Shown: positions 1 through 64,000 of the stretch, one piece after another | Layout: each line of letters begins with the position of its first letter | Position numbering within the stretch: position 1 is the stretch's first letter | IMG/VR virus record: IMGVR_UViG_3300027801_001493 | Coordinates: 1 to 64,000 of that record | Origin: a virus | Strand: one strand, 5' to 3' | Length of the DNA stretch: 64,000 bases | Translations under genes and position numbers: made by a program | The notes under the pieces: model-generated | The model's database searches: none | Told to the model about the DNA's origin: nothing | What the model saw: only the letters and a program-made list of their open reading frames with translations

Positions 1-258
1 AAACCACCGTTCTAACACAGGTCCACCCTCATCTTCGTCTACTATGATGTAAGCCACGGTCTTCTTCACGTTCGCATAACGCCATCCACTGTCGCCGCCT
101 ATCTGACCTGAGCCAACCCATACTTTATGTGGATAGTTCTCCACAATGCTCTTGGAGTAGTCATCCTGCTCATTGTTCAGTGAGTATTCAAAGTTATTAC
201 CATGCTCCTTCTCGATGAAGTTGCCTATTGGATCTTGTGTATAAGTATAATAGCCCAT
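1..258 (-). CDS. Hypothetical protein (partial, N-terminal 86 residues)
   Basis: The reading frame opens at ATG 258 and runs off the left edge with no stop, so only the N-terminus is visible. It begins MGYYTYTQDPIG and is acidic and aromatic-rich, with no motif I recognise. A consensus early promoter lies about 35 nt upstream of the start, so this is probably the first gene of an early transcript. Function unknown. Confidence 0.7.
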   Translation of the reverse strand, partial: MGYYTYTQDPIGNFIEKEHGNNFEYSLNNEQDDYSKSIVENYPHKVWVGSGQIGGDSGWRYANVKKTVAYIIVDEDEGGPVLERWF

Positions 259-292
259 AAAAGTCCTACCCTTTTTGCGTTAATATGTGTAT

Positions 293-320
293 ATTATACA
301 CTCTTTAGGCGTATTGTCAA
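293..320 (-). promoter_or_regulatory. Early sigma70-type promoter
   Basis: On the minus strand it reads TTGACA, 16 nt, TATAAT, preceded by AAAACGG. It drives the partial gene at the left edge and overlaps the stop of the SGNH gene upstream. Confidence 0.8.
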
Positions 321-1333
321 CCGTTTTTTATTAGATTTATGCAGTTTATGTATGCAGAATGGTGTCCCTTAGGACCCCAATGAAGGCCATCACGGCCCAT
401 ATCTCCGGGCACAGCCTGGCACATATTATTGGGCCATGTGTAAGGTTTTAGTTGTGGGTTGTTGTCTATTTGATAACAAAATACTGCAGATTCCTTCATG
501 TAATGCATTTCTGTTAGTTTAATGCCTTGTGAAGCACAAAAATACAGTAAGAATTGTCTTTGCATGTAAAAATCAAACCACATGTGGTTTTCATGCATTA
601 TTGTCCATGCTTTCTGATTTTCGTCCTCCATAGAACTGAAGAGTGGTATGAATCCGTTTACTTTGTCTTGATAATCGCTACTACTATCTATGTCGTCTAT
701 AGCTGGGTGAAGTGCGTTGTTGTTGAATTTGGTGTCAGAGAATATAAGTTTTCTACCAGGATGTGACCACATAACAACTACTTGGTCAGGAATGTATCCG
801 CTTTCTATAAATGATTGTAGCACCAACAGTATTTCTTGATTATTTCCTCCTGGGTTGCCTAAATTCCAACACTTTTTGCCTAGTTTAGTTGAAACTTTAC
901 GAGTCCACACATCAGCATCTGAGACCCCAATACCAAATGTAAAACTGTCTCCTAAAAACATTATAGCATCATCTCCTTTTGACATAGAATCTGCTCTCCA
1001 ACCTTGTTTGTTTACAGTATAAAGTATATCTTCCTTAGTGTAATCTTTAGTATTTGCTTGCCAATTGTCTTTAAGAATTCGTGTTTCTTCGTCTGTTCCA
1101 TTGAAATCATTTATGTCAATACCTAATGTCTGTTCTATCATTTGAGGGAACACAGGACTATCCATTGGTATATACTGAATGCTAGTTAAATCGCCAATGT
1201 GTTGTACTTTACCATGATTTGCTTGATGTACTGGTGCGAGTTTATCTTTAAGGTGTGGACCAAAGTCAGTCTCTGGTAATATATCTGAATGTGTTCTAAA
1301 TGGTTTAACTGTGTTTTTCTGTAACACTGACAT
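317..1333 (-). CDS. SGNH/GDSL-hydrolase-like protein
   Basis: This 338-residue protein has a GDSL block GDSFTFG at residues 128-134 with the candidate nucleophile Ser130. A glycine/asparagine block (NLGNPGGNN) follows, and a C-terminal DGLHWGPKGHH could supply the Asp/His pair. SGNH enzymes are esterases or acyl hydrolases acting on glycans, lipids or polysaccharide acyl groups. The gene overlaps the next upstream gene by one base; that gene is a diverged copy sharing a pre-catalytic motif of the form LLYTVNxQG(W/F)R. No signal peptide is visible. The substrate is unknown; deacylation of host surface glycan is one guess. Confidence 0.75.
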   Translation of the reverse strand: MSVLQKNTVKPFRTHSDILPETDFGPHLKDKLAPVHQANHGKVQHIGDLTSIQYIPMDSPVFPQMIEQTLGIDINDFNGTDEETRILKDNWQANTKDYTKEDILYTVNKQGWRADSMSKGDDAIMFLGDSFTFGIGVSDADVWTRKVSTKLGKKCWNLGNPGGNNQEILLVLQSFIESGYIPDQVVVMWSHPGRKLIFSDTKFNNNALHPAIDDIDSSSDYQDKVNGFIPLFSSMEDENQKAWTIMHENHMWFDFYMQRQFLLYFCASQGIKLTEMHYMKESAVFCYQIDNNPQLKPYTWPNNMCQAVPGDMGRDGLHWGPKGHHSAYINCINLIKNG

Positions 1334-2238
1334 TACAATAACTCTTTAAAAAGTTGTGCTAATTGTGTATGTGACCTAGGTCCGAAATGCATATTGTCCC
1401 TAGCAAAGTCGGGCCATATTTTATATTGTATTCTCGGTATCTTCTGATTACATTTCTCTCTAACAAAATTTAATGTAGTGTCCTCTATAAATCCTTCTAT
1501 GAGTTTTACATTATGTTTGCCACACAATGCAATAACAAGTTCTCGGTGTACGCAAAATTCTAATAATAATTGTTGTTCACTTTGTAATAACTGTCCTTTG
1601 ACAGCAGATAAAACATTGCTGGGTAAGTGTCCTGTATCTAAATTTTTCATTGCACGGAATTGAAATACATAGGGTTCAACTGATTCTTTATTTTCTAATA
1701 TGAAGTCAGTTATTTGTGCATCTACATTCTTTACCTTTTCTGAAACTATTAGTTTTCTATTTACATCGGGCCAAAATACTGCTAATGTATCTGGTACTAT
1801 GCCTTGTTCAAAGAATTGTTTTATTAGTAATGCTACAGCATCACAACCTATTCCGCCACAACCTATATTAATATGATACATGTCTAACTGTTCTGCGAGT
1901 TTACTTCCCCATACTTCGTTATCACTAACACCTATACCATATGTGTGGCTACAGCCTGCTGTCATTAGTGTTGAGTCTGTTTGTATAATGTCAGAGCCTC
2001 TGAAGCCTTGCTGATTAACAGTATATAACAGTTGATCTTCTGTGTAATCTACTAAATTACCACCATCTTTCCAATGGGTTGGATGATCCGATGGTTGGTA
2101 TTGAAAGGAAAGGTTGGTACCAACTATCCCTTTACCACGTATTTGACCATTGGTATCTTTCTGTGGTTGTAGTAGTCTTGGTAGTTGTCCTAGTTCGCTT
2201 GAAATAGGTCTTAATGTGTTATAATTTAGATGTCCCAT
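1333..2238 (-). CDS. SGNH/GDSL-hydrolase-like protein, paralogue of the neighbouring gene
   Basis: The protein has 301 residues. Its nucleophile block is GCSHTYG (residues 95-101), with Ser97 in the GDSL serine position and Cys/His replacing the usual Asp. It also has the glycine block NIGCGGIGCD and a C-terminal DNMHFGPRSH with the expected Asp and His. It shares the segment YTEDQLLYTVNQQGFRG with the next gene (YTKEDILYTVNKQGWR), so the pair looks like a tandem duplication that has diverged. Activity is inferred from motifs only. Confidence 0.72.
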   Translation of the reverse strand: MGHLNYNTLRPISSELGQLPRLLQPQKDTNGQIRGKGIVGTNLSFQYQPSDHPTHWKDGGNLVDYTEDQLLYTVNQQGFRGSDIIQTDSTLMTAGCSHTYGIGVSDNEVWGSKLAEQLDMYHINIGCGGIGCDAVALLIKQFFEQGIVPDTLAVFWPDVNRKLIVSEKVKNVDAQITDFILENKESVEPYVFQFRAMKNLDTGHLPSNVLSAVKGQLLQSEQQLLLEFCVHRELVIALCGKHNVKLIEGFIEDTTLNFVREKCNQKIPRIQYKIWPDFARDNMHFGPRSHTQLAQLFKELL

Positions 2239-2253
2239 AGTATTATTTATTTA

Positions 2254-2619
2254 TTAATCTAATCCTTTTGCAAATTTTTCGACGTCATTACTCATCATCT
2301 TAAGCCACATAGCATCATCTTCACTGAATAGTATTAGTGCTTTTTTATCTAAATAATAGGGCCAAGACATGTGTTCGTGTAAACGTAATAGTATGTTCTT
2401 GTGTAAGCCTTCGTCTATTGGAAACTTGTATGCATCATACTTTGGCTTCATTAAGTTCCAACCTAACTTAGTTAACCTAAGTCCACTACATGTTTCGTCA
2501 CTGAATTGAAAGTTCTTAAACAGCATATAACACACATCTAGGGGAGGGTATTGCCCAAGTGACTCGTGTTCACTTTGCATCTTTTGGGCTATTTTAAATT
2601 GTAGACTATCCGTTAACAT
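2254..2619 (-). CDS. Conserved small phage protein with C-terminal EDDAMWL motif
   Basis: Not assigned to a named family. I chose the ATG at 2619 (MLTDSLQFKI) because a GGA lies just upstream and the overlap with the preceding gene is then short; an ATG at 2652 is also open. The C-terminal half reads ALILFSEDDAMWLKMM, a beta strand followed by an acidic turn and helix. Similar segments occur in the proteins at 3998 and 35424. Function unknown. Confidence 0.6.
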   Translation of the reverse strand: MLTDSLQFKIAQKMQSEHESLGQYPPLDVCYMLFKNFQFSDETCSGLRLTKLGWNLMKPKYDAYKFPIDEGLHKNILLRLHEHMSWPYYLDKKALILFSEDDAMWLKMMSNDVEKFAKGLD

Positions 2620-2923
2620 GTCCAGATTCCATATCATCTTCAGTGATAACATCGCCTGATGTTAGTTTGATTACTTGGAATTCGGAAGTGCTAAACGTTT
2701 TGTTTAATTTTTCTGCTAAGTTGAATGCATGTCCACTGTTACTGAATGACACTTTTTTATATTTGGGTCCAGGATAGGATACTAACTTATTAAGTGTTCG
2801 TAAATTGATTGGGTTGCCTTGATAAAACACACTGAATATTGCCTCAGCGGCTAGTATCTGGTCTGCTTTGTAAGTGTCTTTGTGTACTGCTTCTAGCAAT
2901 ATCTTTGGTTTTGGTCTTGACAT
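2606..2923 (-). CDS. Conserved T4-like phage hypothetical protein
   Basis: Begins MSRPKPKILLEAVHK at the ATG at 2923, which follows GGAGATACACTT; an in-frame ATG at 2941 lacks this spacing. The protein is basic and contains TYKADQILAAEAIFSVFYQGNPINL. I recognise this type of protein from marine T4-like phages, where it has no known function. A late-type promoter (2943-2950) lies directly upstream. Confidence 0.65.
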   Translation of the reverse strand: MSRPKPKILLEAVHKDTYKADQILAAEAIFSVFYQGNPINLRTLNKLVSYPGPKYKKVSFSNSGHAFNLAEKLNKTFSTSEFQVIKLTSGDVITEDDMESGHVNG

Positions 2924-2942
2924 AAGTGTATCTCCATACACT

Positions 2943-2950
2943 TATTTATC
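2943..2950 (-). promoter_or_regulatory. T4-type late promoter GATAAATA
   Basis: Minus-strand GATAAATA upstream of the gene starting at 2923, with the ribosome site GGAG between them. It differs from the T4 late consensus TATAAATA at one base and matches the other late sites in this window. Confidence 0.6.
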
Positions 2951-2985
2951 AATAAAACTAGTTTTAATTGGTGTTATAACTATGT

Positions 2986-3294
2986 TTAATCTAGTAAGAC
3001 TGCTTTTAATTCACCTGATTCATGCATCTCTGTGATAATATCACAGCCACCTATCAGCTCACCCTTTACAAACAGTTGTGGGAATGTGGGCCAATCACTA
3101 ACTTCAGGAAGTGTTGCTCTGACTTCGTTATCTTCTAGTATATCGAAATAACTGAATTGTGCTTTATGCTCTTTTAATATATCTACTACAGTAGCACTAA
3201 ATCCGCATCTTGGTTGATGTGGGTCGCCTTTCATAAACAATATAATATCGTTGTCTTTGATTATTTGTTCTAATTGTTCTTTTGTATTACTCAT
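2986..3294 (-). CDS. grxD: Monothiol glutaredoxin (CGFS type)
   Basis: A full-length 102-residue Grx4/GrxD-family protein. It has the monothiol active site CGFS at residues 30-33, preceded by the conserved FMKGDPHQPRC, then WPTFPQ (residues 68-73, cis-Pro loop) and GGCD (82-85), which binds glutathione. CGFS glutaredoxins bind and transfer [2Fe-2S] clusters as glutathione-bridged dimers rather than acting as general reductases. The start overlaps the end of the cytochrome c gene by 8 nt, so the two are probably translated together. A role in Fe-S supply to host or phage Fe-S enzymes, such as the radical SAM proteins in this window, is inference. Confidence 0.93.
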   Translation of the reverse strand: MSNTKEQLEQIIKDNDIILFMKGDPHQPRCGFSATVVDILKEHKAQFSYFDILEDNEVRATLPEVSDWPTFPQLFVKGELIGGCDIITEMHESGELKAVLLD

Positions 3295-3757
3295 CTGGAA
3301 ATCCCTCTTCTACGAACAGACTTAACTGTTCTATTTGTTTGTCCGATAGTCCTGCGGCTTGACCCCACATCATCGTACTGTTCATTCCTATTTTTTCTCT
3401 ATTTTTGTAAGCATTTAGCCTGCCTGCTATATAGTCTGAACTTTGTCCTGCTAACTTAGGAAACATACCTTGTCCCTGTCCTTGTGCACCATGACATGCG
3501 GCACAACCTGCCCATAGTCCTCTGATGTTTTCAAACACATCAACTATGCCTGCTTCTTCTTTGGCTATTGCTATAGCCTTTTGTTCTTGTATTTGTTCTC
3601 CAACTGTACCATTGTCTGCAACATACTGCTCGTAGCATTCGCCTGTGCAACTATGATTACTTGCATAGCCTTTGTACTCTACGTTTGGATATATAACCCC
3701 TACAAAAAAGACTGTGAATACAGCAATGCCACCTAATACTAAACCTAATTCTCTCAT
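3287..3757 (-). CDS. Membrane-anchored class I cytochrome c
   Basis: The 156-residue protein starts with an uncleaved-looking membrane segment (about residues 5-23), so the rest should face the periplasm. The haem site is CAACH at residues 85-89. It is followed by GQGQGMFPKLAGQSSDYI and a C-terminal LSDKQIEQLSLFVEEGF, typical of the c4/c553-like fold. Met125 or Met129/130 is the likely sixth ligand. An extra pair, Cys37 and Cys41, lies between the anchor and the haem domain and might be a disulfide. The gene sits between two glutaredoxins. Haem attachment would depend on host cytochrome maturation. A membrane c-type cytochrome is unusual in a phage; an electron-transport role during infection is inference. 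Confidence 0.88.
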   Translation of the reverse strand: MRELGLVLGGIAVFTVFFVGVIYPNVEYKGYASNHSCTGECYEQYVADNGTVGEQIQEQKAIAIAKEEAGIVDVFENIRGLWAGCAACHGAQGQGQGMFPKLAGQSSDYIAGRLNAYKNREKIGMNSTMMWGQAAGLSDKQIEQLSLFVEEGFPDE

Positions 3758-3996
3758 TACTTACCTAAGCCTTCACGCATTACTAATGTTTTAAACTCTT
3801 GGTAGCCGCCAATCTTTTCGCCATCAACTATAATCTGTGGGAAAGTTCTTGCACCTGGAAATGTTTCCATTAGTGCTTCTCTGTCAAAGTCTTCGTCCAA
3901 CATTTTAACTGTTAAATCGTATTCTTTTTGTGTTGCTAAGTTCTTTGCCATATCACAGTATGGGCATTGTGGTTTACTGTAAATTTCTACTATCAT
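3757..3996 (-). CDS. Dithiol glutaredoxin (CPYC type)
   Basis: A 79-residue thioredoxin-fold protein with active site CPYC (residues 11-14), the cis-proline motif TFPQ (51-54) and GGY (63-65). The start ATG at 3996 follows AAGGAATAAT; a longer in-frame ATG at 4050 would overlap the neighbouring gene. Dithiol glutaredoxins reduce ribonucleotide reductase and protein disulfides with glutathione. The stop overlaps the cytochrome c start as TAATG. It could serve the phage NrdC role, or act with the adjacent cytochrome and CGFS glutaredoxin. Confidence 0.9.
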   Translation of the reverse strand: MIVEIYSKPQCPYCDMAKNLATQKEYDLTVKMLDEDFDREALMETFPGARTFPQIIVDGEKIGGYQEFKTLVMREGLGK

Positions 3997-3997
3997 A

Positions 3998-4315
3998 TTA
4001 TTCCTTATTTTTTGTAAGACGGAACCATAATGCATCATCCTCATCTTCAAATGTTATTATCGCATATTTAGTATCACGAACAACATTGAAATGCCATCCA
4101 TACTTTCCTTTTGCATTAGTATTTATATCGGATAGTAGGGTATGGGGTATGCCAATCTGGCTCCAGTCTTCGTCTTTGCCATCGTAGTATCCTTGTTGCC
4201 AAACTAGTTCGTGTTCAAAGAACTTATTGTAGCCACAGTCTTCTCTCCACTCTACATCGGCAGATTGTTTCATACCATTGGTCTGAGGAGTACCACCCAA
4301 TGCCTTGTCAATCAT
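3998..4315 (-). CDS. Conserved hypothetical protein with EDEDDALWF motif
   Basis: I chose the ATG at 4315 because TTAAGGAAA precedes it. The product (about 105 residues) ends YAIITFEDEDDALWFRLTKNKE, a strand-turn-helix block like that in the proteins at 2254 and 35424, and contains HELVWQQGYYDG and KGKYGWHFNVV. Marine T4-like phages carry many such small proteins with no assigned role. Confidence 0.65.
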   Translation of the reverse strand: MIDKALGGTPQTNGMKQSADVEWREDCGYNKFFEHELVWQQGYYDGKDEDWSQIGIPHTLLSDINTNAKGKYGWHFNVVRDTKYAIITFEDEDDALWFRLTKNKE

Positions 4316-4490
4316 TTTCCTTAAAAGTTCCACCTGTTACTATCTGTTCCTCTGGTTCATTGTTGCCTTGTTGCTCTATCTCTTTTACTACTTTGTATAA
4401 GAAATGTAAGTCGAATACAGTCTCTCCACGTTTCGTTTCTTTAGTTAAAGCATTAACCCTATCTATGAATTGTTGTAACGGAGAGTCCAT
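4308..4490 (-). CDS. Small hypothetical protein
   Basis: Sixty residues, acidic and helical (MDSPLQQFIDRVNALTKE...). It starts 2 nt after the stop of the upstream gene and overlaps the next by 8 nt, consistent with coupled translation. No family recognised. Confidence 0.6.
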   Translation of the reverse strand: MDSPLQQFIDRVNALTKETKRGETVFDLHFLYKVVKEIEQQGNNEPEEQIVTGGTFKEND

Positions 4491-4492
4491 TA

Positions 4493-5017
4493 CTATGACT
4501 TAGATGCTTTACGTTTAATTTTGTTTAATACTTTTAGTCTTAGTTTCAATTCTAACTTAGTCTTGAAAGGACCTTCATAACCATATGTTATAAGTGTATT
4601 AAGTTTTGGACAGTTACCGTGCTTCCAACCTTTCTCAAAATTAATAGCATACCAACCTGCCGCATAGTAAACATTACTGTTTTCTGTTTTAGCAAACAAT
4701 GGAATCTCTTCCATGTAATCCTCATGATCCACTTCAACTGGAACAGGATTAGGATAGTCTACACTATACCCTTTGATATAGAATGTTGCTGGTTGATTAA
4801 TGTCTAACTCTACTTCATTATCAAATACAAATTGATTCTTAAATGCTTCTTGAACTTCATCTCTGTTCTCGAATAGTATCGTTTCCGTTTTGTCCAAGTA
4901 TGTGTATTTGTCTTGGACTGTTTTGTGAAGTATACCTACACGTTTCTCGTTATCATTAACGATCCATGCATCTTCACTTATCTTTTGCAACTTTACTTGC
5001 TGTTTGAACTTAATCAT
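4493..5017 (-). CDS. Conserved T4-like phage hypothetical protein
   Basis: 174 residues. The central segment has an aromatic-rich block (NVYYAAGWYAINFEKGWKHG) followed by CPKLNTLITYGYEGPFKT, which I recognise as conserved among marine T4-like phages without a known role. The C-terminus is strongly basic (LRLKVLNKIKRKASKS). The start overlaps the preceding stop as TAATG. Confidence 0.7.
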   Translation of the reverse strand: MIKFKQQVKLQKISEDAWIVNDNEKRVGILHKTVQDKYTYLDKTETILFENRDEVQEAFKNQFVFDNEVELDINQPATFYIKGYSVDYPNPVPVEVDHEDYMEEIPLFAKTENSNVYYAAGWYAINFEKGWKHGNCPKLNTLITYGYEGPFKTKLELKLRLKVLNKIKRKASKS

Positions 5018-5178
5018 TACTTTACCTCCTCAGGATTGATTAAAACTCTAGTGCTAGGTTCAGCACCAAATTCTCTTTTGTAAACCTTATCACCGGCTCT
5101 CTCAAATATCCAACGTTGTTTCGTTGGCTTCTTAATTTCTTTCATCATCTTATCTATATCTTTATCCAGCTCGTCCAT
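5017..5178 (-). CDS. Small hypothetical protein (53 residues)
   Basis: A short gene between the RNase H and the 174-residue protein, reading MDELDKDIDKMMKEIKKPTK and ending TRVLINPEEVK. Its stop forms TAATG with the downstream start, its start overlaps the RNase H end by 17 nt, and a GAGG near its end serves as the downstream ribosome site. The N-terminal half is a charged helix. Function unknown. Confidence 0.65.
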   Translation of the reverse strand: MDELDKDIDKMMKEIKKPTKQRWIFERAGDKVYKREFGAEPSTRVLINPEEVK

Positions 5179-6151
5179 TTAACATTCCACTATATGTCTG
5201 AGCATTATCACTCATACGTTGTAAGTTCCACTTAGAACAAAACTTCATAAAGTGTATACCTATGTTAGAGACAGGATCATTGTTCTTGCCTTCGTTCATA
5301 CGTTGTACACATAACTCTTTAACGTCATCAGGTTGCTTAGTTAAGTCTATTAATGTCATGTTACGCTCAAAGTCTGTGCGAACTCTATGTTCGTCTCCTT
5401 CATGGTCGACCCAACGTTGTAGCATAAAGTTATTGTAGTTATAGCCACCTGTGTTTCTGTCATCAAAGGCTTCTCTCATACCTGTTTTGTTCTTAGTACC
5501 TTTTACTCTAGCACCAGGGTATGCCGCAAACACATTGTCTGAACTATCGCCTCTAACACACTTCTCAAACAATACCCACTCAGGGACAATTGGAGTCTTA
5601 GGTGCATTAGTTTTCTTATCTATAACTTCATTTCCACTCTTTAAATCTTTCCAACCTTCTAATGTAACTACTTGATCCGTTGTGCCGTTGTACTGCGTTA
5701 CATTGGGTGCTAGTAGCTGATAGAAGTCACTGTCTGTGCTAACTATGTAATGATTATCATCTGGATGTTGTTGAATCCATACAGCAATCATATCATCTGC
5801 CTCTGCTGTTTCGCATCTTACTACAGACACATTAGTCTTTTCAGCAAAGAACTGTACCATACTATCGTATGCTTCAAAGTATAGCTCATCATCTTCCTGT
5901 TCTCTAACACTTCTACTGTCTGCTATTACTCTACGGTTTGCTTTGTAAGGAGTGTAAAAGTCCTTACGCCATGAACGACCTTCCAAACATAATACAATAT
6001 GATTGCCATCAAACTCTCTCCAGCACTTGTTAATGCTGTTAAACATAATGTGCATAGCCATACCAATCTTAGTATCGATGTCAGCACCTCTGCCACCAAC
6101 ATGCTTGGCTCTCATAAACATATTCAATCCATCAACAAGTAAATAATTCAT
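5162..6151 (-). CDS. rnh: T4 RNase H-like 5'-3' exonuclease (FEN-1 family)
   Basis: 329 residues, close to T4 RNase H (305). The N-terminus MNYLLVDGLNMFMRA carries the first metal-binding Asp (D7). It is followed by LCLEGRSWRKDFYTPYKANR, then the acidic cluster TAEADD and STDSDFYQL that complete the PIN/FEN-1 active site, and an SSDNV block near residue 203. The family removes RNA primers and flaps from Okazaki fragments. It fits with the polymerase, clamp and clamp-loader genes also in the window. Confidence 0.88.
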   Translation of the reverse strand: MNYLLVDGLNMFMRAKHVGGRGADIDTKIGMAMHIMFNSINKCWREFDGNHIVLCLEGRSWRKDFYTPYKANRRVIADSRSVREQEDDELYFEAYDSMVQFFAEKTNVSVVRCETAEADDMIAVWIQQHPDDNHYIVSTDSDFYQLLAPNVTQYNGTTDQVVTLEGWKDLKSGNEVIDKKTNAPKTPIVPEWVLFEKCVRGDSSDNVFAAYPGARVKGTKNKTGMREAFDDRNTGGYNYNNFMLQRWVDHEGDEHRVRTDFERNMTLIDLTKQPDDVKELCVQRMNEGKNNDPVSNIGIHFMKFCSKWNLQRMSDNAQTYSGMLNGRAG

Positions 6152-6483
6152 TAGTGGTTCCTCGCTCCATCAAATACACATACAAAATACAGTCCCAACT
6201 TTCCTGTGTTATAAACTTTATGGAACTCTCCGTCATTAATACAAATAACATCATTAGGCTCGACTTTAAACCGTCTGTGGTCTATCTCCATCTCACCTGT
6301 GCCTGATACAAAAAAGTATACTTCTTCCTGTCCTTCATGTCTATGTCCACTTGTTTCTTGATTCTCTCTTAAAAAGGTACTACTTAATACTAAATTATTA
6401 CCAAATGGGTTGTCTTTTAACTTATAAACACTAGTATCCTTGATAACTTCTCCACCAATGTCATTCATATGAACTTTCTGCAT
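6151..6483 (-). CDS. Cupin-domain protein
   Basis: A 110-residue single-domain cupin. Motif 1 is GHRHEGQEEVYFFVSGTG with metal ligands His47, His49 and Glu54 (or Glu53); motif 2 is PNDVICINDGEFHKVYN with His88. Small cupins of this type include sugar-nucleotide epimerases/isomerases and metal-dependent dioxygenases; the sequence does not distinguish these. It overlaps both neighbours by one base. Confidence 0.85.
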   Translation of the reverse strand: MQKVHMNDIGGEVIKDTSVYKLKDNPFGNNLVLSSTFLRENQETSGHRHEGQEEVYFFVSGTGEMEIDHRRFKVEPNDVICINDGEFHKVYNTGKLGLYFVCVFDGARNH

Positions 6484-6752
6484 TATGACTTCTCCCTATC
6501 TGCTATGCCGCCTTCCATAAAAGCATCAAACGGACTATCTTCTGTCCATTGATTACTTTGTATTTTACGCTCTTTTGCCGCATCTGTCAAGTCTTTCATT
6601 AGGTCAATATTCATTACTTTGAAACTGCCTAGTAAGTCTACTATCTCTTCATCTGATAACGATTGTACAAATTCTGCAATACTAGGTACCATATGTTCGT
6701 TAACGAACTTGGCTAGTTTTGCCTTTGCTACTGTGTTATCAATGTTTGCCAT
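6483..6752 (-). CDS. Hypothetical protein
   Basis: 89 residues, helical, with MVPSIAEFVQSLSDEEIVDLLGSF suggesting a small helical bundle. Overlaps both neighbours by one base in a tight operon. No family recognised. Confidence 0.6.
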   Translation of the reverse strand: MANIDNTVAKAKLAKFVNEHMVPSIAEFVQSLSDEEIVDLLGSFKVMNIDLMKDLTDAAKERKIQSNQWTEDSPFDAFMEGGIADREKS

Positions 6753-7243
6753 TACTTTGCTTCGTCATTAATTGTAATGACATCTTCCTGAACTTCTAGT
6801 CCGTAGTCTTGATCCTCTATCTCTTGTAGTAAAACTGTTCTACAGATATCATTGAACCATTTGTTTACTACTGCTTCATCAGTTTCACCAATGTAACCTT
6901 TACCCTGTAACATAACAACAAACTCATCGTTCCAATCTAGTTCCATGTAGCCTTGTTTAGGATCATCAACGTTCACATCCATCTTTTTAACATCTACCCA
7001 AGGAGTTTTGTCAATGATAGCATCACGTTTCTCTGCTTCTTTCGGTGTAATCACACCTTCTTCTAGTTCTACTTTAGTTTCAGCTTTCGCCTTCTCTTCA
7101 TCAGTATTACACTCAATAATTGCCAATGCTTTCTTCAACTCAATGCCATCAAGTTCATACTTTGCCTGTGCAATCTCTCTTGCTTTACCTTTTGTAGTCA
7201 AACCCTTAGGGGTCATTCCAAATGGTATTAATTTATTCGCCAT
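6752..7243 (-). CDS. Conserved T4-like phage hypothetical protein
   Basis: The likely start is ATG 7243 (MANKLIPFGMTPKGLTTKGK), after GGAGAAGAA; a longer frame to 7315 covers another small gene and is unlikely. The basic N-terminus is followed by acidic helical stretches. It resembles a conserved marine T4-like protein of unknown function. Confidence 0.65.
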   Translation of the reverse strand: MANKLIPFGMTPKGLTTKGKAREIAQAKYELDGIELKKALAIIECNTDEEKAKAETKVELEEGVITPKEAEKRDAIIDKTPWVDVKKMDVNVDDPKQGYMELDWNDEFVVMLQGKGYIGETDEAVVNKWFNDICRTVLLQEIEDQDYGLEVQEDVITINDEAK

Positions 7244-7376
7244 CTTTCTTCTCCGTCTTTTGTTTACTGTGCCAATCATGTGAACAGTATGCATCACAGA
7301 ACACATGACTTCCATCTGCTGTGTGATATTTTATATCTAGCATGAGTAATTTGTTGCAACTGCTACAATATCTCAT
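7233..7376 (-). CDS. Small zinc-binding protein (47 residues)
   Basis: Begins MRYCSSCNKLLM and contains Cys4-x2-Cys7 and Cys27-x3-Cys31 (FCDAYCSHDWH), a likely four-ligand zinc site. It starts just after the stop of the 52-residue gene upstream and overlaps the next gene by 11 nt. Small zinc knuckles of this kind are common in T4-like phages and usually unassigned. Confidence 0.65.
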   Translation of the reverse strand: MRYCSSCNKLLMLDIKYHTADGSHVFCDAYCSHDWHSKQKTEKKDGE

Positions 7377-7377
7377 A

Positions 7378-7536
7378 CTACCAATGCCTTATGTTTCCTG
7401 CTATAATAAAGAAACATGTTATAAAGTTTACTAATACAACTATACTTCGTATAATTGCTACCCTGTCTGCTGTAACTGAATCGTCTGATGCTTTCTCTCC
7501 TAGACTCATTGCCCAGAGCTTCCAATAATATTTCAT
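7378..7536 (-). CDS. Small membrane protein (52 residues)
   Basis: Begins MKYYWKLWAMSLGEKASDD and ends in one hydrophobic segment (IVVLVNFITCFFIIAGNIRHW). The start overlaps the stop of the upstream 49-residue gene as ATGA. I recognise the N-terminal pattern from conserved small membrane proteins of marine T4-like phages. A 79-residue frame covering this stretch is a shadow. Confidence 0.7.
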   Translation of the reverse strand: MKYYWKLWAMSLGEKASDDSVTADRVAIIRSIVVLVNFITCFFIIAGNIRHW

Positions 7537-7682
7537 CGATCTCTATACTCCATTGGCTTACAAATTGTAATAGGATGTCCATGCTCTGTAAATTCCGTTG
7601 TACAATTTGCATACTGCCAGTACGTTGTGAAACTAAACAATGCTAGTAGTAATAATGATATCAAAACAATAACTCTATTCAT
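7533..7682 (-). CDS. Small signal-anchored protein (49 residues)
   Basis: Starts MNRVIVLISLLLLALFSFTTYW, a signal peptide or anchor, followed by a short tail with two cysteines (Cys27, Cys41), which suggests an exported or membrane peptide. The start forms TAATG with the QueE stop; the end forms ATGA with the next gene. Confidence 0.65.
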   Translation of the reverse strand: MNRVIVLISLLLLALFSFTTYWQYANCTTEFTEHGHPITICKPMEYRDR

Positions 7683-8611
7683 TAAGTACCCCACGCATTA
7701 CCAAACAAACTAATATGCAATCTAGGACTAAACTTGTATCCTGTCTGCATACATGCTTCTGCAACATCTTTCTCTGTGAGCTCTTGTTGTTCAAACGTTG
7801 CACCTTCTGGCATACAGTAAATAGAATCTATCTTAACTCCTGCTTTCTTGTATGCATCTACAAACATATCAACTTCATCAAAGTCAGTCTTGTCTCTAAC
7901 AACAAATTTATTATATAAAAAACTGTTCTCTACTTTGTTCATACTAACTAATGCATCTGGTATAAGTGTATCTTCTAACTTCTCTGCACTAATAGTTAGT
8001 TTAGGTGATGTACTCCAAGTAACATGTACATCTCTGCCTTCATTGTTAAAGTATTCAGTCATATTATCTTCACAATGCTTACTGCCATTAGTTTCAAATG
8101 TTACATTAACTAATCCATAGTCAGAATGTAATATATCAATAAGGTCGGGCCAGACACGTTGCCACCCTAGTAGCGGTTCACCACCTGTAATCACCAAGTG
8201 AATGTCTTCGCCGTGCCGGCCCTGGAATGTGCCATTGGGTAAAAGCGATGTGATGTGATTAACCACTTCACTTACTGACTTTGTCATCTGTAAGTGTTTA
8301 TACTTCGCCGCCCAACTGGCACTACTGTCACACCCTATAGGGGTAACAGGTAAATCTTCAATGCTTTTATAAGCATTGGGATGGTTCTTGTCTGCACGTT
8401 CATCAGTTAGGTAAGGCATACTTTCCTTCGCTATGATGTCTCCACGTGGCTGTCCAAATCCTGCACATTCAAAGTTACAACCAAAAGTCCTTAAGAATAT
8501 ACTTGGCACACCTACCCAACGTCCTTCTCCTTGTACGGAGTAGAATGCTTCGGAGTACCTTAACTTAGGTTCCTTCTTAACTTTGCTGTCAAATTTCTTT
8601 ACTTCAATCAT
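7682..8611 (-). CDS. queE: 7-carboxy-7-deazaguanine synthase, radical SAM (QueE)
   Basis: QueE converts 6-carboxy-tetrahydropterin to 7-carboxy-7-deazaguanine, the second committed step to preQ0. The N-terminus has YSEAFYSVQGEGRWVGVPSIFLRTFGCNFEC, the QueE signature, and ITGGEPLL follows. Numbering from the longer ATG at 8638, the first two cluster cysteines are Cys54 and Cys58 and the likely third is Cys103 in GCDSSASW, leaving about 44 residues between the second and third. I chose ATG 8611 because AAGAAGAAATA precedes it and the upstream overlap is then 8 nt. FolE, a QueD-like protein and DpdA lie nearby. Confidence 0.88.
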   Translation of the reverse strand: MIEVKKFDSKVKKEPKLRYSEAFYSVQGEGRWVGVPSIFLRTFGCNFECAGFGQPRGDIIAKESMPYLTDERADKNHPNAYKSIEDLPVTPIGCDSSASWAAKYKHLQMTKSVSEVVNHITSLLPNGTFQGRHGEDIHLVITGGEPLLGWQRVWPDLIDILHSDYGLVNVTFETNGSKHCEDNMTEYFNNEGRDVHVTWSTSPKLTISAEKLEDTLIPDALVSMNKVENSFLYNKFVVRDKTDFDEVDMFVDAYKKAGVKIDSIYCMPEGATFEQQELTEKDVAEACMQTGYKFSPRLHISLFGNAWGT

Positions 8612-9134
8612 TATTTCTTCTTTGTATGTATTCATCATAGTCTAAGTCTTTCTTAGTTCTATCAATGTCTGTAAGTATATCTGGTACTGCTCTATGCAAT
8701 GCCTCATTAACTAATACATGTAATTCTGAATCAAACTCTCTTTCTTCTTCTACTGTTATAACATTATCTAAACAACAGATTCTTAATCCTTGATTCATTA
8801 GTTTAGCAAAGTTACCTTCCTGTGGATAAAAGTAATGTCCTTTTGCTACTAGTTTAATGTATACCACTTGGTGTAGGTTGGTTACTTCGATAACAGTATC
8901 TTCTGCACCTTTGCCCACGTTTACTAATTGTAATATCTTATCTGTATCCGCCATTGGGATATTAGTATTGTCCGAGTAAAAGTGAATAGCCTCATAGACA
9001 TCTTCGTGTGTAAGTTTAGGATATATTCTAGTTAAGGCATCAAGTGTTTTACCTTTACCTATGTTTGCACATATAGTATCTACTGGAACTAATCCATTTG
9101 TTGTTACGAATCCTGATTGTCTGCGTTCTATCAT
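8604..9134 (-). CDS. Hypothetical protein with DUF433-like N-terminus
   Basis: 176 residues. The N-terminal block FVTTNGLVPVDTICANIGKGKTLDALTR..YPKLTHEDVYEAI follows the pattern of DUF433 helix-turn-helix proteins (GTRIPVxxI...YPxLTxEDVxxA). The rest is an alpha/beta domain I do not recognise. It lies between folE and queE, 2 nt from folE, so it may be part of the deazaguanine operon. The DUF433 resemblance is by eye. Confidence 0.55.
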   Translation of the reverse strand: MIERRQSGFVTTNGLVPVDTICANIGKGKTLDALTRIYPKLTHEDVYEAIHFYSDNTNIPMADTDKILQLVNVGKGAEDTVIEVTNLHQVVYIKLVAKGHYFYPQEGNFAKLMNQGLRICCLDNVITVEEEREFDSELHVLVNEALHRAVPDILTDIDRTKKDLDYDEYIQRRNND

Positions 9135-9136
9135 AT

Positions 9137-9829
9137 TTAACCTTTACCGTTTGCAAATTGCTGTTGAAGTTTAATATTATCCATAAACTCCTGTTGTACT
9201 TTAGCCTCTTCTTTAAATGCGCCTTCTAATACAGTCGTTTGTGTAAGACTGCTGTGTGCTTGTACACCTCTATTCTCTACGCAACCGTGTGTGGCTTGTA
9301 TGTAAACTCCTACATGGTCAGTTACACATGCTTTCTTAATCTCTCTAGCAATATCATTGCATAGTTCTTCTTGTAGTGTTCCTCTACTTGCACACCATTG
9401 TGCTATTCTAGTATATTTAGACAAACCTATTAGTTTATCACTTGCAATAACACCTATGTATGCTACACCTTTAACTGTTTGGTGATGATGAGAACACATA
9501 CTTGTAATCTCACTTCTAATTACAATCATACCTTTGTAACCATCTTCTACATGGTTAGGGAATGCCGTAGCATTAGGGATAGGATCATACCTACCAGTCA
9601 TTAGTTCATTGATATACATCTTTGCTAGACGTTTACCAGTCTGGTTACTGTTAGGATCGTTCTCAATGTCAATTACTAGTCCATCTAGTACTGCTTCAAA
9701 CTTAGGAGTCAACTCATCTACTAGTAATTGCTTATCACCTTCATGTAGGAACTCACTGATGTTATCACCAGCCCAAAACTTTGCTCCTGCTTTTTTAATT
9801 CTTGCTTTTATTATATCGCTTGTACTCAT
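9137..9829 (-). CDS. folE: GTP cyclohydrolase I (FolE)
   Basis: FolE opens GTP to 7,8-dihydroneopterin triphosphate, the entry to folate and 7-deazaguanine synthesis. The family block SMCSHHHQTVKGVAYIGVI and a later THGCVENRGVQ supply the zinc ligands (Cys and His, then the second Cys); GLSKYTRIAQWCASRGTLQE follows the canonical order. ATG 9829 is preferred because it overlaps the previous stop as ATGA and follows GGAGGGATAGG. With QueE and DpdA present, DNA modification is a more likely purpose than folate. Confidence 0.93.
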   Translation of the reverse strand: MSTSDIIKARIKKAGAKFWAGDNISEFLHEGDKQLLVDELTPKFEAVLDGLVIDIENDPNSNQTGKRLAKMYINELMTGRYDPIPNATAFPNHVEDGYKGMIVIRSEITSMCSHHHQTVKGVAYIGVIASDKLIGLSKYTRIAQWCASRGTLQEELCNDIAREIKKACVTDHVGVYIQATHGCVENRGVQAHSSLTQTTVLEGAFKEEAKVQQEFMDNIKLQQQFANGKG

Positions 9830-10095
9830 CCTATCCCTCCAGGCCAATCATCTAAGTAATGTTTGGTTGTTTTTTCTATAATTCCGTTGTTCCAATTTTC
9901 AGCACAATCATTTGCATAATGTATACTTTTACCTGGTAACTCTCTTGTTTCAATGAGAACATTATCCTCATACATCTCAACTTGCCAGCAAGTAGTTTCT
10001 AATACTCTTGAGCTACGTTCAGTTGTACCTTTAATTTTGTTCTTCATTGTGTTAAAATCTCTATCTATATCCTCAAATAATTCTAATTGAATCAC
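9826..10095 (-). CDS. Hypothetical protein
   Basis: About 89 residues. I place the start at GTG 10095, which overlaps the preceding stop as GTGA and follows AGGAGTGGTGGAA; an upstream GTG at 10104 is also open. It contains CWQVEMYEDNVLIETRELPGKSIHYANDCAENW, a short beta-rich segment. No family recognised. Confidence 0.6.
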   Translation of the reverse strand: MIQLELFEDIDRDFNTMKNKIKGTTERSSRVLETTCWQVEMYEDNVLIETRELPGKSIHYANDCAENWNNGIIEKTTKHYLDDWPGGIG

Positions 10096-10583
10096 TTCCA
10101 CCACTCCTCATAAGGAAATACTATCCATTGTTGTCCTTCTACTTCATCAAGTTCTTTGGCAGTAATAGATACTTCACCAAAACTACTTGATAACTTATCA
10201 AATAATGTAACATATTTTAAGCCTTCTTGCAAGAAAAACATTGACTCATTTGAATCTTGTTCTATGCCTAAAGCAACACTATGAATACCTGTAAGTGTTT
10301 TACCTGTGTCATTAATGTCATCTATAATAACAATATTCTTACCTATGTATTTAGACAAAAGTTGTTCTAATGTTCTAGAATCTTCGACTTCGCCATCTCT
10401 TGTTTGCCATTCAAATCCATGGAATGGAACATCATAGTAATGACTGAGCATAACACCTATTGCATATCCACCTCTACCAGGTCCTAATATAACATCTGGG
10501 CTATATTTTTGAACTGCCATTTGTTGTGTGATGTTAGACATCATCTTATCAACATCTGACCATGTGTAATATACTTTGCTCAT
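10092..10583 (-). CDS. Type I phosphoribosyltransferase
   Basis: 163 residues with the PRPP-binding motif IVIIDDINDTGKTLTG (residues 84-99) and the GPGRGGY loop (34-40). The hood is short and resembles xanthine-guanine or hypoxanthine phosphoribosyltransferases, which salvage purine bases. The family also includes the regulatory PyrR type. Purine salvage would fit an operon consuming GTP through FolE. The start ATG lies 6 nt from a consensus -10 box, so the mRNA is probably leaderless. Confidence 0.85.
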   Translation of the reverse strand: MSKVYYTWSDVDKMMSNITQQMAVQKYSPDVILGPGRGGYAIGVMLSHYYDVPFHGFEWQTRDGEVEDSRTLEQLLSKYIGKNIVIIDDINDTGKTLTGIHSVALGIEQDSNESMFFLQEGLKYVTLFDKLSSSFGEVSITAKELDEVEGQQWIVFPYEEWWK

Positions 10584-10589
10584 AGGTTT

Positions 10590-10618
10590 ATTATACCGGA
10601 TTTTGTGGCAAATGTCAA
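10590..10618 (-). promoter_or_regulatory. Early promoter, predicted leaderless start
   Basis: TTGACA, 17 nt, TATAAT on the minus strand (a perfect sigma70 consensus), then 6 nt to the ATG of the phosphoribosyltransferase. Transcription would start at or within one base of the start codon. CCGG precedes the -10 box, as in two other promoters here. Confidence 0.85.
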
Positions 10619-10642
10619 GTAATATCTCATTTATTTCTCCTA

Positions 10643-10723
10643 CTAATTAACTGGAATTACAATCAAAACAGCAAATAAGATTAAGCCTATCCATATAAAG
10701 GCTCTTCCCCATCTATCGTTCAT
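10643..10723 (-). CDS. Tiny membrane peptide (26 residues)
   Basis: Reads MNDRWGRAFIWIGLILFAVLIV then a short tail: one membrane segment behind a basic N-terminus. It starts 2 nt after the epimerase stop, with AAGAGG upstream. Probably real from spacing and hydrophobicity; function unknown. Confidence 0.5.
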   Translation of the reverse strand: MNDRWGRAFIWIGLILFAVLIVIPVN

Positions 10724-10725
10724 AA

Positions 10726-11706
10726 CTACCTCTTCTTGATTTTAGTCTTTTGCCATTTAATTTCATCAAGTATAATTTGATGTATAGAGTTGGTTGGCTC
10801 CCACCCTAATAAATCTTGTGCTAGTGTTATATCTGCATGAGTCTGTATCATGTCTCCGGCTCTACTAGTACCCATTGAGGTTTCAATTGGAGTGCCTATT
10901 TCATCGCCTACTGCACCTATTAGTTCTTTCATACTAATTGGATTACTATTACCAATGTTTACTGTAATGTTTTCATGTTGGTCAAACATATAGTAAGCCG
11001 TGCTTAGAAATGCTCTTGCTACATCGTTAACATGAGTATAATCTCTAACGCAAGTTCCGTCTGGTGTGTTATAATCATCGCCATTGATTACAAACTCGTC
11101 TCCATTTAAACCTGCTTGGGTAAGAATTGGCAGTACATGGACTAACGGATCTTTCTGATATCCATACTTGCCATTGTTACTACCTGCTACATTAAATAGT
11201 CTAAGGTTAGCATAGTTAAAGCCATACACTTCAGCATAGTCTTTAATAATATTCTCTGCCATTTGTTTTGTTCTACCGTAAGGATTAACAGGTCCACAAG
11301 GATCTGTTTCTTTGAAAGAACCATCTTCATTTATACTTGTACCATACACACTAGAACTACTAGCATATATAAAGTTAGGTACCTTAGCACCAACGCAAGT
11401 ATTCAGCAAACTAATAGTTTGGTATACATTGTCTGTGTAAGTAGGCATAGGATCAAGTACACTCTTAGGTACACTATTATCTGCCGCAATATGAATAACA
11501 GCATATGGTTTAATTAGTTCTATTATACCTTTTACTTGTTTGTTATCTATCTCAAACGGATATTGTGTAACACCTGGTATCTCACGTTTCTTCCTATCAA
11601 TGTTAATGACATTAAAGCCACTCTCTACAAATAGTTTACATACGTTAGAGCCTATAAAGCCACTACCTCCAGTTATTACAACTGCTTTTTCCATATTATT
11701 GTCCAT
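10726..11706 (-). CDS. NAD-dependent epimerase/dehydratase, GalE-like
   Basis: 326 residues of extended-SDR fold. TGGSGFIG (residues 12-19) binds NAD, SSSSVYG holds the catalytic Ser/Thr, and Tyr142 with Lys146 (PYGRTK) complete the catalytic set. RDYTHVNDVARA and the C-terminal substrate region resemble UDP-glucose 4-epimerases. ATG 11706 follows GAGGTAAGATAG. It sits directly after a glycosyltransferase, suggesting supply of a UDP-sugar for glycosylation of phage DNA, virion or host surface. Confidence 0.85.
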   Translation of the reverse strand: MDNNMEKAVVITGGSGFIGSNVCKLFVESGFNVINIDRKKREIPGVTQYPFEIDNKQVKGIIELIKPYAVIHIAADNSVPKSVLDPMPTYTDNVYQTISLLNTCVGAKVPNFIYASSSSVYGTSINEDGSFKETDPCGPVNPYGRTKQMAENIIKDYAEVYGFNYANLRLFNVAGSNNGKYGYQKDPLVHVLPILTQAGLNGDEFVINGDDYNTPDGTCVRDYTHVNDVARAFLSTAYYMFDQHENITVNIGNSNPISMKELIGAVGDEIGTPIETSMGTSRAGDMIQTHADITLAQDLLGWEPTNSIHQIILDEIKWQKTKIKKR

Positions 11707-12766
11707 CTATCTTACCTCGGATTACTTCATAAAGTGCTTTGCCACTAAAGAAGTTGTGTGTTAGGCTTGCCGCTTGTAAGTCAATCTTACCTTTGTCGTT
11801 CTCTCCTAACACTTTTTTAATGTGTGCTATTACTAAATCTTTATTCATCTTATAACTTTCAAAGTCTTCTGTCCATTCACTTGGATATAAAAACTCTCCA
11901 GTAAACATCTCTGAATAACTTAGTCTGTCTGGAACCATTGGATTAGCACCTACCAATGCTCCTTCATAACAACTAATGCCTAGTGTTTCTTGTGTGTTTG
12001 CACTAAAGACAATCTTTGCTCTACCTAACAATGAATGGTATTCATCCTTTGTTAGTGTTTGTTCCTGACATACAATCCATTCATACTCCGGCATTGTCTC
12101 AGCCAAGTCTTTGAATATATCTAATTGTTTCTCAGGAGCCAATCTGTGTGGGAATAAGATAATGTTCTCTTTGAATGCACTATCATATTCTTTTAATTCA
12201 TGTTGTAGATACTCCATGGGCCAACCTACTATAGCCGCTTTGCCTGAATTCAATAACTCAAACTTCTCATACCCAAACTCTCTACAGAACATGTCTATAT
12301 GAAAGTCAGTAGCAAAGAAGTTGTTGTCAAAGACTTCAAACATACTGCGTTCAGCATGTCTTACCCAAGGAGCATCTCCAATCAATCGACCAAGAAAATC
12401 TGCAGGATCATACGAGCCGGCATGCCATAAGCCGCCAACTTGTATTTTAACTCCTAACAGTTCTGCCATGTATTTAAGTTGTATTACAGTAGGATTCCAT
12501 GCGTCTGTATAAAGGAAGTAATCGCCATCACTAACTTTACCTTCTGCAAACAACATACTGATAGTTTTTAGTTGCTCTGACTTCCAGTAGTTTGTACCAC
12601 TAAAGTTTAAGAATGCTCCGGGGGTTGTGTCCGTTGGAGCATCACTAGGACCTTCAATAACTTCGACTTCCAGTCCAGCAAGTTGCATTTGCTCAGGCAA
12701 ATACTTCTTCCACTGAGCTGTATATCTTGTCTCTACTGGTTCTAATTCAACTAAAAATACTTTCAT
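11696..12766 (-). CDS. GT-B family glycosyltransferase
   Basis: 356 residues. The C-terminal half holds the family 4-type signature ILFPHRLAPEKQLDIF and ANTQETLGISCYEGALVG, with the E-x7-E arrangement that binds the sugar nucleotide. The N-terminal half is an acceptor domain with no match I know. Overlaps the epimerase by 11 nt. The acceptor is unknown; modified phage DNA, a virion protein or host glycan are all possible. Confidence 0.78.
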   Translation of the reverse strand: MKVFLVELEPVETRYTAQWKKYLPEQMQLAGLEVEVIEGPSDAPTDTTPGAFLNFSGTNYWKSEQLKTISMLFAEGKVSDGDYFLYTDAWNPTVIQLKYMAELLGVKIQVGGLWHAGSYDPADFLGRLIGDAPWVRHAERSMFEVFDNNFFATDFHIDMFCREFGYEKFELLNSGKAAIVGWPMEYLQHELKEYDSAFKENIILFPHRLAPEKQLDIFKDLAETMPEYEWIVCQEQTLTKDEYHSLLGRAKIVFSANTQETLGISCYEGALVGANPMVPDRLSYSEMFTGEFLYPSEWTEDFESYKMNKDLVIAHIKKVLGENDKGKIDLQAASLTHNFFSGKALYEVIRGKIDGQ

Positions 12767-12768
12767 AA

Positions 12769-12951
12769 TTACATTGCGTTCTTTTTGTCTTGGATTTCTG
12801 CACGTCTAGACTTAGCTAGTTTACCTAGTTCGCCTAATGCCTTTCTTGCTCTAGTCGCCGCCGCTTTCACGCCATTGTCTTCGAACTTAGCACTTTCTTC
12901 TAGATAGGCTTCCATCTGTGCTTTTATTTGTAAATGTGTTTCACTACTCAT
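12769..12951 (-). CDS. Small HC1/histone H1-like protein
   Basis: Sixty residues, helical and basic towards the C-terminus; the block VKAAATRARKALGELGKLAKSRRAEIQ matches the pattern of bacterial histone H1-like HC1 proteins. It may bind nucleic acid. AAAGGAGAAAGTT precedes the ATG. Confidence 0.65.
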   Translation of the reverse strand: MSSETHLQIKAQMEAYLEESAKFEDNGVKAAATRARKALGELGKLAKSRRAEIQDKKNAM

Positions 12952-12978
12952 AACTTTCTCCTTTATATAAAGTTTGTT

Positions 12979-13410
12979 TTAACATCCTTCGTTCGTAGAT
13001 ACATCAACATTTCCTTCTTGGAATCTGTTAATAGGTCTACTATGAACTGGATAGTCAATTTCGCAACCGTTTTCATTATCTTCGGCTACTGATATCTTGA
13101 CAAATCTGCCAGGGTATCGTTTTGCGATTGCAAGATATAAATCCTCTGCAATCATTTCACAACTTTTAAAATTTAGTTGGAGAGTTGCTTCATTATAAAG
13201 TTTCTCCAACCATCTTTTAAACTGTATGAATTCAATGTCACGATCATCGTGAAACACTTCTATCCATACTTTAAAATGAAATATATGTCGGTGTGCATAT
13301 CCTAAGAAACTAACGTCATACTCATCACCCGTTGCTAACATTGGATCGTCCAATGCCGCTGGATACTTATGTATGCCTTCCTTACTAAATGTAACCCAAA
13401 TACTTCTCAT
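12979..13410 (-). CDS. QueD-like T-fold protein (6-carboxy-tetrahydropterin synthase candidate)
   Basis: 143 residues. YDVSFLGYAHRHIFHFKVWIEV carries His40, His42 and His45, which could be zinc ligands as in the PTPS/QueD T-fold. DIEFIQFKRWLEKLY fits the family's helix, and SVAEDNENGCEIDY the terminal strand with the pterin-binding Glu. QueD makes 6-carboxy-tetrahydropterin between FolE and QueE, so the position fits. However, the motifs are not canonical, and related phage proteins are often left as hypothetical. Confidence 0.5.
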   Translation of the reverse strand: MRSIWVTFSKEGIHKYPAALDDPMLATGDEYDVSFLGYAHRHIFHFKVWIEVFHDDRDIEFIQFKRWLEKLYNEATLQLNFKSCEMIAEDLYLAIAKRYPGRFVKISVAEDNENGCEIDYPVHSRPINRFQEGNVDVSTNEGC

Positions 13411-13419
13411 TTTATGTCC

Positions 13420-13617
13420 TTAAACAATATTAGTTGCTTGTGGTCCTTTCGGGCCTTCTTCGATATCAAACGTCACTTGTTGATTTTCTTCAAGTGATGC
13501 ATATCCATCTGTTTTAATTGCTGAAAAGTGTGCAAACACATCCTTTCCGCCTTCGTCGGGTGTAATAAATCCAAAACCTTTAGATGTATTAAACCATTTT
13601 ACTGTTCCTGTTGCCAT
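13420..13617 (-). CDS. Cold-shock protein, CspA family
   Basis: 65 residues, the normal length for CspA. RNP1 is KGFGFITP and RNP2 is DVFAHFSAI, with the N-terminal GTVKWFN. The OB-fold binds single-stranded nucleic acid and melts RNA structure. The leader carries three stem-loops (13636-13704), which may make its mRNA a target of its own regulation; that is inference. Confidence 0.95.
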
Positions 13618-13635
13618 TCTATCTTCCTATATTAT

Positions 13636-13704
13636 GAAGGGTATTTCCTTCGTTACTTCCAAAGGGTAATTCCTTCAAAATCTGTGTTACTTGAATAATC
13701 AAGT
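13636..13704 (-). promoter_or_regulatory. Structured leader of the cold-shock gene
   Basis: Three stem-loops in series on the minus strand: ACTTGA-TTAT-TCAAGT (13689-13704), AAGG-AATTAC-CCTT (within 13662-13675) and GAAGG-AAATAC-CCTTC (13636-13651). The last two are near-copies. None is followed by a T-run, so a terminator is unlikely. Confidence 0.5.
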
Positions 13705-13896
13705 GTTATCTCCGTCTCGATAAACAACTCTTTGCTTATCGAATTTGCCTTTACCTAGGTCAGGATTTCTGCCCTTCTCCCAAGGTAGAGGTAATGTCTT
13801 GTTCGCTTTACGCTCTGCAATGATATGATTCGTCATGAATGCAAACATGGCTGAGCCTATAACTAGTAGTATTCCTATTAATGTATTAATCATCAT
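13699..13896 (-). CDS. Small membrane protein
   Basis: 65 residues: one N-terminal membrane segment (LIGILLVIGSAMFAFMTNHII), then a basic cytoplasmic tail ending KQRVVYRDGDNT. Two adjacent ATG codons follow GCAGGAGT. Overlaps the upstream 40-residue gene by 11 nt. Function unknown. Confidence 0.6.
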   Translation of the reverse strand: MMINTLIGILLVIGSAMFAFMTNHIIAERKANKTLPLPWEKGRNPDLGKGKFDKQRVVYRDGDNT

Positions 13897-14008
13897 ACTC
13901 CTGCATCTCTATGAGCTTATCTCTAAACTCTGTAATTACTTCTATGACTGATTCTATCTCGTTCATATCTTCTTTAGTATCAATCTCTATATCTATTTTT
14001 ATCTTCAT
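13886..14008 (-). CDS. Small acidic protein (40 residues)
   Basis: Reads MKIKIDIEIDTKEDMNEIES and on, a strand plus amphipathic helix. Its ATG lies 8 nt after the -10 of an early promoter, so little or no leader is expected. Short proteins of this pattern occur in marine T4-like phages. Confidence 0.6.
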   Translation of the reverse strand: MKIKIDIEIDTKEDMNEIESVIEVITEFRDKLIEMQEYDD

Positions 14009-14016
14009 GTTTGTAT

Positions 14017-14045
14017 ATATTACACTAATTCGTTACCAATGTCAA
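14017..14045 (-). promoter_or_regulatory. Early sigma70-type promoter
   Basis: TTGACA, 17 nt, TAATAT on the minus strand, preceded by GAATGG. It overlaps the spacer after the gene ending at 14062 and drives the gene starting at 14008. Confidence 0.7.
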
Positions 14046-14061
14046 CCATTCTTTTTGGTAA

Positions 14062-14580
14062 TTAGTCAATGACTTTATCTCCAACGTATGCGGACCAATC
14101 AGTATAGCTGGTCCTGTTTCTTAAATTGTGTATACTATGACACCAAACTCCACCATTGGGACCTTTGAATGCCTTATCATCTATCTTCAATGTAGCATTA
14201 TAATTAAACTGATTAACATATGGCATAGGTACACTTATCATTGCTACGAACTTGTTGTACTCATCATACCCTGACTCTAATACTTGTTCACAGTATTTTG
14301 CATTGAAGTCTAGTGTAACCCAAACATCTGCTTTAATAAGTTCATGTACTATGTAGTCCCAGGCTTGCCAATCTTGTGGAGTCTCTGGATTAAATGTGTA
14401 ACCACATCCTAAGTAAACATGCTCGATGCCGTTGTCTAACATACGTTGTAGTATCTCTTTAGGATTCTGTTTTCCTACTACAAACAATGTATTCATACCA
14501 AACAGCGGACTGCGTTCTACTTCTACACCTATAAAATAATTAGGATTATCTCCAAAATTTTCTCTATTTTCTACTTTCAT
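14062..14580 (-). CDS. Conserved T4-like phage hypothetical protein
   Basis: 172 residues. It begins with NFGDNPNYFIGVEVERSPLFGMNTLFV and has strand-helix units (HVYLGCGYTFNP, ADVWVTLDFNAKY, VAMISVPMPYV). This is the rhythm of a partial TIM-barrel. I recognise related proteins in marine T4-like phages, often near deazaguanine genes, with no proven role. Confidence 0.65.
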   Translation of the reverse strand: MKVENRENFGDNPNYFIGVEVERSPLFGMNTLFVVGKQNPKEILQRMLDNGIEHVYLGCGYTFNPETPQDWQAWDYIVHELIKADVWVTLDFNAKYCEQVLESGYDEYNKFVAMISVPMPYVNQFNYNATLKIDDKAFKGPNGGVWCHSIHNLRNRTSYTDWSAYVGDKVID

Positions 14581-14762
14581 ACTATATGATCCTCACGTTC
14601 TTTCTTTGCTGTTCGTTTAACACCTGACTTGCTTGTATACTCATCTGTAATACCTTTTGTTCCTGCAGGAAGTTCTTTTACTAATACATACAAAATCATG
14701 AATATCATAATTGATACTCCGATTGCAAATAAAATAAAATCTATTGTAATTAACTCATCCAT
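14577..14762 (-). CDS. Small membrane protein
   Basis: 61 residues with one membrane segment (FILFAIGVSIMIFMILYVLV) and a basic C-terminal tail (SKSGVKRTAKKERED). Overlaps the next gene by 4 nt (ATGA) and the previous one by 13 nt. Confidence 0.6.
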   Translation of the reverse strand: MDELITIDFILFAIGVSIMIFMILYVLVKELPAGTKGITDEYTSKSGVKRTAKKEREDHIV

Positions 14763-15691
14763 ATTAAATAACTCCTGCCCTTGTCTGTGCCGTTTAGTTT
14801 GTTCTCAAATGCTGTCTTGGCATTATCTCTATTGTATGCTTTACACCACATATCAGAAACATTTAAACTGCCACTCTTAATACATTCCCTAGCATATCTC
14901 ATTGACTCTATAAATGTTTTGTCTCTTGGACTAGGAAATTTAATTGTAATGTTCTTCCAAAGGTACCTACTGAAGTCTATATTGTCTACTTTCTTTTCTG
15001 CCGCACATACATAGATGCCGTTCTCATTTACATAGTTGCCTGTCATGTATTGTGGCTTACTGCTATAATCTATAAATGCATCAAAGCCTTCTGTACCTTT
15101 TCCTGCTGGCATCTCTAAATGAAAGCCTGAGTGCTTCATCTGAGTAACGTCTTCGTTGTCCCAATACTCAGGATATGCTTTGCCATATACTGTAAAGTTT
15201 GTATACCCATTACGTTTTAATGCATAGTGTGTAACTCTTGCAAGAAAGCCTGTGCCTATAATTGCTATGCTTTGATTCTTATCTTGATTGTCTGCATTGT
15301 AAACTGCATTAGCAACATTAATGCCACATGCAACTGGTTCTAATATCCACTTAGGGTCTGCTTTGTTTGGTACTTTAACAAATGTTCCTTGTTTGGCATT
15401 GTAGTAATCTGCAAAGCCTGGCTCGCCTCTTGTAGCAACCATGTCGCCTACTTTTATACCCATGTTTGCATTAACCAAACTACCAACCTTAGTAACTAAA
15501 CCTAACCCTTCATGCCCTTGTATCTCTTGTGGTAGTGTAGGAAAGTCTCCATTGTACATAGCAACGTCACTACTACATACTCCAGTCAGTACTGATTTAA
15601 CTTCTACTTCATCTTTAGCAGGCTCAGGCTTATCCCATATAGTTTCTAATATGTCTTGATTACCTGTTGTATGTAATAATTTAACCTTCAT
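14750..15691 (-). CDS. Zinc-type medium-chain dehydrogenase (MDR family)
   Basis: 313 residues from ATG 15691 (MKVKLLHTTGNQD). LTGVCSSDVAMYNGDFP has the catalytic Cys, GHEGLGLVTKVGS the His-Glu pair, and IAIIGTGFLARVTHYAL a Rossmann glycine motif. The four-Cys structural zinc lobe is not evident, so it resembles sorbitol- or threonine-dehydrogenase relatives with that lobe trimmed. It overlaps a Gfo/Idh oxidoreductase by 11 nt; the pair may oxidise and reduce a sugar intermediate. Confidence 0.8.
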   Translation of the reverse strand: MKVKLLHTTGNQDILETIWDKPEPAKDEVEVKSVLTGVCSSDVAMYNGDFPTLPQEIQGHEGLGLVTKVGSLVNANMGIKVGDMVATRGEPGFADYYNAKQGTFVKVPNKADPKWILEPVACGINVANAVYNADNQDKNQSIAIIGTGFLARVTHYALKRNGYTNFTVYGKAYPEYWDNEDVTQMKHSGFHLEMPAGKGTEGFDAFIDYSSKPQYMTGNYVNENGIYVCAAEKKVDNIDFSRYLWKNITIKFPSPRDKTFIESMRYARECIKSGSLNVSDMWCKAYNRDNAKTAFENKLNGTDKGRSYLIWMS

Positions 15692-16565
15692 GATATGCCT
15701 CCAACTGCTTGTGAATCCATGTATCAAAGTATCTATGCATATTGTAATCTTCTGTCATTGCTTTATGAATCATCTCACCATAAGCATAGTCTGGACATAA
15801 TCCAAAGTGCCAAATGTATTCGCTATCTGCTGTAATAACTTTAATACTTTGGTCATCGTATCCTGCTTTCCAACTTGCTCTAAGTGTAATTGGAGTAACA
15901 CTATTCATTACCCAACTCTCTTCTGCAAAGTCGCAAACATTATACACACCATCTGACTTAATCTCACCATAGTCACTGCCGCCATCCATTAAGTCTGATA
16001 GTTGCCATTGTTGTGCCATACTGTGACCATTACGTTCTAAACTATCTAATGGAGTTATGTTTATTAGTTGTGTGTATAAGTGTGGGAATAAGTCTAATGC
16101 AACTCCTCCCCATGCAGTCTTTCTATTAGTACTCCATCCACCTGGGTTGGGTACTCTGTTTTTGTTTAACCAGTTGATCTCAATACGCAATGGCTTCTCT
16201 TCTGAGTCTTTCCACTTTTGTATTGCTCCTAAGTTATTCCTGTACATATTGTTCTTGCACATAACAAACTTAGTCTTTGGATTCTCATCGCATAATGCAT
16301 TCCACATATCAGCACTAGGTAATCCAGGCTTCTCTACTAACACTACTTTACATTTATCAGCAAGTTGATTTGCTATTAGTTCATGTGAGAAGTTAGGAGT
16401 ACAAATTACTCCAACTTCAAACTTACCTTTAATATCTGTAGGGTTATTGTAGTCCGCTGTAGCGTCATACAAGTCGCATGTAGTTACATCAAACCCTTGG
16501 GCTTGTAGTTGTGGTAGGTAAACGTTCTTACCTATTCCTCCTGTACCTACTAGTATTGCTTTCAT
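15681..16565 (-). CDS. Gfo/Idh/MocA-family oxidoreductase
   Basis: 294 residues from ATG 16565. MKAILVGTGGIGKNVYLPQLQ is the NAD(P)-binding start, ICTPNFSHELIANQL the family's Rossmann continuation and VLVEKPGLPS the conserved EKP catalytic motif. Family members reduce or oxidise cyclic sugars, inositols and UDP-sugars. A longer start would use TTG 16580. The ATG overlaps the upstream stop as ATGA. Confidence 0.85.
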   Translation of the reverse strand: MKAILVGTGGIGKNVYLPQLQAQGFDVTTCDLYDATADYNNPTDIKGKFEVGVICTPNFSHELIANQLADKCKVVLVEKPGLPSADMWNALCDENPKTKFVMCKNNMYRNNLGAIQKWKDSEEKPLRIEINWLNKNRVPNPGGWSTNRKTAWGGVALDLFPHLYTQLINITPLDSLERNGHSMAQQWQLSDLMDGGSDYGEIKSDGVYNVCDFAEESWVMNSVTPITLRASWKAGYDDQSIKVITADSEYIWHFGLCPDYAYGEMIHKAMTEDYNMHRYFDTWIHKQLEAYHEG

Positions 16566-16732
16566 CTTATAGTTGTCCAATCCCTTTGTATGGGTTCTTT
16601 AAAGTTACACCAGTTACAAGGCTCACCCTTTGCAGTATGAGTTGGTCCAGCGTCTTTGCAAACATGGAACCACATCTTGTCTTCGTGTCGTAATTCATAT
16701 TCTAGTTCTTCTCTTTTAAAATCTCGGTTCAT
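16562..16732 (-). CDS. Small CxxC protein (56 residues)
   Basis: Reads MNRDFKREELEYELRHEDKM, then WFHVCKDAGPTH and CNWCNF. Cys25, Cys39, Cys42 and the histidines may bind zinc. It overlaps the Gfo/Idh start as ATGA and the upstream small gene by 17 nt. Confidence 0.6.
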   Translation of the reverse strand: MNRDFKREELEYELRHEDKMWFHVCKDAGPTHTAKGEPCNWCNFKEPIQRDWTTIR

Positions 16733-16868
16733 TATCACTTATCAACTTAACTTCGAATGTATCTTCCTCACTATCATGTTCTACTACAAAGGGAGGTACT
16801 GCACCTTCCTGCTCTAATAGTTCCAATCCTTGTGTGAATGTTCTAAACTCGTCCCTAGTCATTTTCAT
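16716..16868 (-). CDS. Small acidic protein (50 residues)
   Basis: Begins MKMTRDEFRTFTQGLELLEQ and ends FEVKLISDNEPRF. Its ATG overlaps the DpdA stop as TAATG. A helix followed by a short strand; no family recognised. Confidence 0.55.
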   Translation of the reverse strand: MKMTRDEFRTFTQGLELLEQEGAVPPFVVEHDSEEDTFEVKLISDNEPRF

Positions 16869-18430
16869 TACAGTTCCTCAATTAAATTATCAAGTGCCTT
16901 CTCTTGGATTGCACCAAACTCCTCTTCAACCTGTTGCTCAACTTCCTCATCAAAGAACATACTAGCCGTACTATTTTTAAATGCACTATCGTGATCCTTG
17001 TGTTTGTTATTACTAACATCATCTAAGAATGGTCTGGCATCTTCTAATAATTTATAAGGGTCGGAACTTGTGAATAGTTCTTTAACAAATGTATCAAACA
17101 TTAACATATTCCTAGGCGTGTATAAACTTTCTTGATTAAGTTTCTTACCTTTCTTCTGCCAGTTTCTCCAATCTAATTGATAGTTCTCACATTCCATTGT
17201 TGCTAGGCTGTTTGCTTCTTGTACTGCTCTAATATGCATGTATACATTGTGAGACATCAGTAAGCCGTATGTGAAACTATCCCATGAAGTCTTGCCTTCC
17301 TTGTGTATCTTGTTCAACATACCAGGAGCATACCAATTAACATCACCAGTTGTAAGTCTACTACCAATCTCACTCTCCCAAGGGAAAGGATTTTCAGATA
17401 TGTTGCCTGGACTAAAGTGACTGAATGCTTTGTTATCAAAACACTTCTCCATAATGTAACTCATTTGTCCTGATGTAATCTTGTTTCTAGTATACACTAA
17501 TCCGTTTGCACTACTAATGTATGGACTAGCACAATCAAAACTAACTGTGATATTTGGATTGATGTGTTCTCTTATTTGTCTTTGTATGCTTGTGAGCATT
17601 ACACCCCATTCAAGTTTACTAGTACCCAAGAAGTGAATCCAGTCCTTGTCATGTAGTAAGCCATCGTCTCGCATAATCATAATACGTTTGAGTACCATAT
17701 GCATATCACGAATGTTGTTACCACCCATGCCCCAACCTTCTAATCCATCTGGACCTTGGGAGTAAGGCTTAACTGTTTGATACCATTCTTCTGCATCGTC
17801 CCAATACGTTCCTTGTAATACATTTAGGAACTTTGTATTGCCTATACGATTATCTTTAAACCAATCTAAGTTATATGTAGTACACTTTAAACACTCATCA
17901 AAGTTGTTTAGTCCTGTCTTTTCTCTAAAGCCAGGCTTACATGCCCAACTTGGTACATCAAATGTCATACTCCAATCTGCTGTTCCTTCTAACCATGCTA
18001 GTATCTTTGCTCGGACTCTATCGGCATCGCCCTTGTAATTCGCATCGCCTGGTTTCTCAAAGAAGTTTTCCCAGTCAAACTTAATAACACCTTTACCAAT
18101 TTGGAAACCACCTGAGTCTCCAACAATAGTTGTATTAGTTCTATCTCTACCTTGTATAATGTGTTCCATTACAGCAGACTTATCTAAGTCTAAGTAAGCA
18201 TGACCGGCACTATAAAGTGCTTTGTTGTAATAGTAGTAACCTTTCTCTTTATCTAAAAAGTTCATACCTTCCATGCCATGTTCAAAACCTTTAGGAACTC
18301 TGCTTCTTCCGTCTACTTCTGGAATATATCCTTCTACACTATTACATCTACCTAATAGCTCTGTAAAGAAGCCACTTATCGCTGGCAGGAATGTAGCATA
18401 ATCGCTGTGTTTTGAGGATAAATCTCTCAT
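16868..18430 (-). CDS. dpdA: DpdA-type DNA 7-deazaguanine transglycosylase (TGT-like)
   Basis: DpdA exchanges guanine in DNA for a 7-deazaguanine base, usually preQ0. The 520-residue protein keeps tRNA-guanine transglycosylase landmarks: GDSGGFQ (104-110, general-base Asp105), NVLQG (203-207), GWGMGG (232-237), HFLGTSK (267-272) and SFDCASPY (297-304), where Asp299 matches the TGT nucleophile. The C-terminal CxCxxC zinc site of tRNA TGTs is not seen, consistent with a DNA enzyme. FolE, QueE and a QueD-like protein are upstream in transcription-linked clusters; no QueC is in the window. It starts one base inside the clamp gene end. A tRNA-directed role is the main alternative. Confidence 0.82.
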   Translation of the reverse strand: MRDLSSKHSDYATFLPAISGFFTELLGRCNSVEGYIPEVDGRSRVPKGFEHGMEGMNFLDKEKGYYYYNKALYSAGHAYLDLDKSAVMEHIIQGRDRTNTTIVGDSGGFQIGKGVIKFDWENFFEKPGDANYKGDADRVRAKILAWLEGTADWSMTFDVPSWACKPGFREKTGLNNFDECLKCTTYNLDWFKDNRIGNTKFLNVLQGTYWDDAEEWYQTVKPYSQGPDGLEGWGMGGNNIRDMHMVLKRIMIMRDDGLLHDKDWIHFLGTSKLEWGVMLTSIQRQIREHINPNITVSFDCASPYISSANGLVYTRNKITSGQMSYIMEKCFDNKAFSHFSPGNISENPFPWESEIGSRLTTGDVNWYAPGMLNKIHKEGKTSWDSFTYGLLMSHNVYMHIRAVQEANSLATMECENYQLDWRNWQKKGKKLNQESLYTPRNMLMFDTFVKELFTSSDPYKLLEDARPFLDDVSNNKHKDHDSAFKNSTASMFFDEEVEQQVEEEFGAIQEKALDNLIEEL

Positions 18431-19182
18431 TAGGACCTCGCAGGAAGTAAGTAAGTATAAATTCCCATACCACTATCTACTTTAATTTGTAGTAAGCCTT
18501 GATTGTTGAAGCTCATAACCAACGTTGAATTGTCTCCAAGTCTCAGAATCTTTAACACAACATCTAAAGGCCATTTCCAATCTGTAGTAATCTCACCTTC
18601 AACATTATTGTCAATTAGGATCTTTGTTCTGTCACTGCCGCCATCTCCAACATGGAAGTATAAAGCACCGTTGTCTGTCTTAGGACTAAAGTTGGCTTCA
18701 TATGCCGCAAGTACTGTATTAAAGTATGTCAAGTCCTTCATCATTTTCTGTGTAGGAATAATGTTTACATCAAACTCAGCACCTTTAAACTTAATATCTT
18801 TAAGTTGTTGGTTAATAACATCTGCTAACATGAATCTATAATGTGCATCTGTACCAGTTGCACTAACAAACTCTACTTCAGTAGGAACTATTTCACCATT
18901 CCTGTCTTGTGTCTGTACATTAACAGTTGCCGCATCATCATCAAAGTCTGGATACTGCAAGTAACCTTTTAGTACACCCATTCTTGATAACCCAACAGTT
19001 GAATCAATAAAGTCTGGAACAGGATTGTTCATGATACCTTTAAGGATAACTGTTTTGTCAGCATCAACAGTCTCAATCTCAGTTGTCTCTGCTGTGCCTT
19101 TAATCTTTACCATTTCATAAATGCCTAAGTCATGTGTATGACGAATAACATCTTTCATAGTATCTTTAATATAATTATTCAT
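18430..19182 (-). CDS. 45: DNA polymerase sliding clamp (gp45)
   Basis: 250 residues, slightly longer than T4 gp45 (228). ILKGIMNNPVPDFIDSTVGLSRMGVL near the N-terminus and the ending GIYTYLLPARS are clamp-like, and the repeated beta-alpha-beta layout fits. The clamp holds gp43 on DNA and, in T4, also activates late transcription with gp33 and gp55. It has its own early promoter (19212-19240). Confidence 0.9.
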   Translation of the reverse strand: MNNYIKDTMKDVIRHTHDLGIYEMVKIKGTAETTEIETVDADKTVILKGIMNNPVPDFIDSTVGLSRMGVLKGYLQYPDFDDDAATVNVQTQDRNGEIVPTEVEFVSATGTDAHYRFMLADVINQQLKDIKFKGAEFDVNIIPTQKMMKDLTYFNTVLAAYEANFSPKTDNGALYFHVGDGGSDRTKILIDNNVEGEITTDWKWPLDVVLKILRLGDNSTLVMSFNNQGLLQIKVDSGMGIYTYLLPARS

Positions 19183-19211
19183 AATTTCTCCGATAGAATA
19201 TTCTTTTAAGT

Positions 19212-19240
19212 ATTATACACTTGTTATTTAGATAAGTCAA
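19212..19240 (-). promoter_or_regulatory. Early sigma70-type promoter
   Basis: TTGACT, 17 nt, TATAAT on the minus strand, about 30 nt upstream of the sliding clamp gene. The leader contains GGAGAAATT before the ATG. Confidence 0.85.
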
Positions 19241-19479
19241 GTATTTTTTACCGTTTTTCTTTGATTTCTTTTATCAAAATACAACCTTGTATAAGTTTTT
19301 CTAACAATAGCAAAGGTTGTAAATACTATTGTTAAAAAGACCGAAGTCTCAAATATTGTTAGTTCTCCCCAATATGCTATGTTCAGTAGCAATATGTTCA
19401 GTGGAAAGTTAATCAGTAGAGCTAATCCTGTATCGATTGTAGACTCCTTGAATGCTTGTTTCTTATCATATGTCATCAA
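19237..19479 (-). CDS. Small membrane protein with two membrane segments
   Basis: 80 residues. Segments about 17-36 (TGLALLINFPLNILLLNIAY) and 42-60 (IFETSVFLTIVFTTFAIV) form a hairpin with a basic C-terminus (RNQRKTVKNT). It begins 4 nt inside the polymerase end. Related small membrane proteins occur in T4-like marine phages. Confidence 0.65.
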   Translation of the reverse strand: MMTYDKKQAFKESTIDTGLALLINFPLNILLLNIAYWGELTIFETSVFLTIVFTTFAIVRKTYTRLYFDKRNQRKTVKNT

Positions 19480-22172
19480 AATTCAAAGAACGCATCTAAA
19501 GTTTCTGCATTGTTGGCTCTATTCAGATCCCAATTCATAACTCCTAATACGTTTCCTATTTTCTTATCTAATACTGCGGCTTCCATGGCATCCTCATCAA
19601 ACGGTAAGTCTTTAAACCATTGTGGTATCTTTAACTCATCTGTAGGATAAGCGATACTGGCATAGTTCATAGCATTGTTCTTTAATCTACACACTACAAC
19701 TTTTGCACCATCCATTATACTTAAACTATAGTTGTCGCTGTTAGCAAACTTCATGTTGTTGTAATTAATACTTGCTCTAACATGTCCTGGAATCATTTTA
19801 TTTTCTTTCTCACCTTTCAATGCATCTAACTTATGTAATGTTATGCTTGGCCCAGGACCTTTAATTTGATTGTTGAGCTTGTTAGTGTACTTGGTCAAGT
19901 TATTAACACGTTTAGGCATACCTTTCTTCCAAGGATCTAATGACTTGAAGTCTGCTTTAAAGTCTTTAATCATTTGTATAACTTGTTCTTCACCTTCACC
20001 TTCCAATGTAGAGTCTAGTATTTCTTCTAGGAAGTCTTGTACAAACTCTGGAGTATCACTACGTTTGATATCCATTCCCATTATTTTTAGTTTACCACCC
20101 TCTGGTTGATATCCTTCTATGTCTAAACATTTGATAGCATATCTTTTCTTAGTAATAAACAATCCTGACTTACCAACTACTTCTCTACCTGCTTTAATAA
20201 TACTACCTAATGCCATTGGACAATTAAAGTCCTTGTACATAAAGTCAGGGAACGTATCTGAAACTTGGTCACTGATACGGTCATACAGTTTGATTGCTCC
20301 GTCCATATCTAAGGACATATCATCTGGCATAGCCGGTGTGGCTGTGAAATACACAGAGTCTGTATCGCCATAAATCATGCATTCACCTGTATGATCGTAA
20401 CTTCCTGTGAGCAACTCATTCACTTTTGCTCCCATGTGGCGAGTGATTCGCCTACCCGTCAAAGTTGTACTTTGACCAATTCGTTTATCGAAGAACCTAC
20501 AGCCTGGATTCAATACCGCACCATATAAACTGTTCAGGTTAATCTTTTTAACTAACTGTCTCTTATCCCAAAATGCTATATCTTCTGGAGTTGTAGCGGC
20601 TTTCTTCTTAGCCTGCAACTCTTGTCGTTCCTTATACCAACGTTCAAGTAAGCCTGGAATAACTCCTGCTACATCTGTTTTAAATATTGTGCCGTTACTA
20701 CTAATGCACCAAGGTTGTCCGCTGTTGAATATCAAGTTATAAACATCTGCTCCAGTAACATCTAGTTCGGAACCATCTTCCATATCTAACTTCATTACAT
20801 GGTTAACATCTTTGTCCATTACCATTTCATATTCGTTAGTACCAAACTTACCTAACCAAGCATCTGCAAAGGACATCTTCTCTAACTTAATTTTGTTTGT
20901 TAGTTCTTCTTCTGTGTAGTCTTGCCTTAACTGTCCTACAATAGTTTCCTGTGCCATATTTAATGCACGGAACACACTAGGGTATAGGGAGTTAATATCC
21001 ATTGAGCCTATCCATTCATGGAATCCTTTCTTAGGAGTTGCCACAAAGGCACCAGCCGCCGCTGTACTAGTTGGGTCAGGCTTACTACGTTTTCTATCTG
21101 GAACACACATGCCACGTCTATGTGCTTCGTTAATGATTGCTTGTTCAGTAGTTGCTACAGCACCCATTGTAGTAAATAGTAATACAGTATTGTCATGTGC
21201 AATAGTATTAGCAAGGTCAATGAACTGTAACTTCGTATCCATGTTAGCAATCAACATAACATCTTGTATGTTATATTCTAAAAACTTGTGGAAGTCATGA
21301 TTATATAATCTATCTAGACTTCCTTCATAGGCTACTTTCTTTTCACCTAACTCCATCTCACCAATAAAGTCTAACCTATAACTGTGTCGTTCTTCATAGT
21401 TGAACTTTCTATACAGTTGCATGTAATCTAAATGCACTCTACCTATCAAGTCATAACTCTGTCTTTCACTACCAAAGTTATCATAAGTTCGTTCTTTAGG
21501 GAATTGGTCAAACAGACAAAACTTTCTAGTCTCTGCTTTACCTAAGACTTTTATAGTTCTATTAACTGTATAAGGAATATCATAACCTTCACTGTTCCAG
21601 CCACTAAGTATGTCTGCATCATCTATTAGTTGTAGGAATGTTTTAATCATCTGTGCTTCATCTCTGAACAACATGACTTCTGGTAATGGCTTTGCAATCT
21701 CTTGTGCTTGTTCCCAACTTAATGTCTTAGGTGGTACTGCCAAACATACCATAGCATCCATCCAATCTAAATAAACACCAATAGCAGTAATAGGCATGAA
21801 TGCATCTTCAGGTGAACTAAATCCTCTAATAGGATCAAAGTCTACCTCAATATCAAAAAATGCTGTATGCAGTTTAGGTTGGTCTACACCTAGGTAATGT
21901 TTTGCTAACGTTTTGTTTACAGGCTTAATGTCAGTTTCATATAACTGTCCACTTGCTCTGTTAATTGCTACGTTCTTTTTGAAGTCTTTGTTGTTTCTAC
22001 AAACTACTTCTGATACAGGATCACCATACACACTTCTGGATCTACCCTTAGGGTCTGCATAATAGAAATTGTATTCTGGTTTGTGCTGAACTAATACACG
22101 TTTACCATTTATCCGTTCGGATACATGTATAATGTCTTTAGTCCTGTCGTGGAATGCGTCTACATAACTCAC
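19476..22172 (-). CDS. 43: DNA polymerase, family B (gp43)
   Basis: 898 residues, the same length as T4 gp43. The exonuclease motif is AFFDIEVDF near residue 105. Polymerase motif A is SMDINSLYPS, motif B KKINLNSLYGA, and motif C MIYGDTDSVYF. It lacks any intein or split. The C-terminal NAETLDAFFEF is the likely clamp-binding peptide. The gene follows dsbA and lies in the same early transcript. Confidence 0.97.
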   Translation of the reverse strand: MSYVDAFHDRTKDIIHVSERINGKRVLVQHKPEYNFYYADPKGRSRSVYGDPVSEVVCRNNKDFKKNVAINRASGQLYETDIKPVNKTLAKHYLGVDQPKLHTAFFDIEVDFDPIRGFSSPEDAFMPITAIGVYLDWMDAMVCLAVPPKTLSWEQAQEIAKPLPEVMLFRDEAQMIKTFLQLIDDADILSGWNSEGYDIPYTVNRTIKVLGKAETRKFCLFDQFPKERTYDNFGSERQSYDLIGRVHLDYMQLYRKFNYEERHSYRLDFIGEMELGEKKVAYEGSLDRLYNHDFHKFLEYNIQDVMLIANMDTKLQFIDLANTIAHDNTVLLFTTMGAVATTEQAIINEAHRRGMCVPDRKRSKPDPTSTAAAGAFVATPKKGFHEWIGSMDINSLYPSVFRALNMAQETIVGQLRQDYTEEELTNKIKLEKMSFADAWLGKFGTNEYEMVMDKDVNHVMKLDMEDGSELDVTGADVYNLIFNSGQPWCISSNGTIFKTDVAGVIPGLLERWYKERQELQAKKKAATTPEDIAFWDKRQLVKKINLNSLYGAVLNPGCRFFDKRIGQSTTLTGRRITRHMGAKVNELLTGSYDHTGECMIYGDTDSVYFTATPAMPDDMSLDMDGAIKLYDRISDQVSDTFPDFMYKDFNCPMALGSIIKAGREVVGKSGLFITKKRYAIKCLDIEGYQPEGGKLKIMGMDIKRSDTPEFVQDFLEEILDSTLEGEGEEQVIQMIKDFKADFKSLDPWKKGMPKRVNNLTKYTNKLNNQIKGPGPSITLHKLDALKGEKENKMIPGHVRASINYNNMKFANSDNYSLSIMDGAKVVVCRLKNNAMNYASIAYPTDELKIPQWFKDLPFDEDAMEAAVLDKKIGNVLGVMNWDLNRANNAETLDAFFEF

Positions 22173-22197
22173 TAATTACTTCTCCTAAACGTGTGAA

Positions 22198-22464
22198 CTA
22201 AAGTTGATCTTTGCCGACTGCCGCTAAAATTGTTTCTAGCTCGTCGAATTTATCTGATTCTTCTCCAAAGTTTGCCTTGTGAGCTACTTTAATTGCTTTG
22301 TTTAGGATTGCAGGCTTAATTTCCATCTCTTCTGCTATTGCTTTGACGGTTTCTCTAAGTCCTGTTTGTAATGCGTCTACCTCGTATAATACTTGGTCGC
22401 CTTCTTGAATGAGTCTTTTAAGTCTTCCGACTTCTTCTGTGTTGAATGTTTTGTTAAATGCCAT
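22198..22464 (-). CDS. dsbA: DsbA-like dsDNA-binding/late transcription coactivator
   Basis: 88 residues against 89 for T4 DsbA. It has a helical N-terminus (FNTEEVGRLKRLIQEGDQVLYEVDAL) and ETVKAIAEEMEIKPAILNKAIKVAHK, a pattern conserved in marine T4-like phages. T4 DsbA binds late promoter regions. An early promoter lies at 22514-22542. Confidence 0.75.
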   Translation of the reverse strand: MAFNKTFNTEEVGRLKRLIQEGDQVLYEVDALQTGLRETVKAIAEEMEIKPAILNKAIKVAHKANFGEESDKFDELETILAAVGKDQL

Positions 22465-22513
22465 GTTGCCCTCTGTGTATTGCTGTGTAAAATATATTTA
22501 TGTTAGTTTAAGT

Positions 22514-22542
22514 ATTATATATTCAAATCCTGAATAAGTCAA
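22514..22542 (-). promoter_or_regulatory. Early promoter for dsbA and polymerase
   Basis: TTGACT, 17 nt, TATAAT on the minus strand. It is divergent from a late promoter 8 nt away on the plus strand, so this 118-nt spacer switches strand and phase. Confidence 0.82.
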
Positions 22543-22549
22543 TAAAAAA

Positions 22550-22557
22550 GATAAATA
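22550..22557 (+). promoter_or_regulatory. T4-type late promoter GATAAATA
   Basis: Plus-strand GATAAATA preceded by AAAAAA, upstream of the five-gene plus operon (22583-25382). An AGGAGATAGCAAG ribosome site follows. Confidence 0.75.
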
Positions 22558-22582
22558 CACTATATACACAGGAGATAGCAAG

Positions 22583-22882
22583 ATGACAGATGTAGAAAAG
22601 AAAATAGTACAAATAGAACTAGAAGTAGACACAACTCTTGTTGATAGTAGTAAAAATAAATATCAACCATGGATTGACTTAGCAAAGGCAATAGATGCCT
22701 GGAGAATTTTCCCAAGAGCATTCCTAAGTGTATACATATTTTTGTTGTATTACTCAGTAATGTGGTTTATGGAACTAGAAAGTCCTAGCCTAGAGCAATC
22801 AGGATTGATAAGTATTATAGTAGGAGCAGGTGCGGCATGGTTCGGACTGTATGCAGGAACAAGTAAAAAAGACGGTGGATAA
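22583..22882 (+). CDS. Membrane protein, possibly holin-like
   Basis: 99 residues. A charged N-terminus is followed by AWRIFPRAFLSVYIFLLYYSVMWFM and a second hydrophobic stretch (SGLISIIVGAGAAWFGLYAG), giving two membrane segments with a short C-terminal KKDGG. Conserved in marine T4-like phages. A two-segment layout under late control is compatible with a holin, but the function is not shown. Confidence 0.65.
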   Translation: MTDVEKKIVQIELEVDTTLVDSSKNKYQPWIDLAKAIDAWRIFPRAFLSVYIFLLYYSVMWFMELESPSLEQSGLISIIVGAGAAWFGLYAGTSKKDGG

Positions 22883-22888
22883 TAAATT

Positions 22889-23203
22889 ATGGCATTTGTA
22901 AAGAATTTTGTTCGATGGAACACAAGAGAAGAAATCGAGGAGGATGATATCATAGAGTATTTTGATATTGTTCAAAGTGTTTGTGCGAGTAAAATTGTTA
23001 AAGGTATTACAGACGATGCAAAGAAAGTTGCAATTGATGTAGTAATTTATACAGATGAAGATGAAACCGGCACTATTTTTATTCACGAGATTGTGCTAGA
23101 TGAAGAAATAGATGAAATCGAAGGTAATGCTATATCAGATGAACTAGCACTAACGTTTCCAGACTTGGAGAACTTTACTTTCGAAGCCTCTATAGAAATA
23201 TAG
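22889..23203 (+). CDS. Hypothetical protein
   Basis: 104 residues, strongly acidic (EEIEEDDIIEYFDIVQ; DEEIDEIEGNAISDELALTFPDLENF). It lies 6 nt after the membrane protein gene in a late plus-strand operon. No family recognised. Confidence 0.65.
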   Translation: MAFVKNFVRWNTREEIEEDDIIEYFDIVQSVCASKIVKGITDDAKKVAIDVVIYTDEDETGTIFIHEIVLDEEIDEIEGNAISDELALTFPDLENFTFEASIEI

Positions 23204-23204
23204 C

Positions 23205-23999
23205 ATGGCTAGAGACTTAGACGGCATTCCGTTTCACCCTTCGGAATATAATCCAGACTTTCCCAGACTTAAATGTAAACAATGTGGACTAATGAATAGT
23301 TGTTCACACGGTCAAATAGATATGGAACCATGGTACCCAAGACTACCAATACTTATTGAAGGCGGTATGGTAGAAAGTATAGATGATTTCACACTATCCG
23401 AATACACCGAATGGAGTTTACAAGCAATAGTAGACTCAGAAATAAACAAAACCAACGGCATGATTGTAATGCAAAACTTTATACATCCAGTTCTTTACAC
23501 TAGATGCATAGATCATTGGCCCACAGAGATGGACACAATAGATGTTGAAGGTAGATATCAAAAGGATATGTTTTGTAATACTGTATTTGCTACACTATTC
23601 CAAAAGATATTTGACGATGAATATATTAAATGTGCAATAGCAGATAAGTTTGGTTTACAAGAAGAATATAAAGCAGACTGCTGGCTCTGGCAAGACACAG
23701 AAAAGTTTACAGTAAATGATGTGCATGTAGATTACAAAGAGTTTGACGTAACATTTGGCTTATACATGCCACAGGACAATTCTATTACACAATACGGCAC
23801 ACAATTTTGGAGTCCAAACTGTGAGGCAGACATGGAAGTAAGTTTGGTTAGAGAAGATTGTACACTAATAAAACAATTGCCTTTCCAACATAATCTATGT
23901 TATGTTATGCCTAGAAGTAAATACAGTTGGCACTCTAGTCCAATATTAGATAAACCTATGACGAGGAATCATGTTTACGGATATTATAAAACAGTTTGA
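23205..23999 (+). CDS. 2OG-Fe(II) oxygenase-like protein with N-terminal Cys cluster
   Basis: 264 residues. VHVDYKEFD (His174, Asp176) gives the HxD iron ligands, WHSSPI (His243) the distal His, and Arg254 is placed to bind 2-oxoglutarate. It starts 1 nt after the previous stop. Before the domain lies CKQCGLMNSC (Cys24, 27, 33), a possible zinc knuckle. It is followed by a paralogous oxygenase gene overlapping by 29 nt. Family members hydroxylate proteins, small molecules or nucleobases; the target is unknown. Confidence 0.68.
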   Translation: MARDLDGIPFHPSEYNPDFPRLKCKQCGLMNSCSHGQIDMEPWYPRLPILIEGGMVESIDDFTLSEYTEWSLQAIVDSEINKTNGMIVMQNFIHPVLYTRCIDHWPTEMDTIDVEGRYQKDMFCNTVFATLFQKIFDDEYIKCAIADKFGLQEEYKADCWLWQDTEKFTVNDVHVDYKEFDVTFGLYMPQDNSITQYGTQFWSPNCEADMEVSLVREDCTLIKQLPFQHNLCYVMPRSKYSWHSSPILDKPMTRNHVYGYYKTV

Positions 24000-24642
24000 A
24001 TCTATAACAGACTCAGTTAAACAATCTGAACTACAGGAAGTTCCGTTCAGACATTTGTTTATAAGAGAAGTTATATCATATGATGCATACAGAAGTATCA
24101 CAGAACTAAATGCACACAATGATTTAGAGATGTCTGACTTGCATGGTAGAAAAGAATACAGAATTATAGATAACAATGATGCATGGATATGGGAAGAAGA
24201 AAGCAATAAACTATTCCAAGAGCTATGTAAGAAATTTAGACTAGGTAAAGTAACAGACGAACAAGTTGGTTGTACTGCTACGTTCTGGGAAGACTCGGAG
24301 CAATTTACTATAACAGACATACACACAGATGCATTCTACGATACAGACTTAACTATTAGTTGTCAAATATATTTGCCAAATGATGAAAGTCAAATCAATC
24401 TAGGCACAAAGTTATATAGATATGTTGGAGACAATATAGAAGAAGATGCTAATCAGGACGAAGGTACTAAGTATCCACACCAAGCAAGACATGATAAACT
24501 AGATAAGTTTGAACATAGTAGAAGTGTACCTTTCCAACCTAACAGTATGTTCTGTACTGTGAACTCTAAAGACAGTTGGCATCAAGCACCTGTGATTACA
24601 CAAGGTGTAAGAAAGAGTTTAATGCTTAGGTTTAAAGTATAA
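23971..24642 (+). CDS. 2OG-Fe(II) oxygenase-like protein
   Basis: 223 residues. ITDIHTDAFYDTDLTISCQIYLP holds His118 and Asp120; DSWHQAPVITQGVRKSLMLRF holds His204 and candidate 2-oxoglutarate Arg214 or Arg220. This is the double-stranded beta-helix layout of the prolyl-hydroxylase-like group. It is similar in order to the preceding gene but lacks its Cys-rich N-terminus. The stop forms TAATG with the next gene, an SGNH protein. Confidence 0.75.
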   Translation: MFTDIIKQFESITDSVKQSELQEVPFRHLFIREVISYDAYRSITELNAHNDLEMSDLHGRKEYRIIDNNDAWIWEEESNKLFQELCKKFRLGKVTDEQVGCTATFWEDSEQFTITDIHTDAFYDTDLTISCQIYLPNDESQINLGTKLYRYVGDNIEEDANQDEGTKYPHQARHDKLDKFEHSRSVPFQPNSMFCTVNSKDSWHQAPVITQGVRKSLMLRFKV

Positions 24643-25382
24643 TGTTATTAGTTGGCGGAGATAGTTTTGCAGAGTTCCCGTCAGATCCGCAACATGAAGG
24701 CAAGGGTTTAGGTGTTCACTTTCTACATTGGGCACAAATTATAAGTAATAGTAATGCTAAAGCCACAGGACGAGGTGGATATGATTTAGGATTTAGTTCT
24801 CTAGAGACATTGTCAGAACTATATAAAAACAATTACAGTCATTGTATATTCTTTATAACAGACTTTCTTAGAACATCTCAACAATTAGTAAACGACAACT
24901 TAGCAATATTAAATAAACTATCTACTGGTCATCTTACTACAGACGAATTTTACTCCAACACAATCACCGATCCCTCCACAGTCGCTACAGGTAGGTATGA
25001 AAGTCTACAACCAGTTAACGATTTATCATTTTCATCTTTAGGGATTATGAAACCAATAACAGATGATAATAAAATTCATAACTATTTAAAATTACAGCCT
25101 GACTTTGAATACATGCATACTAGACTTGGCTATATTAGTTTACTTAAAAATTATTGCAACAATAATAATATAAAAATATTGTTTGTTTGTCCTTTTATGA
25201 ATGATGAACGTATCAATGATATACAAAAATTCTTACAAATAAACGTATTTGATATATTCCCTAATGGAAAGACAGAGCTATTTGGATCTGAAAGTTTTAA
25301 AAATAATATATCACATTTTAATGAAGAACAACATATAGAGTTAGCAGAAAGGTTTAGTAAAGAGTATCCAGATTGGATTTAA
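24642..25382 (+). CDS. SGNH-hydrolase-like protein
   Basis: 246 residues beginning MLLVGGDSFAEFP, with the GDSL-like block GGDSFAEF and Ser8 as the candidate nucleophile. A later HFNEEQHIELAERF gives a possible catalytic His. It is the third of four such proteins in the window and lies in one operon with two oxygenase-like genes. It ends 4 nt into the convergent fibre gene. Confidence 0.65.
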   Translation: MLLVGGDSFAEFPSDPQHEGKGLGVHFLHWAQIISNSNAKATGRGGYDLGFSSLETLSELYKNNYSHCIFFITDFLRTSQQLVNDNLAILNKLSTGHLTTDEFYSNTITDPSTVATGRYESLQPVNDLSFSSLGIMKPITDDNKIHNYLKLQPDFEYMHTRLGYISLLKNYCNNNNIKILFVCPFMNDERINDIQKFLQINVFDIFPNGKTELFGSESFKNNISHFNEEQHIELAERFSKEYPDWI

Positions 25383-26554
25383 CTTGCTATAGCTCTGTCA
25401 GCCATTCTACGCCAGTTAGTACCATCGTTAAATACAACAGTTGCACCACCAGTTTCATCTACACATAATGCTAAGTCACCTGCCGCTACTGAACTAGGTA
25501 AACTTGCTACTGTATAATTAGGTAGTTGAGGTAAGCCACTATCTGTTTGTAGATATCCTGTGTCGCTAAAGTCTGAGCCAAGAGTTGCTACAGTTCCAAA
25601 GTCGCTTGTTACAGTTGTAGAGTTTGCAATCGTATCGTAATCAGTTAAAGCACCAAATGATATTGCTGTAACTCTAGCAACATTTTCTGTACTTGCACTA
25701 GCACCACTCCAAGTAAATATACCTGTTGAACTATTATACGACAGTTCGCCATCTCCATTGTCTACTAAACTTATAGAGTTTCTTGCTCTTGCACCAGTAT
25801 GATACAAGTTACTGCCTTCTGATAAGTTGTCTGTGCTATGGTTAGCAATACTTGATACTGTACCAGTTAATGCTCCACTTGAAACATCTAATACTGTTGA
25901 ACCACTATGCTTAACATCACCTGTAACGTCTCCAGTTACATCTGAAACTATACCATTACTAAATGTTTTAACACCAGCAAAAGATTCAGTGCCTGTTGTA
26001 TGCATTATAGATGAAGAGTTAGCAAGTTCTGTTTCTATGAATGCTGTTATTCTACCTGTTGTGGCAATCTCACTATCATTGTCATTCCATGTTTCTGAGG
26101 TAGTTACATACTGACTTGAAGCAAAGTCTTCTATACCTATTGCACCAGACAATACCAAGTCACCACTTGCATTAGGTAATCTAATGTTCCTATCAGCAGT
26201 TGGTTCTACAGTTGTTAAGGTAATTTCATGTGCGTCTGCAGTTGCTCCTTCAAACACCATAGCGTTTTGTACTTCTACTACTGTTGAATCTATAGTTGTA
26301 GTTGTACCTTCAACTGTTAAGTTTCCTGTAACAGTTAAGTCGCCAAAGTTTTCTGTAATGATTTTGTTCCAAGTAACAGAACTTCCAACTTTCGTTGCAA
26401 TTTTTGTTTCATTATTGGATATATCAAACCAAAGGTCACCTGTAGTGACATCATTAGTTGCTGGTGTTGTAGTAGCGCCAAAGACTTTCGCACCTCTCTT
26501 TCCAAACTGGAATGACGAGTTCTGCGTTCCCTTGGCATTCATAAAGACTGCCAT
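25379..26554 (-). CDS. Tail fibre-like virion protein
   Basis: 391 residues, Ser/Thr/Gly-rich and beta-prone. The N-terminus SSFQFGKRGAKVFG matches the start of two other fibres here. It contains NLTVEGTTTTIDSTVVEVQ, a repeat shared with the 1089-residue fibre, and SIANHSTDNLSEGSNLYHTGARARNS, a motif common in fibre proteins of marine phages. The C-terminus has LCVDETGGATVVFNDGTNWRRM. A late promoter and a leader hairpin lie upstream. Confidence 0.8.
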   Translation of the reverse strand: MAVFMNAKGTQNSSFQFGKRGAKVFGATTTPATNDVTTGDLWFDISNNETKIATKVGSSVTWNKIITENFGDLTVTGNLTVEGTTTTIDSTVVEVQNAMVFEGATADAHEITLTTVEPTADRNIRLPNASGDLVLSGAIGIEDFASSQYVTTSETWNDNDSEIATTGRITAFIETELANSSSIMHTTGTESFAGVKTFSNGIVSDVTGDVTGDVKHSGSTVLDVSSGALTGTVSSIANHSTDNLSEGSNLYHTGARARNSISLVDNGDGELSYNSSTGIFTWSGASASTENVARVTAISFGALTDYDTIANSTTVTSDFGTVATLGSDFSDTGYLQTDSGLPQLPNYTVASLPSSVAAGDLALCVDETGGATVVFNDGTNWRRMADRAIAS

Positions 26555-26587
26555 GTATTATTACCTCTATTCAGTTATTAAAACTGT

Positions 26588-26603
26588 CTAGGATTACTCC
26601 TAG
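26588..26603 (-). promoter_or_regulatory. Leader stem-loop of the fibre gene
   Basis: CTAGGA-GTAA-TCCTAG, a perfect 6-bp stem with a GTAA tetraloop, lies between the late promoter and the fibre start. It has no T-run. A role in stabilising the late mRNA is possible. Confidence 0.5.
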
Positions 26604-26617
26604 TTAAAGTTATAATA

Positions 26618-27337
26618 CTATTTATCTTCTTTGGCTAGTGTAACGCGGTTACAAAAGGTCTCTTTACATTTAGAGTATTCGGACACTTCATGGCTCTTAA
26701 CAAAGGCACTAAAGTTAATATGTTGCCCTTGTGCAAGTGTTTCCTTGCCCGTAGAGTCACGATACAAGTCATAGAAGAACTTAACTATGTTATTCTCTGG
26801 TGTAAGTACTGCAACTAACATGCTGTTTGAACGATTCATATACCTAGACATAACAATTTCACCCTCGAACTTGTTACGCTTTTTAATCTCACCTTCGTAC
26901 TCAGATACTTTTCTGAGGGATCTTTCTCTTGAAGACCAGTCATCATGCTTAACATTGTTTCTAAACACACCAGGCAATGAACCAACAATAGGAAGCCTAT
27001 CATCCTTACCTGAGAGACTAATATCTTCTGCTTTAATTAATGCGGTGATTTTCTTCTCAAAATCTGTAAGGTCACGTTGCATAGCCTTAAAAATAAGACC
27101 TTCGAAGTATTCGATAATCTCATCGGCTTTGTCATAGTGAGTATCTTTCAAAGATACAGCGGACTTATCCGGTTCATGCAGTAAACCAAGCATCAGTTTG
27201 AAATTAGATTCAATACCTTTCTGCTGATTGGCTTCATGGGCCTTGATATATTTGTTACCTTGGAATTGGTCAACTGCCACTGCGTGAGCTACTAACTCAC
27301 GTCCAGTGAACACTTTGTTTGATTTAACAAAAGCCAT
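26618..27337 (-). CDS. Hypothetical protein
   Basis: 239 residues, basic and helical, beginning MAFVKSNKVFTGRELVAHAVAVDQF. It includes LPIVGSLPGVFRNNVKHDDWSSRERSLRKVSEYEGEIKKRNKFEGEIV and ends near CKETFCNRVTL. No family recognised. It is in an early transcript with the small SH3-like protein, and its stop codon overlaps a late promoter. Confidence 0.65.
   Translation of the reverse strand: MAFVKSNKVFTGRELVAHAVAVDQFQGNKYIKAHEANQQKGIESNFKLMLGLLHEPDKSAVSLKDTHYDKADEIIEYFEGLIFKAMQRDLTDFEKKITALIKAEDISLSGKDDRLPIVGSLPGVFRNNVKHDDWSSRERSLRKVSEYEGEIKKRNKFEGEIVMSRYMNRSNSMLVAVLTPENNIVKFFYDLYRDSTGKETLAQGQHINFSAFVKSHEVSEYSKCKETFCNRVTLAKEDK
26619..26626 (-). promoter_or_regulatory. T4-type late promoter GATAAATA
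   Basis: Minus-strand GATAAATA overlapping the stop codon of the preceding gene; it lies 64 nt upstream of the fibre gene that starts at 26554. Confidence 0.65.
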
Positions 27338-27598
27338 TTATGATGCACTCTCAATCATTGCTAATGGAACATTGTAACGACCTTGTGGTAATTGCACAAT
27401 AGCCTTTTTAATGTTAACCTTAACAACTTCACCTAAAGTCTTTTTAGTCTTTTGAACCACATAGACTTGGTCACCAACTTGAATGCTTGATTTAGCACTT
27501 AATGTTTTAACAGAGTTGGTAAACGCACTTAGTTCGTTCAACTCAGTAAGACTAAAGTCACCGTTTTTGATTGCTTGTTTTATTTCGATTAATGTCAT
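27338..27598 (-). CDS. Small SH3-like (KOW-type) protein
   Basis: 86 residues. The C-terminal half VGDQVYVVQKTKKTLGEVVKVNIKKAIVQLPQGRYNVPLAMIE has the KOW/SH3-barrel rhythm; the N-terminus is a helix. Similar small proteins occur in marine T4-like phages. It may bind RNA or protein. It is the first gene after an early promoter. Confidence 0.65.
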   Translation of the reverse strand: MTLIEIKQAIKNGDFSLTELNELSAFTNSVKTLSAKSSIQVGDQVYVVQKTKKTLGEVVKVNIKKAIVQLPQGRYNVPLAMIESAS

Positions 27599-27634
27599 GT
27601 AAAACTCCTACGCTTTATTGTTTAATATGTATAT

Positions 27635-27663
27635 ATTATACCGGAATTCGTGGTAGAAGTCAA
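27635..27663 (-). promoter_or_regulatory. Early sigma70-type promoter
   Basis: AAAAAGG-TTGACT, 17 nt, TATAAT on the minus strand, with CCGG before the -10. Leader about 30 nt with TAGGAGTTTTAC before the ATG at 27598. Confidence 0.88.
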
Positions 27664-27687
27664 CCTTTTTCTACTGATTTAGGGAGA

Positions 27688-28236
27688 TTAATCCCAAAGA
27701 TTCTCAAAATACTTGCCAAATAGCCGGAAACCGTTGCTAATACGCTCTTGGTATGCTGTACGCCCTTCCCAATCAATTTCAAATGTATCGTTAGGTCCTT
27801 TAACCATTTCACTATGACCTTTGAGTTTACCTTCAGTTATTTCAACGAATTGATGATCATGTTCGCCTGAATGGAACTGTTCTTCCCAATCGTTATGTTT
27901 GCTCTCAAAGGCAAAGATCATTTCGTCCATTACCCAATCCCAACGCTCAAAGAACTTACTATCAGTCTCACCATTTTTAGTGTATGCTGTTAGTTCTTTC
28001 TTAGTAGGACGCAACTCTGAAGGAACATCTTCAGGGTACACATAAGGGCCACCTTGCTTGGTCTCTTTGAGTTGCTTGAGCATTGGCTCAATAATATATG
28101 CAAGGGTATGATCCATGCTCCAAGTATCAAAGTCGTCTATATGCACAGATACTTTAGGTTCGTTTTTAATTCCCAACTTATACAGGAAGTTGTGATACCA
28201 ACGATGTTTTGGGTAATTTCCTATTTTAACTTTCAT
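27688..28236 (-). CDS. Conserved T4-like phage hypothetical protein
   Basis: 182 residues from ATG 28236, which overlaps the upstream stop as ATGA. It contains VSVHIDDFDTWSMDHTLAYII, EDVPSELRP and RWDWVMDEMIFAFESKHNDWEEQF, a pattern I recognise as widespread and well conserved in marine T4-like phages with no known role. Highly acidic and aromatic. Confidence 0.75.
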   Translation of the reverse strand: MKVKIGNYPKHRWYHNFLYKLGIKNEPKVSVHIDDFDTWSMDHTLAYIIEPMLKQLKETKQGGPYVYPEDVPSELRPTKKELTAYTKNGETDSKFFERWDWVMDEMIFAFESKHNDWEEQFHSGEHDHQFVEITEGKLKGHSEMVKGPNDTFEIDWEGRTAYQERISNGFRLFGKYFENLWD

Positions 28237-28442
28237 AATCCACTGTCCCAATCACCAAATACTTGTGGCGCCTGTTCAGCGGCTTGTTCCATGTAGTAAT
28301 CGCCTGGATAATGCTTTAGGCAACGATATGCTTCTTTCCTTATAGCACTTGGTACCTTAGGTGTCTTCTTAGGATCCATTAAGTCAACTAGAAATTGCCT
28401 AGTATTATTTACTGCCCATCTTCGTTCATTAGGCATTGTCAT
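28233..28442 (-). CDS. BPSL0761-like small protein
   Basis: 69 residues from ATG 28442 (MTMPNERRWAVNNTRQFLVD), following GGGAGCAATGAAC. RKEAYRCLKHYPGDYYMEQAAEQAP and FGDWD match the small BPSL0761 family pattern. Function unknown. Confidence 0.65.
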   Translation of the reverse strand: MTMPNERRWAVNNTRQFLVDLMDPKKTPKVPSAIRKEAYRCLKHYPGDYYMEQAAEQAPQVFGDWDSGL

Positions 28443-28608
28443 GTTCATTGCTCCCAATAAATATTTTAAGTGTACGGTTACCATCTTGTAGACTGTATTG
28501 CACACTTTCTTTTTCATCCAAGTAATGAACATAGGCACGACCCGTTTGGTCTATAACCTCAAGTCGGATAATGTTGTTCATTGCTTCTAGTTTTTTGCTG
28601 TCGGTCAT
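28429..28608 (-). CDS. Small hypothetical protein (59 residues)
   Basis: Reads MTDSKKLEAMNNIIRLEVID, then a beta-rich VHYLDEKESVQYSLQDGNRTLKIFI. It overlaps the next gene by 14 nt and the previous one by 4 nt. No family recognised. Confidence 0.65.
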   Translation of the reverse strand: MTDSKKLEAMNNIIRLEVIDQTGRAYVHYLDEKESVQYSLQDGNRTLKIFIGSNEHDNA

Positions 28609-28934
28609 ACTAGTTTACTCCAATCTGTATCTTCATCCATCATCTGTATCTGACCACCAAATTGTTCATCCTCTTTGAGTTTATTGTAGATGCCAGCAGT
28701 ACTCATTCTAAGTCCGTAGGCTCCTTTAGGGCATCTGTAGAGTGAACCGCTTTCACCATGGAAATGAATTTCATCTTCACGATCAAACACAAGAGTAATA
28801 CCACTGTTTATTCTCCACGAGTCGCCATCTAGGTAGCCACCACTCCAACCTGCTAGAACTTTATAGAACGGGAATGTGCCTTTGCCTGCCTTAACTTTTA
28901 ACACTACCCAACTGTCTGGACTATATTCAGTTAT
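28605..28934 (-). CDS. Conserved small protein with apparent ATA start
   Basis: The frame has no ATG. It stays open upstream from GTG 28904 to a stop at 28983, and the upstream stretch looks coding (DVSITEYSPDSWVVLKV). I place the start at ATA 28934: GGAG lies 8 nt before it, and it overlaps the upstream stop as ATAA where neighbours use ATGA. The product (109 residues) has FYKVLAGWSGGYLDGDSWRINSGI and ends DTDWSKLV. GTG 28904 is the conventional alternative. Confidence 0.6.
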   Translation of the reverse strand: MTEYSPDSWVVLKVKAGKGTFPFYKVLAGWSGGYLDGDSWRINSGITLVFDREDEIHFHGESGSLYRCPKGAYGLRMSTAGIYNKLKEDEQFGGQIQMMDEDTDWSKLV

Positions 28935-29332
28935 ACTAACATCTCCACTAAGTTCATCATTACGGCAGTACCACTTATAGCACTACCAATCATAATTGCT
29001 TTGTCGTTCCAACAATGTCCGACGTATACCCAACTGCATGCCGCTAGTGCATAACATACCTGCCCAAGTGTACCAGCGCCTGCACTGATTAAAAATACAC
29101 CGACCACACCTAGTATAGTTGCAACCCATTTAACATAACTGTCAACAGTTCCTGTGGGTGTTGCTGGCTTTAAGTCATCTACTTCTAATTGCAGTTCTTC
29201 CATCTCTTGTTTGAGACGTTTGCGTTCTGCATTAAGTTCCATTGCCAGCTTGGCCCCTCGACCCATAGTAGAGTCTTTGTACTGATCCTGTACTTGTTGA
29301 CTTATATCTTTTTCAGTTGCTTTATCACTCAT
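28931..29332 (-). CDS. Membrane protein with coiled coil
   Basis: 133 residues from ATG 29332; a longer frame would run into tRNA-Trp. A coiled coil (AMELNAERKRLKQEMEELQLEVDDL) is followed by two or three hydrophobic segments from VKWVATILGVVGVFLISAGAG onward. Function unknown. Confidence 0.65.
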   Translation of the reverse strand: MSDKATEKDISQQVQDQYKDSTMGRGAKLAMELNAERKRLKQEMEELQLEVDDLKPATPTGTVDSYVKWVATILGVVGVFLISAGAGTLGQVCYALAACSWVYVGHCWNDKAIMIGSAISGTAVMMNLVEMLV

Positions 29333-29354
29333 ACTATTACTTATATCTTTAAAC

Positions 29355-29429
29355 TGGCGAGCTAGTAAGGATTTGAACCCCAATCGCAAGGTTTTGGAGA
29401 CCTGCATCTTACCATTAGAACACTAACTC
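29355..29429 (-). tRNA. tRNA-Trp (CCA)
   Basis: 75 nt including an encoded CCA. Acceptor GAGTTAG pairs with CTAGCTC, discriminator G, T-arm GGGG-TTCAAAT-CCTT, and anticodon loop CTCCAAA with anticodon CCA. The anticodon stem has a mismatch or bulge at its base. Confidence 0.85.
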
Positions 29430-29436
29430 AATAAAT

Positions 29437-29491
29437 CCTAGTGAAATGGACATACAAATCACTAGGCTATCTTCCCAGGGGCGTTTCCCCT
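29437..29491 (-). other. Two stem-loops upstream of tRNA-Trp
   Basis: CCTAGTGA...TCACTAGG (8-bp stem, 14-nt loop, 29437-29466) and AGGGG-AAACG-CCCCT (29477-29491). They lie between the 28-residue peptide gene and the tRNA. There is no T-run; a processing signal or structured spacer RNA is possible. Confidence 0.45.
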
Positions 29492-29544
29492 ATGTTTGAC
29501 TATTCGACCTACTGCTTTCAGTCTATTCAGTCCGTCTCGTGTGT

Positions 29545-29631
29545 TTACTTAGAGTTGGTTAGTTGTTTGATTGACCATGCAATCAGTCCTATTAATCCCC
29601 AAATAAAGAAATTGTTCCACCATGTGGTCAC
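29545..29631 (-). CDS. Tiny membrane peptide (28 residues)
   Basis: Starts with GTG sharing one base with the HAD stop (TAGTG) and reads TTWWNNFFIWGLIGLIAWSI then KQLTNSK. One membrane segment. Probably expressed by coupling. Confidence 0.45.
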   Translation of the reverse strand: MTTWWNNFFIWGLIGLIAWSIKQLTNSK

Positions 29632-30245
29632 TATCTTCTGTATCCTTCTAGCTCTGCTTCTTCTACGATATGATTATATATCTGTTCCCAATTCTTGGCA
29701 ACTAATCCATCTACAGGAGTATCCATGTTATGTCCATGTTCTAATAGTATTCCTTTGAAACCAATATCAGTACCTGCTTTTAAGTTATCTGGCTTGTCTT
29801 CAATCCAGTAACATCCTTTATGTTTCAATGCCAGTCTCTTTAGAGCAACGTCTTTGTCAGCACCTGTGTCTAAACATATTACTTTGCTAAACGTACCTTC
29901 TCCCATTAACTTTGCTAGGTTTCTAGTTCTTAGCTCTTTGGCATAAGGATCTAAAGATAAAGAAGTTAATGCAATAAACTTGTATTGATGCTGTTCTGCA
30001 AGTTTTTTAATAAAGTATTGTGCATCACGAAGTGGAGGTAAAAATCCTATCGCGGCAGACTCATTAAATATCTTAACTAATTTGTGTCCAGCATTTCTAG
30101 ACATGCCATACCTGTCACCAATGGAGTATTGGAATTGATATCCTTCTACCAGTTCGTGACCATGATGTTGCATCCAAACGTTGAACCCTTCTTCCCAGTC
30201 GAGAACCACGCCGTCAATATCTGTTATTATGTATTTCTGTGTCAT
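29631..30245 (-). CDS. HAD-superfamily phosphatase
   Basis: 204 residues. Motif I is ITDIDGVVLDW (Asp9, Asp11), motif II ALTSLS, and the final acidic motif CYWIEDKPDNL. The layout resembles 5'(3')-deoxyribonucleotidase-like HAD enzymes, which dephosphorylate nucleotides; other substrates are possible. A perfect early promoter lies 6 nt upstream of the ATG. Confidence 0.82.
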   Translation of the reverse strand: MTQKYIITDIDGVVLDWEEGFNVWMQHHGHELVEGYQFQYSIGDRYGMSRNAGHKLVKIFNESAAIGFLPPLRDAQYFIKKLAEQHQYKFIALTSLSLDPYAKELRTRNLAKLMGEGTFSKVICLDTGADKDVALKRLALKHKGCYWIEDKPDNLKAGTDIGFKGILLEHGHNMDTPVDGLVAKNWEQIYNHIVEEAELEGYRR

Positions 30246-30251
30246 GAGTGT

Positions 30252-30280
30252 ATTATACCGGAAATCTTGGATAAAGTCAA
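30252..30280 (-). promoter_or_regulatory. Early promoter, predicted leaderless start
   Basis: AAAAGG-TTGACT, 17 nt, TATAAT, then 6 nt (ACACTC) to the ATG of the HAD gene on the minus strand. CCGG precedes the -10. Confidence 0.85.
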
Positions 30281-30939
30281 CCTTTTAATTGTTTATTGGA
30301 TCTAACTATATGTTTTAGAACGTTTCTAGTTGCTACTTGAAAATGGTTTTGCATCTCATTTACGTCTGTAAAGTTACAGTTCACAACCTGCTCTACTATG
30401 TGTTGGGGTTTCTCATCTATAAGGTCAATGAGCATGAATATTGCATCGTCTGTGCTTATCATGTTCGCTTGATTGACTTCTTTAGTAGTATTAGTAACTA
30501 AAGGAGTATCAACAAAGCCAAAACTAATGTTATGTAATCTAGTCTTATTTGTTCTTGGATAGTTAAAACTACTAACGATACAAAAATGTGACATTGATTG
30601 CTTATCATTAATGTAATCAGACTCACCGTCACCTAACATCTCTGCAAGGTAGCCTGATATAGAACCTGTGTTAATAATTACTTTAGGCTTGTCGGACCAT
30701 TCGGCGTATAAGGTTTCACAAATCTTGTTTTGCATTTTAGGATAGTATGCATTATTAAACAATACATCTGGATCATAATCTATAAGTGTCTGGATTATCT
30801 TATCGCCATTATCTTCTGCAATATTATGTCCGTTGCTTTTAGAGTATCCTCTAATTTCCCAATCGGGTTCAGTTAAACTTAATGCAGTATCTAATCCTTG
30901 TCCGATACCACTGGAGTGTCCTGTGATAGCTATTTTCAT
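30277..30939 (-). CDS. Short-chain dehydrogenase/reductase (SDR)
   Basis: 220 residues. TGHSSGIG (6-13) binds NAD(P), NNAYYP is the NNAG-like motif, INTGSISG carries the catalytic Ser, and YINDK the Tyr-x3-Lys pair. Substrate unknown. The 3' end overlaps the early promoter of the next gene. Confidence 0.82.
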   Translation of the reverse strand: MKIAITGHSSGIGQGLDTALSLTEPDWEIRGYSKSNGHNIAEDNGDKIIQTLIDYDPDVLFNNAYYPKMQNKICETLYAEWSDKPKVIINTGSISGYLAEMLGDGESDYINDKQSMSHFCIVSSFNYPRTNKTRLHNISFGFVDTPLVTNTTKEVNQANMISTDDAIFMLIDLIDEKPQHIVEQVVNCNFTDVNEMQNHFQVATRNVLKHIVRSNKQLKG

Positions 30940-31265
30940 TATTCGAAGTGTTTTCCTAACATTTCGGATACATTGCTATCAACAAACTTCTCTACTTTTC
31001 TAACATCAACAATAATATTAATTTGGTTAACATTAGAGAAAGCAGATATCATTTTCTGCCAGGTGGCGTTAGGAGATGTTGGTAGTGGGTCTGCTAGTTC
31101 GCTATGGTCAAGTTTGGCGTTAGTACCGTCTCGAAATTCGATAATGATACTATCAATCATTTGAACAGGTATCTCCTGTGGGAACACCTGCTTTAACAGA
31201 TTTTCAAACTTTTCATTCTTTGAATGTTTTGCAACCAATACAATCTTTATGTCATTATTCGACAC
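30939..31265 (-). CDS. Hypothetical protein
   Basis: 108 residues, starting at GTG 31265 after GGAGATTTTAA. It contains INIIVDVRKVEKFVDSNVSEML. The leader has an 8-bp stem-loop directly after a late promoter, so expression should be late. No family recognised. Confidence 0.6.
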   Translation of the reverse strand: MSNNDIKIVLVAKHSKNEKFENLLKQVFPQEIPVQMIDSIIIEFRDGTNAKLDHSELADPLPTSPNATWQKMISAFSNVNQINIIVDVRKVEKFVDSNVSEMLGKHFE

Positions 31266-31290
31266 TTAAAATCTCCTACATTGTAAGTTA

Positions 31291-31313
31291 TATATAACGT
31301 TACTTGTTATATA
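31291..31313 (-). promoter_or_regulatory. Leader stem-loop overlapping a late promoter
   Basis: TATATAAC-AAGTAAC-GTTATATA, an 8-bp perfect stem whose 5' arm begins at the end of the late promoter. It would form at the very 5' end of the transcript. Confidence 0.5.
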
Positions 31314-31319
31314 TTTATC
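31312..31319 (-). promoter_or_regulatory. T4-type late promoter GATAAATA
   Basis: Minus-strand GATAAATA about 47 nt upstream of the gene starting at 31265, with a strong stem-loop between. Confidence 0.65.
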
Positions 31320-31332
31320 TGCTAAAGAACTA

Positions 31333-31953
31333 TTACGTTTCTAAAGTAGTCTTTGGCGGTCTGCCTGGTCCTCTCTTAGGACTAAGTTCAGGTGCAAGTC
31401 TATATGCTTCTGACTTTTTGCTATCCGCGTCACTTAACAATGCCTTAGCATCTTCTTCTAATAATGATGCCTGTGCTAGTAGATTGTTTGCCACATCCGC
31501 TGGTTCACTTCCTTCTGCAATGTCTGTTACAACTGGTGCTGGACCTTTTGCTACATCACCAACTGTCATATTTTCAGTATTTAAAGGTGGGTTACTACCT
31601 GCTTCAATTTTTCCAAGTTCTGCATTCACGTCTGCTAACTCTACTTCCTGATTTGGCATCGGAGTAAGTTTTACCATTGCGACTGGAACTTTGATTAGTT
31701 TTTTAGTTGTGTGCAAGACTTCTAATAGATTGTTTCCATCAGTTGCTCTTCTTCTGAAAAGTACATCTGAAACACTATTTGATTCTTGTCCTTCTGGAGA
31801 ATCAATTACTGACATAACGTCATCATGTAATTGTCCTTCTAAAGTATCACTTACAACAATAAGTGCATTTTCTGTGTCATCAGGTAATTGTCTGAATACA
31901 ACCACGCAAGGTTTGTCTCCATATTTACCAACATGTTTTAATAATTGTGCCAT
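31333..31953 (-). CDS. Conserved T4-like phage protein with C-terminal AT-hook motif
   Basis: 206 residues. The N-terminal domain (LLKHVGKYGDKPCVVVFRQLP ... SDVLFRRRATDG) matches a protein conserved in marine T4-like phages. It is followed by an acidic, alanine-rich coiled region and a tail KRGPGRPPKTT, which fits the AT-hook core GRP flanked by basic residues. A DNA-associated or virion role is possible. Confidence 0.7.
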   Translation of the reverse strand: MAQLLKHVGKYGDKPCVVVFRQLPDDTENALIVVSDTLEGQLHDDVMSVIDSPEGQESNSVSDVLFRRRATDGNNLLEVLHTTKKLIKVPVAMVKLTPMPNQEVELADVNAELGKIEAGSNPPLNTENMTVGDVAKGPAPVVTDIAEGSEPADVANNLLAQASLLEEDAKALLSDADSKKSEAYRLAPELSPKRGPGRPPKTTLET

Positions 31954-31955
31954 TT

Positions 31956-32261
31956 TTATTTCTCCTGTGGAGTCTCAGAGACATCTACGTCTTCGGACTC
32001 TGCGGCGGCTTTTGCCGCATCTTGTTGTTCTTTAACGTTGCCTAAAAACATCGCTAACTTATCGTACAAAGCGCCTACGACTGTCATTTCATTTCCTTTG
32101 TATGCACCACGTTGTGCTCCAAGGTCAATAATCTGTGCAATCTGATCTAAGTCACGTAATGTGATTGACTCGACTGGTTGTGCAGGTGTCTCTGAACTTT
32201 CTTCAGTAGTAGGTACTTCTTGTTCTACTACTTCTTCTGAAACTGTTTCTTTCTTAGCCAT
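31956..32261 (-). CDS. Conserved T4-like phage hypothetical protein
   Basis: 101 residues. The acidic disordered N-terminus is followed by ITLRDLDQIAQIIDLGAQRGAYKGNEMTVVGALYDKL, a segment I recognise as conserved in marine T4-like phages, and an acidic tail. It is 2 nt upstream of the AT-hook protein gene. A perfect TATAAATA late promoter lies ahead. Confidence 0.7.
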   Translation of the reverse strand: MAKKETVSEEVVEQEVPTTEESSETPAQPVESITLRDLDQIAQIIDLGAQRGAYKGNEMTVVGALYDKLAMFLGNVKEQQDAAKAAAESEDVDVSETPQEK

Positions 32262-32298
32262 TAAAATATCTCCGGTTTAATGTTTTGTTATATGCATT

Positions 32299-32306
32299 TA
32301 TTTATA
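32299..32306 (-). promoter_or_regulatory. T4-type late promoter TATAAATA
   Basis: An exact T4 late consensus on the minus strand, 37 nt upstream of the ATG at 32261; the leader contains CCGGAGATATTTTA. Confidence 0.75.
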
Positions 32307-32344
32307 ACATGTTTTAACTTGTAAGGATTATTTTTGGTGTGTTT

Positions 32345-33079
32345 TTAGTCAAACACAACGGTATCTTCAACAAAACCGTCAGAATCTAATACAACACCAC
32401 TAACAAAGCCGCCTTTGCCAGCTCCAGTGTCAGTAAAGATAACTGTTCCGCCAATAGCATTCGTTTCAATAACAACCTCGTTGATGTTACTTTCGAATGC
32501 AGGTACTTCACAGAAAGGACTCCTGTCGTGTCCAACAATAACAGTTCTACCTCTTGGGATTGCATCAGTCCACGCATAAGTTCTGTGTGGATACATATTG
32601 CCATTCCATTCTATAAAAGGTTTACTACTATCTATCTCACCAAACAACCTAGCTCTGTCAAATTTCTTGTGGTCTATATCATCTGACCAATACGAAGCAG
32701 TAAAGCCACCGTGAGTGATATGAGTATCACCAATCACCATGTGTGTTTTCATGTTGCTATAGAAAGACATAAAGTCTTCTCTAACAATTGAATCACTATT
32801 CAATGCTTCAACAGTACTAATCATACCATGTCCGATTGTTACGTTATTACCTTTAAGGTATCGTGCAATTTTGTTATCGTGATTTCCTTCTATGAATGTT
32901 GCTTTACCAGTTTTGGATAATGTACTTGCAAGAGCAATAGTTGAGGTTGCATGTTTTCCGTAATCTACAACATCTCCCACTGATACAATGTGTAAACCAT
33001 GCTCTTCAGCATAGATAGAGGCATCCATAAAGAACTTGTATTCATTATGTATATCACCTAAAACTAAATATTTACTCAC
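32345..33079 (-). CDS. Calcineurin-like metallophosphoesterase
   Basis: 244 residues with the five metallophosphatase blocks: GDIHNEY (Asp9, His11), GDVVDYG, EGNHDNK, THGGF and VGHDRSP. Family members remove phosphate from proteins, nucleotides or cyclic dinucleotides. Resembles the lambda-type Ser/Thr phosphatases. Early promoter upstream. Confidence 0.88.
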   Translation of the reverse strand: MSKYLVLGDIHNEYKFFMDASIYAEEHGLHIVSVGDVVDYGKHATSTIALASTLSKTGKATFIEGNHDNKIARYLKGNNVTIGHGMISTVEALNSDSIVREDFMSFYSNMKTHMVIGDTHITHGGFTASYWSDDIDHKKFDRARLFGEIDSSKPFIEWNGNMYPHRTYAWTDAIPRGRTVIVGHDRSPFCEVPAFESNINEVVIETNAIGGTVIFTDTGAGKGGFVSGVVLDSDGFVEDTVVFD

Positions 33080-33105
33080 TGAGTTCTCCTACAAACTATA
33101 TACAT

Positions 33106-33134
33106 ATTATAGCAAAATTCGGGGGTGTTGTCAA
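33106..33134 (-). promoter_or_regulatory. Early sigma70-type promoter
   Basis: AGG-TTGACA, 17 nt, TATAAT on the minus strand; it drives the phosphoesterase gene. GTAGGAGAACTCA precedes the start codon. Confidence 0.85.
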
Positions 33135-33135
33135 C

Positions 33136-34194
33136 CTAATATTGCTCTAATTTGCCTTCCCTAACCAGGTCTACACTCACACAATGTGGGCCTCCTGCAA
33201 GGGTTCTCATATGGCGCATTTTGACTGGAACTGGAGTTATGCCATGCTTCTCCATTGCACTCATTAAGTGCGTTTCTTCTTCTGGTACTATGACTGTTTC
33301 TGGATCAATACTAAGTGTATTCATGCCTATCCAACTACTTGCTGGAGCCAAGTCTTTGTATGCTTTTTGCCCTACACACATCTCTTCTGTGTACCATATA
33401 ATATCCCACCCATCAAACACATCAGGGACGGCTAATTTGCTTACCCTACTCGCATTCAACACTACAAGCCCGGGACGTAAGGGCATTATTGTACTGTCTA
33501 CATGAGCCCAGCTATAGAGATCGTGCATCATATGAACTTTAAATGCGTCTCCGAGGGTGTTCTGTAGCCATTTAGCACCCTTCTCATTACCAGTATTTGA
33601 TATCAAATACAATATATCGTACCCCATTCTAATCAAATTTGCTGGGTCTAATATAGGTTCTTCATTAGTAATGCTTGGGTCTAGTCCAGGTTGTATCCTA
33701 AACAAACTATCATTCAACATAGGTTTAGGCATTGGTAACCATTTAGAACCAGCCATCATCTTCTCTTGGAACAACTTATTGAACAAGAATGTCTCATGGT
33801 ATCTAGCTCTTAAACTCATTGCACCCTCTATAATAGTATCGCCTATCACTGTTACACTATCTCTAGGGCAGTATGCTTCGTATTGGTCAGTATGCCACTT
33901 ACCATTGGAAACTGCTGTAGTGAAGTCTACGGCTGTCGTATCGGGTCTATGAACTGTTATATCCGCTTGTTCTAGTATAGATACTAAGTTGTCTAAGTCC
34001 TCTTCTGCTTCTTCATATACCTTCTTAGGGTATCTGCCTTTGGGCATATTCTCATATTGTTCTTTGGTTAGGTTGGCATAGTTGGTTGCATGATGACTTA
34101 AATCATTCTCTGGAATGTTAGCACCAATGCTAGTGCCTATTATTATTTCTTTTAGGGGGTCCCACTCATTGCATGACCAAACTGGTGTTGTCAT
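33136..34194 (-). CDS. Amidinotransferase-family protein (glycine/inosamine type)
   Basis: 352 residues of the pentein fold. CPRDSVTVIGDTIIEG matches the conserved Arg-Asp segment, WAHVDSTIMPLRPGLVVLNASRV the catalytic His and following strand, and GGPHCVSVDL the catalytic Cys (Cys338) near the C-terminus. Enzymes of this family transfer an amidino group from arginine to glycine or aminocyclitols. Its ATG overlaps the stop of a radical SAM gene as ATGA, so the two are coupled. The product is unknown; a guanidino-compound, perhaps built with the radical SAM enzyme, is inference. Confidence 0.85.
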   Translation of the reverse strand: MTTPVWSCNEWDPLKEIIIGTSIGANIPENDLSHHATNYANLTKEQYENMPKGRYPKKVYEEAEEDLDNLVSILEQADITVHRPDTTAVDFTTAVSNGKWHTDQYEAYCPRDSVTVIGDTIIEGAMSLRARYHETFLFNKLFQEKMMAGSKWLPMPKPMLNDSLFRIQPGLDPSITNEEPILDPANLIRMGYDILYLISNTGNEKGAKWLQNTLGDAFKVHMMHDLYSWAHVDSTIMPLRPGLVVLNASRVSKLAVPDVFDGWDIIWYTEEMCVGQKAYKDLAPASSWIGMNTLSIDPETVIVPEEETHLMSAMEKHGITPVPVKMRHMRTLAGGPHCVSVDLVREGKLEQY

Positions 34195-35375
34195 ACTATC
34201 CTCTGGAATTGATTCATACTATCGAAGTCATCGTTGATTATATCATACAGTTGTGTAAATGTGTCTCCGAATGATTGTTCTCTATATTTGTCCATACGTT
34301 TCATCCATACTAGAAAATGCTTATATCCATATTCCGAAGTGTTTGGTAGCATCATATAATCTTTTACTTCCTGTCTAGTTATCACTTGGAGTAATTGTTC
34401 TTTGATATTATCTGGAAAGTTTCTAATGTTCATGTAGTCTGGACCTTCTGCAAAACCTATCCAAGGTTCTTCTCCAAATGTTTCTCTTTGCCAGTCCATA
34501 ATCTCTTTTAAGTTTAAAACATTCTGTGTAGACATTGTCATGTTACCAAATATTTTTGTAGGTATTCCTAGTTCCATTGATTGTAAATCTTCTACAACTT
34601 CTAAAACAGTTTCCCACTTACCTGGATATCTTAAGTATTCAAACCTAGACTCTATTCCATCTATGCTTAAACTTATGTCAATACTCTTAAAATGTTTCCA
34701 TTGTTCTCTTAATCGTTCTGTAGGTTTGTTAGTAGCATTTGAATTGTACATAAGTTCTACTTCTTTTGCTCTGCCAGTATCAACTAAGTATTGTAGTATT
34801 TCATATTGTGTGATATTTAATAACGGTTCACCTCCAAAGAATTCTAAACGTTCTAGATTCTTTGCAACTGGTATCCATTCTTCCATAGGCACATGAGTTG
34901 CTGGAAACTTAGATACAAATGCTCCGCCATCGCCGTACTCTTTTGCATACACTTGTCCTTCTGGATCAAACTGATTACTATCATGAGCACCACAACTTCT
35001 ACAAGCAAGGTTACATACATTACTACTCCTGTACACAATAACTTTTGGTCCATCTAAGTATTTCTCTGTTTTAATAAAGTCTTCATACACATCAGTGTGA
35101 CTGTATTGCTCTAGCATACGTTGTCTTAGGCTAGGTTTACCTATTGTTTCTTCAGTAAAACATCTATTGCATTCACTAGCTTTTTCATTGTTTAAATGTT
35201 GTTGTCTAAGTTCGTTAAGTTCATCGGCATGCCATTGCTGTTCACCGCTAAGATGTGCATGGGGCCAATCGCCTGCCCCAAATGGGCACGGACTATTCAA
35301 TCCTCTGACATCTGGTCGAGTCATCATGAATGGTGCTAGGCATAAATTGTCTGGTTTTTTGTCTGGATAATCCAT
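34191..35375 (-). CDS. Radical SAM protein, twitch/SPASM-like
   Basis: 394 residues. The cluster motif CNLACRSC holds Cys121, Cys125 and Cys128; FFGGEPLL is the SAM-binding GGE motif. Extra cysteines (Cys12, Cys30, Cys69, Cys72) precede the core and may bind a second cluster. Radical SAM enzymes of this type modify peptides or small molecules. Coupled to the amidinotransferase downstream, it may act in the same pathway. Confidence 0.82.
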   Translation of the reverse strand: MDYPDKKPDNLCLAPFMMTRPDVRGLNSPCPFGAGDWPHAHLSGEQQWHADELNELRQQHLNNEKASECNRCFTEETIGKPSLRQRMLEQYSHTDVYEDFIKTEKYLDGPKVIVYRSSNVCNLACRSCGAHDSNQFDPEGQVYAKEYGDGGAFVSKFPATHVPMEEWIPVAKNLERLEFFGGEPLLNITQYEILQYLVDTGRAKEVELMYNSNATNKPTERLREQWKHFKSIDISLSIDGIESRFEYLRYPGKWETVLEVVEDLQSMELGIPTKIFGNMTMSTQNVLNLKEIMDWQRETFGEEPWIGFAEGPDYMNIRNFPDNIKEQLLQVITRQEVKDYMMLPNTSEYGYKHFLVWMKRMDKYREQSFGDTFTQLYDIINDDFDSMNQFQRIV

Positions 35376-35443
35376 TATGATGCCAACTTTGAATAAAGCC
35401 GCAGAATTTTGCTTGGTATATCTTTAGGTATTTTTAAACTCAT
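35375..35443 (-). CDS. Possible 22-residue peptide
   Basis: Reads MSLKIPKDIPSKILRLYSKL then AS. It fills the only gap before the radical SAM gene and ends TAATG on its start. It lacks a good ribosome site. A short leader for coupling or a chance frame are both possible. Confidence 0.3.
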   Translation of the reverse strand: MSLKIPKDIPSKILRLYSKLAS

Positions 35444-35726
35444 CAGCAATATTTATCCTATCTATTGCTGGAGCTGGTGCTACTTGTGGTGTATCAAATG
35501 CTTGAAGTACTCTTGCTACATCATCTCTTGATTCAAAATATAAGATCCATTGCTCTCCCATATCTTTGAGAACACAATATTGACCTATAGCATTGTTAGT
35601 TAACCATTCAACTACAAGAGAATCGTCAGTTACAAACTTATTGCTTAACATAGTAGCAAACTTATCTGTGCCAGTTAGTCCTGTGAATTCTGCTTCTGTT
35701 AGTTTATTAAATCTTTTTATTACCAT
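35424..35726 (-). CDS. Hypothetical protein with WILYFESRDDVARVL segment
   Basis: 100 residues from ATG 35726. The C-terminal half resembles the strand-acidic-helix block of proteins at 2254 and 3998 (ILYFESRDDVARVLQAF). It overlaps the preceding gene by 7 nt. No family recognised. Confidence 0.6.
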   Translation of the reverse strand: MVIKRFNKLTEAEFTGLTGTDKFATMLSNKFVTDDSLVVEWLTNNAIGQYCVLKDMGEQWILYFESRDDVARVLQAFDTPQVAPAPAIDRINIADEFKNT

Positions 35727-36415
35727 TTTTGATAATCCTTCCATTCTACCATTCTAAAATCGTCTCCATCGAAGGCTACACCGTACAACCATGTAGGCCC
35801 TTGGGCGCCTCGATTTATCATGCCTTTGTCAACGCCGCCTTTACCTAAGTCCCCATCATTGATTCTACTTACTATATAGTCTGCCCAATCCATAGGTTCC
35901 GCATTGGAGGCAGGACATATACCATATGCATTGATGTCGTTGTTTCTGTTGTTCCATATAATCTCATAGTCTAATGCTCTAAGATTTTTATACATGTGAA
36001 GATGTGCAAACTTTGGTCTATGGTCTGCGGCTATTTGGCTAGTGATATAACAGATGTTTCCTTTCCATCCTTTTAATGTTAACCAATTAGTAAGATAAGT
36101 TTTAAACCAGAGTTGGTCTCTGTTATTTACCCACCATTCATTATATGTTTCAAATGTCATCTCACCTTCATGCTCTTCAGTGCTAATTAATTCTTTAACC
36201 ATGCCAGTATTGATATTAAATATAATAGTATCAGGCAATGAAAGTGGTTCTAGTTCTTTATGAATAAATGATTGGATTAAATCTGGATGATAAAATACTT
36301 GTTTAATGTTTTTGTAAGGGCTGGCTTCTCGACCAAACGACTCAACAGTACCTTCCAGTTGAGATATTATTCGTTGAGACCAATCTGATGTTGCACCAAA
36401 GAACCAAGTTGACAT
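35720..36415 (-). CDS. Hypothetical protein, possible degenerate SDR fold
   Basis: 231 residues. MSTWFFGATSDWSQRII could be a worn Rossmann glycine motif, NINTG a strand-end motif and ICYITSQIAADHRPKFAHLHMYKNLRAL an SDR-like Ser...Tyr-x-x-Lys region. These are weak resemblances. It is coupled to the VWA gene (1-nt overlap). Confidence 0.45.
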   Translation of the reverse strand: MSTWFFGATSDWSQRIISQLEGTVESFGREASPYKNIKQVFYHPDLIQSFIHKELEPLSLPDTIIFNINTGMVKELISTEEHEGEMTFETYNEWWVNNRDQLWFKTYLTNWLTLKGWKGNICYITSQIAADHRPKFAHLHMYKNLRALDYEIIWNNRNNDINAYGICPASNAEPMDWADYIVSRINDGDLGKGGVDKGMINRGAQGPTWLYGVAFDGDDFRMVEWKDYQKW

Positions 36416-37749
36416 TATTTTTTATCCGCTGTTTCATATGGTACAGTAGTACCAAATGGCGAAACTGGAGTGTTACCTCCGTAGCCTCCACCATGTACAA
36501 TAAACAATGTATCACAGTAGTTTTCATCACCCCAACTATCCCAAGGGTAACCATCTGTAAACATCACAAACTTCTTAGGCATAATACCTTCTTCCTTGAA
36601 CCAATTGAAACAACATTCAAAGTCTGTGCCGCCGCCACCAGCTGGCTCGTACTCTAAAAACTCTTCCATGTTATGCATAGTAAATACTTGTGGGTTATGA
36701 ACTTCTGTATCAAAACAGAACAAATGTATTTTAAAGTCTGTGTACTGATCCATAACACCTTTTGTTTCACTAAGGATATCTCTCATCATAGTATCTGTCA
36801 TAGACCCTGATGTGTCAATACCAAGTGCAATATCAATTGTTTGTTCTCTGTCCATACCAGGCATCCAAATGCCTTGATCCATTCCTTTACGTGAAGGTGT
36901 GTTGAAATTGTAATCGCTTTTGATAACTGATTGTATCTCTTGTGGTAAAAGTTCTCTCCAACTAAGTTGAGGTTGAACTAAACTATCAACAAGTCTTTTA
37001 ACGCCACTAGGTAAGTTACCTGCACCAGCCGCCCTAGCCGCCTGTATTGTAGCATTCTTAAATTGTTCTTTAATAGTACGTTTTTCTTCAGCAGTATACT
37101 TTGCAGGACCTTTGCCATCTGCATCGTCATCTTGATTGCCGTCTGGGCCGGAACCTGAATCATCATCACCGTCATCCATATCTAAATGAACATCTAGTGT
37201 TGACATATCAATAACTCGACCTTCCTCTTCAGCCTGCTTAAATAAATCTGCATAAACTTCTTCTGAAGTCCAACGTTGGTATTTCCAATCAAAACATATT
37301 TCAACTAATGAAATCTTCTTACCAACATTACCTTCTACTAAATCCATGTTCACAACATAGTCGTTCGCAATGTTCCAAAGTAAAGGATTCTTATCGCCCC
37401 TACGACCAAAGTGGTCATAAACACAATGCTCAACTTCATGTCCACATAAGAATACAAGTTCCTCTTGATCCAATGCATCAATAAAGTTTCTGTTGTAGTA
37501 AAAGTATTTGCCATCAGTTGCGGCAGTTGGACACCACTTAGTAGCATCTCTAAACTCTAACCTACAAGCCAAGTTACCGTAAAATGGACAATGCAATAGC
37601 ATATTGATTCTAGCCGCAATTAAACGATCCTCAATCTCAGCCGTTGTCTTAGTTGTCTCTGGTATATTTGCTAAAGCCTTGTGACTAGTGTCATTGGGCG
37701 AGCCTTCGCTTACCTTTGGTGCCTTAGTTGCTTGGTGTAAAATTGTCAT
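36415..37749 (-). CDS. DUF2201-like protein: metallopeptidase-like and VWA domains
   Basis: 444 residues from ATG 37749, after GAGGAGTATACAAACG. The N-terminal half has CGHEVEHCVYDH, an HExxH zinc motif, and a domain of the type paired with VWA modules. An acidic linker (MDDGDDDSGSGPDGNQDDDADG) follows, then a C-terminal VWA domain with the MIDAS core DTSGSMTD. Such proteins work with MoxR ATPases; one is encoded about 1 kb upstream on the same strand. Confidence 0.8.
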   Translation of the reverse strand: MTILHQATKAPKVSEGSPNDTSHKALANIPETTKTTAEIEDRLIAARINMLLHCPFYGNLACRLEFRDATKWCPTAATDGKYFYYNRNFIDALDQEELVFLCGHEVEHCVYDHFGRRGDKNPLLWNIANDYVVNMDLVEGNVGKKISLVEICFDWKYQRWTSEEVYADLFKQAEEEGRVIDMSTLDVHLDMDDGDDDSGSGPDGNQDDDADGKGPAKYTAEEKRTIKEQFKNATIQAARAAGAGNLPSGVKRLVDSLVQPQLSWRELLPQEIQSVIKSDYNFNTPSRKGMDQGIWMPGMDREQTIDIALGIDTSGSMTDTMMRDILSETKGVMDQYTDFKIHLFCFDTEVHNPQVFTMHNMEEFLEYEPAGGGGTDFECCFNWFKEEGIMPKKFVMFTDGYPWDSWGDENYCDTLFIVHGGGYGGNTPVSPFGTTVPYETADKK

Positions 37750-37778
37750 CGTTTGTATACTCCTCAATATATAAACAT

Positions 37779-37807
37779 ATTATACGTTTATTTACCATCA
37801 AAGTCAA
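37779..37807 (-). promoter_or_regulatory. Early sigma70-type promoter
   Basis: AAAAAAAGG-TTGACT, 17 nt, TATAAT on the minus strand, about 30 nt before the VWA gene. No terminator is seen before the phosphoesterase promoter, so it may drive all genes from 37.7 to 33.1 kb, including the radical SAM and amidinotransferase genes. Confidence 0.88.
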
Positions 37808-37839
37808 CCTTTTTTTACCTTATTTTGGCCCTAAGGTAT

Positions 37840-37847
37840 GGTAAATA
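37840..37847 (+). promoter_or_regulatory. Possible late promoter GGTAAATA
   Basis: Plus-strand GGTAAATA, 5 nt before the likely ATG (37853) of the SGNH gene. This is the same spacing as the late promoter at 50872, where 5 nt separate GATAAATA from ATG. The match is weaker. Confidence 0.4.
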
Positions 37848-37852
37848 TACAC

Positions 37853-38659
37853 ATGGACAACACTAACAAAGTGATTATCTGTGGTGATTCCTTCGCTACT
37901 ATCTCAAAGGATCAAGTACTCGAAGAACAATGGGCTCATATACTAGGCAATATAACCCTAGGGAGAACAGGCGCATGTACCACATATATCAAAGCCCAAG
38001 TAAAATATGCTGTGGAACAACTAAATGCAGATAAACTTATCATTTGGTCTACTACACCCGATAGGTTTGTATTTCCTATAACTCCTATCAAGCCTACTAC
38101 AAATACCAGACCAAACTTTGGGCCAAATGGATACAAGCCAGATGATTGGGCCGATGAATTACAATCAGCAGGACCTATACTAGCAAATACTATCCAAACA
38201 CATTTAGATGCTCGTGAGATTAACTATGAGTATCCAGACTACAATCCCATGTGGGCAAGTGATATACTATTAAACTTTTCTGTCCCTAGTGGCCCTTGGA
38301 ATAAACGACAGAAGCATTTAACTGAAGGTCAATACAAAGCCTTTAGAGCCTACTTATTATATCTGTCTGATCCAGAACTACTAAGAACAAACCGTAATAA
38401 CTTAATGGAAACCATATACTATTACTGTATGAAGTCAGGCATAGAAACTGTTATAGTTGATGTATGGTCAAATGAATCTGACAGCACTAATCCTAATTGG
38501 TGGGACGATGTTATAGATGCAGACAACATATCTATCGTAGATGGTTTTCCTAATGATGTTCTAAATCATACTGATTATATATTTGGTCCTACTGCACCTA
38601 GTAATCATTTACTACCTGAAGTACATTCTAGAATAGCCAAATACCTACAACAAATTTAA
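37853..38659 (+). CDS. SGNH-hydrolase-like protein
   Basis: 268 residues from ATG 37853; an ATG at 37838 is also in frame. VIICGDSFATIS contains the GDS nucleophile block, and GPTAPSNHLLPEVH near the C-terminus gives a candidate His. It is the fourth SGNH-like gene in the window and sits alone on the plus strand between the VWA and MoxR genes. Confidence 0.65.
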   Translation: MDNTNKVIICGDSFATISKDQVLEEQWAHILGNITLGRTGACTTYIKAQVKYAVEQLNADKLIIWSTTPDRFVFPITPIKPTTNTRPNFGPNGYKPDDWADELQSAGPILANTIQTHLDAREINYEYPDYNPMWASDILLNFSVPSGPWNKRQKHLTEGQYKAFRAYLLYLSDPELLRTNRNNLMETIYYYCMKSGIETVIVDVWSNESDSTNPNWWDDVIDADNISIVDGFPNDVLNHTDYIFGPTAPSNHLLPEVHSRIAKYLQQI

Positions 38660-38662
38660 GTC

Positions 38663-38698
38663 AAAAAAAACCTCCCTTGCCTTGTGAGCTTGGGAGGG
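38663..38698 (-). terminator. Rho-independent terminator
   Basis: Minus-strand CCTCCC...GGGAGG stem with a 15-nt loop, followed by eight T. It ends transcription of the MoxR gene. On the plus strand it lies just after the SGNH gene but has no T-run there. Confidence 0.85.
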
Positions 38699-38763
38699 TA
38701 AAACACGTTATCGTTTGTAGGAGTAACGATGTAGGATACAACAACGAAGTTTTAATTGTTCAT

Positions 38764-39861
38764 TTAAGAACCTGCTGGGAATAAGTATTTCCAGTAACGG
38801 TCCTTGAACTCCTTTTTGCCTGCTAGTTTGCGAGGCTTAATATCAATGTCATGGTCACTAAGAACAGTCTTAGCAGAGTATATAACTAGCTCTGGTTCAA
38901 AGTTATCCATAATAAAGTCAAAGAACAAATCAACACCTTTATCAAATGCTTTCTCATCATCTCTACTTTGGAGTTCTGCTAGTTCATAGCATAGTCCTAC
39001 AGCAAAGGAGTACTGAGCTGACTTCTCTTTAATGTTAAGTTTCTTAACTTGCCCGTTGAGGACATCTTCTGGATTAGGTAACTGGCTACTAATCTTTCTG
39101 TGTTCACAGAACTTAATTGCCATGCCTTCTCCAATTGCTCCTGCAACTTCCGCCTTCTGTTGGAATGCTGATGCAGTATCAAAACCTTCTGTATTAAGTA
39201 TTTCACTTACATAGTTCCACGAACGAGGTGTAGCAAACGATTGACTTGATGTCTTAGGATCAAAGTCAAACAAATCTGCTTTACTATATGTAAGGTAACC
39301 AATAACATCTTGGTGTACTTTATTGTTAGTAGCCCAAATGCTCCAATCTTCGAAGTTCACTTCCATGTTAATGTGTCTGAACCTGTTGCTCAAAGGACTA
39401 GGCATTCTATAAGTAACACCTCTATCAGTCTCTCTGTTACCTGCCGCTACAATTTTAACATTGCCTGGCATCTCATATTGACCAATCTTTCCATTAAGGA
39501 CTAACTGGTAAGCCGCCGCTTGTACACTTGGGGGTGCAGAGTTAAGCTCATCTAAAAATACTATAATAGTATCATACTCATCTGCCAACGCTTGAGTTGG
39601 AAGGTCAGCCGGTGGAGCCCACTCCATTGTGTTGTTTTCTGGATTACGGAACGGATAACCTCTAAGGTCAGTTGGTTCCATTAATGCTAGACGCATATCA
39701 ATCATATGACATTTGCCTAATTCACCTGAATCAGCAATTTGCTGAACAAGTTCTGATTTACCAATTCCGGGAGGACCCCATAAGAAAATTGGTCTGTTTG
39801 CCTTCATCGCTCTAAGAACGATATCTTTTGTGTCACTTGGACGGACTTGTAAAGTTTCCAT
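38764..39861 (-). CDS. MoxR-type AAA+ ATPase
   Basis: 365 residues. Walker A is GPPGIGKS (about 30-37), Walker B IIVFLDELNSAPP, and the sensor/arginine-finger region NRETDRGVTYRMPSPLSNRFRH follows the MoxR pattern. MoxR ATPases act as chaperones with VWA proteins to load metals or remodel complexes. The gene has its own early promoter and a terminator, and would meet the VWA product in the cell. Confidence 0.88.
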   Translation of the reverse strand: METLQVRPSDTKDIVLRAMKANRPIFLWGPPGIGKSELVQQIADSGELGKCHMIDMRLALMEPTDLRGYPFRNPENNTMEWAPPADLPTQALADEYDTIIVFLDELNSAPPSVQAAAYQLVLNGKIGQYEMPGNVKIVAAGNRETDRGVTYRMPSPLSNRFRHINMEVNFEDWSIWATNNKVHQDVIGYLTYSKADLFDFDPKTSSQSFATPRSWNYVSEILNTEGFDTASAFQQKAEVAGAIGEGMAIKFCEHRKISSQLPNPEDVLNGQVKKLNIKEKSAQYSFAVGLCYELAELQSRDDEKAFDKGVDLFFDFIMDNFEPELVIYSAKTVLSDHDIDIKPRKLAGKKEFKDRYWKYLFPAGS

Positions 39862-39910
39862 ATATTACTCCTACGTAATGTTATTATGTTATTTCCTAAC
39901 TATGTATACT

Positions 39911-39938
39911 ATTATACTGGTATTTTAATCAAAGTCAA
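39911..39938 (-). promoter_or_regulatory. Early sigma70-type promoter
   Basis: AAAAAGG-TTGACT, 16 nt, TATAAT on the minus strand. It overlaps the last codons of the gene ending at 39925 and drives the MoxR gene. Confidence 0.85.
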
Positions 39939-40362
39939 CCTTTTTCTGCAAATCTAACCAAATTTTCTGCAAATCGTCCCTTAATTCTGCCATTTCTTCT
40001 ACTCGCATCTCTTGATTTAGCCTAAACATCATACGTTCTATGTTCTTTATGTATTCAAAACTTAAATCTAGATACTGCTCACATTTTGTTATGTGGTCAT
40101 CCAATTCTTCTACACTGAATTCACCTACGAACTCATACTCACTGTCCTTCATAAACAGTTTGTGTGCTAAATCTGGTTTCTCATCAAACAAAAATGATTC
40201 AAAATCTTTTCGTTGTTCTGGGCTTAGTTGTCCTACTAGGTCGTCAAGAACCTCTCGGACAATTAAGCCAATCATCCTAGGGTCTTGTTCAGTGTTAGAC
40301 TTTGTGGGGAAAGGAATGACATTATCTTTGCCATTCCCATCGCCGTCTTTTTTATCTACCAT
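39925..40362 (-). CDS. Conserved hypothetical protein
   Basis: 145 residues, acidic. A low-complexity start (MVDKKDGDGNGKDNVIPFPTK) leads to helical segments including EELDDHITKCEQYLDLSFEYIKNIERMMFRLNQEM, a probable coiled coil. The IPFPTK motif followed by helices is shared with small marine T4-like proteins. Function unknown. Confidence 0.65.
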   Translation of the reverse strand: MVDKKDGDGNGKDNVIPFPTKSNTEQDPRMIGLIVREVLDDLVGQLSPEQRKDFESFLFDEKPDLAHKLFMKDSEYEFVGEFSVEELDDHITKCEQYLDLSFEYIKNIERMMFRLNQEMRVEEMAELRDDLQKIWLDLQKKVDFD

Positions 40363-40886
40363 ACTCGTGTCATCACCGTAATAATTTCACCAACTTCTGG
40401 TCTGAAGTCTCTGTGAACATTTACTCTAGTACCATTTTGTAAGGTACCGGTTACACCATATCCAATAATAACTGGAGCATTATAAGGTACTGTATTAATT
40501 ACAGTCTCAATTTTACACTCAGCACCTCTTTGGTTATTGTGATCCATATTATTGCCAATCCTATTACCTAATAGTCCTGCAACAATTTTACCTGCATCAC
40601 TGGCGCCAAGTTCATCTGCAATAGCAACTCCAACACCTGCACCAACTAATCCACTTGTAGAACCAAATCCACGTTCTGTTATTTGTTCAAGAACTCCTTT
40701 TGAATTCCTTTTATAACAAACCTTTTCTCTACTCTCTACATCTTTGTAAACAGTTCTAAGACTAGTAAGCTCGTTAACATTGTCAACGGTCATTGTTTGT
40801 TGGAATACTTGTTCACTCCACGCAACTGGTGATAGCATGAACATAATCATACCAATTAATATTAAATTTACATACCTGTTATTCAT
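40356..40886 (-). CDS. Exported protein with glycine-zipper segment
   Basis: 176 residues. A signal peptide (about 1-25, ending PVAWS-EQ) is followed by a mature part with GSTSGLVGAGVGVAIADELGASDAGKIVAGLLGNRIGN, a glycine-zipper-like stretch found in outer-membrane-associated bacterial proteins, and two cysteines (KVCYK, AECKI). It should reach the host periplasm or outer membrane. A role in superinfection exclusion or lysis is speculation. Confidence 0.75.
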   Translation of the reverse strand: MNNRYVNLILIGMIMFMLSPVAWSEQVFQQTMTVDNVNELTSLRTVYKDVESREKVCYKRNSKGVLEQITERGFGSTSGLVGAGVGVAIADELGASDAGKIVAGLLGNRIGNNMDHNNQRGAECKIETVINTVPYNAPVIIGYGVTGTLQNGTRVNVHRDFRPEVGEIITVMTRVW

Positions 40887-40918
40887 AAAATTACTCCTTT
40901 TATTAACTTTAAGTGCTT

Positions 40919-40947
40919 ATTATTGCACCTTTTGTATGTAAAGTCAA
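40919..40947 (-). promoter_or_regulatory. Early sigma70-type promoter
   Basis: AAAAAGG-TTGACT, 17 nt, AATAAT on the minus strand, about 30 nt before the exported protein gene. The -10 has one mismatch to consensus. Confidence 0.75.
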
Positions 40948-40962
40948 CCTTTTTCTTCCAAA

Positions 40963-40998
40963 TTATCTGGCGCCACCCTTCATAGGAATCTTAGTCAT
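40963..40998 (-). CDS. Possible 11-residue peptide
   Basis: MTKIPMKGGAR preceded by AAGGAGCAAT, a near-perfect ribosome site. It overlaps the end of the previous gene. Too short to judge by composition; may be a real micro-gene. Confidence 0.3.
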   Translation of the reverse strand: MTKIPMKGGAR

Positions 40999-41152
40999 AT
41001 TGCTCCTTATCCGTATGGTTTTTGATATACTCTCTAATTGCTGTTAAAACTGCAGATTCTAGTAAGATAGCCACTGTCTCTGGATCTATATCTAATGTTA
41101 GTCTAGCAGTACCATCTGGTTGCTCGTCAATTTCAATTACTTCTATGCTCAC
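40991..41152 (-). CDS. Small hypothetical protein (53 residues)
   Basis: Starts at GTG 41152 (SIEVIEIDEQPDGTARLTLD), which overlaps the upstream stop as GTGA and follows GGAGGAGACAAACT. A short beta-alpha protein: DIDPETVAILLESAVLTAIREYIKNH. Function unknown. Confidence 0.65.
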   Translation of the reverse strand: MSIEVIEIDEQPDGTARLTLDIDPETVAILLESAVLTAIREYIKNHTDKEQYD

Positions 41153-41433
41153 AGTTTGTCTCCTCCGTGTCCTGTGGGTTGTAATGTCCACCGGTCATGT
41201 ACTACTTCACATACAGTACACTTCCAGTAACTGATACCATCGTATTTGCCTCGTACTTCAATGCCAATTACGTTTTTACCAAAATGTTTTGGGCTGTCTG
41301 GTGTACACCCATACATTGCACCTGACTGTAATGCTTTACGCCTAGTATAGCCTTTACGTTCAAAGTGTTCAGTAATCGTTTCCTCTTCTTCCCATGCAAT
41401 ATTGCAACTTGGACATTGACTTGGACTACTCAT
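41149..41433 (-). CDS. Zinc-ribbon-like phage protein
   Basis: 94 residues. CPSC (7-10) and CTVC (72-75) are spaced as the two knuckles of a zinc ribbon. HFGKNVIGIEVRGKYDGISYWKC is conserved in marine phage relatives. Function unknown. Directly upstream of the tRNA-Met on the same strand. Confidence 0.7.
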   Translation of the reverse strand: MSSPSQCPSCNIAWEEEETITEHFERKGYTRRKALQSGAMYGCTPDSPKHFGKNVIGIEVRGKYDGISYWKCTVCEVVHDRWTLQPTGHGGDKL

Positions 41434-41454
41434 ATGCTTTCCTCTTTGTTAATT

Positions 41455-41531
41455 TGGTGGGCCCGGAGTGACTCGAACACTCGACCTGCCGATTATGAGT
41501 CGGATGCTCTAACCAACTGAGCTACAGGCCC
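41455..41531 (-). tRNA. tRNA-Met or tRNA-Ile2 (CAT)
   Basis: 77 nt with encoded CCA. Acceptor GGGCCTG/CGGGCCC, D-arm AGCTCAGTTGGTTAGAGC, anticodon loop CTCATAA and T-arm GAGTG-TTCGAGT-CACTC. The G1-C72 pair rules out an initiator. CCGACTCATAATCGG resembles both elongator Met and Ile2 (lysidine) tRNAs. Confidence 0.9.
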
Positions 41532-41540
41532 AAATTTATT

Positions 41541-41566
41541 GCTCTCTGTTTTTACCCTGGGAGAGC
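41541..41566 (-). other. Hairpin between tRNAs
   Basis: GCTCTC...GAGAGC, 6-bp stem with a 14-nt loop, between tRNA-Leu and tRNA-Met on the minus strand. Possibly a processing signal. Confidence 0.35.
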
Positions 41567-41578
41567 CTTACCAGAATG

Positions 41579-41665
41579 TGGTACCCGGAGACGGACTTGA
41601 ACCGTCAAGACCTTACGGTCGGCAGATTTTAAGTCTGCTGTGTTTACCAATTTCACCACCCGGGC
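41579..41665 (-). tRNA. tRNA-Leu (TAA)
   Basis: 87 nt with encoded CCA. Acceptor GCCCGGG/TCCGGGT (G-T first pair), anticodon stem GCAGA/TCTGC with loop CTTAAAA, anticodon TAA, and a long variable arm (GACCGTAAGGTC) typical of class II tRNAs. Confidence 0.9.
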
Positions 41666-41666
41666 A

Positions 41667-41894
41667 TTAATCTTTGTTGTTGTGTACAATAAATGACAGA
41701 CTCATGTCTTCATAATCATCATCGTCCCATACATCGCTTGTATCACACGGTACAAATTCTATACAACCGTCATCGTTAATCATTATAACGAGTAAGTCTC
41801 CAACACTAGCCTTAATGTGTTCTAGTGTAAGTTCTTTATCCATTATAATTGTTCCATTTGGTGCTACATCAAAGTGATAATCTAAAAATTTCAC
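41667..41894 (-). CDS. Conserved small T4-like phage protein
   Basis: 75 residues from GTG 41894 (KFLDYHFDVAPNGTIIMDKEL), chosen because AGAGGAACCCTAAC precedes it; an ATG at 41918 has no ribosome site. The pattern KFLDxxFDVAPNGTI is familiar from marine T4-like phages. Sits between tRNA-Arg and tRNA-Leu. Confidence 0.65.
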   Translation of the reverse strand: MKFLDYHFDVAPNGTIIMDKELTLEHIKASVGDLLVIMINDDGCIEFVPCDTSDVWDDDDYEDMSLSFIVHNNKD

Positions 41895-41924
41895 GTTAGG
41901 GTTCCTCTTTACATGCATTGTGTT

Positions 41925-42001
41925 TGGTCCGCCCTCCAGGATTCGAACCTGGGACCTACGGTTTAGAAGACCGTTGTTCTATCCAACTGAACTAAGAGCG
42001 G
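41925..42001 (-). tRNA. tRNA-Arg (TCT)
   Basis: 77 nt with encoded CCA. Acceptor CCGCTCT/AGGGCGG, D-arm GTTCAGTTGGATAGAAC, anticodon stem ACGGT/ACCGT, loop CTTCTAA, anticodon TCT and T-arm CCAGG-TTCGAAT-CCTGG. Reads AGA, frequent in AT-rich genes. Confidence 0.92.
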
Positions 42002-42030
42002 ATAATTCCTTTATTGCTTAAGATGTTGTT

Positions 42031-42058
42031 ATAATAACATCTATAGCGGATAAGTCAA
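42031..42058 (-). promoter_or_regulatory. Early promoter for the tRNA-Arg/Leu/Met segment
   Basis: TTGACT, 16 nt, TATTAT on the minus strand, about 25 nt upstream of tRNA-Arg. It probably transcribes the tRNAs and the small genes between them. Confidence 0.7.
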
Positions 42059-42081
42059 CATTTATTTTAGATATTTTACCC

Positions 42082-42110
42082 AAAAAAAAGCACTCCGTAG
42101 AGTGCTTTTT
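42082..42110. terminator. Bidirectional rho-independent terminator
   Basis: AAAAGCACTC-CGTA-GAGTGCTTTT with A8 before and T5 after, so it can work on both strands. On the minus strand it ends the fibre transcript before the tRNA promoter. Confidence 0.9.
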
Positions 42111-42132
42111 AATGTTAAGTTATTAACTTGGT

Positions 42133-45100
42133 TTATGTGTTGTAAACATATTCAACTGTTACTGTCGCCGCACCTGCAGTGGCTACTGCCGCTGTTGATC
42201 CGTTTGACTGTACAACGTCTAACTGCAGAGTCGTCCCTGAAGTTAAAGGCTCCATTCCTAAGTCAAGTACATAAGTACCTGATACTGTAGGATCAGCCTG
42301 AGCCGCTGTAACGTAAGTAGTTTCACTACCTTCATTATCAGTAATCTTAAACCCATCTACTGAACCACCTGACCAAGCAGTCGAAACTTTAATCACTGCC
42401 TTATTGGCAAAGTAGCTTCTTCCACTTACTGTTGGTATAGCACCAATTGTGAACACTGATGTAGAACTATCTGCTGTTGCAGTTGCTCTTATAATACCAT
42501 CGTCCTGTGCTACTACTGAAGCATCAACGTATGCTTTAACAGATTGCTGTGTTGGAACTAATGTTGCACTATCACTAGCCATATTGTCTTCGTCGACAAA
42601 AGCTGTAATAGATAAACTACCATCACTTAAACTTGCAAAAGTTACAGTACCTGCTTTAAGATTAGCATCATTTAATGTTAAATCACCTGTGCTTGATCCT
42701 GTTGCTGATGTTGTTGCAAACTGGAATTGGTCAGCACTTTCGTCCCACCCAAAGAATGCATTATCATCACTGCCTCTTTCAATAACAATACCAGCATCGC
42801 CTGACGCTGAGCCAGATCTACCAGTTCCAAGTTCTAACAATGTGTCAGAAATTGTTGTGTTAGTTGAAGAAACAGTAGTTGTTGTACCGTTAACTGTTAA
42901 GTTACCTGCTAATGTTAAGTCAGTTGCACCAATAGTTGTTACACCACTTAGAGCACCTGCTGTCATTGTAGCAGTTCCGTCTGTTATTGAACCACCTTGT
43001 ACTGCACCAGAGAATGTACCTGCGACCATACTTGTTAAAGAAGTGTCTAGGTTTAATGTAACTGCATCGCCTGACACTACTGAAGTAATGTTAGTTCCGC
43101 CTGTTACAGTTAATGTATCTCCGCCATCAATTGTAGATGAACCAGTGTCACCAGCTAATGTAAATGATGTAGAAATAGAGGCTGTTGAAGCCGCTGTTAT
43201 TCTACCCTGAGCATCTACTGTTAGTACTGGAATTGCTGTACTACTACCATATGAAGCGGCACTTACTGCCGTATTATCAAGTGTTACAGTTAGTGTGTTA
43301 CCACTACCTGCTGTAGTTAAGCCTGTTCCGCCTGCAATAGTTAAAGTTTCTGTATCAAAATCAATTGCTAAACCGGCTGTTGTCGCATCGTCTGTAAAAG
43401 CCAATGTGTTACCAGTGTTTACCAAAGTGATTTGGTCATCAACATATTTTTTAACTGATTGTTGCGTAGGAATAAGAGTAGCACTATCGCTAGTCATGTC
43501 ATCTTCATCCGCAAAACCTGTAGCAGTAATTGTACCGTCACTTAAAGATCCAAATGTTACTGTTCCAGAAGTACTTAATGCACCAGTTAAACCAGTTATG
43601 GCTCCACCTGTCATTGTTGCTGTTCCGTCAGTTATTGAATCGCCTGTAACTGCACCAGTGGCTGTTACTGTTCCAGTTCCTACTGAAACTAGTCCACTTA
43701 AAGCACCACTTGTTAGTGTTGCTGTGCCATCTGTTAGTGATCCACCTGTAACTGCACCACTAAAGGTACCAGCTACACCACCTGTTAAAGTACCAGAGGC
43801 AATGCTTAAAGCACCGTCTGTGATAGTACCAGCAGTTGTAATTCCACCTGCTGTCAGTGTTCCACTTACTGTTGGTGCATTTACTAAGCCAATAGTAATA
43901 GCATCGTTTGAAACAGTTGTTTCAATTTCGTTACTAGTACCTGCAAAGTTTAATGTTCCACCAGTTGTGAACGTGTCATTCGCTCCTGAGTCAGCACTTA
44001 TTGTAAAGTCAGAACTAATACCTGCAATTTCAGTATCAACGTATGCTTTAACACTTTGTTGTGTTGGCACAGCCGTTGCTGAATCTGAAGACATATTGTC
44101 TTGGTCTAAAAATGCTGTTATTGTAGCACCACTGGCACCAACAAATGAAGCGCCTGTAACTGCCTGAGCATCTACATCGCCTAATCTTAAATTACTTGCT
44201 GTACCTGTGAAGGTGTTTGAGTTTTCTGTAGCATCTGCTATGAAAACAAATTCACTTGCTGAATCATCGTAACCAAAGAAACCTTTCTTTGCCGCTGATC
44301 CATCGTGCCAGTTGAATTTAATACCTCTATCTAAGTTGTCGTCTGAACTAATGCCAGGATCACCTACTTCAAAAATAGGATCGTCAACTTGAACAGTTGT
44401 ACTGTTTACTGTAGTAGTTGTTCCATTTACTGTTAAAGTACCTGAAACTACTGCATCACCAGTAATGTTAACCGTAGCCGATGTAATATCGTCTGAGTTA
44501 AGTGTGCCAGTAACGGTCAAATCGTTTCCGATTGTTACGTCATTGGGTAAACCAATTTGAATTTGGTTGTTTGAAACGGTCGTTTCTATCTCGTTGGTCG
44601 TACCAGCGAAAGTCATTGTGTCAGTACCTACTGTTACTGTATCATCACTTCCGTTATCTGCCGCAATAGTTAATGCAGAAGAAATACTGGCTGTTGAAGC
44701 CGCTGTAATTCTACCTTTTGCATCTACTGTTAGGACAGGAATAGCTGTACTACTACCATAACTTGCCGCACTAACACCAGTATTATCTAATGTTGTTGTT
44801 AGGGTTATGTTTTGACTACCATCAAAAGATGTAGCCGCTCCATCGACGTCGCCGTCAATAGTAATAGTTCTGGCAGTTGCTAATGCTGTTGCTGTATCTG
44901 AATTACCAGTTACATCACCAGTTAGGTCTCCAACAAATCCAGTTGTTGCTGTAATTGTTGTACCGCCGATAGCCGCTTTTGCACTTCCACCAATAATAGT
45001 GCCGTCTATTGCACCACCATCGATATCCACACTATTAGCCGCCTGTGTTGCTATAGTACCTAAACCAAGAGTTGAGATCGCCGCTGTTGCATCAGCATCG

Positions 45101-45402
45101 TCTATAAGACTTCTACCAAATGCACTTATGTCTGCAGATCCAAATGTATTAGCGCCTGTAGTATATAGAATTTTATCTTGTGCTACTGAACTAAGTCCTG
45201 TACCACCTTTTGTTACAGCAATTTCAGTACCTGACCAGGTACCTGCTTGAACTGTTGCAAACTCTACATCTTCCAGAGCTGAACCGTTGTCTTTAAATTG
45301 GAATTTATTGTTGGATGTATCGTAAACTACGAAACCTCCAGACTTTCCAAGTTGAACATCGGCGGCTATACCTTTGATTCCAAAGTTTTTAATATTCGCC
45401 AT
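42133..45402 (-). CDS. Long modular tail fibre protein
   Basis: 1089 residues, beta-rich and Ser/Thr/Gly/Val-rich, without Cys. The N-terminus MANIKNFGIKGIAADVQLGKSGGF shares a docking motif with two other fibres. Repeats include three copies of SDSATxxPTQQSVKxYVD and two copies of SYGSSTAIPVLTVDAxGRIT, plus NGTTTTVNSTTV units. The C-terminus ends ATVTVEYVYNT. Host recognition is the likely role; there is no S74 autoprotease motif. Late promoter at 45480. Confidence 0.85.
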   Translation of the reverse strand: MANIKNFGIKGIAADVQLGKSGGFVVYDTSNNKFQFKDNGSALEDVEFATVQAGTWSGTEIAVTKGGTGLSSVAQDKILYTTGANTFGSADISAFGRSLIDDADATAAISTLGLGTIATQAANSVDIDGGAIDGTIIGGSAKAAIGGTTITATTGFVGDLTGDVTGNSDTATALATARTITIDGDVDGAATSFDGSQNITLTTTLDNTGVSAASYGSSTAIPVLTVDAKGRITAASTASISSALTIAADNGSDDTVTVGTDTMTFAGTTNEIETTVSNNQIQIGLPNDVTIGNDLTVTGTLNSDDITSATVNITGDAVVSGTLTVNGTTTTVNSTTVQVDDPIFEVGDPGISSDDNLDRGIKFNWHDGSAAKKGFFGYDDSASEFVFIADATENSNTFTGTASNLRLGDVDAQAVTGASFVGASGATITAFLDQDNMSSDSATAVPTQQSVKAYVDTEIAGISSDFTISADSGANDTFTTGGTLNFAGTSNEIETTVSNDAITIGLVNAPTVSGTLTAGGITTAGTITDGALSIASGTLTGGVAGTFSGAVTGGSLTDGTATLTSGALSGLVSVGTGTVTATGAVTGDSITDGTATMTGGAITGLTGALSTSGTVTFGSLSDGTITATGFADEDDMTSDSATLIPTQQSVKKYVDDQITLVNTGNTLAFTDDATTAGLAIDFDTETLTIAGGTGLTTAGSGNTLTVTLDNTAVSAASYGSSTAIPVLTVDAQGRITAASTASISTSFTLAGDTGSSTIDGGDTLTVTGGTNITSVVSGDAVTLNLDTSLTSMVAGTFSGAVQGGSITDGTATMTAGALSGVTTIGATDLTLAGNLTVNGTTTTVSSTNTTISDTLLELGTGRSGSASGDAGIVIERGSDDNAFFGWDESADQFQFATTSATGSSTGDLTLNDANLKAGTVTFASLSDGSLSITAFVDEDNMASDSATLVPTQQSVKAYVDASVVAQDDGIIRATATADSSTSVFTIGAIPTVSGRSYFANKAVIKVSTAWSGGSVDGFKITDNEGSETTYVTAAQADPTVSGTYVLDLGMEPLTSGTTLQLDVVQSNGSTAAVATAGAATVTVEYVYNT

Positions 45403-45450
45403 CTTGTTACTCCTTAAGGATTATTTTTATCAATATTGATGTACAAGAAT

Positions 45451-45464
45451 ATGACTCCCGTCAT
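45451..45464 (-). promoter_or_regulatory. Leader hairpin of the long fibre gene
   Basis: ATGAC-GGGA-GTCAT, a 5-bp stem with a GGGA tetraloop, lies 16 nt after the late promoter in the leader. Confidence 0.4.
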
Positions 45465-45479
45465 AGATTTATACAACTA

Positions 45480-45487
45480 TATTTATC
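45480..45487 (-). promoter_or_regulatory. T4-type late promoter GATAAATA
   Basis: Minus-strand CGATAAATATAG about 78 nt before the long fibre ATG. Confidence 0.7.
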
Positions 45488-45515
45488 GTATCTTAAGGGT
45501 TATTGGGGGTTATGC

Positions 45516-47549
45516 CTAGACGTAGGTAACTGTTATCTTACCTGCTCCGAGTGTTGCTCCGGAGTGTGTAATTTTAGCTCTAAGTGTTAGTTCGCTGTTT
45601 TGACTTGCTGGATAAACATAGTTAGGATTAGCAGTATAAGTACCATTAGAACTTAGGTCACTTTCATCACCTTCCATGTAAGCATTTATGTCTGAAGTAT
45701 CGCCTACTTCTATAATTGGTGTTGTGCCTGAGAAGTTGCTGTACGGTGTAGTTACTTCAACACCTATGTCTACAATTCTTGCTCCAGGTGATATGTTGCC
45801 TAGTGTTATTGTTTCGACACCACCAAAGCCTCCGCCTGGTGTTTCTAGTGTGAACGTTAATGTTTGAGCATCAGTTGCCGCACTATCTTGGTTACCTATT
45901 TCTACCCATGCACTACCATCATAAACATACATTGCCCATTCGGCATCTCCACTATCAGTAACATAAGCCATGTCGCCCACTTGTGGACTTAGTGCATCTC
46001 TACCGGCAATGTTTGCCACCACAGTTGTACCAGCACTTCTAACTCCATGCTCTACATAAAGTCCTAAAGGAAACTGTCCATTGTGTACACTTGTTAATCC
46101 AAAGTCTGCAATTGGTGTGCCTAGCTTTTCTTCTAAGTCAATAGCACCACCATCTGTTCTAGTAAGTCTTAATAACTTACCTGTACTTGAAACTGTAGTT
46201 GTAGGTAGTCCAGTAATACTGTTGTCTCCTGCAAAAACTACACTTGCCTGTGCATCTGCTTGTACATTAAAAATGTTTATAGCATTACCACTTGCTTCTT
46301 CTAGTTTTAATCTACCGTCGCCAAGTATTGTTGTGGTTAAGTTATCAACAGCCAAAGCATCTATAACTGTTTTAATGTCTGTGCCATTAGCAATACCGGC
46401 ACCATATTGTGCATTACCACTTGGTGCTGTTGTTACGTTGACTAGTACATTGCCTGCACCAGTATTAATATTAGCACTAAATGGAATGTATCCACCTAAT
46501 AGTCCGTAACTATAATCACTAGTATCCGATGTTGCGTTTGTTGGTACAGGTGCCTCTGTGGCTGTAACAAACGTGTTTGAAGCACTTGTAATGTCTGTTA
46601 CAGCATTTGATATGCTTGTACCAGTACTAAGTGTTACATTAACACCATTAATTTCCATTACGTTGTTTTGAGTAGTTGTAGCATTAGATATGTTTCCTGT
46701 TGCTACAGAGTTTACTGCGTCCTTAATCTTTAAGAACATTATCTTACCTGTATCTGTAGTAGTTAAGTCGCCGTCTGTGTCAGCATATATAAAACTACCT
46801 ATACTTCCTGGCAAAGCAGGATTGAAATCTATAATTTGGTTTTGTGGTTTAACTTTAAATCTATCTGGTCCTGGACCTACATAACTTACAACACCAATTG
46901 TTCTGGATATCGTAGATGCATTTGCTTTTTCATAAGTACCACCAGTAGTAACTACAACAACATCTCCTCTAGCAAAACTATGTCCTGTCTTTGCTAACGG
47001 AAAATGTTCTGCTGGATTCATATATTCGAATCTACTAACAATGTTTGGATAAAAATCTGCACTTACAACACTTGCTGGAAGTGGATCTATCATAGGCATG
47101 CCTTCACCATTCAGTGTGAACAATACGCCTGTACCTGGTACACTAAATATTGGTGAACCTGTACTACTTCTAAACACATTATATCTATCTACATCTTCTG
47201 CAACACAAACAACTGTGGTTGCATTCTTACTTGTAATTGAAACTATCTGGAGACATTTTCCGTCCTGTGAGCCTGATACCCAGTCGCCAACACTTACATC
47301 CATGCCGTTATATTTTCTATGTTCTCTAGTCTTATGTGAACCATGTGTATATTCTGTAACTGTGAATGTCAAAGTATATTGATATGGTTTTGCTGAGCCG
47401 CCACCTGACCACCAAGGATCACCTAAGCCGTCATTGTGTTCCCAATTCTTATATGCAGATGCTAATGTATAAGACAGTTGTAAAACCTTTGCTGGTTTAT
47501 AAACGTCTAATGTTGAGTCTGCACTTTTATTAAATATTATTTCTGCCAT
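45516..47549 (-). CDS. Virion structural protein, fibre or baseplate associated
   Basis: 677 residues, beginning MAEIIFNKSADSTLDVYKPAKV. It has beta-rich domains with FEYMNPAEHFPLAKTGHSFARGDVVVV and a C-terminal part DALSPQVGDMAYVTDSGDAEWAMYVYDGSAWVEIG, an adaptor-like segment common in phage tail proteins. It lies between two fibres, 5 nt after the upstream one. Assignment rests on composition and place. Confidence 0.7.
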   Translation of the reverse strand: MAEIIFNKSADSTLDVYKPAKVLQLSYTLASAYKNWEHNDGLGDPWWSGGGSAKPYQYTLTFTVTEYTHGSHKTREHRKYNGMDVSVGDWVSGSQDGKCLQIVSITSKNATTVVCVAEDVDRYNVFRSSTGSPIFSVPGTGVLFTLNGEGMPMIDPLPASVVSADFYPNIVSRFEYMNPAEHFPLAKTGHSFARGDVVVVTTGGTYEKANASTISRTIGVVSYVGPGPDRFKVKPQNQIIDFNPALPGSIGSFIYADTDGDLTTTDTGKIMFLKIKDAVNSVATGNISNATTTQNNVMEINGVNVTLSTGTSISNAVTDITSASNTFVTATEAPVPTNATSDTSDYSYGLLGGYIPFSANINTGAGNVLVNVTTAPSGNAQYGAGIANGTDIKTVIDALAVDNLTTTILGDGRLKLEEASGNAINIFNVQADAQASVVFAGDNSITGLPTTTVSSTGKLLRLTRTDGGAIDLEEKLGTPIADFGLTSVHNGQFPLGLYVEHGVRSAGTTVVANIAGRDALSPQVGDMAYVTDSGDAEWAMYVYDGSAWVEIGNQDSAATDAQTLTFTLETPGGGFGGVETITLGNISPGARIVDIGVEVTTPYSNFSGTTPIIEVGDTSDINAYMEGDESDLSSNGTYTANPNYVYPASQNSELTLRAKITHSGATLGAGKITVTYV

Positions 47550-47553
47550 TGGT

Positions 47554-50397
47554 CTAGCTACCCATTATGAAGTATATCCAAGCATGACTGGTCTGTCCAA
47601 AGCCACTGCTTGATCCTGTTTCCGAACGTGTCAAACTCATTGTAACATTTGCACTTCCTAAACTGCCATGAGGTGTACCAGTACCATCTAATTTTAATGT
47701 GGTATTGATAGCACTTTGTATTTGGCTCTTTATGTTATACTCCGTAGTGGATTGGCTGTAACCATATGCTGTTATGCCTAGTGGTGGTCTATTATAATTT
47801 CCTGCAAAGTCTATTATAATTTCACAACTGTTTGCCGCTGAATTATTAACTGTGACATTTCCCATATTCGTACTCTTATCACTTATACCGCCAACACCTT
47901 GAGCAGTATCAATTGCTCCTGCTGATGTGTAATAGAGTTTGAAGTATTCATAACTTGTTCCAGAGCCACCGCCACCACCACTTATATTAGTATGAGATAC
48001 ATTAGTAATTCTACCTGTTGCATCTACTGTAAATACTGCTGATTTTGTTGAACTTCCGTATGTTCCTGCTGTTGCGCCTGAGTCTGTTATGCTGATAGCA
48101 CCACTACTAAACGTAATGCCTGTGCCACCGCTTACATAAGCCTCTACATTCGCATCACCATAATTGCCCGATACACTTGCCAGTGTGCTTGTTAAGTCTA
48201 CGTTTCCTGATTGTCCAGTTAAACTAATTACATTTCCTGATATAGTCATGTCCTGACTATCAGTTTCACTTGTTAAGTATGAACTTAAATCTGGTGGTGT
48301 AAATGTATAAACACCTGTTCCGCTGTTGTATCCTAAACCACCTGAACCACTTGCTGATGCTGTGGTAACACTAAAGTCTGTTAGTGCCGTTCCACCACCT
48401 GCTGGGCCTGTTGCCCCAATTGGTCCTCTTATATTTCCAACGTTCTGTGTGCTGGAATTACTATAAGTTAATGTTAAATCGTTACCCGCCAATGCAACTG
48501 TAGTAATACCGTTGCCGACCGCTCCTGTTGAACCTACGTTACCCTGTGGTCCTGTTGGTCCTACGTTACCCTGTGGTCCTGTGGCTCCTAAACCACTTAA
48601 ATCTACAGTAGTACTATCATATTCTAAATTACTTCCACTTAATGTTAGTGATGGTCTACTTGTTAAATCTGTAAATAGTCCGCTTGTTCCAACTGTGGAA
48701 AGCGAACTTGTATCTGCCTTTGTGGCAATTGAATTTGTTATTGTTGTACTAAAGTTTGCATCGTCACCTAGTGCCGCGGCTAATTCATTCAATGTATCTA
48801 ATGTGCCTGGAGCACTACTAGTAATTGCCGCTACTATTGTTGACTGTGTTGCAAAGCCTTGTGCTGTTAAGTATGTACCAACATTGCTGTCGCCATAGTT
48901 ACCACCGCCAGTTGCTATTGCAGTTGTTAAATCTACTGTTCCGCCATTAGTTAATGTAATTACATTACCACTAAGGCTTAAATCTTGTGTATCAGTATCA
49001 GTATCTGCTGAATTAATCCATGCACTACCATTGTATTTTAATACTTGTCCACTTGTTGGACTTGTAATTGCTGTATCAGTTAGTTCTGTTAAAGTATCAA
49101 ATGAAGTTTTTAGTGTACTTAAATCTATTGCATTACCACCACTAATACTAATTGTACTTGTGCCAGCATTCCAACTTAATGTTTGAGTACTACCACCGCT
49201 TTGTGCTACCCAGTCATAGTCTGTGCCATTCCAACTTAATACTTCTCCTGAACTTGCTGTACTTTTATTTAGATGTATGTCGACATTTGCATCAGCATAA
49301 CTTCCGCCACCGCCGCCACTGTTATTGTCTGCCGCTGGTGCCCAACTAGTACCATTGTATTTTAATACTTGTCCGTTAGTTACACCGGATGTACTTACAC
49401 CTGATAAGTCATCTAAGTTAATTGAATCTAATGCAATAGAAAGATTTTTATCTCCTGCAGAAGTTGTTACTGTAATTTTGTTTCCGCCTCTAATGTCTAA
49501 GTCATTACCTGTTGTGGTATATGATGTAGAACCATTAGTAACAACAATATCAGCAATAGAGTTAGATGTTATAGCACTATCTGTTTGTGCTTTAGTATAA
49601 ACATCTCCTGTTTGGGCAAAGTTTGCCGCAGGTATTGAACCTAAGTTGGTAGCATTAACGGCTATGTCTGCCGTACCCCTAAAGTATGTACTAAAAATCT
49701 GTGAATACTTTTGAGTAGAATTACCTATGCTATATAAATTGTTTATTGCAGGTTGATAGTTTGCAGTAGTTGTTACTGCTTGGGCTATATGGGCGTTAAA
49801 ATCTGCTCTATCTGTTTTGCCAGATATATTTGTTCTGGCTACCCAATCTAAATTATTAGAACCGTCTGTTACTAATACTTGTCCAGCCGTTCCATCTGCT
49901 ACAGGCATAACCATTCCAGCGAATGTTAGGTTAGTTGTTACTAAACCGTTACTTGTAACTGTGCCATTGTTAATAGTTGTATTTTGTGATGCACCTAGTA
50001 TGCTTAATGTAGTACCATCGTATGTGATACTGTCTGAACCATTAGCAATATTGCCGTTTGCATCTGCTACTAATATTGTATTTGCATTTGCTGTGCCTAA
50101 TGCTAAACTTCCAGTGCCTACTACTGCATCAATAGTAATAACATTATCATTTAATGCTATTGTGGCATTTGCACCTGCTTGTAGTTTATAAAATTCTAAA
50201 TACTGACTATCGTTTTGCTTGTATAAGCCAACTCCATAAGTGCCTACGTTTCTACCTTGTCCAGTTACACTGGCGTTGGCGCTAACTGCCGCTGTTTCAT
50301 TCTTAAAAGATCCAGTCGCGGCATCATAAACTAATATTTGATTATCAGCTATGCTATCGATATTAAATGTTATGTTGTCGTTAGTTCCAATTGGCAT
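47554..50397 (-). CDS. Long tail fibre with collagen-like stretch
   Basis: 947 residues. Central GATGPQGNVGPTGPQGNVGS forms Gly-x-y collagen-like repeats, with a second short run (RGPIGATGPAG). A SYGSS-like unit (TYGSSTKSAVFTVDATGRIT) is shared with the 1089-residue fibre. The C-terminus (ESGSSSGFGQTSHAWIYFIMGS style) probably forms the tip. Late promoter and leader hairpin upstream. Confidence 0.85.
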   Translation of the reverse strand: MPIGTNDNITFNIDSIADNQILVYDAATGSFKNETAAVSANASVTGQGRNVGTYGVGLYKQNDSQYLEFYKLQAGANATIALNDNVITIDAVVGTGSLALGTANANTILVADANGNIANGSDSITYDGTTLSILGASQNTTINNGTVTSNGLVTTNLTFAGMVMPVADGTAGQVLVTDGSNNLDWVARTNISGKTDRADFNAHIAQAVTTTANYQPAINNLYSIGNSTQKYSQIFSTYFRGTADIAVNATNLGSIPAANFAQTGDVYTKAQTDSAITSNSIADIVVTNGSTSYTTTGNDLDIRGGNKITVTTSAGDKNLSIALDSINLDDLSGVSTSGVTNGQVLKYNGTSWAPAADNNSGGGGGSYADANVDIHLNKSTASSGEVLSWNGTDYDWVAQSGGSTQTLSWNAGTSTISISGGNAIDLSTLKTSFDTLTELTDTAITSPTSGQVLKYNGSAWINSADTDTDTQDLSLSGNVITLTNGGTVDLTTAIATGGGNYGDSNVGTYLTAQGFATQSTIVAAITSSAPGTLDTLNELAAALGDDANFSTTITNSIATKADTSSLSTVGTSGLFTDLTSRPSLTLSGSNLEYDSTTVDLSGLGATGPQGNVGPTGPQGNVGSTGAVGNGITTVALAGNDLTLTYSNSSTQNVGNIRGPIGATGPAGGGTALTDFSVTTASASGSGGLGYNSGTGVYTFTPPDLSSYLTSETDSQDMTISGNVISLTGQSGNVDLTSTLASVSGNYGDANVEAYVSGGTGITFSSGAISITDSGATAGTYGSSTKSAVFTVDATGRITNVSHTNISGGGGGSGTSYEYFKLYYTSAGAIDTAQGVGGISDKSTNMGNVTVNNSAANSCEIIIDFAGNYNRPPLGITAYGYSQSTTEYNIKSQIQSAINTTLKLDGTGTPHGSLGSANVTMSLTRSETGSSSGFGQTSHAWIYFIMGS

Positions 50398-50406
50398 ACT
50401 TATATC

Positions 50407-50423
50407 CTGCTATGTTATAGCAG
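50407..50423 (-). promoter_or_regulatory. Leader stem-loop of the collagen-like fibre gene
   Basis: CTGCTAT-AAC-ATAGCAG, 7-bp stem with a 3-nt loop, directly after the late promoter and about 10 nt before the ATG; GGATATAAGT follows. Confidence 0.5.
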
Positions 50424-50431
50424 TATTTATC
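50424..50431 (-). promoter_or_regulatory. T4-type late promoter GATAAATA
   Basis: Minus-strand TGATAAATACTG upstream of the fibre gene starting at 50397. Confidence 0.7.
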
Positions 50432-50452
50432 ACTTCTAGAAGTTTTTTGCTG

Positions 50453-50866
50453 TTAAGCAGACATGCGGACATAAGCAATCGAGCCGTAATCCGTTAAGTA
50501 TGAAGTACCATCACCTATATAAGACCTATCCATCTTAACTCTTAGGTATGTAAAGTTACCATTTATATTGTATGCTTCTGTACCAGTAAAGCCTGCTGTA
50601 CCAGTTATTGGGAATGTTTTAAATCCACCAGCCGAAACTGATTGTCCACCTGGTATTTGTATTGGAAAGTAATCAGCATCTGTAGGTGTTAAAGACAATG
50701 TTCCTTGTATAGTAACTCTGCCTTTAAAGGCGGCATACTGTATTGCAATGGTGTGCATACCATCTGAGTAGCCGTAGTAACTGTCACCTTCTACTTTATC
50801 AGTAGTAAGATTCATTTCGGAGTTTGTTGCTCCATGCACTAAAATTGATTTTCTATTAATGGTCAT
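50453..50866 (-). CDS. Small virion-type protein
   Basis: 137 residues, beta-rich: RVTIQGTLSLTPTDADYFPIQIPGGQSV and GFTGTEAYNINGNFTYLRVKMDRS resemble a jelly-roll or fibre-associated domain. The ATG lies 5 nt after a late promoter, so the mRNA is probably leaderless. Likely structural from position. Confidence 0.65.
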   Translation of the reverse strand: MTINRKSILVHGATNSEMNLTTDKVEGDSYYGYSDGMHTIAIQYAAFKGRVTIQGTLSLTPTDADYFPIQIPGGQSVSAGGFKTFPITGTAGFTGTEAYNINGNFTYLRVKMDRSYIGDGTSYLTDYGSIAYVRMSA

Positions 50867-50871
50867 ATTTG

Positions 50872-50879
50872 TATTTATC
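50872..50879 (-). promoter_or_regulatory. T4-type late promoter GATAAATA, leaderless spacing
   Basis: Minus-strand GCGATAAATACAAATATG; only 5 nt separate the promoter from the start codon at 50866. Confidence 0.65.
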
Positions 50880-50883
50880 GCTT

Positions 50884-51522
50884 TTAGTCATTTTTGATTA
50901 CAATGACTCGAATAATATTTTTAATTACATTGCCTTTTTGCAGTTTCATAAAGAACTGTACGTCTTCAATATCTTTTTCATTCAAGTATGTGTTTCGTGT
51001 ATTTGTTTTGCTATCAGCAACACTCATTACATTATCGCCCAAGTCTTCAAAATATTTATACCAATCCCGGCCCGTGGAGTGGTTTCCTCCACCATATACC
51101 TCGGCAACGTTGGGCCAATCCCATACAATTTTTGTATCAAACTTTCCAAAGTACTTGCTTGTTCTTATTTCCCATTGCTCTAACGCATGGTTGCTTATGG
51201 AATTAACTTTTTGTAATGCTTCACAATGAGACTTACTTATAGGACCCATAATTAAATTTACTGCATCACCAAATATATACATGAATTCTTCAAATGCATC
51301 TAATGTTTTAAAATACACATGCCTAGTATAGTTGTCTACTATCTTCATATGTTTGCTACGAAAGTCATCGTGTACATATCTAACAATAGCCGCAGATTTA
51401 TCTATATCTTCATAATTTATACTGTTACCAAGCAGTCTTACTTTAAAAGGATAATGTGCATAGTATACTTTATCAGAGCCTACTATTTTACAATTATACT
51501 TCTTTGGGTCTAGTGGTTTCAA
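50884..51522 (-). CDS. Hypothetical protein with TTG start
   Basis: 212 residues starting at TTG 51522 (KPLDPKKYNCKIVGSDKVYY), with GGAGAAG 7 nt upstream. There is no in-frame ATG before residue 59. It contains YFKTLDAFEEFMYIFGDAVNLIMGPISKSH and YLNEKDIEDVQFFMKLQKG. It overlaps the clpA end by 29 nt. Function unknown. Confidence 0.65.
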   Translation of the reverse strand: MKPLDPKKYNCKIVGSDKVYYAHYPFKVRLLGNSINYEDIDKSAAIVRYVHDDFRSKHMKIVDNYTRHVYFKTLDAFEEFMYIFGDAVNLIMGPISKSHCEALQKVNSISNHALEQWEIRTSKYFGKFDTKIVWDWPNVAEVYGGGNHSTGRDWYKYFEDLGDNVMSVADSKTNTRNTYLNEKDIEDVQFFMKLQKGNVIKNIIRVIVIKND

Positions 51523-53689
51523 TGTTTACTTCTCCATCTATGTCCTGAACAGTAACAAATAAATTTTTCATATCCTCAAATAAAATCTTTTTACTTAAAG
51601 GTTTTTTAAGTTCATTCTCGAACAATCGTTTTAATGGTCTCGCTCCCATTGATGGGTCGTATCCTTTATCTACAAAGTAAGTAACTGCACTCTTGTCTAG
51701 CTCTATTGCAATGTTTCTCTCTTTTAATTGTTCGTTAATTTCTTCTTCAAGGCGTTTTACAATCTTTTCAACTACACCTTTATCTAATTTGTTGAATCTA
51801 ATTACAGCATCTAATCTGTTTCTAAACTCTGGAGTGAAGAAACTTTTAACTGCCGCAACATCTGTATCAATTTTAGTATTTTTACCAAATCCAATTTTAA
51901 GTTTCTCTGCATCTGCGGCTCCTAAGTTACTGGTCATTAACAATACAACATTAGTAAAGTCTGTCTTTTTACCTGTTGCGCCTGTTAAGTGTCCATCGTC
52001 CATTACTTGTAGTAATACCTGCAATACCTCTGGTGCGGCTTTCTCAACCTCATCAAGTAACAATACGCAATTAGGATTTTCTTCTACTGCTGTGAGTAGT
52101 TGTCCTTGCCCCATTTTGCCTTCTGCATGTCCAACATATCCTGGAGGAGCACCAATAAGTTTACTTACACTATGTCGTTCCTGATACTCTGACATATCAA
52201 AACGTACTAGTTTACTTTCTAATGCTACTGCTAATTGTTTAGCACTTTCTGTTTTACCTGTACCAGTTGGTCCTACTAATAGGAAACTACCCACCGGCTT
52301 GTTCGCTTCTCTTAATCCTGATTTAGCAACTAGTATACTTTCAACAATGCTATCAATTGCTTCGTCTTGTCCGTATACTTTTGTTTTAATTCTTTTATCT
52401 AAACTTTTATATCCTTGTGTGCTATCAACATCAATAACATCTTTACCAATCTTACTCATCTTGCTTATAACATGTAGAATGTCATCTTGCATTACTTCTG
52501 TTTCGCCTCTGAGTTTTGTTCTGGCTCCAGCCGCATCAATAATATCTACTGCTTTGTCTGGGAAGAATTTATTCTTAATGTACCTGTCTGCTAAGTCTAC
52601 ACTTTTCTCTACCATTTCATCTGTGTACGTTACATTATGGAATGCTTCAAAGTAAGGCTTTAGTCCTACAGCAATTTTAATTGTATCTTCTACATTAGTA
52701 GGCTCAATATCTATACGTTGGAATCTACGCATTAATGCTTTGTCTTTTTCAAAATGTGTTGCGTACTCATCATTAGTTGTAGCACCCATAGTAAGCATCT
52801 TACCTCTTCCTAACACAGGCTTTAACAAGTTTGCTATATCTACATTACTACTGCCGGCACTACCGGCTCCCATTATCATATGAATCTCATCAATAAACAA
52901 TATAATGTTCTTGTTCTTTTCTAAGTTATCTAATACAATTTTAATACGTTCCTCAAAGTCTCCTCTGTATCTAGTACCAGCAAGTAAGGCACCAATGTCT
53001 AAGCTGAATACTGTTTTGTCTTTAAGTGCATTAGGTACTTGACCTTCTACAATTTTTAATGCTAGTCCTTCAGCAATAGCAGTTTTACCTGTGCCTGGCT
53101 CACCAATTAGTAATGGATTGTTTTTCTTACGTCTTGCTAAAATATGTACCAAGTCATCTACTTCTTCCATTCTACCTATAAGTGGATCTATCTCACTTTC
53201 AGATGCTTTTTCATTTAAGTTAATTAAAAATTCTTCTGCATCTTTCATAGCATCGCCAACACTTTGATTCTTAGTTAGGTGCTCTATAAGTTTAAATCTA
53301 TGTATACCGTTAAGTTCTAGTAAGTATCTAGCATGTGTATTCTCTTCTGATAGAATACTAACAAGTAAGTCCATTGCATTCACTTGTTCTCTAGCACTGA
53401 ATATTACTTGGGCAAATGCTCGTTGTAATACACGTTCGATACTAACAGTTTTCTTAGGTCTACCGTCCCATGGTACTTCACCATGTAGTCCATTGTATGC
53501 TGTATCGTTTAAGTATTCGTGTAAATCAGTCTTAGCGGTTTCCCAATCACATTCAACTAGTTGAAGTATATCTGTTACGTCAGAATCTTCTAGTAAGCAG
53601 TACACTAAATGTTCTAGTGTTACATACTCATGTTTGTTATCTGTTGCATAATTAACTGCACATTCTATTACATTATCTACGTTGCTCAT
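51494..53689 (-). CDS. clpA: ClpA-like AAA+ unfoldase
   Basis: 731 residues, near E. coli ClpA (758). The N-domain (VTLEHLVYCLLEDSDVTDIL) binds adaptors. The first AAA+ module has GEPGTGKT and IILFIDEIHMIMGAGSAG; the second has GPTGTGKT, LLLDEVEKA and RNRLDAVI. An IGF tripeptide at residues 599-601 aligns with the ClpA IGL loop that docks ClpP, so it may redirect host ClpP. No ClpP gene is in the window. It follows dnaJ behind an early promoter. Confidence 0.93.
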   Translation of the reverse strand: MSNVDNVIECAVNYATDNKHEYVTLEHLVYCLLEDSDVTDILQLVECDWETAKTDLHEYLNDTAYNGLHGEVPWDGRPKKTVSIERVLQRAFAQVIFSAREQVNAMDLLVSILSEENTHARYLLELNGIHRFKLIEHLTKNQSVGDAMKDAEEFLINLNEKASESEIDPLIGRMEEVDDLVHILARRKKNNPLLIGEPGTGKTAIAEGLALKIVEGQVPNALKDKTVFSLDIGALLAGTRYRGDFEERIKIVLDNLEKNKNIILFIDEIHMIMGAGSAGSSNVDIANLLKPVLGRGKMLTMGATTNDEYATHFEKDKALMRRFQRIDIEPTNVEDTIKIAVGLKPYFEAFHNVTYTDEMVEKSVDLADRYIKNKFFPDKAVDIIDAAGARTKLRGETEVMQDDILHVISKMSKIGKDVIDVDSTQGYKSLDKRIKTKVYGQDEAIDSIVESILVAKSGLREANKPVGSFLLVGPTGTGKTESAKQLAVALESKLVRFDMSEYQERHSVSKLIGAPPGYVGHAEGKMGQGQLLTAVEENPNCVLLLDEVEKAAPEVLQVLLQVMDDGHLTGATGKKTDFTNVVLLMTSNLGAADAEKLKIGFGKNTKIDTDVAAVKSFFTPEFRNRLDAVIRFNKLDKGVVEKIVKRLEEEINEQLKERNIAIELDKSAVTYFVDKGYDPSMGARPLKRLFENELKKPLSKKILFEDMKNLFVTVQDIDGEVNIETTRPKEV

Positions 53690-53697
53690 ACTACTAT

Positions 53698-54492
53698 TTA
53701 CATCTCCTTATCAATAAAGTTGCCGAATCTTTGCAACTGTTCTTCTGTTAAATTTGGGGTAGTTACATCTACTATTACAAATAGGTCTCCTACACGCCCT
53801 CCTTGGGGGTTTGACATACCTTTTCCTTGTAATTTTAATCTGCTCTGAGGAGCCGAATTTTTTGGAACTTTTACTTCAAACTCTTTTCCATCTAAGTGAT
53901 GAAACCTCACAACTGTACCAGTGATTGCTTGTATGTAATTTATTTGTACTCTAACAAATAAATTGTTACGTTCCCTTCCCCACTCTTGTGGTTCGTGTAC
54001 AAACACTCTGCATATTAAATCTCCAGCTGGTATGCCTTGTTGTTGTATTGGACCTTTACCACGCATAACAAACTTACTGCCTTGCTCAGTTCCCATTGGG
54101 ATAGTTAGTTTATATTTTGCATAGCCTGTATCAATTATTTTCTCTGTACCTGAATATACTTCTGCTAAGTCTACATGAACATCACATACTGCATCTGGGT
54201 TACGTTGGGGTCTTCGCTGTTGTCTAAAGCCTCCGCCAAATATATCACTAAATACATCTCCAAAAGGATTACCTTGTCCAAAAGGATCTTGTCCTTGAAA
54301 AGGACTTGGGTTATCGTACTGCTGTCTCTTATCAGGATCGCTTAATACTTCGTATGCTTGTTGTATCTTTTTAAACTCTTCTGGATCGCCGCCTTTGTCA
54401 GGGTGATGTTTACTCGCAAGTTTACGAAAAGACTGTTTAATCTCCGCTTTATCTGATTGAGGTGTAACACCTAATGTTTGGTAATGGTCCAT
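53698..54492 (-). CDS. dnaJ: DnaJ-family co-chaperone (class B, CbpA-like)
   Basis: 264 residues. The J domain (1-65) has HPDKGG (HPD near residue 32); a Gly/Phe region (GQDPFGQGNPFGDVFSDIFGGG) follows; the Cys-rich zinc finger of class A DnaJ is absent; and the C-terminal substrate domains (PAGDLICRVFV, NLFVRVQINY) end in LQRFGNFIDKEM. It would recruit host DnaK. The gene starts 6 nt from the -10 of an early promoter. Confidence 0.93.
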   Translation of the reverse strand: MDHYQTLGVTPQSDKAEIKQSFRKLASKHHPDKGGDPEEFKKIQQAYEVLSDPDKRQQYDNPSPFQGQDPFGQGNPFGDVFSDIFGGGFRQQRRPQRNPDAVCDVHVDLAEVYSGTEKIIDTGYAKYKLTIPMGTEQGSKFVMRGKGPIQQQGIPAGDLICRVFVHEPQEWGRERNNLFVRVQINYIQAITGTVVRFHHLDGKEFEVKVPKNSAPQSRLKLQGKGMSNPQGGRVGDLFVIVDVTTPNLTEEQLQRFGNFIDKEM

Positions 54493-54498
54493 GACTTA

Positions 54499-54527
54499 AT
54501 TATATACTACTAGTTGTAGGAAGTCAA
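54499..54527 (-). promoter_or_regulatory. Early promoter, predicted leaderless start
   Basis: TTGACT, 17 nt, TATAAT on the minus strand, then 6 nt (TAAGTC) to the dnaJ ATG. Separates early dnaJ-clpA from the late operon upstream. Confidence 0.82.
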
Positions 54528-54534
54528 GTTAAAA

Positions 54535-54765
54535 CTATGCTAGGTCGTTTACTAGAGCTATTAAGTCTTTAACTGTCTTGATGTCATCTATATCGTCGTC
54601 TGCAATTTCTATATCAAACTCATTTTCAAATGCTAAAACAACTTCTACTGAGTCCAAACTATCAAAGTTTAAATCATCAAAGAGATGTGAATCTTCTTTA
54701 ATCTTTTCTTTTGGTATGTTTAGTTCTGTTGAAATTACTTTTTGTACTTGTTCAAATATATTCAT
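54535..54765 (-). CDS. acpP: Acyl carrier protein
   Basis: 76 residues, the length of E. coli AcpP. The phosphopantetheine site is DSL at residues 35-37 (Ser36, as in AcpP), in DLNFDSLDSVEVVLAFENEF, followed by acidic helix II and KTVKDLIALV. It would need a host phosphopantetheinyl transferase. It lies 2 nt after a lipoprotein gene in a late-promoter operon. It may compete with host AcpP or carry an acyl group for another phage enzyme; no acyltransferase is visible nearby. Confidence 0.93.
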   Translation of the reverse strand: MNIFEQVQKVISTELNIPKEKIKEDSHLFDDLNFDSLDSVEVVLAFENEFDIEIADDDIDDIKTVKDLIALVNDLA

Positions 54766-54767
54766 TA

Positions 54768-55502
54768 TTAATCCTTACTGCCTAATGACGGTAATAGTGA
54801 TGATAGACTGAATGCACTTTTTGTTTCTTGTACATCTGGTGCTGGTCCAGTCGGGGTTTCATTGTCAGCCTCTGCGGCATCCTTGTCGTTTTGTTGTCTT
54901 TCTTTATTCTCTTCTAGCCAACCTTCTTTACCTTTAGGAGCAGTTGCCTCTCTATAGTAATATATTATATCTTTCTGTTGACCAATGTATCGCTTAATCT
55001 CTTGTAGGTTAGCAGACATTTTTTCATAGCCTACTGGAGTCATTGCAAATATAACAAAGTCTCCATCTAACATTATTTCGACTTCTACAATCTTTTGTTC
55101 TAAGTTACCACATACTTGGATAACACCATTGCCATCTGTTAAGTGTTCTAATTCTACACGTTTGTTCTTTTCATCTCTTTGAACTACTCGTTTTGTTGTA
55201 CCATCTTCTTGTGCAACTTGGTCGTATGCAAATCTTTCTGTGGTGTAATACCACTTACCTTGTGATAATGTTTTCTTGCCTGTTGCAGGTTTGCATGGAG
55301 TATTAGTAATAACTTTCCAGTCTACATCATTTAAGTTAATTGATTGTGGTAAAGGTGGTGCGTATATTTCTACTTCAACAGTTTCAGTAATTACTTTAAC
55401 TGGAGGTAAAGGTTGGAAGCCAGTTGAAGCACATGATGTCATAAGAAATGCTAGTGCTAGAATTGATGCTGTCTGTATTGTTTTTCTGTTTAAAATATCC
55501 AT
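54768..55502 (-). CDS. Lipoprotein, spanin-like candidate
   Basis: 244 residues from ATG 55502. The signal and lipobox are SILALAFLMTSC with Cys24 as the lipidated residue, followed by a Pro-rich stretch (FQPLPPVKV, YAPPLPQS). A C-terminal charged helix runs on to GPAPDVQETKSAF. It is much longer than typical o-spanins. It overlaps a small membrane gene by 13 nt. An outer-membrane lysis role is inferred from lipidation and the coiled-coil membrane protein upstream. Confidence 0.7.
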   Translation of the reverse strand: MDILNRKTIQTASILALAFLMTSCASTGFQPLPPVKVITETVEVEIYAPPLPQSINLNDVDWKVITNTPCKPATGKKTLSQGKWYYTTERFAYDQVAQEDGTTKRVVQRDEKNKRVELEHLTDGNGVIQVCGNLEQKIVEVEIMLDGDFVIFAMTPVGYEKMSANLQEIKRYIGQQKDIIYYYREATAPKGKEGWLEENKERQQNDKDAAEADNETPTGPAPDVQETKSAFSLSSLLPSLGSKD

Positions 55503-55642
55503 TGTATAATAAGTGTTAGTAGCACTCCTTTCGAAAATGCCATCCATAAGTATGTGTAGTCGTTAATATTGTATTTGTCTTGAAAATCTTCAACCGCGTC
55601 TTTGTGCCAGTCTATAATGTCGTTTAATGTTTCTTTAATCAT
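55490..55642 (-). CDS. Small membrane protein (50 residues)
   Basis: Reads MIKETLNDIIDWHKDAVEDF, then a C-terminal hydrophobic segment (WMAFSKGVLLTLIIQWIF). I recognise the pattern from conserved marine T4-like small proteins. It overlaps the flanking genes by 8 and 13 nt. Confidence 0.7.
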   Translation of the reverse strand: MIKETLNDIIDWHKDAVEDFQDKYNINDYTYLWMAFSKGVLLTLIIQWIF

Positions 55643-56072
55643 CTGCTCTCTCCACTTCATTTAAATTAGCAACTTCCTTGCTGTCTTGTTCTACTGCTCT
55701 AAATATACTACTAGTAGCATCATTGGCTCTACTTTCAATCATGCCAGGTCTTAATCTAGACAGTTTAGTAAAGTTATGGTCACTGAATATCTTCTGAGCT
55801 TCTTTTGCCTGTCTTTCCCACTCATTGGATTTAACTGTAAGGTCTCCAATTTGTGCTATTTGTTTGCTGTTACTCTCTTCTAAACCTCTAATAGTTGATT
55901 CGTTAATATCTGCCGCACTTTGTAACGAAACGTTGTGTTGGTTAAGTACATTGATTTGAATTTGTTGTTCTTCTACTTGCTTTGTTAAGCCGTTAACTAT
56001 AAACGTATGGGCTCCATAGGCAAATAAAAGTGCTATCCCTACAAAGGGTAATGATTTAATAAATGCTAACAT
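55635..56072 (-). CDS. Coiled-coil membrane protein, i-spanin-like
   Basis: 145 residues. The N-terminal membrane anchor (FVGIALLFAYGAHTFIV) is followed by a long coiled coil (QVEEQQIQINVLNQHNVSLQSAADINESTI...) and a C-terminal FTKLSRLRPGMIESRANDATSSIFRAVEQ. This is the layout of Rz-type inner membrane spanins. Pairing with the lipoprotein is inference. Confidence 0.6.
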   Translation of the reverse strand: MLAFIKSLPFVGIALLFAYGAHTFIVNGLTKQVEEQQIQINVLNQHNVSLQSAADINESTIRGLEESNSKQIAQIGDLTVKSNEWERQAKEAQKIFSDHNFTKLSRLRPGMIESRANDATSSIFRAVEQDSKEVANLNEVERADD

Positions 56073-56824
56073 GGTTTTGCAACTAACACTTGGTCAGTAG
56101 CAGGATTGTGGAATACAATATGCTTATTGATTGGAATGATGTTTAACTCTCCTCTCATGCTTTCTAATGTACTCACTAAAGTCTTATCCCAATCGTAATC
56201 TATTGCCGCTTCGGATATGCCTGCTTCTTCTAGTGTTACCTTTCCTTCTCCAAATTGTACAAATTCTAGTTGTAATTTATACTTATAGTCTCTAATTGTT
56301 AAGACGTTGTTTTCAAGAACACAATCTTTGATAAACGTATTGTTCAGAATAAAATCTTCTATTTCTACTATTTTCATATTCTCATCCGCTTTTGTTTTTT
56401 GTTCTTTTGTTTGGTAAGTCTCAGGTGATTGCTTAATAAGTGTTTCGAGCATAGGATCACTTAGTGAAAGTTCTGAATCAGATAGTAAAGGTTTAACTTG
56501 CCAATCAAGGTTACCACTTACATTAATAATATCTTTACAAAGGTTTCTTAAGCCTTCTATCATACCTTCTGTTCTGTCTACTTCAACAAACACCATATAA
56601 AGATTATCTTCATTTGGGTTTGGTGTTACTTCAACATCTCTGTGTTCATGTATACTCTTTGAAATAAATTTTGCTAAATCGTCTCCAGCATTTTGTTCTG
56701 TTACATAAAATCCTATAACTGCAATGTCTTCTTTCTCTCCAGTCTTTGGTTCGAATTCATCTACACTAACTTTATTTGTAACTACACCTTGTAGGTCACC
56801 ATGTTTTAATGCTTCTTTTATCAT
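56066..56824 (-). CDS. Conserved hypothetical protein
   Basis: 252 residues, acidic. It includes IAVIGFYVTEQNAGDDLAKFISKS, a stretch of the form VFVEVDRTEGMIEGLRNLCKDI and a C-terminal LESMRGELNIIPINKHIVFHNP. I recognise it as a conserved marine T4-like protein; a virion role has been suggested for relatives but is not shown here. Confidence 0.6.
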   Translation of the reverse strand: MIKEALKHGDLQGVVTNKVSVDEFEPKTGEKEDIAVIGFYVTEQNAGDDLAKFISKSIHEHRDVEVTPNPNEDNLYMVFVEVDRTEGMIEGLRNLCKDIINVSGNLDWQVKPLLSDSELSLSDPMLETLIKQSPETYQTKEQKTKADENMKIVEIEDFILNNTFIKDCVLENNVLTIRDYKYKLQLEFVQFGEGKVTLEEAGISEAAIDYDWDKTLVSTLESMRGELNIIPINKHIVFHNPATDQVLVAKPC

Positions 56825-56826
56825 TA

Positions 56827-57171
56827 TTATTCTCCTGGATGATCTTTTTGATGTTCTTTCATGTGTTCATCAAACTCTGTCTGAATTTTTGATATTTCCT
56901 TTTGTAGGTATTCAATGTTTAAATCTTGTACAGCATCATCAGGTAACGCACCCAACTCACCTCTTGGCCATTTGATTCTAAACTCTGAATTAATCTCTAC
57001 AGAATCTTGCATTCTAACTGTGTCTAATTGTAATTGAGAAATCTCTCCAGTCAGTGTAAAATATACACCTGCTATAGACAATATAGTAATCAGTATTCCT
57101 ACTAGACTTTTTATATCTATTGTTAGTTGACTCCTGTCGTTCAACGCTATTGGTTTGATGTCTTCACTCAT
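56827..57171 (-). CDS. Membrane protein with coiled-coil tail
   Basis: 114 residues. One membrane segment (LVGILITILSIAGVYFTLTG), then charged helices including IEYLQKEISKIQTEFDEHMKEHQKDH. It overlaps the preceding gene by 4 nt and is 2 nt from the next one. Function unknown. Confidence 0.65.
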   Translation of the reverse strand: MSEDIKPIALNDRSQLTIDIKSLVGILITILSIAGVYFTLTGEISQLQLDTVRMQDSVEINSEFRIKWPRGELGALPDDAVQDLNIEYLQKEISKIQTEFDEHMKEHQKDHPGE

Positions 57172-57728
57172 ACTAAAGGTGCCTCCGCTCCAGGTACAGC
57201 CATGTTAGGGTCTGGATTAACGTTAGGTTGTTCTAATGCTTGGTCCTGAGCACTTTGCATTGCTTCTAAATCAACATAACTATCTTCTGCCGCTTCTACT
57301 TGTTCTCTGCTAAACTCATCTACATAACGTCTTGGCATTTTAATCTCAACTATCCAAATAGGATGGTCTTGTTTTTTTGCAACACGTCTTGGATTCATAC
57401 CTCTAACTTTAACTTCTGTGTCCTCTATGCTTTTGATAGGTCTCGAAGTAACTAATGTATCTTTGTACATTTTAACTTCACAGTCGTTTTCTTTTAAACG
57501 TAATAGCCCTTCTGGATCAGGCATTCCCTTATGCTTGTACATTAAAGCAACTTCTACAAAGTATCTACCTAACTTAGGGCCAGCAATTACTTCGCCTTGA
57601 TCCCAATTCTTGTATGCATATAAGTCAAAGTTGTCAATTACACCTTCAAACTCGCATAACATATCTAAAAGAGTGTTAGTATCTGATATCTTTTTTACGT
57701 TATCGTTAATAATTTTAATAGTTTGCAT
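57168..57728 (-). CDS. Conserved T4-like phage protein
   Basis: 186 residues. LDMLCEFEGVIDNFDLYAYKNWDQGEVIAGPKLGRYFVEVALMYKHKGMPDPEGL is a block conserved in marine T4-like phages. The tail is Pro/Gln/Ala-rich (PNVNPDPNMAVPGAEAP). Likely structural; it is the first gene of the late operon that ends with acpP. Confidence 0.65.
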   Translation of the reverse strand: MQTIKIINDNVKKISDTNTLLDMLCEFEGVIDNFDLYAYKNWDQGEVIAGPKLGRYFVEVALMYKHKGMPDPEGLLRLKENDCEVKMYKDTLVTSRPIKSIEDTEVKVRGMNPRRVAKKQDHPIWIVEIKMPRRYVDEFSREQVEAAEDSYVDLEAMQSAQDQALEQPNVNPDPNMAVPGAEAPLV

Positions 57729-57751
57729 TTTATATATTTCCTAATTACATG

Positions 57752-57759
57752 TATTTATG
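57752..57759 (-). promoter_or_regulatory. T4-type late promoter CATAAATA
   Basis: Minus-strand GCATAAATACATG about 24 nt before the ATG at 57728. It probably drives the operon down to acpP (54535). Confidence 0.6.
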
Positions 57760-57791
57760 CAAAAAAGATAAACTCCAGCCGTTTTTTAAAA

Positions 57792-57815
57792 CAGGTGTTT
57801 AACATTTTACACCTG
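57792..57815. terminator. Stem-loop, weak terminator
   Basis: CAGGTGT...ACACCTG, a 7-bp stem with a 10-nt loop. The minus strand continues TTTTAAAAAAC, so a weak terminator for transcripts coming from the right is possible. Confidence 0.4.
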
Positions 57816-57887
57816 ATGCTAAATATTTTATGTATTATGATAATCAACCATATAAAAAGTTGTCGACAAACATTACATCCAACATAT

Positions 57888-57920
57888 ACCGTGATGGGGC
57901 AATCCATTTACGGTTTTTTT
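57888..57920 (+). terminator. Terminator/attenuator in the phoH leader
   Basis: ACCGT-g-ATGG...CCAT-tt-ACGGT stem followed by seven T, 24 nt before the phoH start codon. A TTGTCGACAA palindrome lies 20 nt upstream. It may attenuate phoH or end an upstream transcript. Confidence 0.55.
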
Positions 57921-57943
57921 ATGGCTCAACCAAGGAGACTATT

Positions 57944-58690
57944 ATGTCAAGAAGTAAAAGAAAAGACAAGAAGTTTAAAACTAGATTCAAGGAGAACGCA
58001 CATTTGAAAATAATCGCAGGCGGTCAAGTCGAGACTATAAAACGACAAACCAAAGTAAACATAGTTCCACGTAACTTTAAACAAGACGATTTATTAGGAT
58101 TGTTATCCGATTCCACCAAACCCATTGTATTCGCTACAGGACCAGCAGGAACTGGTAAGACCATTGTGAGTACATTATATGCTATCAAGCAATTCAGGGA
58201 AGGGAAGTGTGATAAGATAATAATTACGAGACCAGCAGTAAGTGTAGATGAGCAACACGGATTCTTGCCCGGTACATTAGTGGAGAAGATGGCTCCATGG
58301 ACACGCCCTATAATGGATGTGTTCGAAGAATTCTATCACCCCAAAGAGATTGAATATCTTGTTGAGGAGAACAAGGTAGAAATAGCACCGTTGGCATACA
58401 TGAGAGGTAGAACATTTAAAAATGCTATCATACTTGCAGATGAAATGCAGAATGCTACAAAAGAGCAGATCAAAATGTTATTAACAAGGATAGGAGATAA
58501 TAGTAAACTTATTGTTAATGGCGATTTGAATCAGCACGATAGAGGTTATGAGACCAACGGCTTAAAGGACTTTCTGGCTAGGTTAAAGGAAAGTAGTTCT
58601 AGTATGATGGGTTTAATTGAGTTTGACCACAATCAAATTGAAAGGCACCCGGCAGTTAGTGAGGTACTTAGGATTTATCAATCCGAGTAA
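57944..58690 (+). CDS. phoH: PhoH-like ATPase
   Basis: 248 residues from ATG 57944, after AAGGAGACTATT. A basic N-terminus is followed by Walker A ATGPAGTGKT, IITRPAVSVDEQHGFLPGT, Walker B ILADEMQNA, and GDLNQHD, all typical of PhoH. PhoH proteins are RNA-helicase-like ATPases common in marine phages; their role is unsettled. The frame is open upstream to 57830 but that part is unlikely to be translated. A terminator-like hairpin precedes it. Confidence 0.92.
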   Translation: MSRSKRKDKKFKTRFKENAHLKIIAGGQVETIKRQTKVNIVPRNFKQDDLLGLLSDSTKPIVFATGPAGTGKTIVSTLYAIKQFREGKCDKIIITRPAVSVDEQHGFLPGTLVEKMAPWTRPIMDVFEEFYHPKEIEYLVEENKVEIAPLAYMRGRTFKNAIILADEMQNATKEQIKMLLTRIGDNSKLIVNGDLNQHDRGYETNGLKDFLARLKESSSSMMGLIEFDHNQIERHPAVSEVLRIYQSE

Positions 58691-58880
58691 GTAACTCTCT
58701 TAACACGTTCTGACACAGTTCACCGAATTGGGAGTCTTGTATATCATATAAGTCTCTCATTCGGTCTACTGCACTTTGTACAGCTCTTAACGGATCTGGA
58801 TTTCCACCAACAACATGTTTCCAAACAAACCCACCTGGCTTAAACTCTGGTTCTTTTAAAATTTCTTGAACATTGTCCAA
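58668..58880 (-). CDS. Small hypothetical protein
   Basis: 70 residues, with EFKPGGFVWKHVVGGNPDPLRAVQSAVDRMRDLYDI and a helical end. It lies 1 nt after the methyltransferase-like gene. Convergent with phoH, with a 23-nt overlap. Confidence 0.65.
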   Translation of the reverse strand: MDNVQEILKEPEFKPGGFVWKHVVGGNPDPLRAVQSAVDRMRDLYDIQDSQFGELCQNVLRELLTRIDKS

Positions 58881-58881
58881 T

Positions 58882-59400
58882 TTAATTTAATACTGATGCA
58901 ATATAATGATTACCATCACCTTGGTCAATCAATGGAGTAATCTCTAAGTTAAGTTCTCCAATTGCTTCGCGTATCTGGTCTGTGTTGTAATCTACTGTAA
59001 TTATTCTGCCTGGTCTTCTTAATAAGCCTGACAGTTCATACATTGTTCTGTTTAATATTTCCTGGTATTCTGCATCCTGCATATCACCTTCTGTAGGTAC
59101 AACAAACGGTAAACTACAAAATATAAGATCTGTTTTGTGCGTTAGGTCGTCCCAGCCCTCTGGACTTAACACATTATGTGAAATAGTTATATCCTTATAT
59201 TCAGCATAATCTTCCCATTTTGCTTGGAATATTTGTTGTCTGAAATCTTCAATAATTGTAACTTTTTTACCTAGGTCTAAATATTTTTTTGCAAGGGCAC
59301 CGTTGCCTCTGCCAAACTCTACTAGAGTGATGTCTGTTGCATCCTCCATATAGATGTCTAAAATGTTGATTATACTGGATTCATAGTTTTCGATTAGCAT
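58882..59400 (-). CDS. SAM-dependent methyltransferase-like protein
   Basis: 172 residues. ITLVEFGRGNGALAKKYLDLGKKVTIIEDF is a class I methyltransferase motif I and the acidic end of strand 2; LIFCSLPFV fits motif IV weakly. It is short, so activity is not certain. Target unknown. Confidence 0.6.
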   Translation of the reverse strand: MLIENYESSIINILDIYMEDATDITLVEFGRGNGALAKKYLDLGKKVTIIEDFRQQIFQAKWEDYAEYKDITISHNVLSPEGWDDLTHKTDLIFCSLPFVVPTEGDMQDAEYQEILNRTMYELSGLLRRPGRIITVDYNTDQIREAIGELNLEITPLIDQGDGNHYIASVLN

Positions 59401-59458
59401 TTATTGTCCCTCATTAATGCATGTATTTAACTTAACTACTCACTTATCTTCTCTAGAA

Positions 59459-59487
59459 TTGGTTTAAATAATATTGCTGGTTATAAT
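59459..59487 (+). promoter_or_regulatory. Sigma70-type promoter
   Basis: TTGGTT, 17 nt, TATAAT on the plus strand, upstream of the small membrane protein gene at 59515; AAGGGAGAATAAA follows. Confidence 0.65.
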
Positions 59488-59514
59488 TGTAACTGGCATT
59501 TAAGGGAGAATAAA

Positions 59515-59748
59515 ATGGATATACTTAAAAAGATTAGCGATTGGGCTAATAGTTTAACACAAACAGGTTTATCCTTACTAGCACTAGGTGTAGTATTAGA
59601 AGTACTATTCAACGGAGTCGGAATTCCATTCTGGCCCGACATTAGTGTAGTCGGAAATATAATGGGCATACTGAAAGGACTATCCTCAGAAGGATTGCTT
59701 GGTCTCGTAGGCGTTGCTGTTTTATATCATCTCTTTACCCGTAAGTAG
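59515..59748 (+). CDS. Small membrane protein
   Basis: 77 residues with two hydrophobic segments (GLSLLALGVVLEVLFNGV and GLLGLVGVAVLYHLF) and IPFWPDISVVGNI between them. The pattern is common in marine T4-like phages; a holin role is possible but unproven. A terminator follows the gene. Confidence 0.7.
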   Translation: MDILKKISDWANSLTQTGLSLLALGVVLEVLFNGVGIPFWPDISVVGNIMGILKGLSSEGLLGLVGVAVLYHLFTRK

Positions 59749-59767
59749 GTGAAGTAGGTAAAACTTT

Positions 59768-59790
59768 GAAAGGGTCATAATGGCCCTTTC
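59768..59790 (+). terminator. Rho-independent terminator
   Basis: GAAAGGG-tcataatgg-CCCTTTC followed by ATTTTATAAT; 7-bp stem, modest T-run, just after the 77-residue membrane protein gene. Confidence 0.7.
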
Positions 59791-59848
59791 ATTTTATAAT
59801 ACATACAACACAGACTTCCTTAAATTATAACTGCTTAAAGGGGTAACT

Positions 59849-60052
59849 ATGTCTAAGCATAACAGGAAGGTAAGTGCCTTCAAAACATTAACGTGGCGTA
59901 TTGTCGCATCAACTGATACATTCTTAATCGGGTGGCTTATATCTGGTAGTACAAGTATTGGATTAAGTATAGCAAGTATCGAAGTAGTAACCAAATTAGT
60001 TCTATACTATTGGCATGAAAGACTCTGGGAGAATCACGCCAGAAAGATTTAG
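59849..60052 (+). CDS. DUF2061 membrane protein
   Basis: 67 residues. SAFKTLTWRIVASTDTFLIGWLISGS, then TKLVLYYWHERLWENH, matches the DUF2061 pattern: a two-segment membrane protein of unknown function found in bacteria and marine phages. AAAGGGGTAACT precedes the ATG. Confidence 0.82.
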   Translation: MSKHNRKVSAFKTLTWRIVASTDTFLIGWLISGSTSIGLSIASIEVVTKLVLYYWHERLWENHARKI

Positions 60053-60057
60053 GTTAT

Positions 60058-60130
60058 AGGAGTGTAAAGCATTACGGAAGTGCAAGTGTCATAGGCATAG
60101 CGGTTGGGTTCGACTCCCAATACACTCCTA
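60058..60130 (+). other. tRNA-like element
   Basis: Acceptor-type stem GGAGTGTA/TACACTCC (8 bp), a perfect T-arm TTGGG-TTCGACT-CCCAA and a short D-arm-like hairpin with GG in the loop. The region where the anticodon arm should be pairs poorly (GTGTC-ATA-GGCAT at best), with no clear anticodon loop, and no CCA is encoded. It lies between convergent genes. Degenerate tRNA, tRNA-like regulatory RNA or chance are possible. Confidence 0.4.
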
Positions 60131-61153
60131 CTAACTTATAACGTCATCAAATATGTCTTGAAAGTCTTGTGCTGTAAATGGAACAGGATGACTGATGTAT
60201 GCACTATCTCTTACAGCCTGAGCTATAAATCTATCTTGATGTTGTTTTCTATATCTGGATATCAAATCCCATTCAAGAATATACTGTCCGTATACTGCTA
60301 ACACTTGTTGAATCGGTGTGTGCTGATATGCATCAACATCTTTCTCTAAAGTCTTTGCAATGACATATGGAGCAAATAGTGTGTTAAGTTCTCCATGTGA
60401 TAAATCTGTGTTGTTAGCAATAGCATACGTGATAGTATGTATGTGTCCTAGTCCACAGTCCATTGCCTTGCTACCTAGCAATCCTACAATAGCCATATCC
60501 TCACGCCATTTATAGTTTATTTCGTATGCCGGTAAATGTTTTATTGCTAGTTGTATACCATACAATGCACTACCCTCTGCTATAGGGTTCCTTAGACTGC
60601 TTACAGCTCCTTCTAAGCAATGGGTCATGGCGTCTAGGGCAATTACCTCACTTATTCTTTTAGGTAAAGTTAATGCCAACGTAGGGTCTACGATGATAAC
60701 ATCTGGCTGTACACCTATATCATACACACTTTTCTTAGTATGGTCTGGTCTTACAATCATAAAACCTTTTGTAAGTTCTGTGCCAGCATAAGTTGTGGGT
60801 ACGAGTATTAAGTTAGGTCTATTGGTCAAGTTGAAGTATACTACTGCTTTGGCTAAGTCTATTACACTACCGCCACCTATACCAATAATAGTATCTGCTT
60901 CACTTTGTTTGAATGCCTCTATGGCTTGATTAACACTTTCCTCACTTGGGTCTACAAATGAGTCTACATACATTACAGCATTACCAAAACGTGCATTGTC
61001 TATAACATGGTTAAGTTTGTCTTGGTCTAAACTGCTTGTAGCAATTACAAATACCTTAGACATATTAAATTCATCTCTAAGGTCTTTAAGAAAGATACTG
61101 AATGCATCCTTCTCTATAATTATGTCTACATTCTGTTCTTTAAATCTCGCCAT
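60131..61153 (-). CDS. Iron-containing alcohol dehydrogenase
   Basis: 340 residues from ATG 61153. GIGGGSVIDLAKAV binds NAD(P), LVPTTYAGTELT is the family motif, and ALDAMTHCLEG, GLGHIHTITYAI and LSHGEL supply the iron-ligand His/Asp residues. The family covers glycerol, butanol and hydroxyacid dehydrogenases. It overlaps the previous gene by 14 nt. An auxiliary metabolic role is inferred; the substrate is unknown. Confidence 0.88.
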   Translation of the reverse strand: MARFKEQNVDIIIEKDAFSIFLKDLRDEFNMSKVFVIATSSLDQDKLNHVIDNARFGNAVMYVDSFVDPSEESVNQAIEAFKQSEADTIIGIGGGSVIDLAKAVVYFNLTNRPNLILVPTTYAGTELTKGFMIVRPDHTKKSVYDIGVQPDVIIVDPTLALTLPKRISEVIALDAMTHCLEGAVSSLRNPIAEGSALYGIQLAIKHLPAYEINYKWREDMAIVGLLGSKAMDCGLGHIHTITYAIANNTDLSHGELNTLFAPYVIAKTLEKDVDAYQHTPIQQVLAVYGQYILEWDLISRYRKQHQDRFIAQAVRDSAYISHPVPFTAQDFQDIFDDVIS

Positions 61154-61748
61154 TTTTCTGCAGAGCAATCATAAAGTGGTCTTCTTCAAGATCCGGTCTA
61201 TCCCAATTTGTGTTAAAGTATTTTTCTGTGCTACAGCCTTTTGCTTTTACCCAACCGTCTACACTACGTCTGATGTTTGCTTTGTTATAGTCTGGTATAA
61301 GCATTACTCCGCCTTCTTCTAATGCCCACCACCATAACTTAACTGTTTCTGATACAACCATTTCAACTGTGTTTGGACTTTGCTCTAGTCTCCAAGGCAA
61401 ATTTACATACAATAAATCATATGGACCATCGTCCTCTATTTGTTTTTGATTTACTTCTAAAGGAGTTGTGTTGTTAAACTGTACACCATCGAGTGATATA
61501 TCTCTAACTTTTAAATGCTCATGTAAGTCTAGTTTATGTTGGGCACCTTGTGGGTGTAAGTCAAATACATCATGTAAATGTATTTTAACTTCTGTCATTG
61601 CCCTAATCTTTTCTACAGTACTTGCTTTAGTCTGCATGAACTCGTTGATTAATATTTGGCTTTCGCTTAATGCACAATAATTCATGAGGACCATATAACT
61701 GTCCGTACCTAACATTCTGTTTAGGTCTTTCTCCTCAAGTAGGTGCAT
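61140..61748 (-). CDS. Hypothetical protein, distant methyltransferase-like features
   Basis: 202 residues. DLLYVNLPWRL resembles a class I methyltransferase motif IV and WWWALEEGGVMLIPDYNKANIRRS the following strand-helix; motif I is not evident. It shares this weak pattern with the protein at 58882. Overlaps the alcohol dehydrogenase. Confidence 0.5.
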   Translation of the reverse strand: MHLLEEKDLNRMLGTDSYMVLMNYCALSESQILINEFMQTKASTVEKIRAMTEVKIHLHDVFDLHPQGAQHKLDLHEHLKVRDISLDGVQFNNTTPLEVNQKQIEDDGPYDLLYVNLPWRLEQSPNTVEMVVSETVKLWWWALEEGGVMLIPDYNKANIRRSVDGWVKAKGCSTEKYFNTNWDRPDLEEDHFMIALQKNGEI

Positions 61749-62002
61749 TAATATTTCTTCAGTATCTGGAAGTCAAAGGGTTTAACTGTTTTAATCTCTA
61801 GAGGATTATCGTTGATATCAACACCTACAATATGTGTTGCAGTTTTCTTTGATATACTCTTTAAGTCAAATACCTTTTTCTTTCTAGTTGTAGTTTGAGT
61901 GCCATCTTCTACTTTAGTAATGACCTCATCTTCAAACCATACTGTTAGTTCGTAGTGTTCGACCCATAAGCCGTGCCACCAGTCTTTTATACGTTCTAAC
62001 AT
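61748..62002 (-). CDS. Small hypothetical protein
   Basis: 84 residues, beta-rich and basic (EHYELTVWFEDEVITKVEDG, TTTRKKKVFDLKSISKKT). AGGAGATAGA precedes the ATG. It follows the clamp loader gene where T4 has gene 62, but nothing in it resembles gp62. Confidence 0.65.
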   Translation of the reverse strand: MLERIKDWWHGLWVEHYELTVWFEDEVITKVEDGTQTTTRKKKVFDLKSISKKTATHIVGVDINDNPLEIKTVKPFDFQILKKY

Positions 62003-62010
62003 TCTATCTC

Positions 62011-62934
62011 CTATATGCTATTCATTTCCAGTTCAACAAGTGTAGCGGCTAAATTAATTTCTGGATCTGCCACTGCTACACTTTTAGCAATACCATTACG
62101 GATGATAACTATTGCTTGGTCTTGTTTCATATCTGTGTCACCCCACAGATTAAGGTTGCGGTACATAAACTTGTACACTTCTTCATATTCTTCAGGTCTT
62201 GCCTGTCCAACAATCATTCCTCTTGCTTCTTTGTATTTACCTGCTTTAAACAACTCTACAGCACTGAGCATCCAATCCGATGTATTACCATCACCAGCCT
62301 GTGGTTTCTGGAGTACGCCATCAAGTACATTCTGCTGAGTAAGATTAATTGCTTTACGCAAGTCTGGGTATGTTGCTTGTACATAAGTGTCTAGTGTTTC
62401 TAAATCTACTTCAACACCTTCTTCAATACAGATAGTTGCAATACGAGCCGTGAACTCGTTGGTGTCTAGTTTCTCAATATGAAAACCCTGGCACCTACTA
62501 TGAAGTGCCGGGATAATCCTTTGTGGGTAGTTACAAGTTAATATGAATCTACAACTTGTGTGATAAGTTTCCATAACGCCACGTAGAGCCGCCTGTCCAT
62601 TAGGAGTAATATAGTCTGCTTCATCTAGTAATACATACTTCATATCACCAAACGGCATTGTGCTACTAAAATTAGTAATCTTACTCCTAATAATGTCTAC
62701 GCTATTTTCATTAGATGCATTAATCTCTAGTATGTCCATACTATCAACATCTAATTCTTGCAATAACACTTTTGCAAGTGTTGTCTTTCCTGTGCCAGGG
62801 GCTCCGCTGAATAGTAAATGAGGTAATGCCCCATCTTCTTTCCAACCGTTCACTTGTCTGCGTTGTTGGTCATCTCTAAACACATAGGTGTCTATGCTAC
62901 TAGGACGATACTTTTCTACCCACAATTCTTTCAT
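62011..62934 (-). CDS. 44: Clamp loader ATPase subunit (gp44)
   Basis: 307 residues (T4 gp44 has 319). LWVEKYRPSSIDTYVF is the RFC/gp44 start, Walker A GAPGTGKT (44-51), Walker B LLDEADYI, and the arginine-finger SRC motif in ALHSRCQGF. With gp62 it loads the gp45 clamp. Confidence 0.93.
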   Translation of the reverse strand: MKELWVEKYRPSSIDTYVFRDDQQRRQVNGWKEDGALPHLLFSGAPGTGKTTLAKVLLQELDVDSMDILEINASNENSVDIIRSKITNFSSTMPFGDMKYVLLDEADYITPNGQAALRGVMETYHTSCRFILTCNYPQRIIPALHSRCQGFHIEKLDTNEFTARIATICIEEGVEVDLETLDTYVQATYPDLRKAINLTQQNVLDGVLQKPQAGDGNTSDWMLSAVELFKAGKYKEARGMIVGQARPEEYEEVYKFMYRNLNLWGDTDMKQDQAIVIIRNGIAKSVAVADPEINLAATLVELEMNSI

Positions 62935-62937
62935 TAA

Positions 62938-63174
62938 TTATATTCCAGTGTTTAGTATAGTTATTGTTTCTACATCATTGTATTCACCATTTTCGGTAAA
63001 CGAACGTGTAGTTGTAATTCTTTTAACCATGCCAGTAGGAAGATTTTCCATACTAATAAGTTTTTGCTCCATTAGTCCAGTTCTTGGTTGCTCAAATACA
63101 AGGTCATTCTTGTAGTCTGAGATAATTCTTGCAGACTTAGTATAAGTCCCTTTAGTTTTATAATCAGTTGTCAT
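62938..63174 (-). CDS. Small hypothetical protein
   Basis: 78 residues from ATG 63174, after GGAGAAGTAC. It includes ARIISDYKNDLVFEQPRTGLMEQKLISM. First gene after an early promoter, 3 nt before gp44. Function unknown. Confidence 0.65.
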   Translation of the reverse strand: MTTDYKTKGTYTKSARIISDYKNDLVFEQPRTGLMEQKLISMENLPTGMVKRITTTRSFTENGEYNDVETITILNTGI

Positions 63175-63198
63175 GTACTTCTCCATTATTATGTTTTC

Positions 63199-63227
63199 AT
63201 TATACATGAATGTAACTAGGAAGTCAA
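63199..63227 (-). promoter_or_regulatory. Early promoter for the gp44 operon
   Basis: TTGACT, 17 nt, TATAAT on the minus strand; a short leader with GGAGAAGTAC before the ATG at 63174. Confidence 0.85.
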
Positions 63228-63237
63228 GCACTTTTTT

Positions 63238-63245
63238 GATAAATA
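63238..63245 (+). promoter_or_regulatory. T4-type late promoter GATAAATA
   Basis: Plus-strand TTTTTTGATAAATAATACTG, divergent from the early promoter 10 nt away. It drives the fibre gene at 63277. Confidence 0.7.
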
Positions 63246-63276
63246 ATACTGAACGCATGACTGTAGGAGTTAATAA

Positions 63277-64000
63277 GTGGCAAACGAATATAGATTTGGA
63301 CAAAAAGGTGTTTCAACTGACCTTCAATTTGGAAAGAGAGGACCTCGATTAGTAGCAAATGCTACTACATCCGCATTACAAGTAACAGCAACAGATGGAA
63401 CTACACTCAACAATGTAAGAATTGCTGATGGTGTAATAGCCAGTGACGCCGTTACTAAGAGCCAACTAGACGCCAGTGTTGCTAATATTAGCACAAATGC
63501 TTATAACATTACACTAGGAACTGGTGGTGACGGTGATTTTGTCAGCCCAGGTAGTGTAACAACATTAACAAGTTCAACTACAGTATCAGAGTCCATAGAT
63601 AGATTAAACGAGACTATGGAAAACATAAGAAACAATACTTATGTTAAAAGTGTAGACGCAACAACTAATGTTAGTTCAGGTGGTAATCCACTTACAGTAA
63701 CTTTAACAATTAGTACTGTTGGTACTTCAAATCAATATGATATAGATTGGGGAGATGGAAGTTCAACTACAGCAACTTCAGATAGTACTCCAAGTCATAC
63801 ATATACAGATAATTCAAATTCACCATATGATGTCGTAATTGTAGCAAGAAATACAAGCGGTAGTGGTGAAGGTTCTAGTGCTTCAATCACTAAGAGCAAC
63901 TTTATAACATTGTACACAGCAACTCCTGTTGCAAACTTTGGTTTATTTACTGCCAGTTCAGGCGGTAGTGCATTAAGTGGTAACAGTAGAGAAATAGATG
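63277..64000 (+). CDS. Tail fibre with PKD-type domain (partial)
   Basis: Starts at GTG 63277 after AGGAGTTAATAA and runs off the right edge (241 codons seen). The N-terminus ANEYRFGQKGVSTDLQFGKRGPRL shares the docking motif of the fibres at 25379 and 42133. A later NQYDIDWGDGSSTTATSDST, then SHTYTDN, is the PKD core WGDGS...HxY. Likely host binding. Confidence 0.8.
   Translation, partial: MANEYRFGQKGVSTDLQFGKRGPRLVANATTSALQVTATDGTTLNNVRIADGVIASDAVTKSQLDASVANISTNAYNITLGTGGDGDFVSPGSVTTLTSSTTVSESIDRLNETMENIRNNTYVKSVDATTNVSSGGNPLTVTLTISTVGTSNQYDIDWGDGSSTTATSDSTPSHTYTDNSNSPYDVVIVARNTSGSGEGSSASITKSNFITLYTATPVANFGLFTASSGGSALSGNSREID

Follow-up and report, generated by a model that had tools for sequence, protein, structure and literature searches.

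A common clade of predicted membrane-anchored c-type cytochromes in T4-like phages without a cultured representative

Photosynthetic electron flow is a known target of cyanophage control. The plastocyanin (petE) and the plastoquinol terminal oxidase (PTOX) encoded by cyanophages are thought to sustain electron flow in infected cells (PMC5082946), and as phage-encoded electron-transport proteins they are the nearest concept to the cytochrome described here; they are, however, copper proteins or oxidases of phages with photosynthetic hosts, whereas the present phage encodes a putative haem c-type carrier whose cellular relatives are gammaproteobacterial. For aquatic phages, a viral AlaS of the Shemin pathway has been suggested to aid the respiratory haem proteins of the host (PMC11480375). 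This enzyme makes a haem precursor, in contrast to the present gene, which would encode the haem-carrying electron carrier itself. In a study of nitrogen-cycling phages, electron carriers were not observed in the phages analyzed (PMC8115048), and the viral-fraction reads reported for cbb3 oxidase subunit I, coxA, cydA and cytochrome b (PMC3474794, PMC3877843) represent evidence at the read level, not carrier genes in phage genomes.

The window analyzed in this study (64,000 nucleotides of IMGVR_UViG_3300027801_001493) is part of a virus record of 119,027 bases, which also encodes a T4-like DNA polymerase, a clamp loader and PhoH. The DNA polymerase shows at most about 45% identity to those of isolates, with jumbo phages of Sinorhizobium, Vibrio and Agrobacterium as top matches. 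Judging from its sequence, the source of the record is a T4-like phage, and the 119-kb record may be a fragment of the phage genome. Three genes adjoin on the minus strand: a dithiol glutaredoxin with a CPYC motif (79 aa; 3757-3996, with the ATG at 3996; Pfam PF00462, 1.3e-14; PHROG 22, 1.7e-19), a membrane-anchored class I c-type cytochrome (156 aa; 3287-3757) recognized by the Pfam family Cytochrom_C, its conserved ligands and an AF2 model, and a monothiol CGFS glutaredoxin of the Grx4/GrxD type (102 aa; 2986-3294; Pfam Glutaredoxin, 5.5e-20; NCBIfam TIGR00365). The stop of the CPYC glutaredoxin gene and the start of the cytochrome gene overlap by 1 nt, and the end of the latter overlaps the CGFS glutaredoxin gene by 8 nt, which makes translational coupling of the three genes plausible. 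The coordinates, the Pfam and NCBIfam matches and the overlaps thus confirm the three adjoining reading frames proposed in the initial annotation.

The cytochrome reaches 37.4 bits with the Pfam Cytochrom_C model (cut-off 21.3). Its N-terminal membrane helix, at about residues 3-28 (3674-3751, minus strand), is indicated by a hydropathy maximum of 2.59 in a 19-residue window and by a helix at residues 2-25 in the AF2 model; it is followed by a linker with the segment C37-x-G-x-C41 and by a class I haem domain, which contains the only CxxCH motif within the window (CAACH, residues 85-89; 3491-3505, minus strand) and the distal ligand M130. The numbering given earlier for Cys37, Cys41 and the haem motif (C85-A-A-C88-H89) is correct. 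The haem domain is modelled with a pLDDT of more than 90 and matches cytochrome c554 of Vibrio parahaemolyticus (2zzs) and c552 of Marinobacter (1cno) at 1.3-1.4 A rmsd in Foldseek; the TM-score of 0.83 on 2zzs indicates a class I fold. Structures of cytochrome c4 are also among the solved relatives of this domain, and the BFVD structures yielded no significant match to the cytochrome. The fold of the haem domain, the CxxCH motif and the distal Met are common to c554, c552, c4 and the phage cytochrome, but the former are soluble, with two haems in c4, whereas the phage cytochrome is predicted to hold a single haem and differs further by its membrane anchor and the N-terminal CxGxC segment. Its identity as a cytochrome c4 was ruled out by the presence of a single CxxCH in 156 aa versus the two fused haem domains required. 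Alphaproteobacterial cytochrome cy (CycM) consists of one N-terminal transmembrane helix, a linker and one haem domain and is tethered between bc1 and cbb3. The predicted architecture of the phage cytochrome is similar; by sequence, however, it is akin to the c4/c5-like group, and the structural match to 6xkw is only marginal. From the hydropathy and the need for Ccm we infer that the protein is anchored in the inner membrane with a periplasmic haem domain. The Pfam score, the ligands, the predicted fold and the T4-like genes of the record together uphold the assignment of a membrane-anchored c-type cytochrome to a T4-like phage.

No match to the cytochrome was obtained in 50,697 phage records by tblastn with three divergent family members as queries, and no PHROG matches it. 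In IMG/VR, a first scan yielded 15 cytochrome loci and a profile scan 514 sequence stretches encoding a relative; 80 of these were read, and 67 distinct loci were used for neighbourhood counts (L017/L001, being 100% identical to the window, does not count as independent). Both the absence from isolate phage records and the open-licence literature, in which we found no phage cytochrome of this kind (a description elsewhere is possible), are in agreement with the earlier remark that a cytochrome in such a setting was not known as described. In T4-like contigs this host-type metabolic gene is located between the phage genes uvsW, gp55, nrdAB and grx, a setting that agrees with a phage auxiliary metabolic gene. 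Cellular contamination was ruled out by the T4-core flanking genes and by the relatives in 514 viral stretches. Among 66 distinct phage cytochromes, residues C37, G39, C41, Y45, C85, C88, H89, P100, L102, G104, Y117, M130 and W131 never vary, so that an N-terminal CxGxCxxxY motif is invariant, and a median dN/dS of 0.24 between close pairs of their genes indicates purifying selection; the invariant ligands and this ratio rule out a chance motif or a pseudogene. The extreme N-terminus, M[RK]ELG, is also conserved in the phage clade and particular to it. What makes the locus unusual is not the gene triplet but this common, selected phage clade of a respiratory-type cytochrome c, which has no cultured member.

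The cytochrome gene occupies at least four genomic slots, some of them without any glutaredoxin, and identical slots in sister phages lack it, which indicates an accessory, non-essential gene. A glutaredoxin is encoded within two genes of the cytochrome at 36 of the 67 distinct loci and nrdB within three genes at 31; uvsW (19/67) and gp55 (17/67) are found within four genes. Three gene orders were seen repeatedly: nrdA-nrdB-cyt-grx, uvsW-(small proteins)-cyt-gp55, and also grx-cyt-CGFS grx. The last of these, present in L017, L018, L019 and L076, accounts for 4 of the 67 distinct loci including a near-identical copy of the present phage, and a fixed functional cassette of glutaredoxin, cytochrome and glutaredoxin was ruled out on this basis. 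The three-gene order does recur in three other contigs (L018, L019, L076), although in L018 it is interrupted by a pseudoazurin gene; it is not a triplet commonly annotated in phages.

The CGFS glutaredoxin scores 139.3 bits with NCBIfam TIGR00365 (Grx4 family; cut-off 117.1), whereas the CPYC protein stays below the cut-off for glutaredoxin 3 GrxC (TIGR02181, 61.0 versus 90 bits) and is a general glutaredoxin by Pfam only. Neither carries a signal peptide or another export signal, and by family both are predicted to be cytosolic. Since the haem domain would have to lie in the periplasm, the glutaredoxins are unlikely partners of it; they would be co-transcribed with the cytochrome but not physically paired. 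A joint action of the cytochrome and the glutaredoxins on either side of it is thus not supported, given also the rarity of the triplet and the glutaredoxin-free slots. The order nrdA-nrdB-cyt-grx and the position of grx beside nrdB in many relatives tie the glutaredoxin to ribonucleotide reductase (RNR), and the CGFS protein is likely an Fe-S carrier, as suggested by its Grx4 type and by an operon for SUF Fe-S assembly in the same record (G000:C1:90862-95878, L106:6862-11878, minus strand), which encodes SufB, a SufC-like ATPase, SufD, a SufS-type desulfurase and a SufT/MIP18-type protein. SufB/D-type genes were also detected in the virus records G852 (340 kb) and G853 (217 kb), and IscU (NifU_N) and IscA-type genes in cytochrome-bearing phage contigs (L025, L026, L031, L071 and others); IscU is found at 11 of the 67 distinct loci.

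Other genes for electron transport accompany the cytochrome in relatives of the present phage. An alternative oxidase occurs at 11 of the 67 distinct loci and directly adjoins the cytochrome in L068, L071-L073 and L082 (PF01786, 3e-69); it is also encoded in the 146-kb record G840. Alternative oxidase genes are present in T4-like phage contigs L068, L070-L073, L082, L036 and others, and that of Phage C48C1 (OQ984149.1, 26279-26830) is annotated as 'hypothetical protein'. In L018/L002 a pseudoazurin gene is located between grx and cyt (L002:4567-5001; TIGR02375, 130.5 bits, equivalog cut-off 109.85), and the pseudoazurin of the relatives shows a 38% match to petE of Synechococcus phages. Neither alternative oxidase nor pseudoazurin nor RNR was found in the 119-kb record of the present phage itself. 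Immediately next to the cytochrome, genes for small transmembrane proteins are over-represented (24/56 versus 40/291, p = 2e-6). One family of tail-anchored proteins of 55-90 aa with a single transmembrane segment (L086:8441-8647, L011:4786-4998) has 177 further viral relatives and occupies the uvsW-gp55 and nrdB-grx slots whether or not the cytochrome is present; it was ruled out as an obligate partner because 39 of its 80 loci contain no cytochrome. The window encodes a small protein with one transmembrane segment at 14577-14762 (minus strand) that matches family c150 (hmmsearch, E 9e-5), and c150-type relatives of it directly precede the cytochrome gene in the phage loci L066 and L097. A tie of the window's own protein to the cytochrome locus is at most tentative.

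Cellular relatives of the cytochrome are rare. A pattern scan of 84,980 species genomes yielded five cellular loci, all in Gammaproteobacteria, and five further loci in phage-like MAG contigs (gene maps L095-L098). By HMM search, 27 of 99 genomes from the Pseudohongiella family encode a full-length member of the cellular family, as do 27 of 392 genomes of the Pseudohongiella order, where a few of the matches lack the motif; members of this cellular family occur in respiring marine Gammaproteobacteria. The phage protein has the architecture of this gammaproteobacterial CxGxCY family (N-terminal transmembrane helix, CxGxC[YF], one c domain), and the cytochromes of Pseudohongiellaceae, Halieaceae and LSUCC0096-like Gammaproteobacteria share its full-length architecture and all key residues. 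Unlike at the phage loci, no glutaredoxin or RNR genes adjoin the cellular genes in the inspected regions, and the cellular proteins form a separate clade: in our tree 38 phage sequences represent one clade (support 100/99) apart from 39 cellular sequences, which rules out that the phage members are nested within the cellular clade. The gene has thus been retained in phages for a long time and has diversified there, and the tree fits a single old capture followed by spread among phages. The cellular relatives point to marine Gammaproteobacteria as putative hosts, although the present host could differ, since the phage clade is old.

In the entire 119-kb record, CxxCH is found in only two proteins, the cytochrome and a secreted protein of 428 aa with a CVVCH motif (G000:C1:78828-80114, L105:14828-16114, minus strand). 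By eye, the latter contains His motifs resembling those of copper type II monooxygenases. It has no Pfam, NCBIfam or PDB match and no relatives in isolate phage records, but 156 viral relatives, of which 80 were read (73-98% identical). The record further encodes a ClpA-type ATPase (window 51494-53689, PHROG match), ClpP-, ClpS- and ClpX-like proteins recognized from their translations (L105:6934-7551, L106:11878-12177, L107:2177-3448), a ferredoxin (L107:8405-8755), a ferritin-like protein (L107:545-985) and a peroxiredoxin (L106:4384-4986). QueE-like, GTP cyclohydrolase-like and tRNA-guanine transglycosylase-like frames, identified by eye (window 7682-8638, 9137-9847 and 16868-18430), suggest 7-deazaguanine modification of DNA or tRNA.

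An explanation to which we would give an even chance is that the phage supplies a membrane-bound electron carrier that keeps the bc1-to-oxidase branch of its host running during infection. The infected cell would receive a membrane-tethered single-haem carrier of the cytochrome c5/c552 type, fixed in the inner membrane by the N-terminal helix with its haem domain facing the periplasm. Haem would be attached by the host Ccm, and electrons from the bc1 complex of the host, or from a different donor, might pass via the phage cytochrome to the host cbb3 or aa3 oxidase; no haem-copper oxidase or Ccm-type haem lyase was found in the phage records searched, so that host machinery would be required. 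The phage cytochrome could replace or supplement host cytochrome c after host gene shut-off and thereby sustain respiration, ATP and NAD+ regeneration until lysis, while the glutaredoxins would serve cytoplasmic ribonucleotide reduction and Fe-S supply. The Pfam and PDB relatives (c4, c552, c554) are periplasmic electron carriers, which supports this explanation, and the alternative oxidase and pseudoazurin of related phages would fit a phage strategy of steering the destination of respiratory electrons. However, a simple carrier role leaves the invariant N-terminal CxGxC unexplained, the gene is non-essential, as seen from its absence in the slots of sister phages, and the lack of alternative oxidase, pseudoazurin and RNR in the present record, itself possibly incomplete, also speaks against a carrier. 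Of the initially suggested control of host electron flow, an effect on electron flow stands as the likeliest role, and the partnership with the glutaredoxins is unsupported.

The cytochrome might instead dock on the host bc1 complex or oxidase and alter electron flow rather than maintain it, for example by throttling the cytochrome branch so that the phage alternative oxidase takes over quinol oxidation. The alternative oxidase genes at 11 of the 67 loci, several adjoining the cytochrome, would fit such a decoy, as would the long separation of the phage clade, with its own N-terminus, from cellular homologues. As no such oxidase was seen at most loci or in the present record, and as fully conserved haem ligands favour a redox-active protein, we consider this unlikely. 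It also seems improbable that the cytochrome donates electrons to a periplasmic enzyme of phage or host, such as cytochrome c peroxidase, a nitrogen-oxide reductase or the secreted 428-aa protein. The latter is encoded in the same record and has many viral relatives, two genes of this type flank a small cytochrome c gene in record G855 (L335), and the 340-kb record G852 combines one such gene with a different cytochrome c. No peroxidase was recognized near the cytochrome, however, and the 428-aa-type protein is missing from six long cytochrome-bearing records (63-146 kb) and from the 154-kb record G862, seven in all, and thus cannot be a general partner of the cytochrome family.

Thiol/disulfide control via Cys37 and Cys41, exerted together with the glutaredoxins encoded nearby or with a small membrane protein from an adjoining gene, would account for the invariance of both residues, for the frequent proximity of glutaredoxin genes and for the enrichment of small transmembrane proteins. 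Yet the glutaredoxins lack export signals, about half of the tail-anchored family's loci lack the cytochrome, and CxGxC is equally conserved in cellular homologues with no glutaredoxin among their inspected neighbours; such control is therefore quite unlikely. The absence of the gene from matching slots in sister phages could also be expected for a passenger host gene of no benefit, or for a membrane protein acting in redox-unrelated superinfection exclusion. Either of these is very unlikely, given that the gene forms one ancient clade, has hundreds of carriers and is under strong purifying selection, with haem ligands that do not vary.

Beyond the electron carrier suggested for the present phage, it is conceivable, though we are inclined to doubt it, that widespread uncultured marine T4-like phages of heterotrophs take over host respiration with a kit of their own, the membrane-bound cytochrome c clade joined in certain lineages by alternative oxidase and pseudoazurin, and re-route electrons between oxidases during infection. 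If true, this respiratory re-routing by phages would parallel the control of photosynthesis by cyanophages. With a common, selected, ligand-conserved cytochrome c clade at hand, viral control of respiration becomes directly testable by means of a single gene in a laboratory strain.

Follow-up and report, generated by a model that had tools for sequence, protein, structure and literature searches.

Gene content of the dnaJ-clpA locus

The window analysed here is a stretch of 64,000 nucleotides (64 kb) from the 119-kb IMG/VR virus record IMGVR_UViG_3300027801_001493. On its minus strand lies a dnaJ gene followed, after 8 bp, by a clpA-type gene that opens with ATG (Table 1). The preliminary description had noted that the two travel together, and this holds well beyond the record: of the 75 IMG/VR loci that could be tested, 72 keep the order dnaJ-(deformylase)-clpA. 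The encoded DnaJ combines a J domain with DnaJ_C, and a search of it for the class A zinc repeat (CXXCXGXG) returned no match; we therefore assign it to the class B/CbpA-like proteins.

Table 1 Features of the dnaJ-clpA locus (window coordinates).
Feature	Coordinates	Strand	Basis or remark
clpA-type unfoldase, 731 aa, two AAA+ modules, no M-domain	51494..53689	-	ORF, profile/phmmer matches, tree
Codons of the IGF docking tripeptide, residues 599-601	51887..51895	-	motif scan, phmmer alignment, column entropies
dnaJ, class B/CbpA-like, 264 aa, HPD at 30	53698..54492	-	J domain plus DnaJ_C
sigma70-like promoter TTGACT-17-TATAAT, 11/12 match	54527-54499	-	ends 6 bases before the dnaJ ATG

A transcript starting from the sigma70-like promoter ahead of dnaJ is expected to be leaderless. 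The promoter was also found in relatives, which bears out the earlier proposal that the pair has one of its own. At a threshold of 9/12, the local number of promoter sites equals background (27 vs 28.3 expected); at 11/12, 14 sites fall on the minus strand of the window, where 1.1 are expected, and none on the plus strand. Such sites precede dnaJ, sufE-clpP and clpS. The idea of late promoters was dropped, as the T4-like TATAAATA is rarer than chance in the window (3 vs 8.6).

The clpA product is a ClpA-type unfoldase of a viral clade

Walker A and B motifs are present in both AAA+ modules of the clpA product. NCBIfam TIGR02639 is by far its best-matching family despite divergence (842 bits, below the cut-off of 993). 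The coiled-coil M-domain of ClpB is absent, leaving a gap of more than 100 residues relative to E. coli ClpB, and for this reason we class the protein as ClpA type rather than ClpB, in line with the preliminary description. Fold comparison did not discriminate between ClpA, ClpB and ClpC, with Z scores of 29.5 to 34.5 across all 50 rows.

For the ClpA tree, 177 rows were thinned to 145 by removing near-identical ones; bacterial rows were left out if no more than 600 residues aligned, as were two short viral rows (L028 and L031). The jumbo-phage ClpAs group together in a single clade (SH-aLRT 96) that is separate from bacteria and apparently lies beside the main bacterial ClpA clade, and the window's phage groups with IMG/VR contigs at 75-76% ClpA identity. 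On these sequence grounds, we call the protein ClpA-type of a viral clade, rather than a bacterial ClpA.

The ClpP-docking tripeptide is conserved

Scanning ClpA for IGF, LGF, IGL, LGL, VGF and IGY gave a single match, IGF at residues 599-601, where a low-confidence loop begins that links helix 591-599 to helix 609-617. As had been proposed, it occupies the place of the ClpA IGL: phmmer against the PDB sets I599-G600-F601 opposite I617-G618-L619 of E. coli ClpA (7uiv, 6w1z), with no gap in this region. Across 93 jumbo-phage ClpA rows, column entropy falls to 0.75, 0.09 and 0.53 bits at residues 599-601, while the flanks reach 2.2-2.8 bits at 596-598 and 2.1-2.9 bits at 603-611. Because the tripeptide is nearly fixed amid freely varying flanks, it is not a chance match, and its earlier designation as a ClpP-docking motif stands. 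Among 80 IMG/VR ClpAs, 71 carry IGF and nine VGF.

Four small Vibrio phages at first seemed to have lost the motif (NGI, QGI and QGV at the strict columns), but this proved to be an alignment shift, since these proteins keep IGL, IGF or VGF two residues further on. LR756501, placed next to ClpB in the tree, is alone in truly lacking a docking motif. Covariation between the tripeptide and the ClpP pocket in RaK2-like phages was not retained as independent evidence, being confined to one clade.

Structural or tail genes adjoin clpA here and in PA5oct, Atu_ph07 and RaK2-like phages. Together with the assembly roles proposed by Attai 2018 and Iyer 2021, this neighbourhood would suit a ClpA that makes little use of ClpP and instead unfolds or disaggregates proteins with DnaJ during virion assembly. 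We consider such a role very unlikely, as the ClpB M-domain is missing and the docking tripeptide, unnecessary for assembly, is strongly conserved.

The same record encodes ClpP, ClpS, ClpX and Hsp20

Genes for clpP, clpS, hsp20 and clpX lie in the same 119-kb record, outside the 64-kb window. The clpA gene is 17-52 kb away from clpP, clpS and clpX and thus does not share one operon with them. The catalytic triad of ClpP is intact (S98/H123/D174), and an S-H-D triad is likewise present in 98/98 IMG/VR and 12/12 named-phage ClpP rows. The protein exceeds the cut-off of the ClpP subfamily model NCBIfam PRK00277 (301.8 bits; cut-off 249) and remains under that of the TIGR00493 equivalog (279 bits; cut-off 308.6).

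Its best match in PHROGs is the head-maturation family phrog_94 (175 bits), and some RefSeq records label such phage ClpPs head-maturation proteases. That this ClpP matures heads and has nothing to do with ClpA is nevertheless hardly credible: the Clp_rel_HeadMat model (NF045542) gives only 97.4 bits, short of its cut-off of 120 and far from the PRK00277 score, and 114 of 194 aligned residues are identical to E. coli ClpP. The deep part of a ClpP tree (142 rows thinned to 93) was without resolution.

ClpS matches PF02617 with 95.9 bits (cut-off 23) and lies under every NCBIfam ClpS equivalog cut-off (95 of 149 bits). At the positions that we take to line the N-degron pocket, N34, D35, D36, T38, V43, V65, H66 and L99 are kept, with M40 changed to V and M62 to T. 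ClpX has a C4 zinc finger, an equivalog-level score and an IGF loop of its own. No deformylase was found in the 119-kb record, which may be a fragment.

The partner of ClpA is probably the phage's own ClpP

The preliminary description had the phage unfoldase feeding host ClpP in an early takeover of host proteolysis. ClpA type, docking tripeptide, pairing with dnaJ and promoter were all upheld; host ClpP as the partner is unsupported as stated, with a canonical ClpP encoded in the same record. The residues of the docking pocket are nearly alike in phage and bacterial ClpPs, so the choice of partner is not readable from sequence and ClpA could also dock on the host enzyme. In favour of the host enzyme, IGF is a general ClpP-docking motif, dnaJ-clpA stands behind a strong host-type promoter, and the four small Vibrio phages keep their tripeptides with no full-length ClpP of their own. 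Still, the Vibrio-phage ClpAs are a separate lineage in the tree, and the phage studied here brings both ClpP and ClpS; we regard docking mainly on host ClpP, with early redirection of host proteolysis, as unlikely.

Instead, the locus likely belongs to a phage-encoded ClpAPS/ClpXP proteostasis set of a jumbo-type phage, with phage ClpP as the first partner. The window's ClpA would probably feed this phage-made protease, and a host protease need not be borrowed. In the model that we infer for docking, delivery, timing, substrates and purpose, the IGF loops of ClpA would dock on the phage's own ClpP, phage ClpS would deliver substrates, either N-degron-bearing or damaged, to the N-domain of ClpA, and phage ClpX would provide a second entry to ClpP. 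The class B DnaJ, encoded near clpA, and Hsp20, encoded near clpS, would hold or remodel misfolded protein. The earlier assignment of delivery to DnaJ or the bare N-domain is unneeded, since the record encodes ClpS, a known ClpA adaptor. Rather than stealing host ClpP, the set probably serves mainly to maintain proteostasis in the infected cell, by removing misfolded or unwanted proteins of phage and host during shutdown of host synthesis.

Co-occurrence and gene order in relatives

Full-length ClpP is present in 12 of the 17 named phages with ClpA, and ClpS in those same 12. Seven of 23 IMG/VR contigs carry ClpS, each of them with ClpP. The hsp20 gene is close to clpS in 7/7 cases. By tblastn, ClpS was found in 19 phage records, of which 16 are named phages with ClpA as well. 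Of 39 long ClpA-bearing IMG/VR contigs, all of which may be fragments, 22 have no ClpP-family match and two more have only a truncated one. A zinc-finger search found ClpX in at least 9 of 40, a count that is too low, as it missed the annotated ClpX of SCTP-2. Records taken to be probable bacterial DNA were excluded, such as Acinetobacter 'phage' MD-2021a, in which clpS stands beside clpA in bacterial style, and several fragments from Listeria, Staphylococcus and Enterococcus.

ClpA and ClpP distances are correlated across 26 phages (28 minus two near-identical contigs; Mantel test, r 0.745, with 0/5000 permutations as high). Shared ancestry alone may account for both this correlation and the co-occurrence.

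The presence of Hsp20, DnaJ, deformylase and ClpS alongside is explained by protein quality control no less well than by early takeover. More tentatively, and with less than even confidence, we suggest that jumbo phages of this lineage might own an old N-terminal quality-control pathway, in which new chains would be handled by DnaJ, Hsp20 and, in many relatives, deformylase, and ClpS would pick N-degrons for viral ClpAP, which would remove host or faulty viral proteins without host ClpP. No aat gene was found in any of 41 records; tagging of N-degrons would thus depend on the host's Aat or on cut N-termini.

Comparison with known systems

Like the window's phage, Atu_ph07 (Agrobacterium) and Phosso (Sinorhizobium) encode clpA, clpP, clpX, clpS, dnaJ and hsp20, with dnaJ adjoining the clpA region and hsp20 near clpS; their ClpA is 42-43% and their ClpP 66% identical to ours. 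A deformylase gene separates dnaJ and clpA in Phosso but not in Atu_ph07. The Atu_ph07 paper lists ClpX (gp2), ClpA (gp292), DnaJ (gp293), ClpS (gp708) and a Clp proteolytic subunit (gp676); the parts of the set have thus been listed before, and this is no new kind of system. PA5oct (Pseudomonas) shares the dnaJ-clpA pair, clpX, hsp20-clpS and clpP (ClpA 46%, ClpP 51% identical) and also encodes FtsH. Its ClpP was tagged ESI-MS/MS by the depositors, a mark that its ClpA and DnaJ do not bear; a limited literature search found no paper that reports Clp data from the transcription or proteome of PA5oct.

The RaK2-like phages 121Q, CBB and RaK2 have ClpA, a ClpP-family protein with an S-H-D triad and ClpS, as here, but differ in having no dnaJ, tripeptides such as IGM, LGM and IGV, and an altered ClpP pocket. 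Compared with E. coli ClpAPS, domain order, docking tripeptide, ClpS pocket and ClpP triad are the same, whereas phage ClpA falls in a separate clade and there is no clpS-clpA operon. Unlike in bacterial ClpAPS, the neighbours of phage clpA are dnaJ and, in many relatives, def.

According to Iyer 2021, phage ClpS (e.g. AMM43882.1) likely serves host ClpAP where ClpS is present 'instead' of ClpP. AMM43882.1 is the ClpS of CBB, a phage that has ClpA as well, together with a divergent member of the ClpP family whose triad is intact; the host therefore need not be the ClpS partner. With a self-contained ATP-dependent protease, adaptor and chaperones, the virus would be independent of host proteolysis, a process that toxin-antitoxin systems and host defence depend on. 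The question of self-sufficiency may come within experimental reach through relatives that infect a laboratory strain, such as the coli-phage Sharanji on E. coli K-12 MG1655.

The phage ClpA and its docking-loop motif

The preliminary description had read the clpA-type ORF as ClpA, with IGF in place of the ClpA IGL, and both assignments held on closer comparison. A phmmer search against solved structures matched the phage protein to E. coli ClpA over residues 10–709 (629 bits) and aligned I599-G600-F601 with I617-G618-L619. ClpA was also the best NCBIfam model, scoring 842 bits (below the equivalog cut-off of 993) versus 644 bits for ClpB. In alignment, the phage protein lacks the long M-domain of E. 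coli ClpB, which in turn has no such motif at the position matching IGF. In an AlphaFold2 model built from 40 viral sequences (mean pLDDT 81.7), IGF opens a low-confidence loop between helices 591–599 and 609–617, which fits a flexible docking loop, low confidence by itself being no proof.

Conservation was assessed in 98 aligned ClpAs, comprising this one, 80 IMG/VR loci and 17 named phages, selected among 165 records matched by tblastn so as to represent different lineages. IGF occupies the motif columns in 75 of the 98 rows and VGF in 10; no other form occurs among the IMG/VR rows (71/80 and 9/80, respectively). Across the 93 jumbo-phage rows, entropy at the three columns is 0.75, 0.09 and 0.53 bits, and nearby loop positions reach 2–3 bits; judged from this alignment, IGF conservation exceeds chance. 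Other tripeptides (IGM, IGV, LGM, MGM, VGM) appear in several RaK2-like phages, and MNM in 7t3. In RaK2-like phages with non-IGF forms, the pocket of the phage's own ClpP is altered as well (positions 79, 82 and 114), a co-change that is only suggestive because these phages form one clade.

ClpP, ClpS and ClpX encoded by the phage

The window covers 64 kb of a virus record that runs to 119,027 bases, and further Clp genes lie outside it (see table). The phage ClpP is identical to E. coli ClpP at 114 of 194 aligned residues, has an S98/H123/D174 triad and mostly retains the residues that we take to form the docking pocket. ClpS matches its E. coli counterpart at 41 of 98 aligned residues; at the positions presumed to form its pocket, N34, D35, D36, T38, V43, V65, H66 and L99 are retained, while M40 and M62 are replaced by V and T. 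ClpX exceeds both equivalog cut-offs and contains a zinc finger and IGF. A protease, an adaptor and a second unfoldase are available from the phage itself, so that IGF can be explained without host ClpP. The observations of ClpA, IGF and the dnaJ pair in the preliminary description stand, but its proposed mechanism, docking to host ClpP, needs revision: we consider host ClpP unlikely to be the main partner of the phage ClpA. The best reading, and a probable one, is a phage-owned ClpAPS and ClpXP set with DnaJ and Hsp20.

Features of the virus record (numbering continuous with the window; L002 and L003 are later stretches of the record)
Feature	Position	Position in stretch	Strand	Remark
QueE-like radical SAM	7682-8638
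GTP cyclohydrolase	9137-9847
clpA-type ORF	51494-53689		(-)	731 aa, IGF at residues 599-601
Acyl carrier protein (ACP)	54535-54765			adjoins dnaJ
Rz-like spanin match	54768-55547			just upstream of ACP-dnaJ-clpA run
Rz-like spanin match	55635-56072			just upstream of ACP-dnaJ-clpA run
clpP	70934-71551		(-)
SufE-domain gene	71576-71923	L002:7576-7923		directly upstream of clpP
B12-binding radical SAM	74316-76217	L002:10316-12217
FabF-like ketosynthase	85328-86542	L003:1328-2542
sufS, sufD, sufC, sufB	91188-95878	L003:7188-11878		consecutive, beside clpS
clpS	95878-96177		(-)
hsp20	96440-96880		(-)
clpX	106177-107448		(-)

Co-occurrence and phylogeny

A full-length ClpP match was found in 12 of the 17 named phages and ClpS in the same 12, counting that of XaC1, which falls below the Pfam cut-off. 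In the five without ClpS (LR756501, VnaP, 1.170.O, P018-4 and qdvp001), ClpP matches are partial and weak, or missing. The last four, all Vibrio phages, carry IGL, IGF or VGF without a full-length ClpP and are better candidates for host-ClpP docking. Contigs of at least 40 kb account for 39 of the 80 IMG/VR contigs found with ClpA; 17 of these 39 have a ClpP-family match (15 spanning profile positions 2–181), and ClpS, looked for in 23, is present in 7, all with ClpP, absences saying little because contigs may be fragments. By tblastn, 19 phage records contain a ClpS resembling this one: 16 named phages, each with ClpA as well, two bacterial-looking Acinetobacter 'MD-2021a' records and one faecal contig.

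The ClpA tree, with 145 rows, unites all 74 jumbo-phage ClpAs in a single clade (SH-aLRT 96), separate from the main bacterial ClpA clade (SH-aLRT 98); small Vibrio phages form another, separate clade, and LR756501 falls near ClpB. The phage ClpP belongs to a viral clade of 28 rows (99) outside bacterial clusters, with deep branches lacking resolution. ClpA and ClpP distances correlate across 26 phages (r = 0.745; 0 of 5000 permutations as high), which shows shared inheritance and not binding. With the Clp set as a whole comes a testable general claim, that of a viral Clp lineage.

Gene neighbourhoods and promoters

At 39 of the 80 IMG/VR loci no more than 60 bp separate the end of dnaJ from clpA, and at 33 dnaJ lies one gene away, together 72 of 75 testable loci; elsewhere dnaJ is farther off (1), absent (2) or the upstream DNA is too short (5). 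In 32 of the 33, the intervening gene carries the motif of a peptide deformylase (for example, L034:7489-7983), locus L084 being one letter off. The order is dnaJ-clpA in Atu_ph07 and PA5oct and dnaJ-deformylase-clpA in Phosso. In a second cassette, hsp20 stands beside clpS in all seven IMG/VR clpS loci, within 100 bp in six. PA5oct has the two adjoining, our record separates them by one small ORF, and Atu_ph07 and Phosso by thymidine kinase; no hsp20 is annotated in the short stretches around clpS of SCTP-2 and CBB.

That the dnaJ-clpA pair has its own promoter was confirmed: TTGACT-17-TATAAT ends 6 bases upstream of the dnaJ ATG. Sites matching at least 11 of 12 positions number 14 on the window minus strand versus 1.1 in shuffles; of the 26 in the record, 19 have a gene start no more than 120 bp downstream. 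A site of 11 or 12 occurs within 80 bp upstream of dnaJ in 32 of 71 related loci, including most near relatives, though not locus L010, where the start may be miscalled. The -10 box lies 5–8 bases before dnaJ in nearly all related rows shown and ends 7–8 positions before the starts at 54492, 30245 and 10583 in the window and 71923 and 94379 in the record; leaderless transcripts are therefore expected. The same promoter class precedes sufE-clpP and lies 82 bp upstream of clpS. An 'early' character is plausible yet unproven, because the long structural-type ORFs at 42133–50397 have no such site just before them but an endolysin-like gene does.

Earlier reports and other genes

Each part of the Clp set is already known in phages. 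The portions available of Attai 2018 (PMC6102473) list ClpX, ClpA, DnaJ, ClpB, a Clp proteolytic subunit and ClpS for Atu_ph07 and describe high conservation of ClpA across most Rak2-like phages; according to those of Iyer 2021 (PMC7824862), some jumbo phages encode ClpP, and 'several other phages instead' have ClpS, serving host ClpAP. Excerpts of PMC11242549 report a Sinorhizobium phage with Clp proteins, Hsp20 and DnaJ, those of PMC13037316 merely name clpP among counted gene variants, and those of a 2026 jumbo-phage review (PMC13282480) do not mention 'Clp'. In the literature searched, set phrases for a ClpP or ClpA of phages drew no papers, nor did phage in combination with ClpS, deformylase, ClpA and DnaJ, and ClpS together with jumbo phages drew three; no earlier description of the docking-loop conservation or of either cassette came to light there.

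Together, the suf genes make up a SUF iron-sulphur assembly set that is nearly complete; Microcystis phage MaAM05 is the clearest further jumbo example of sufB among the named phages. For the B12-binding radical SAM protein, the best NCBIfam model is KedN5 at 225 bits, a non-member by score (cut-off 700). The QueE-like and GTP cyclohydrolase genes suggest 7-deazaguanine modification.
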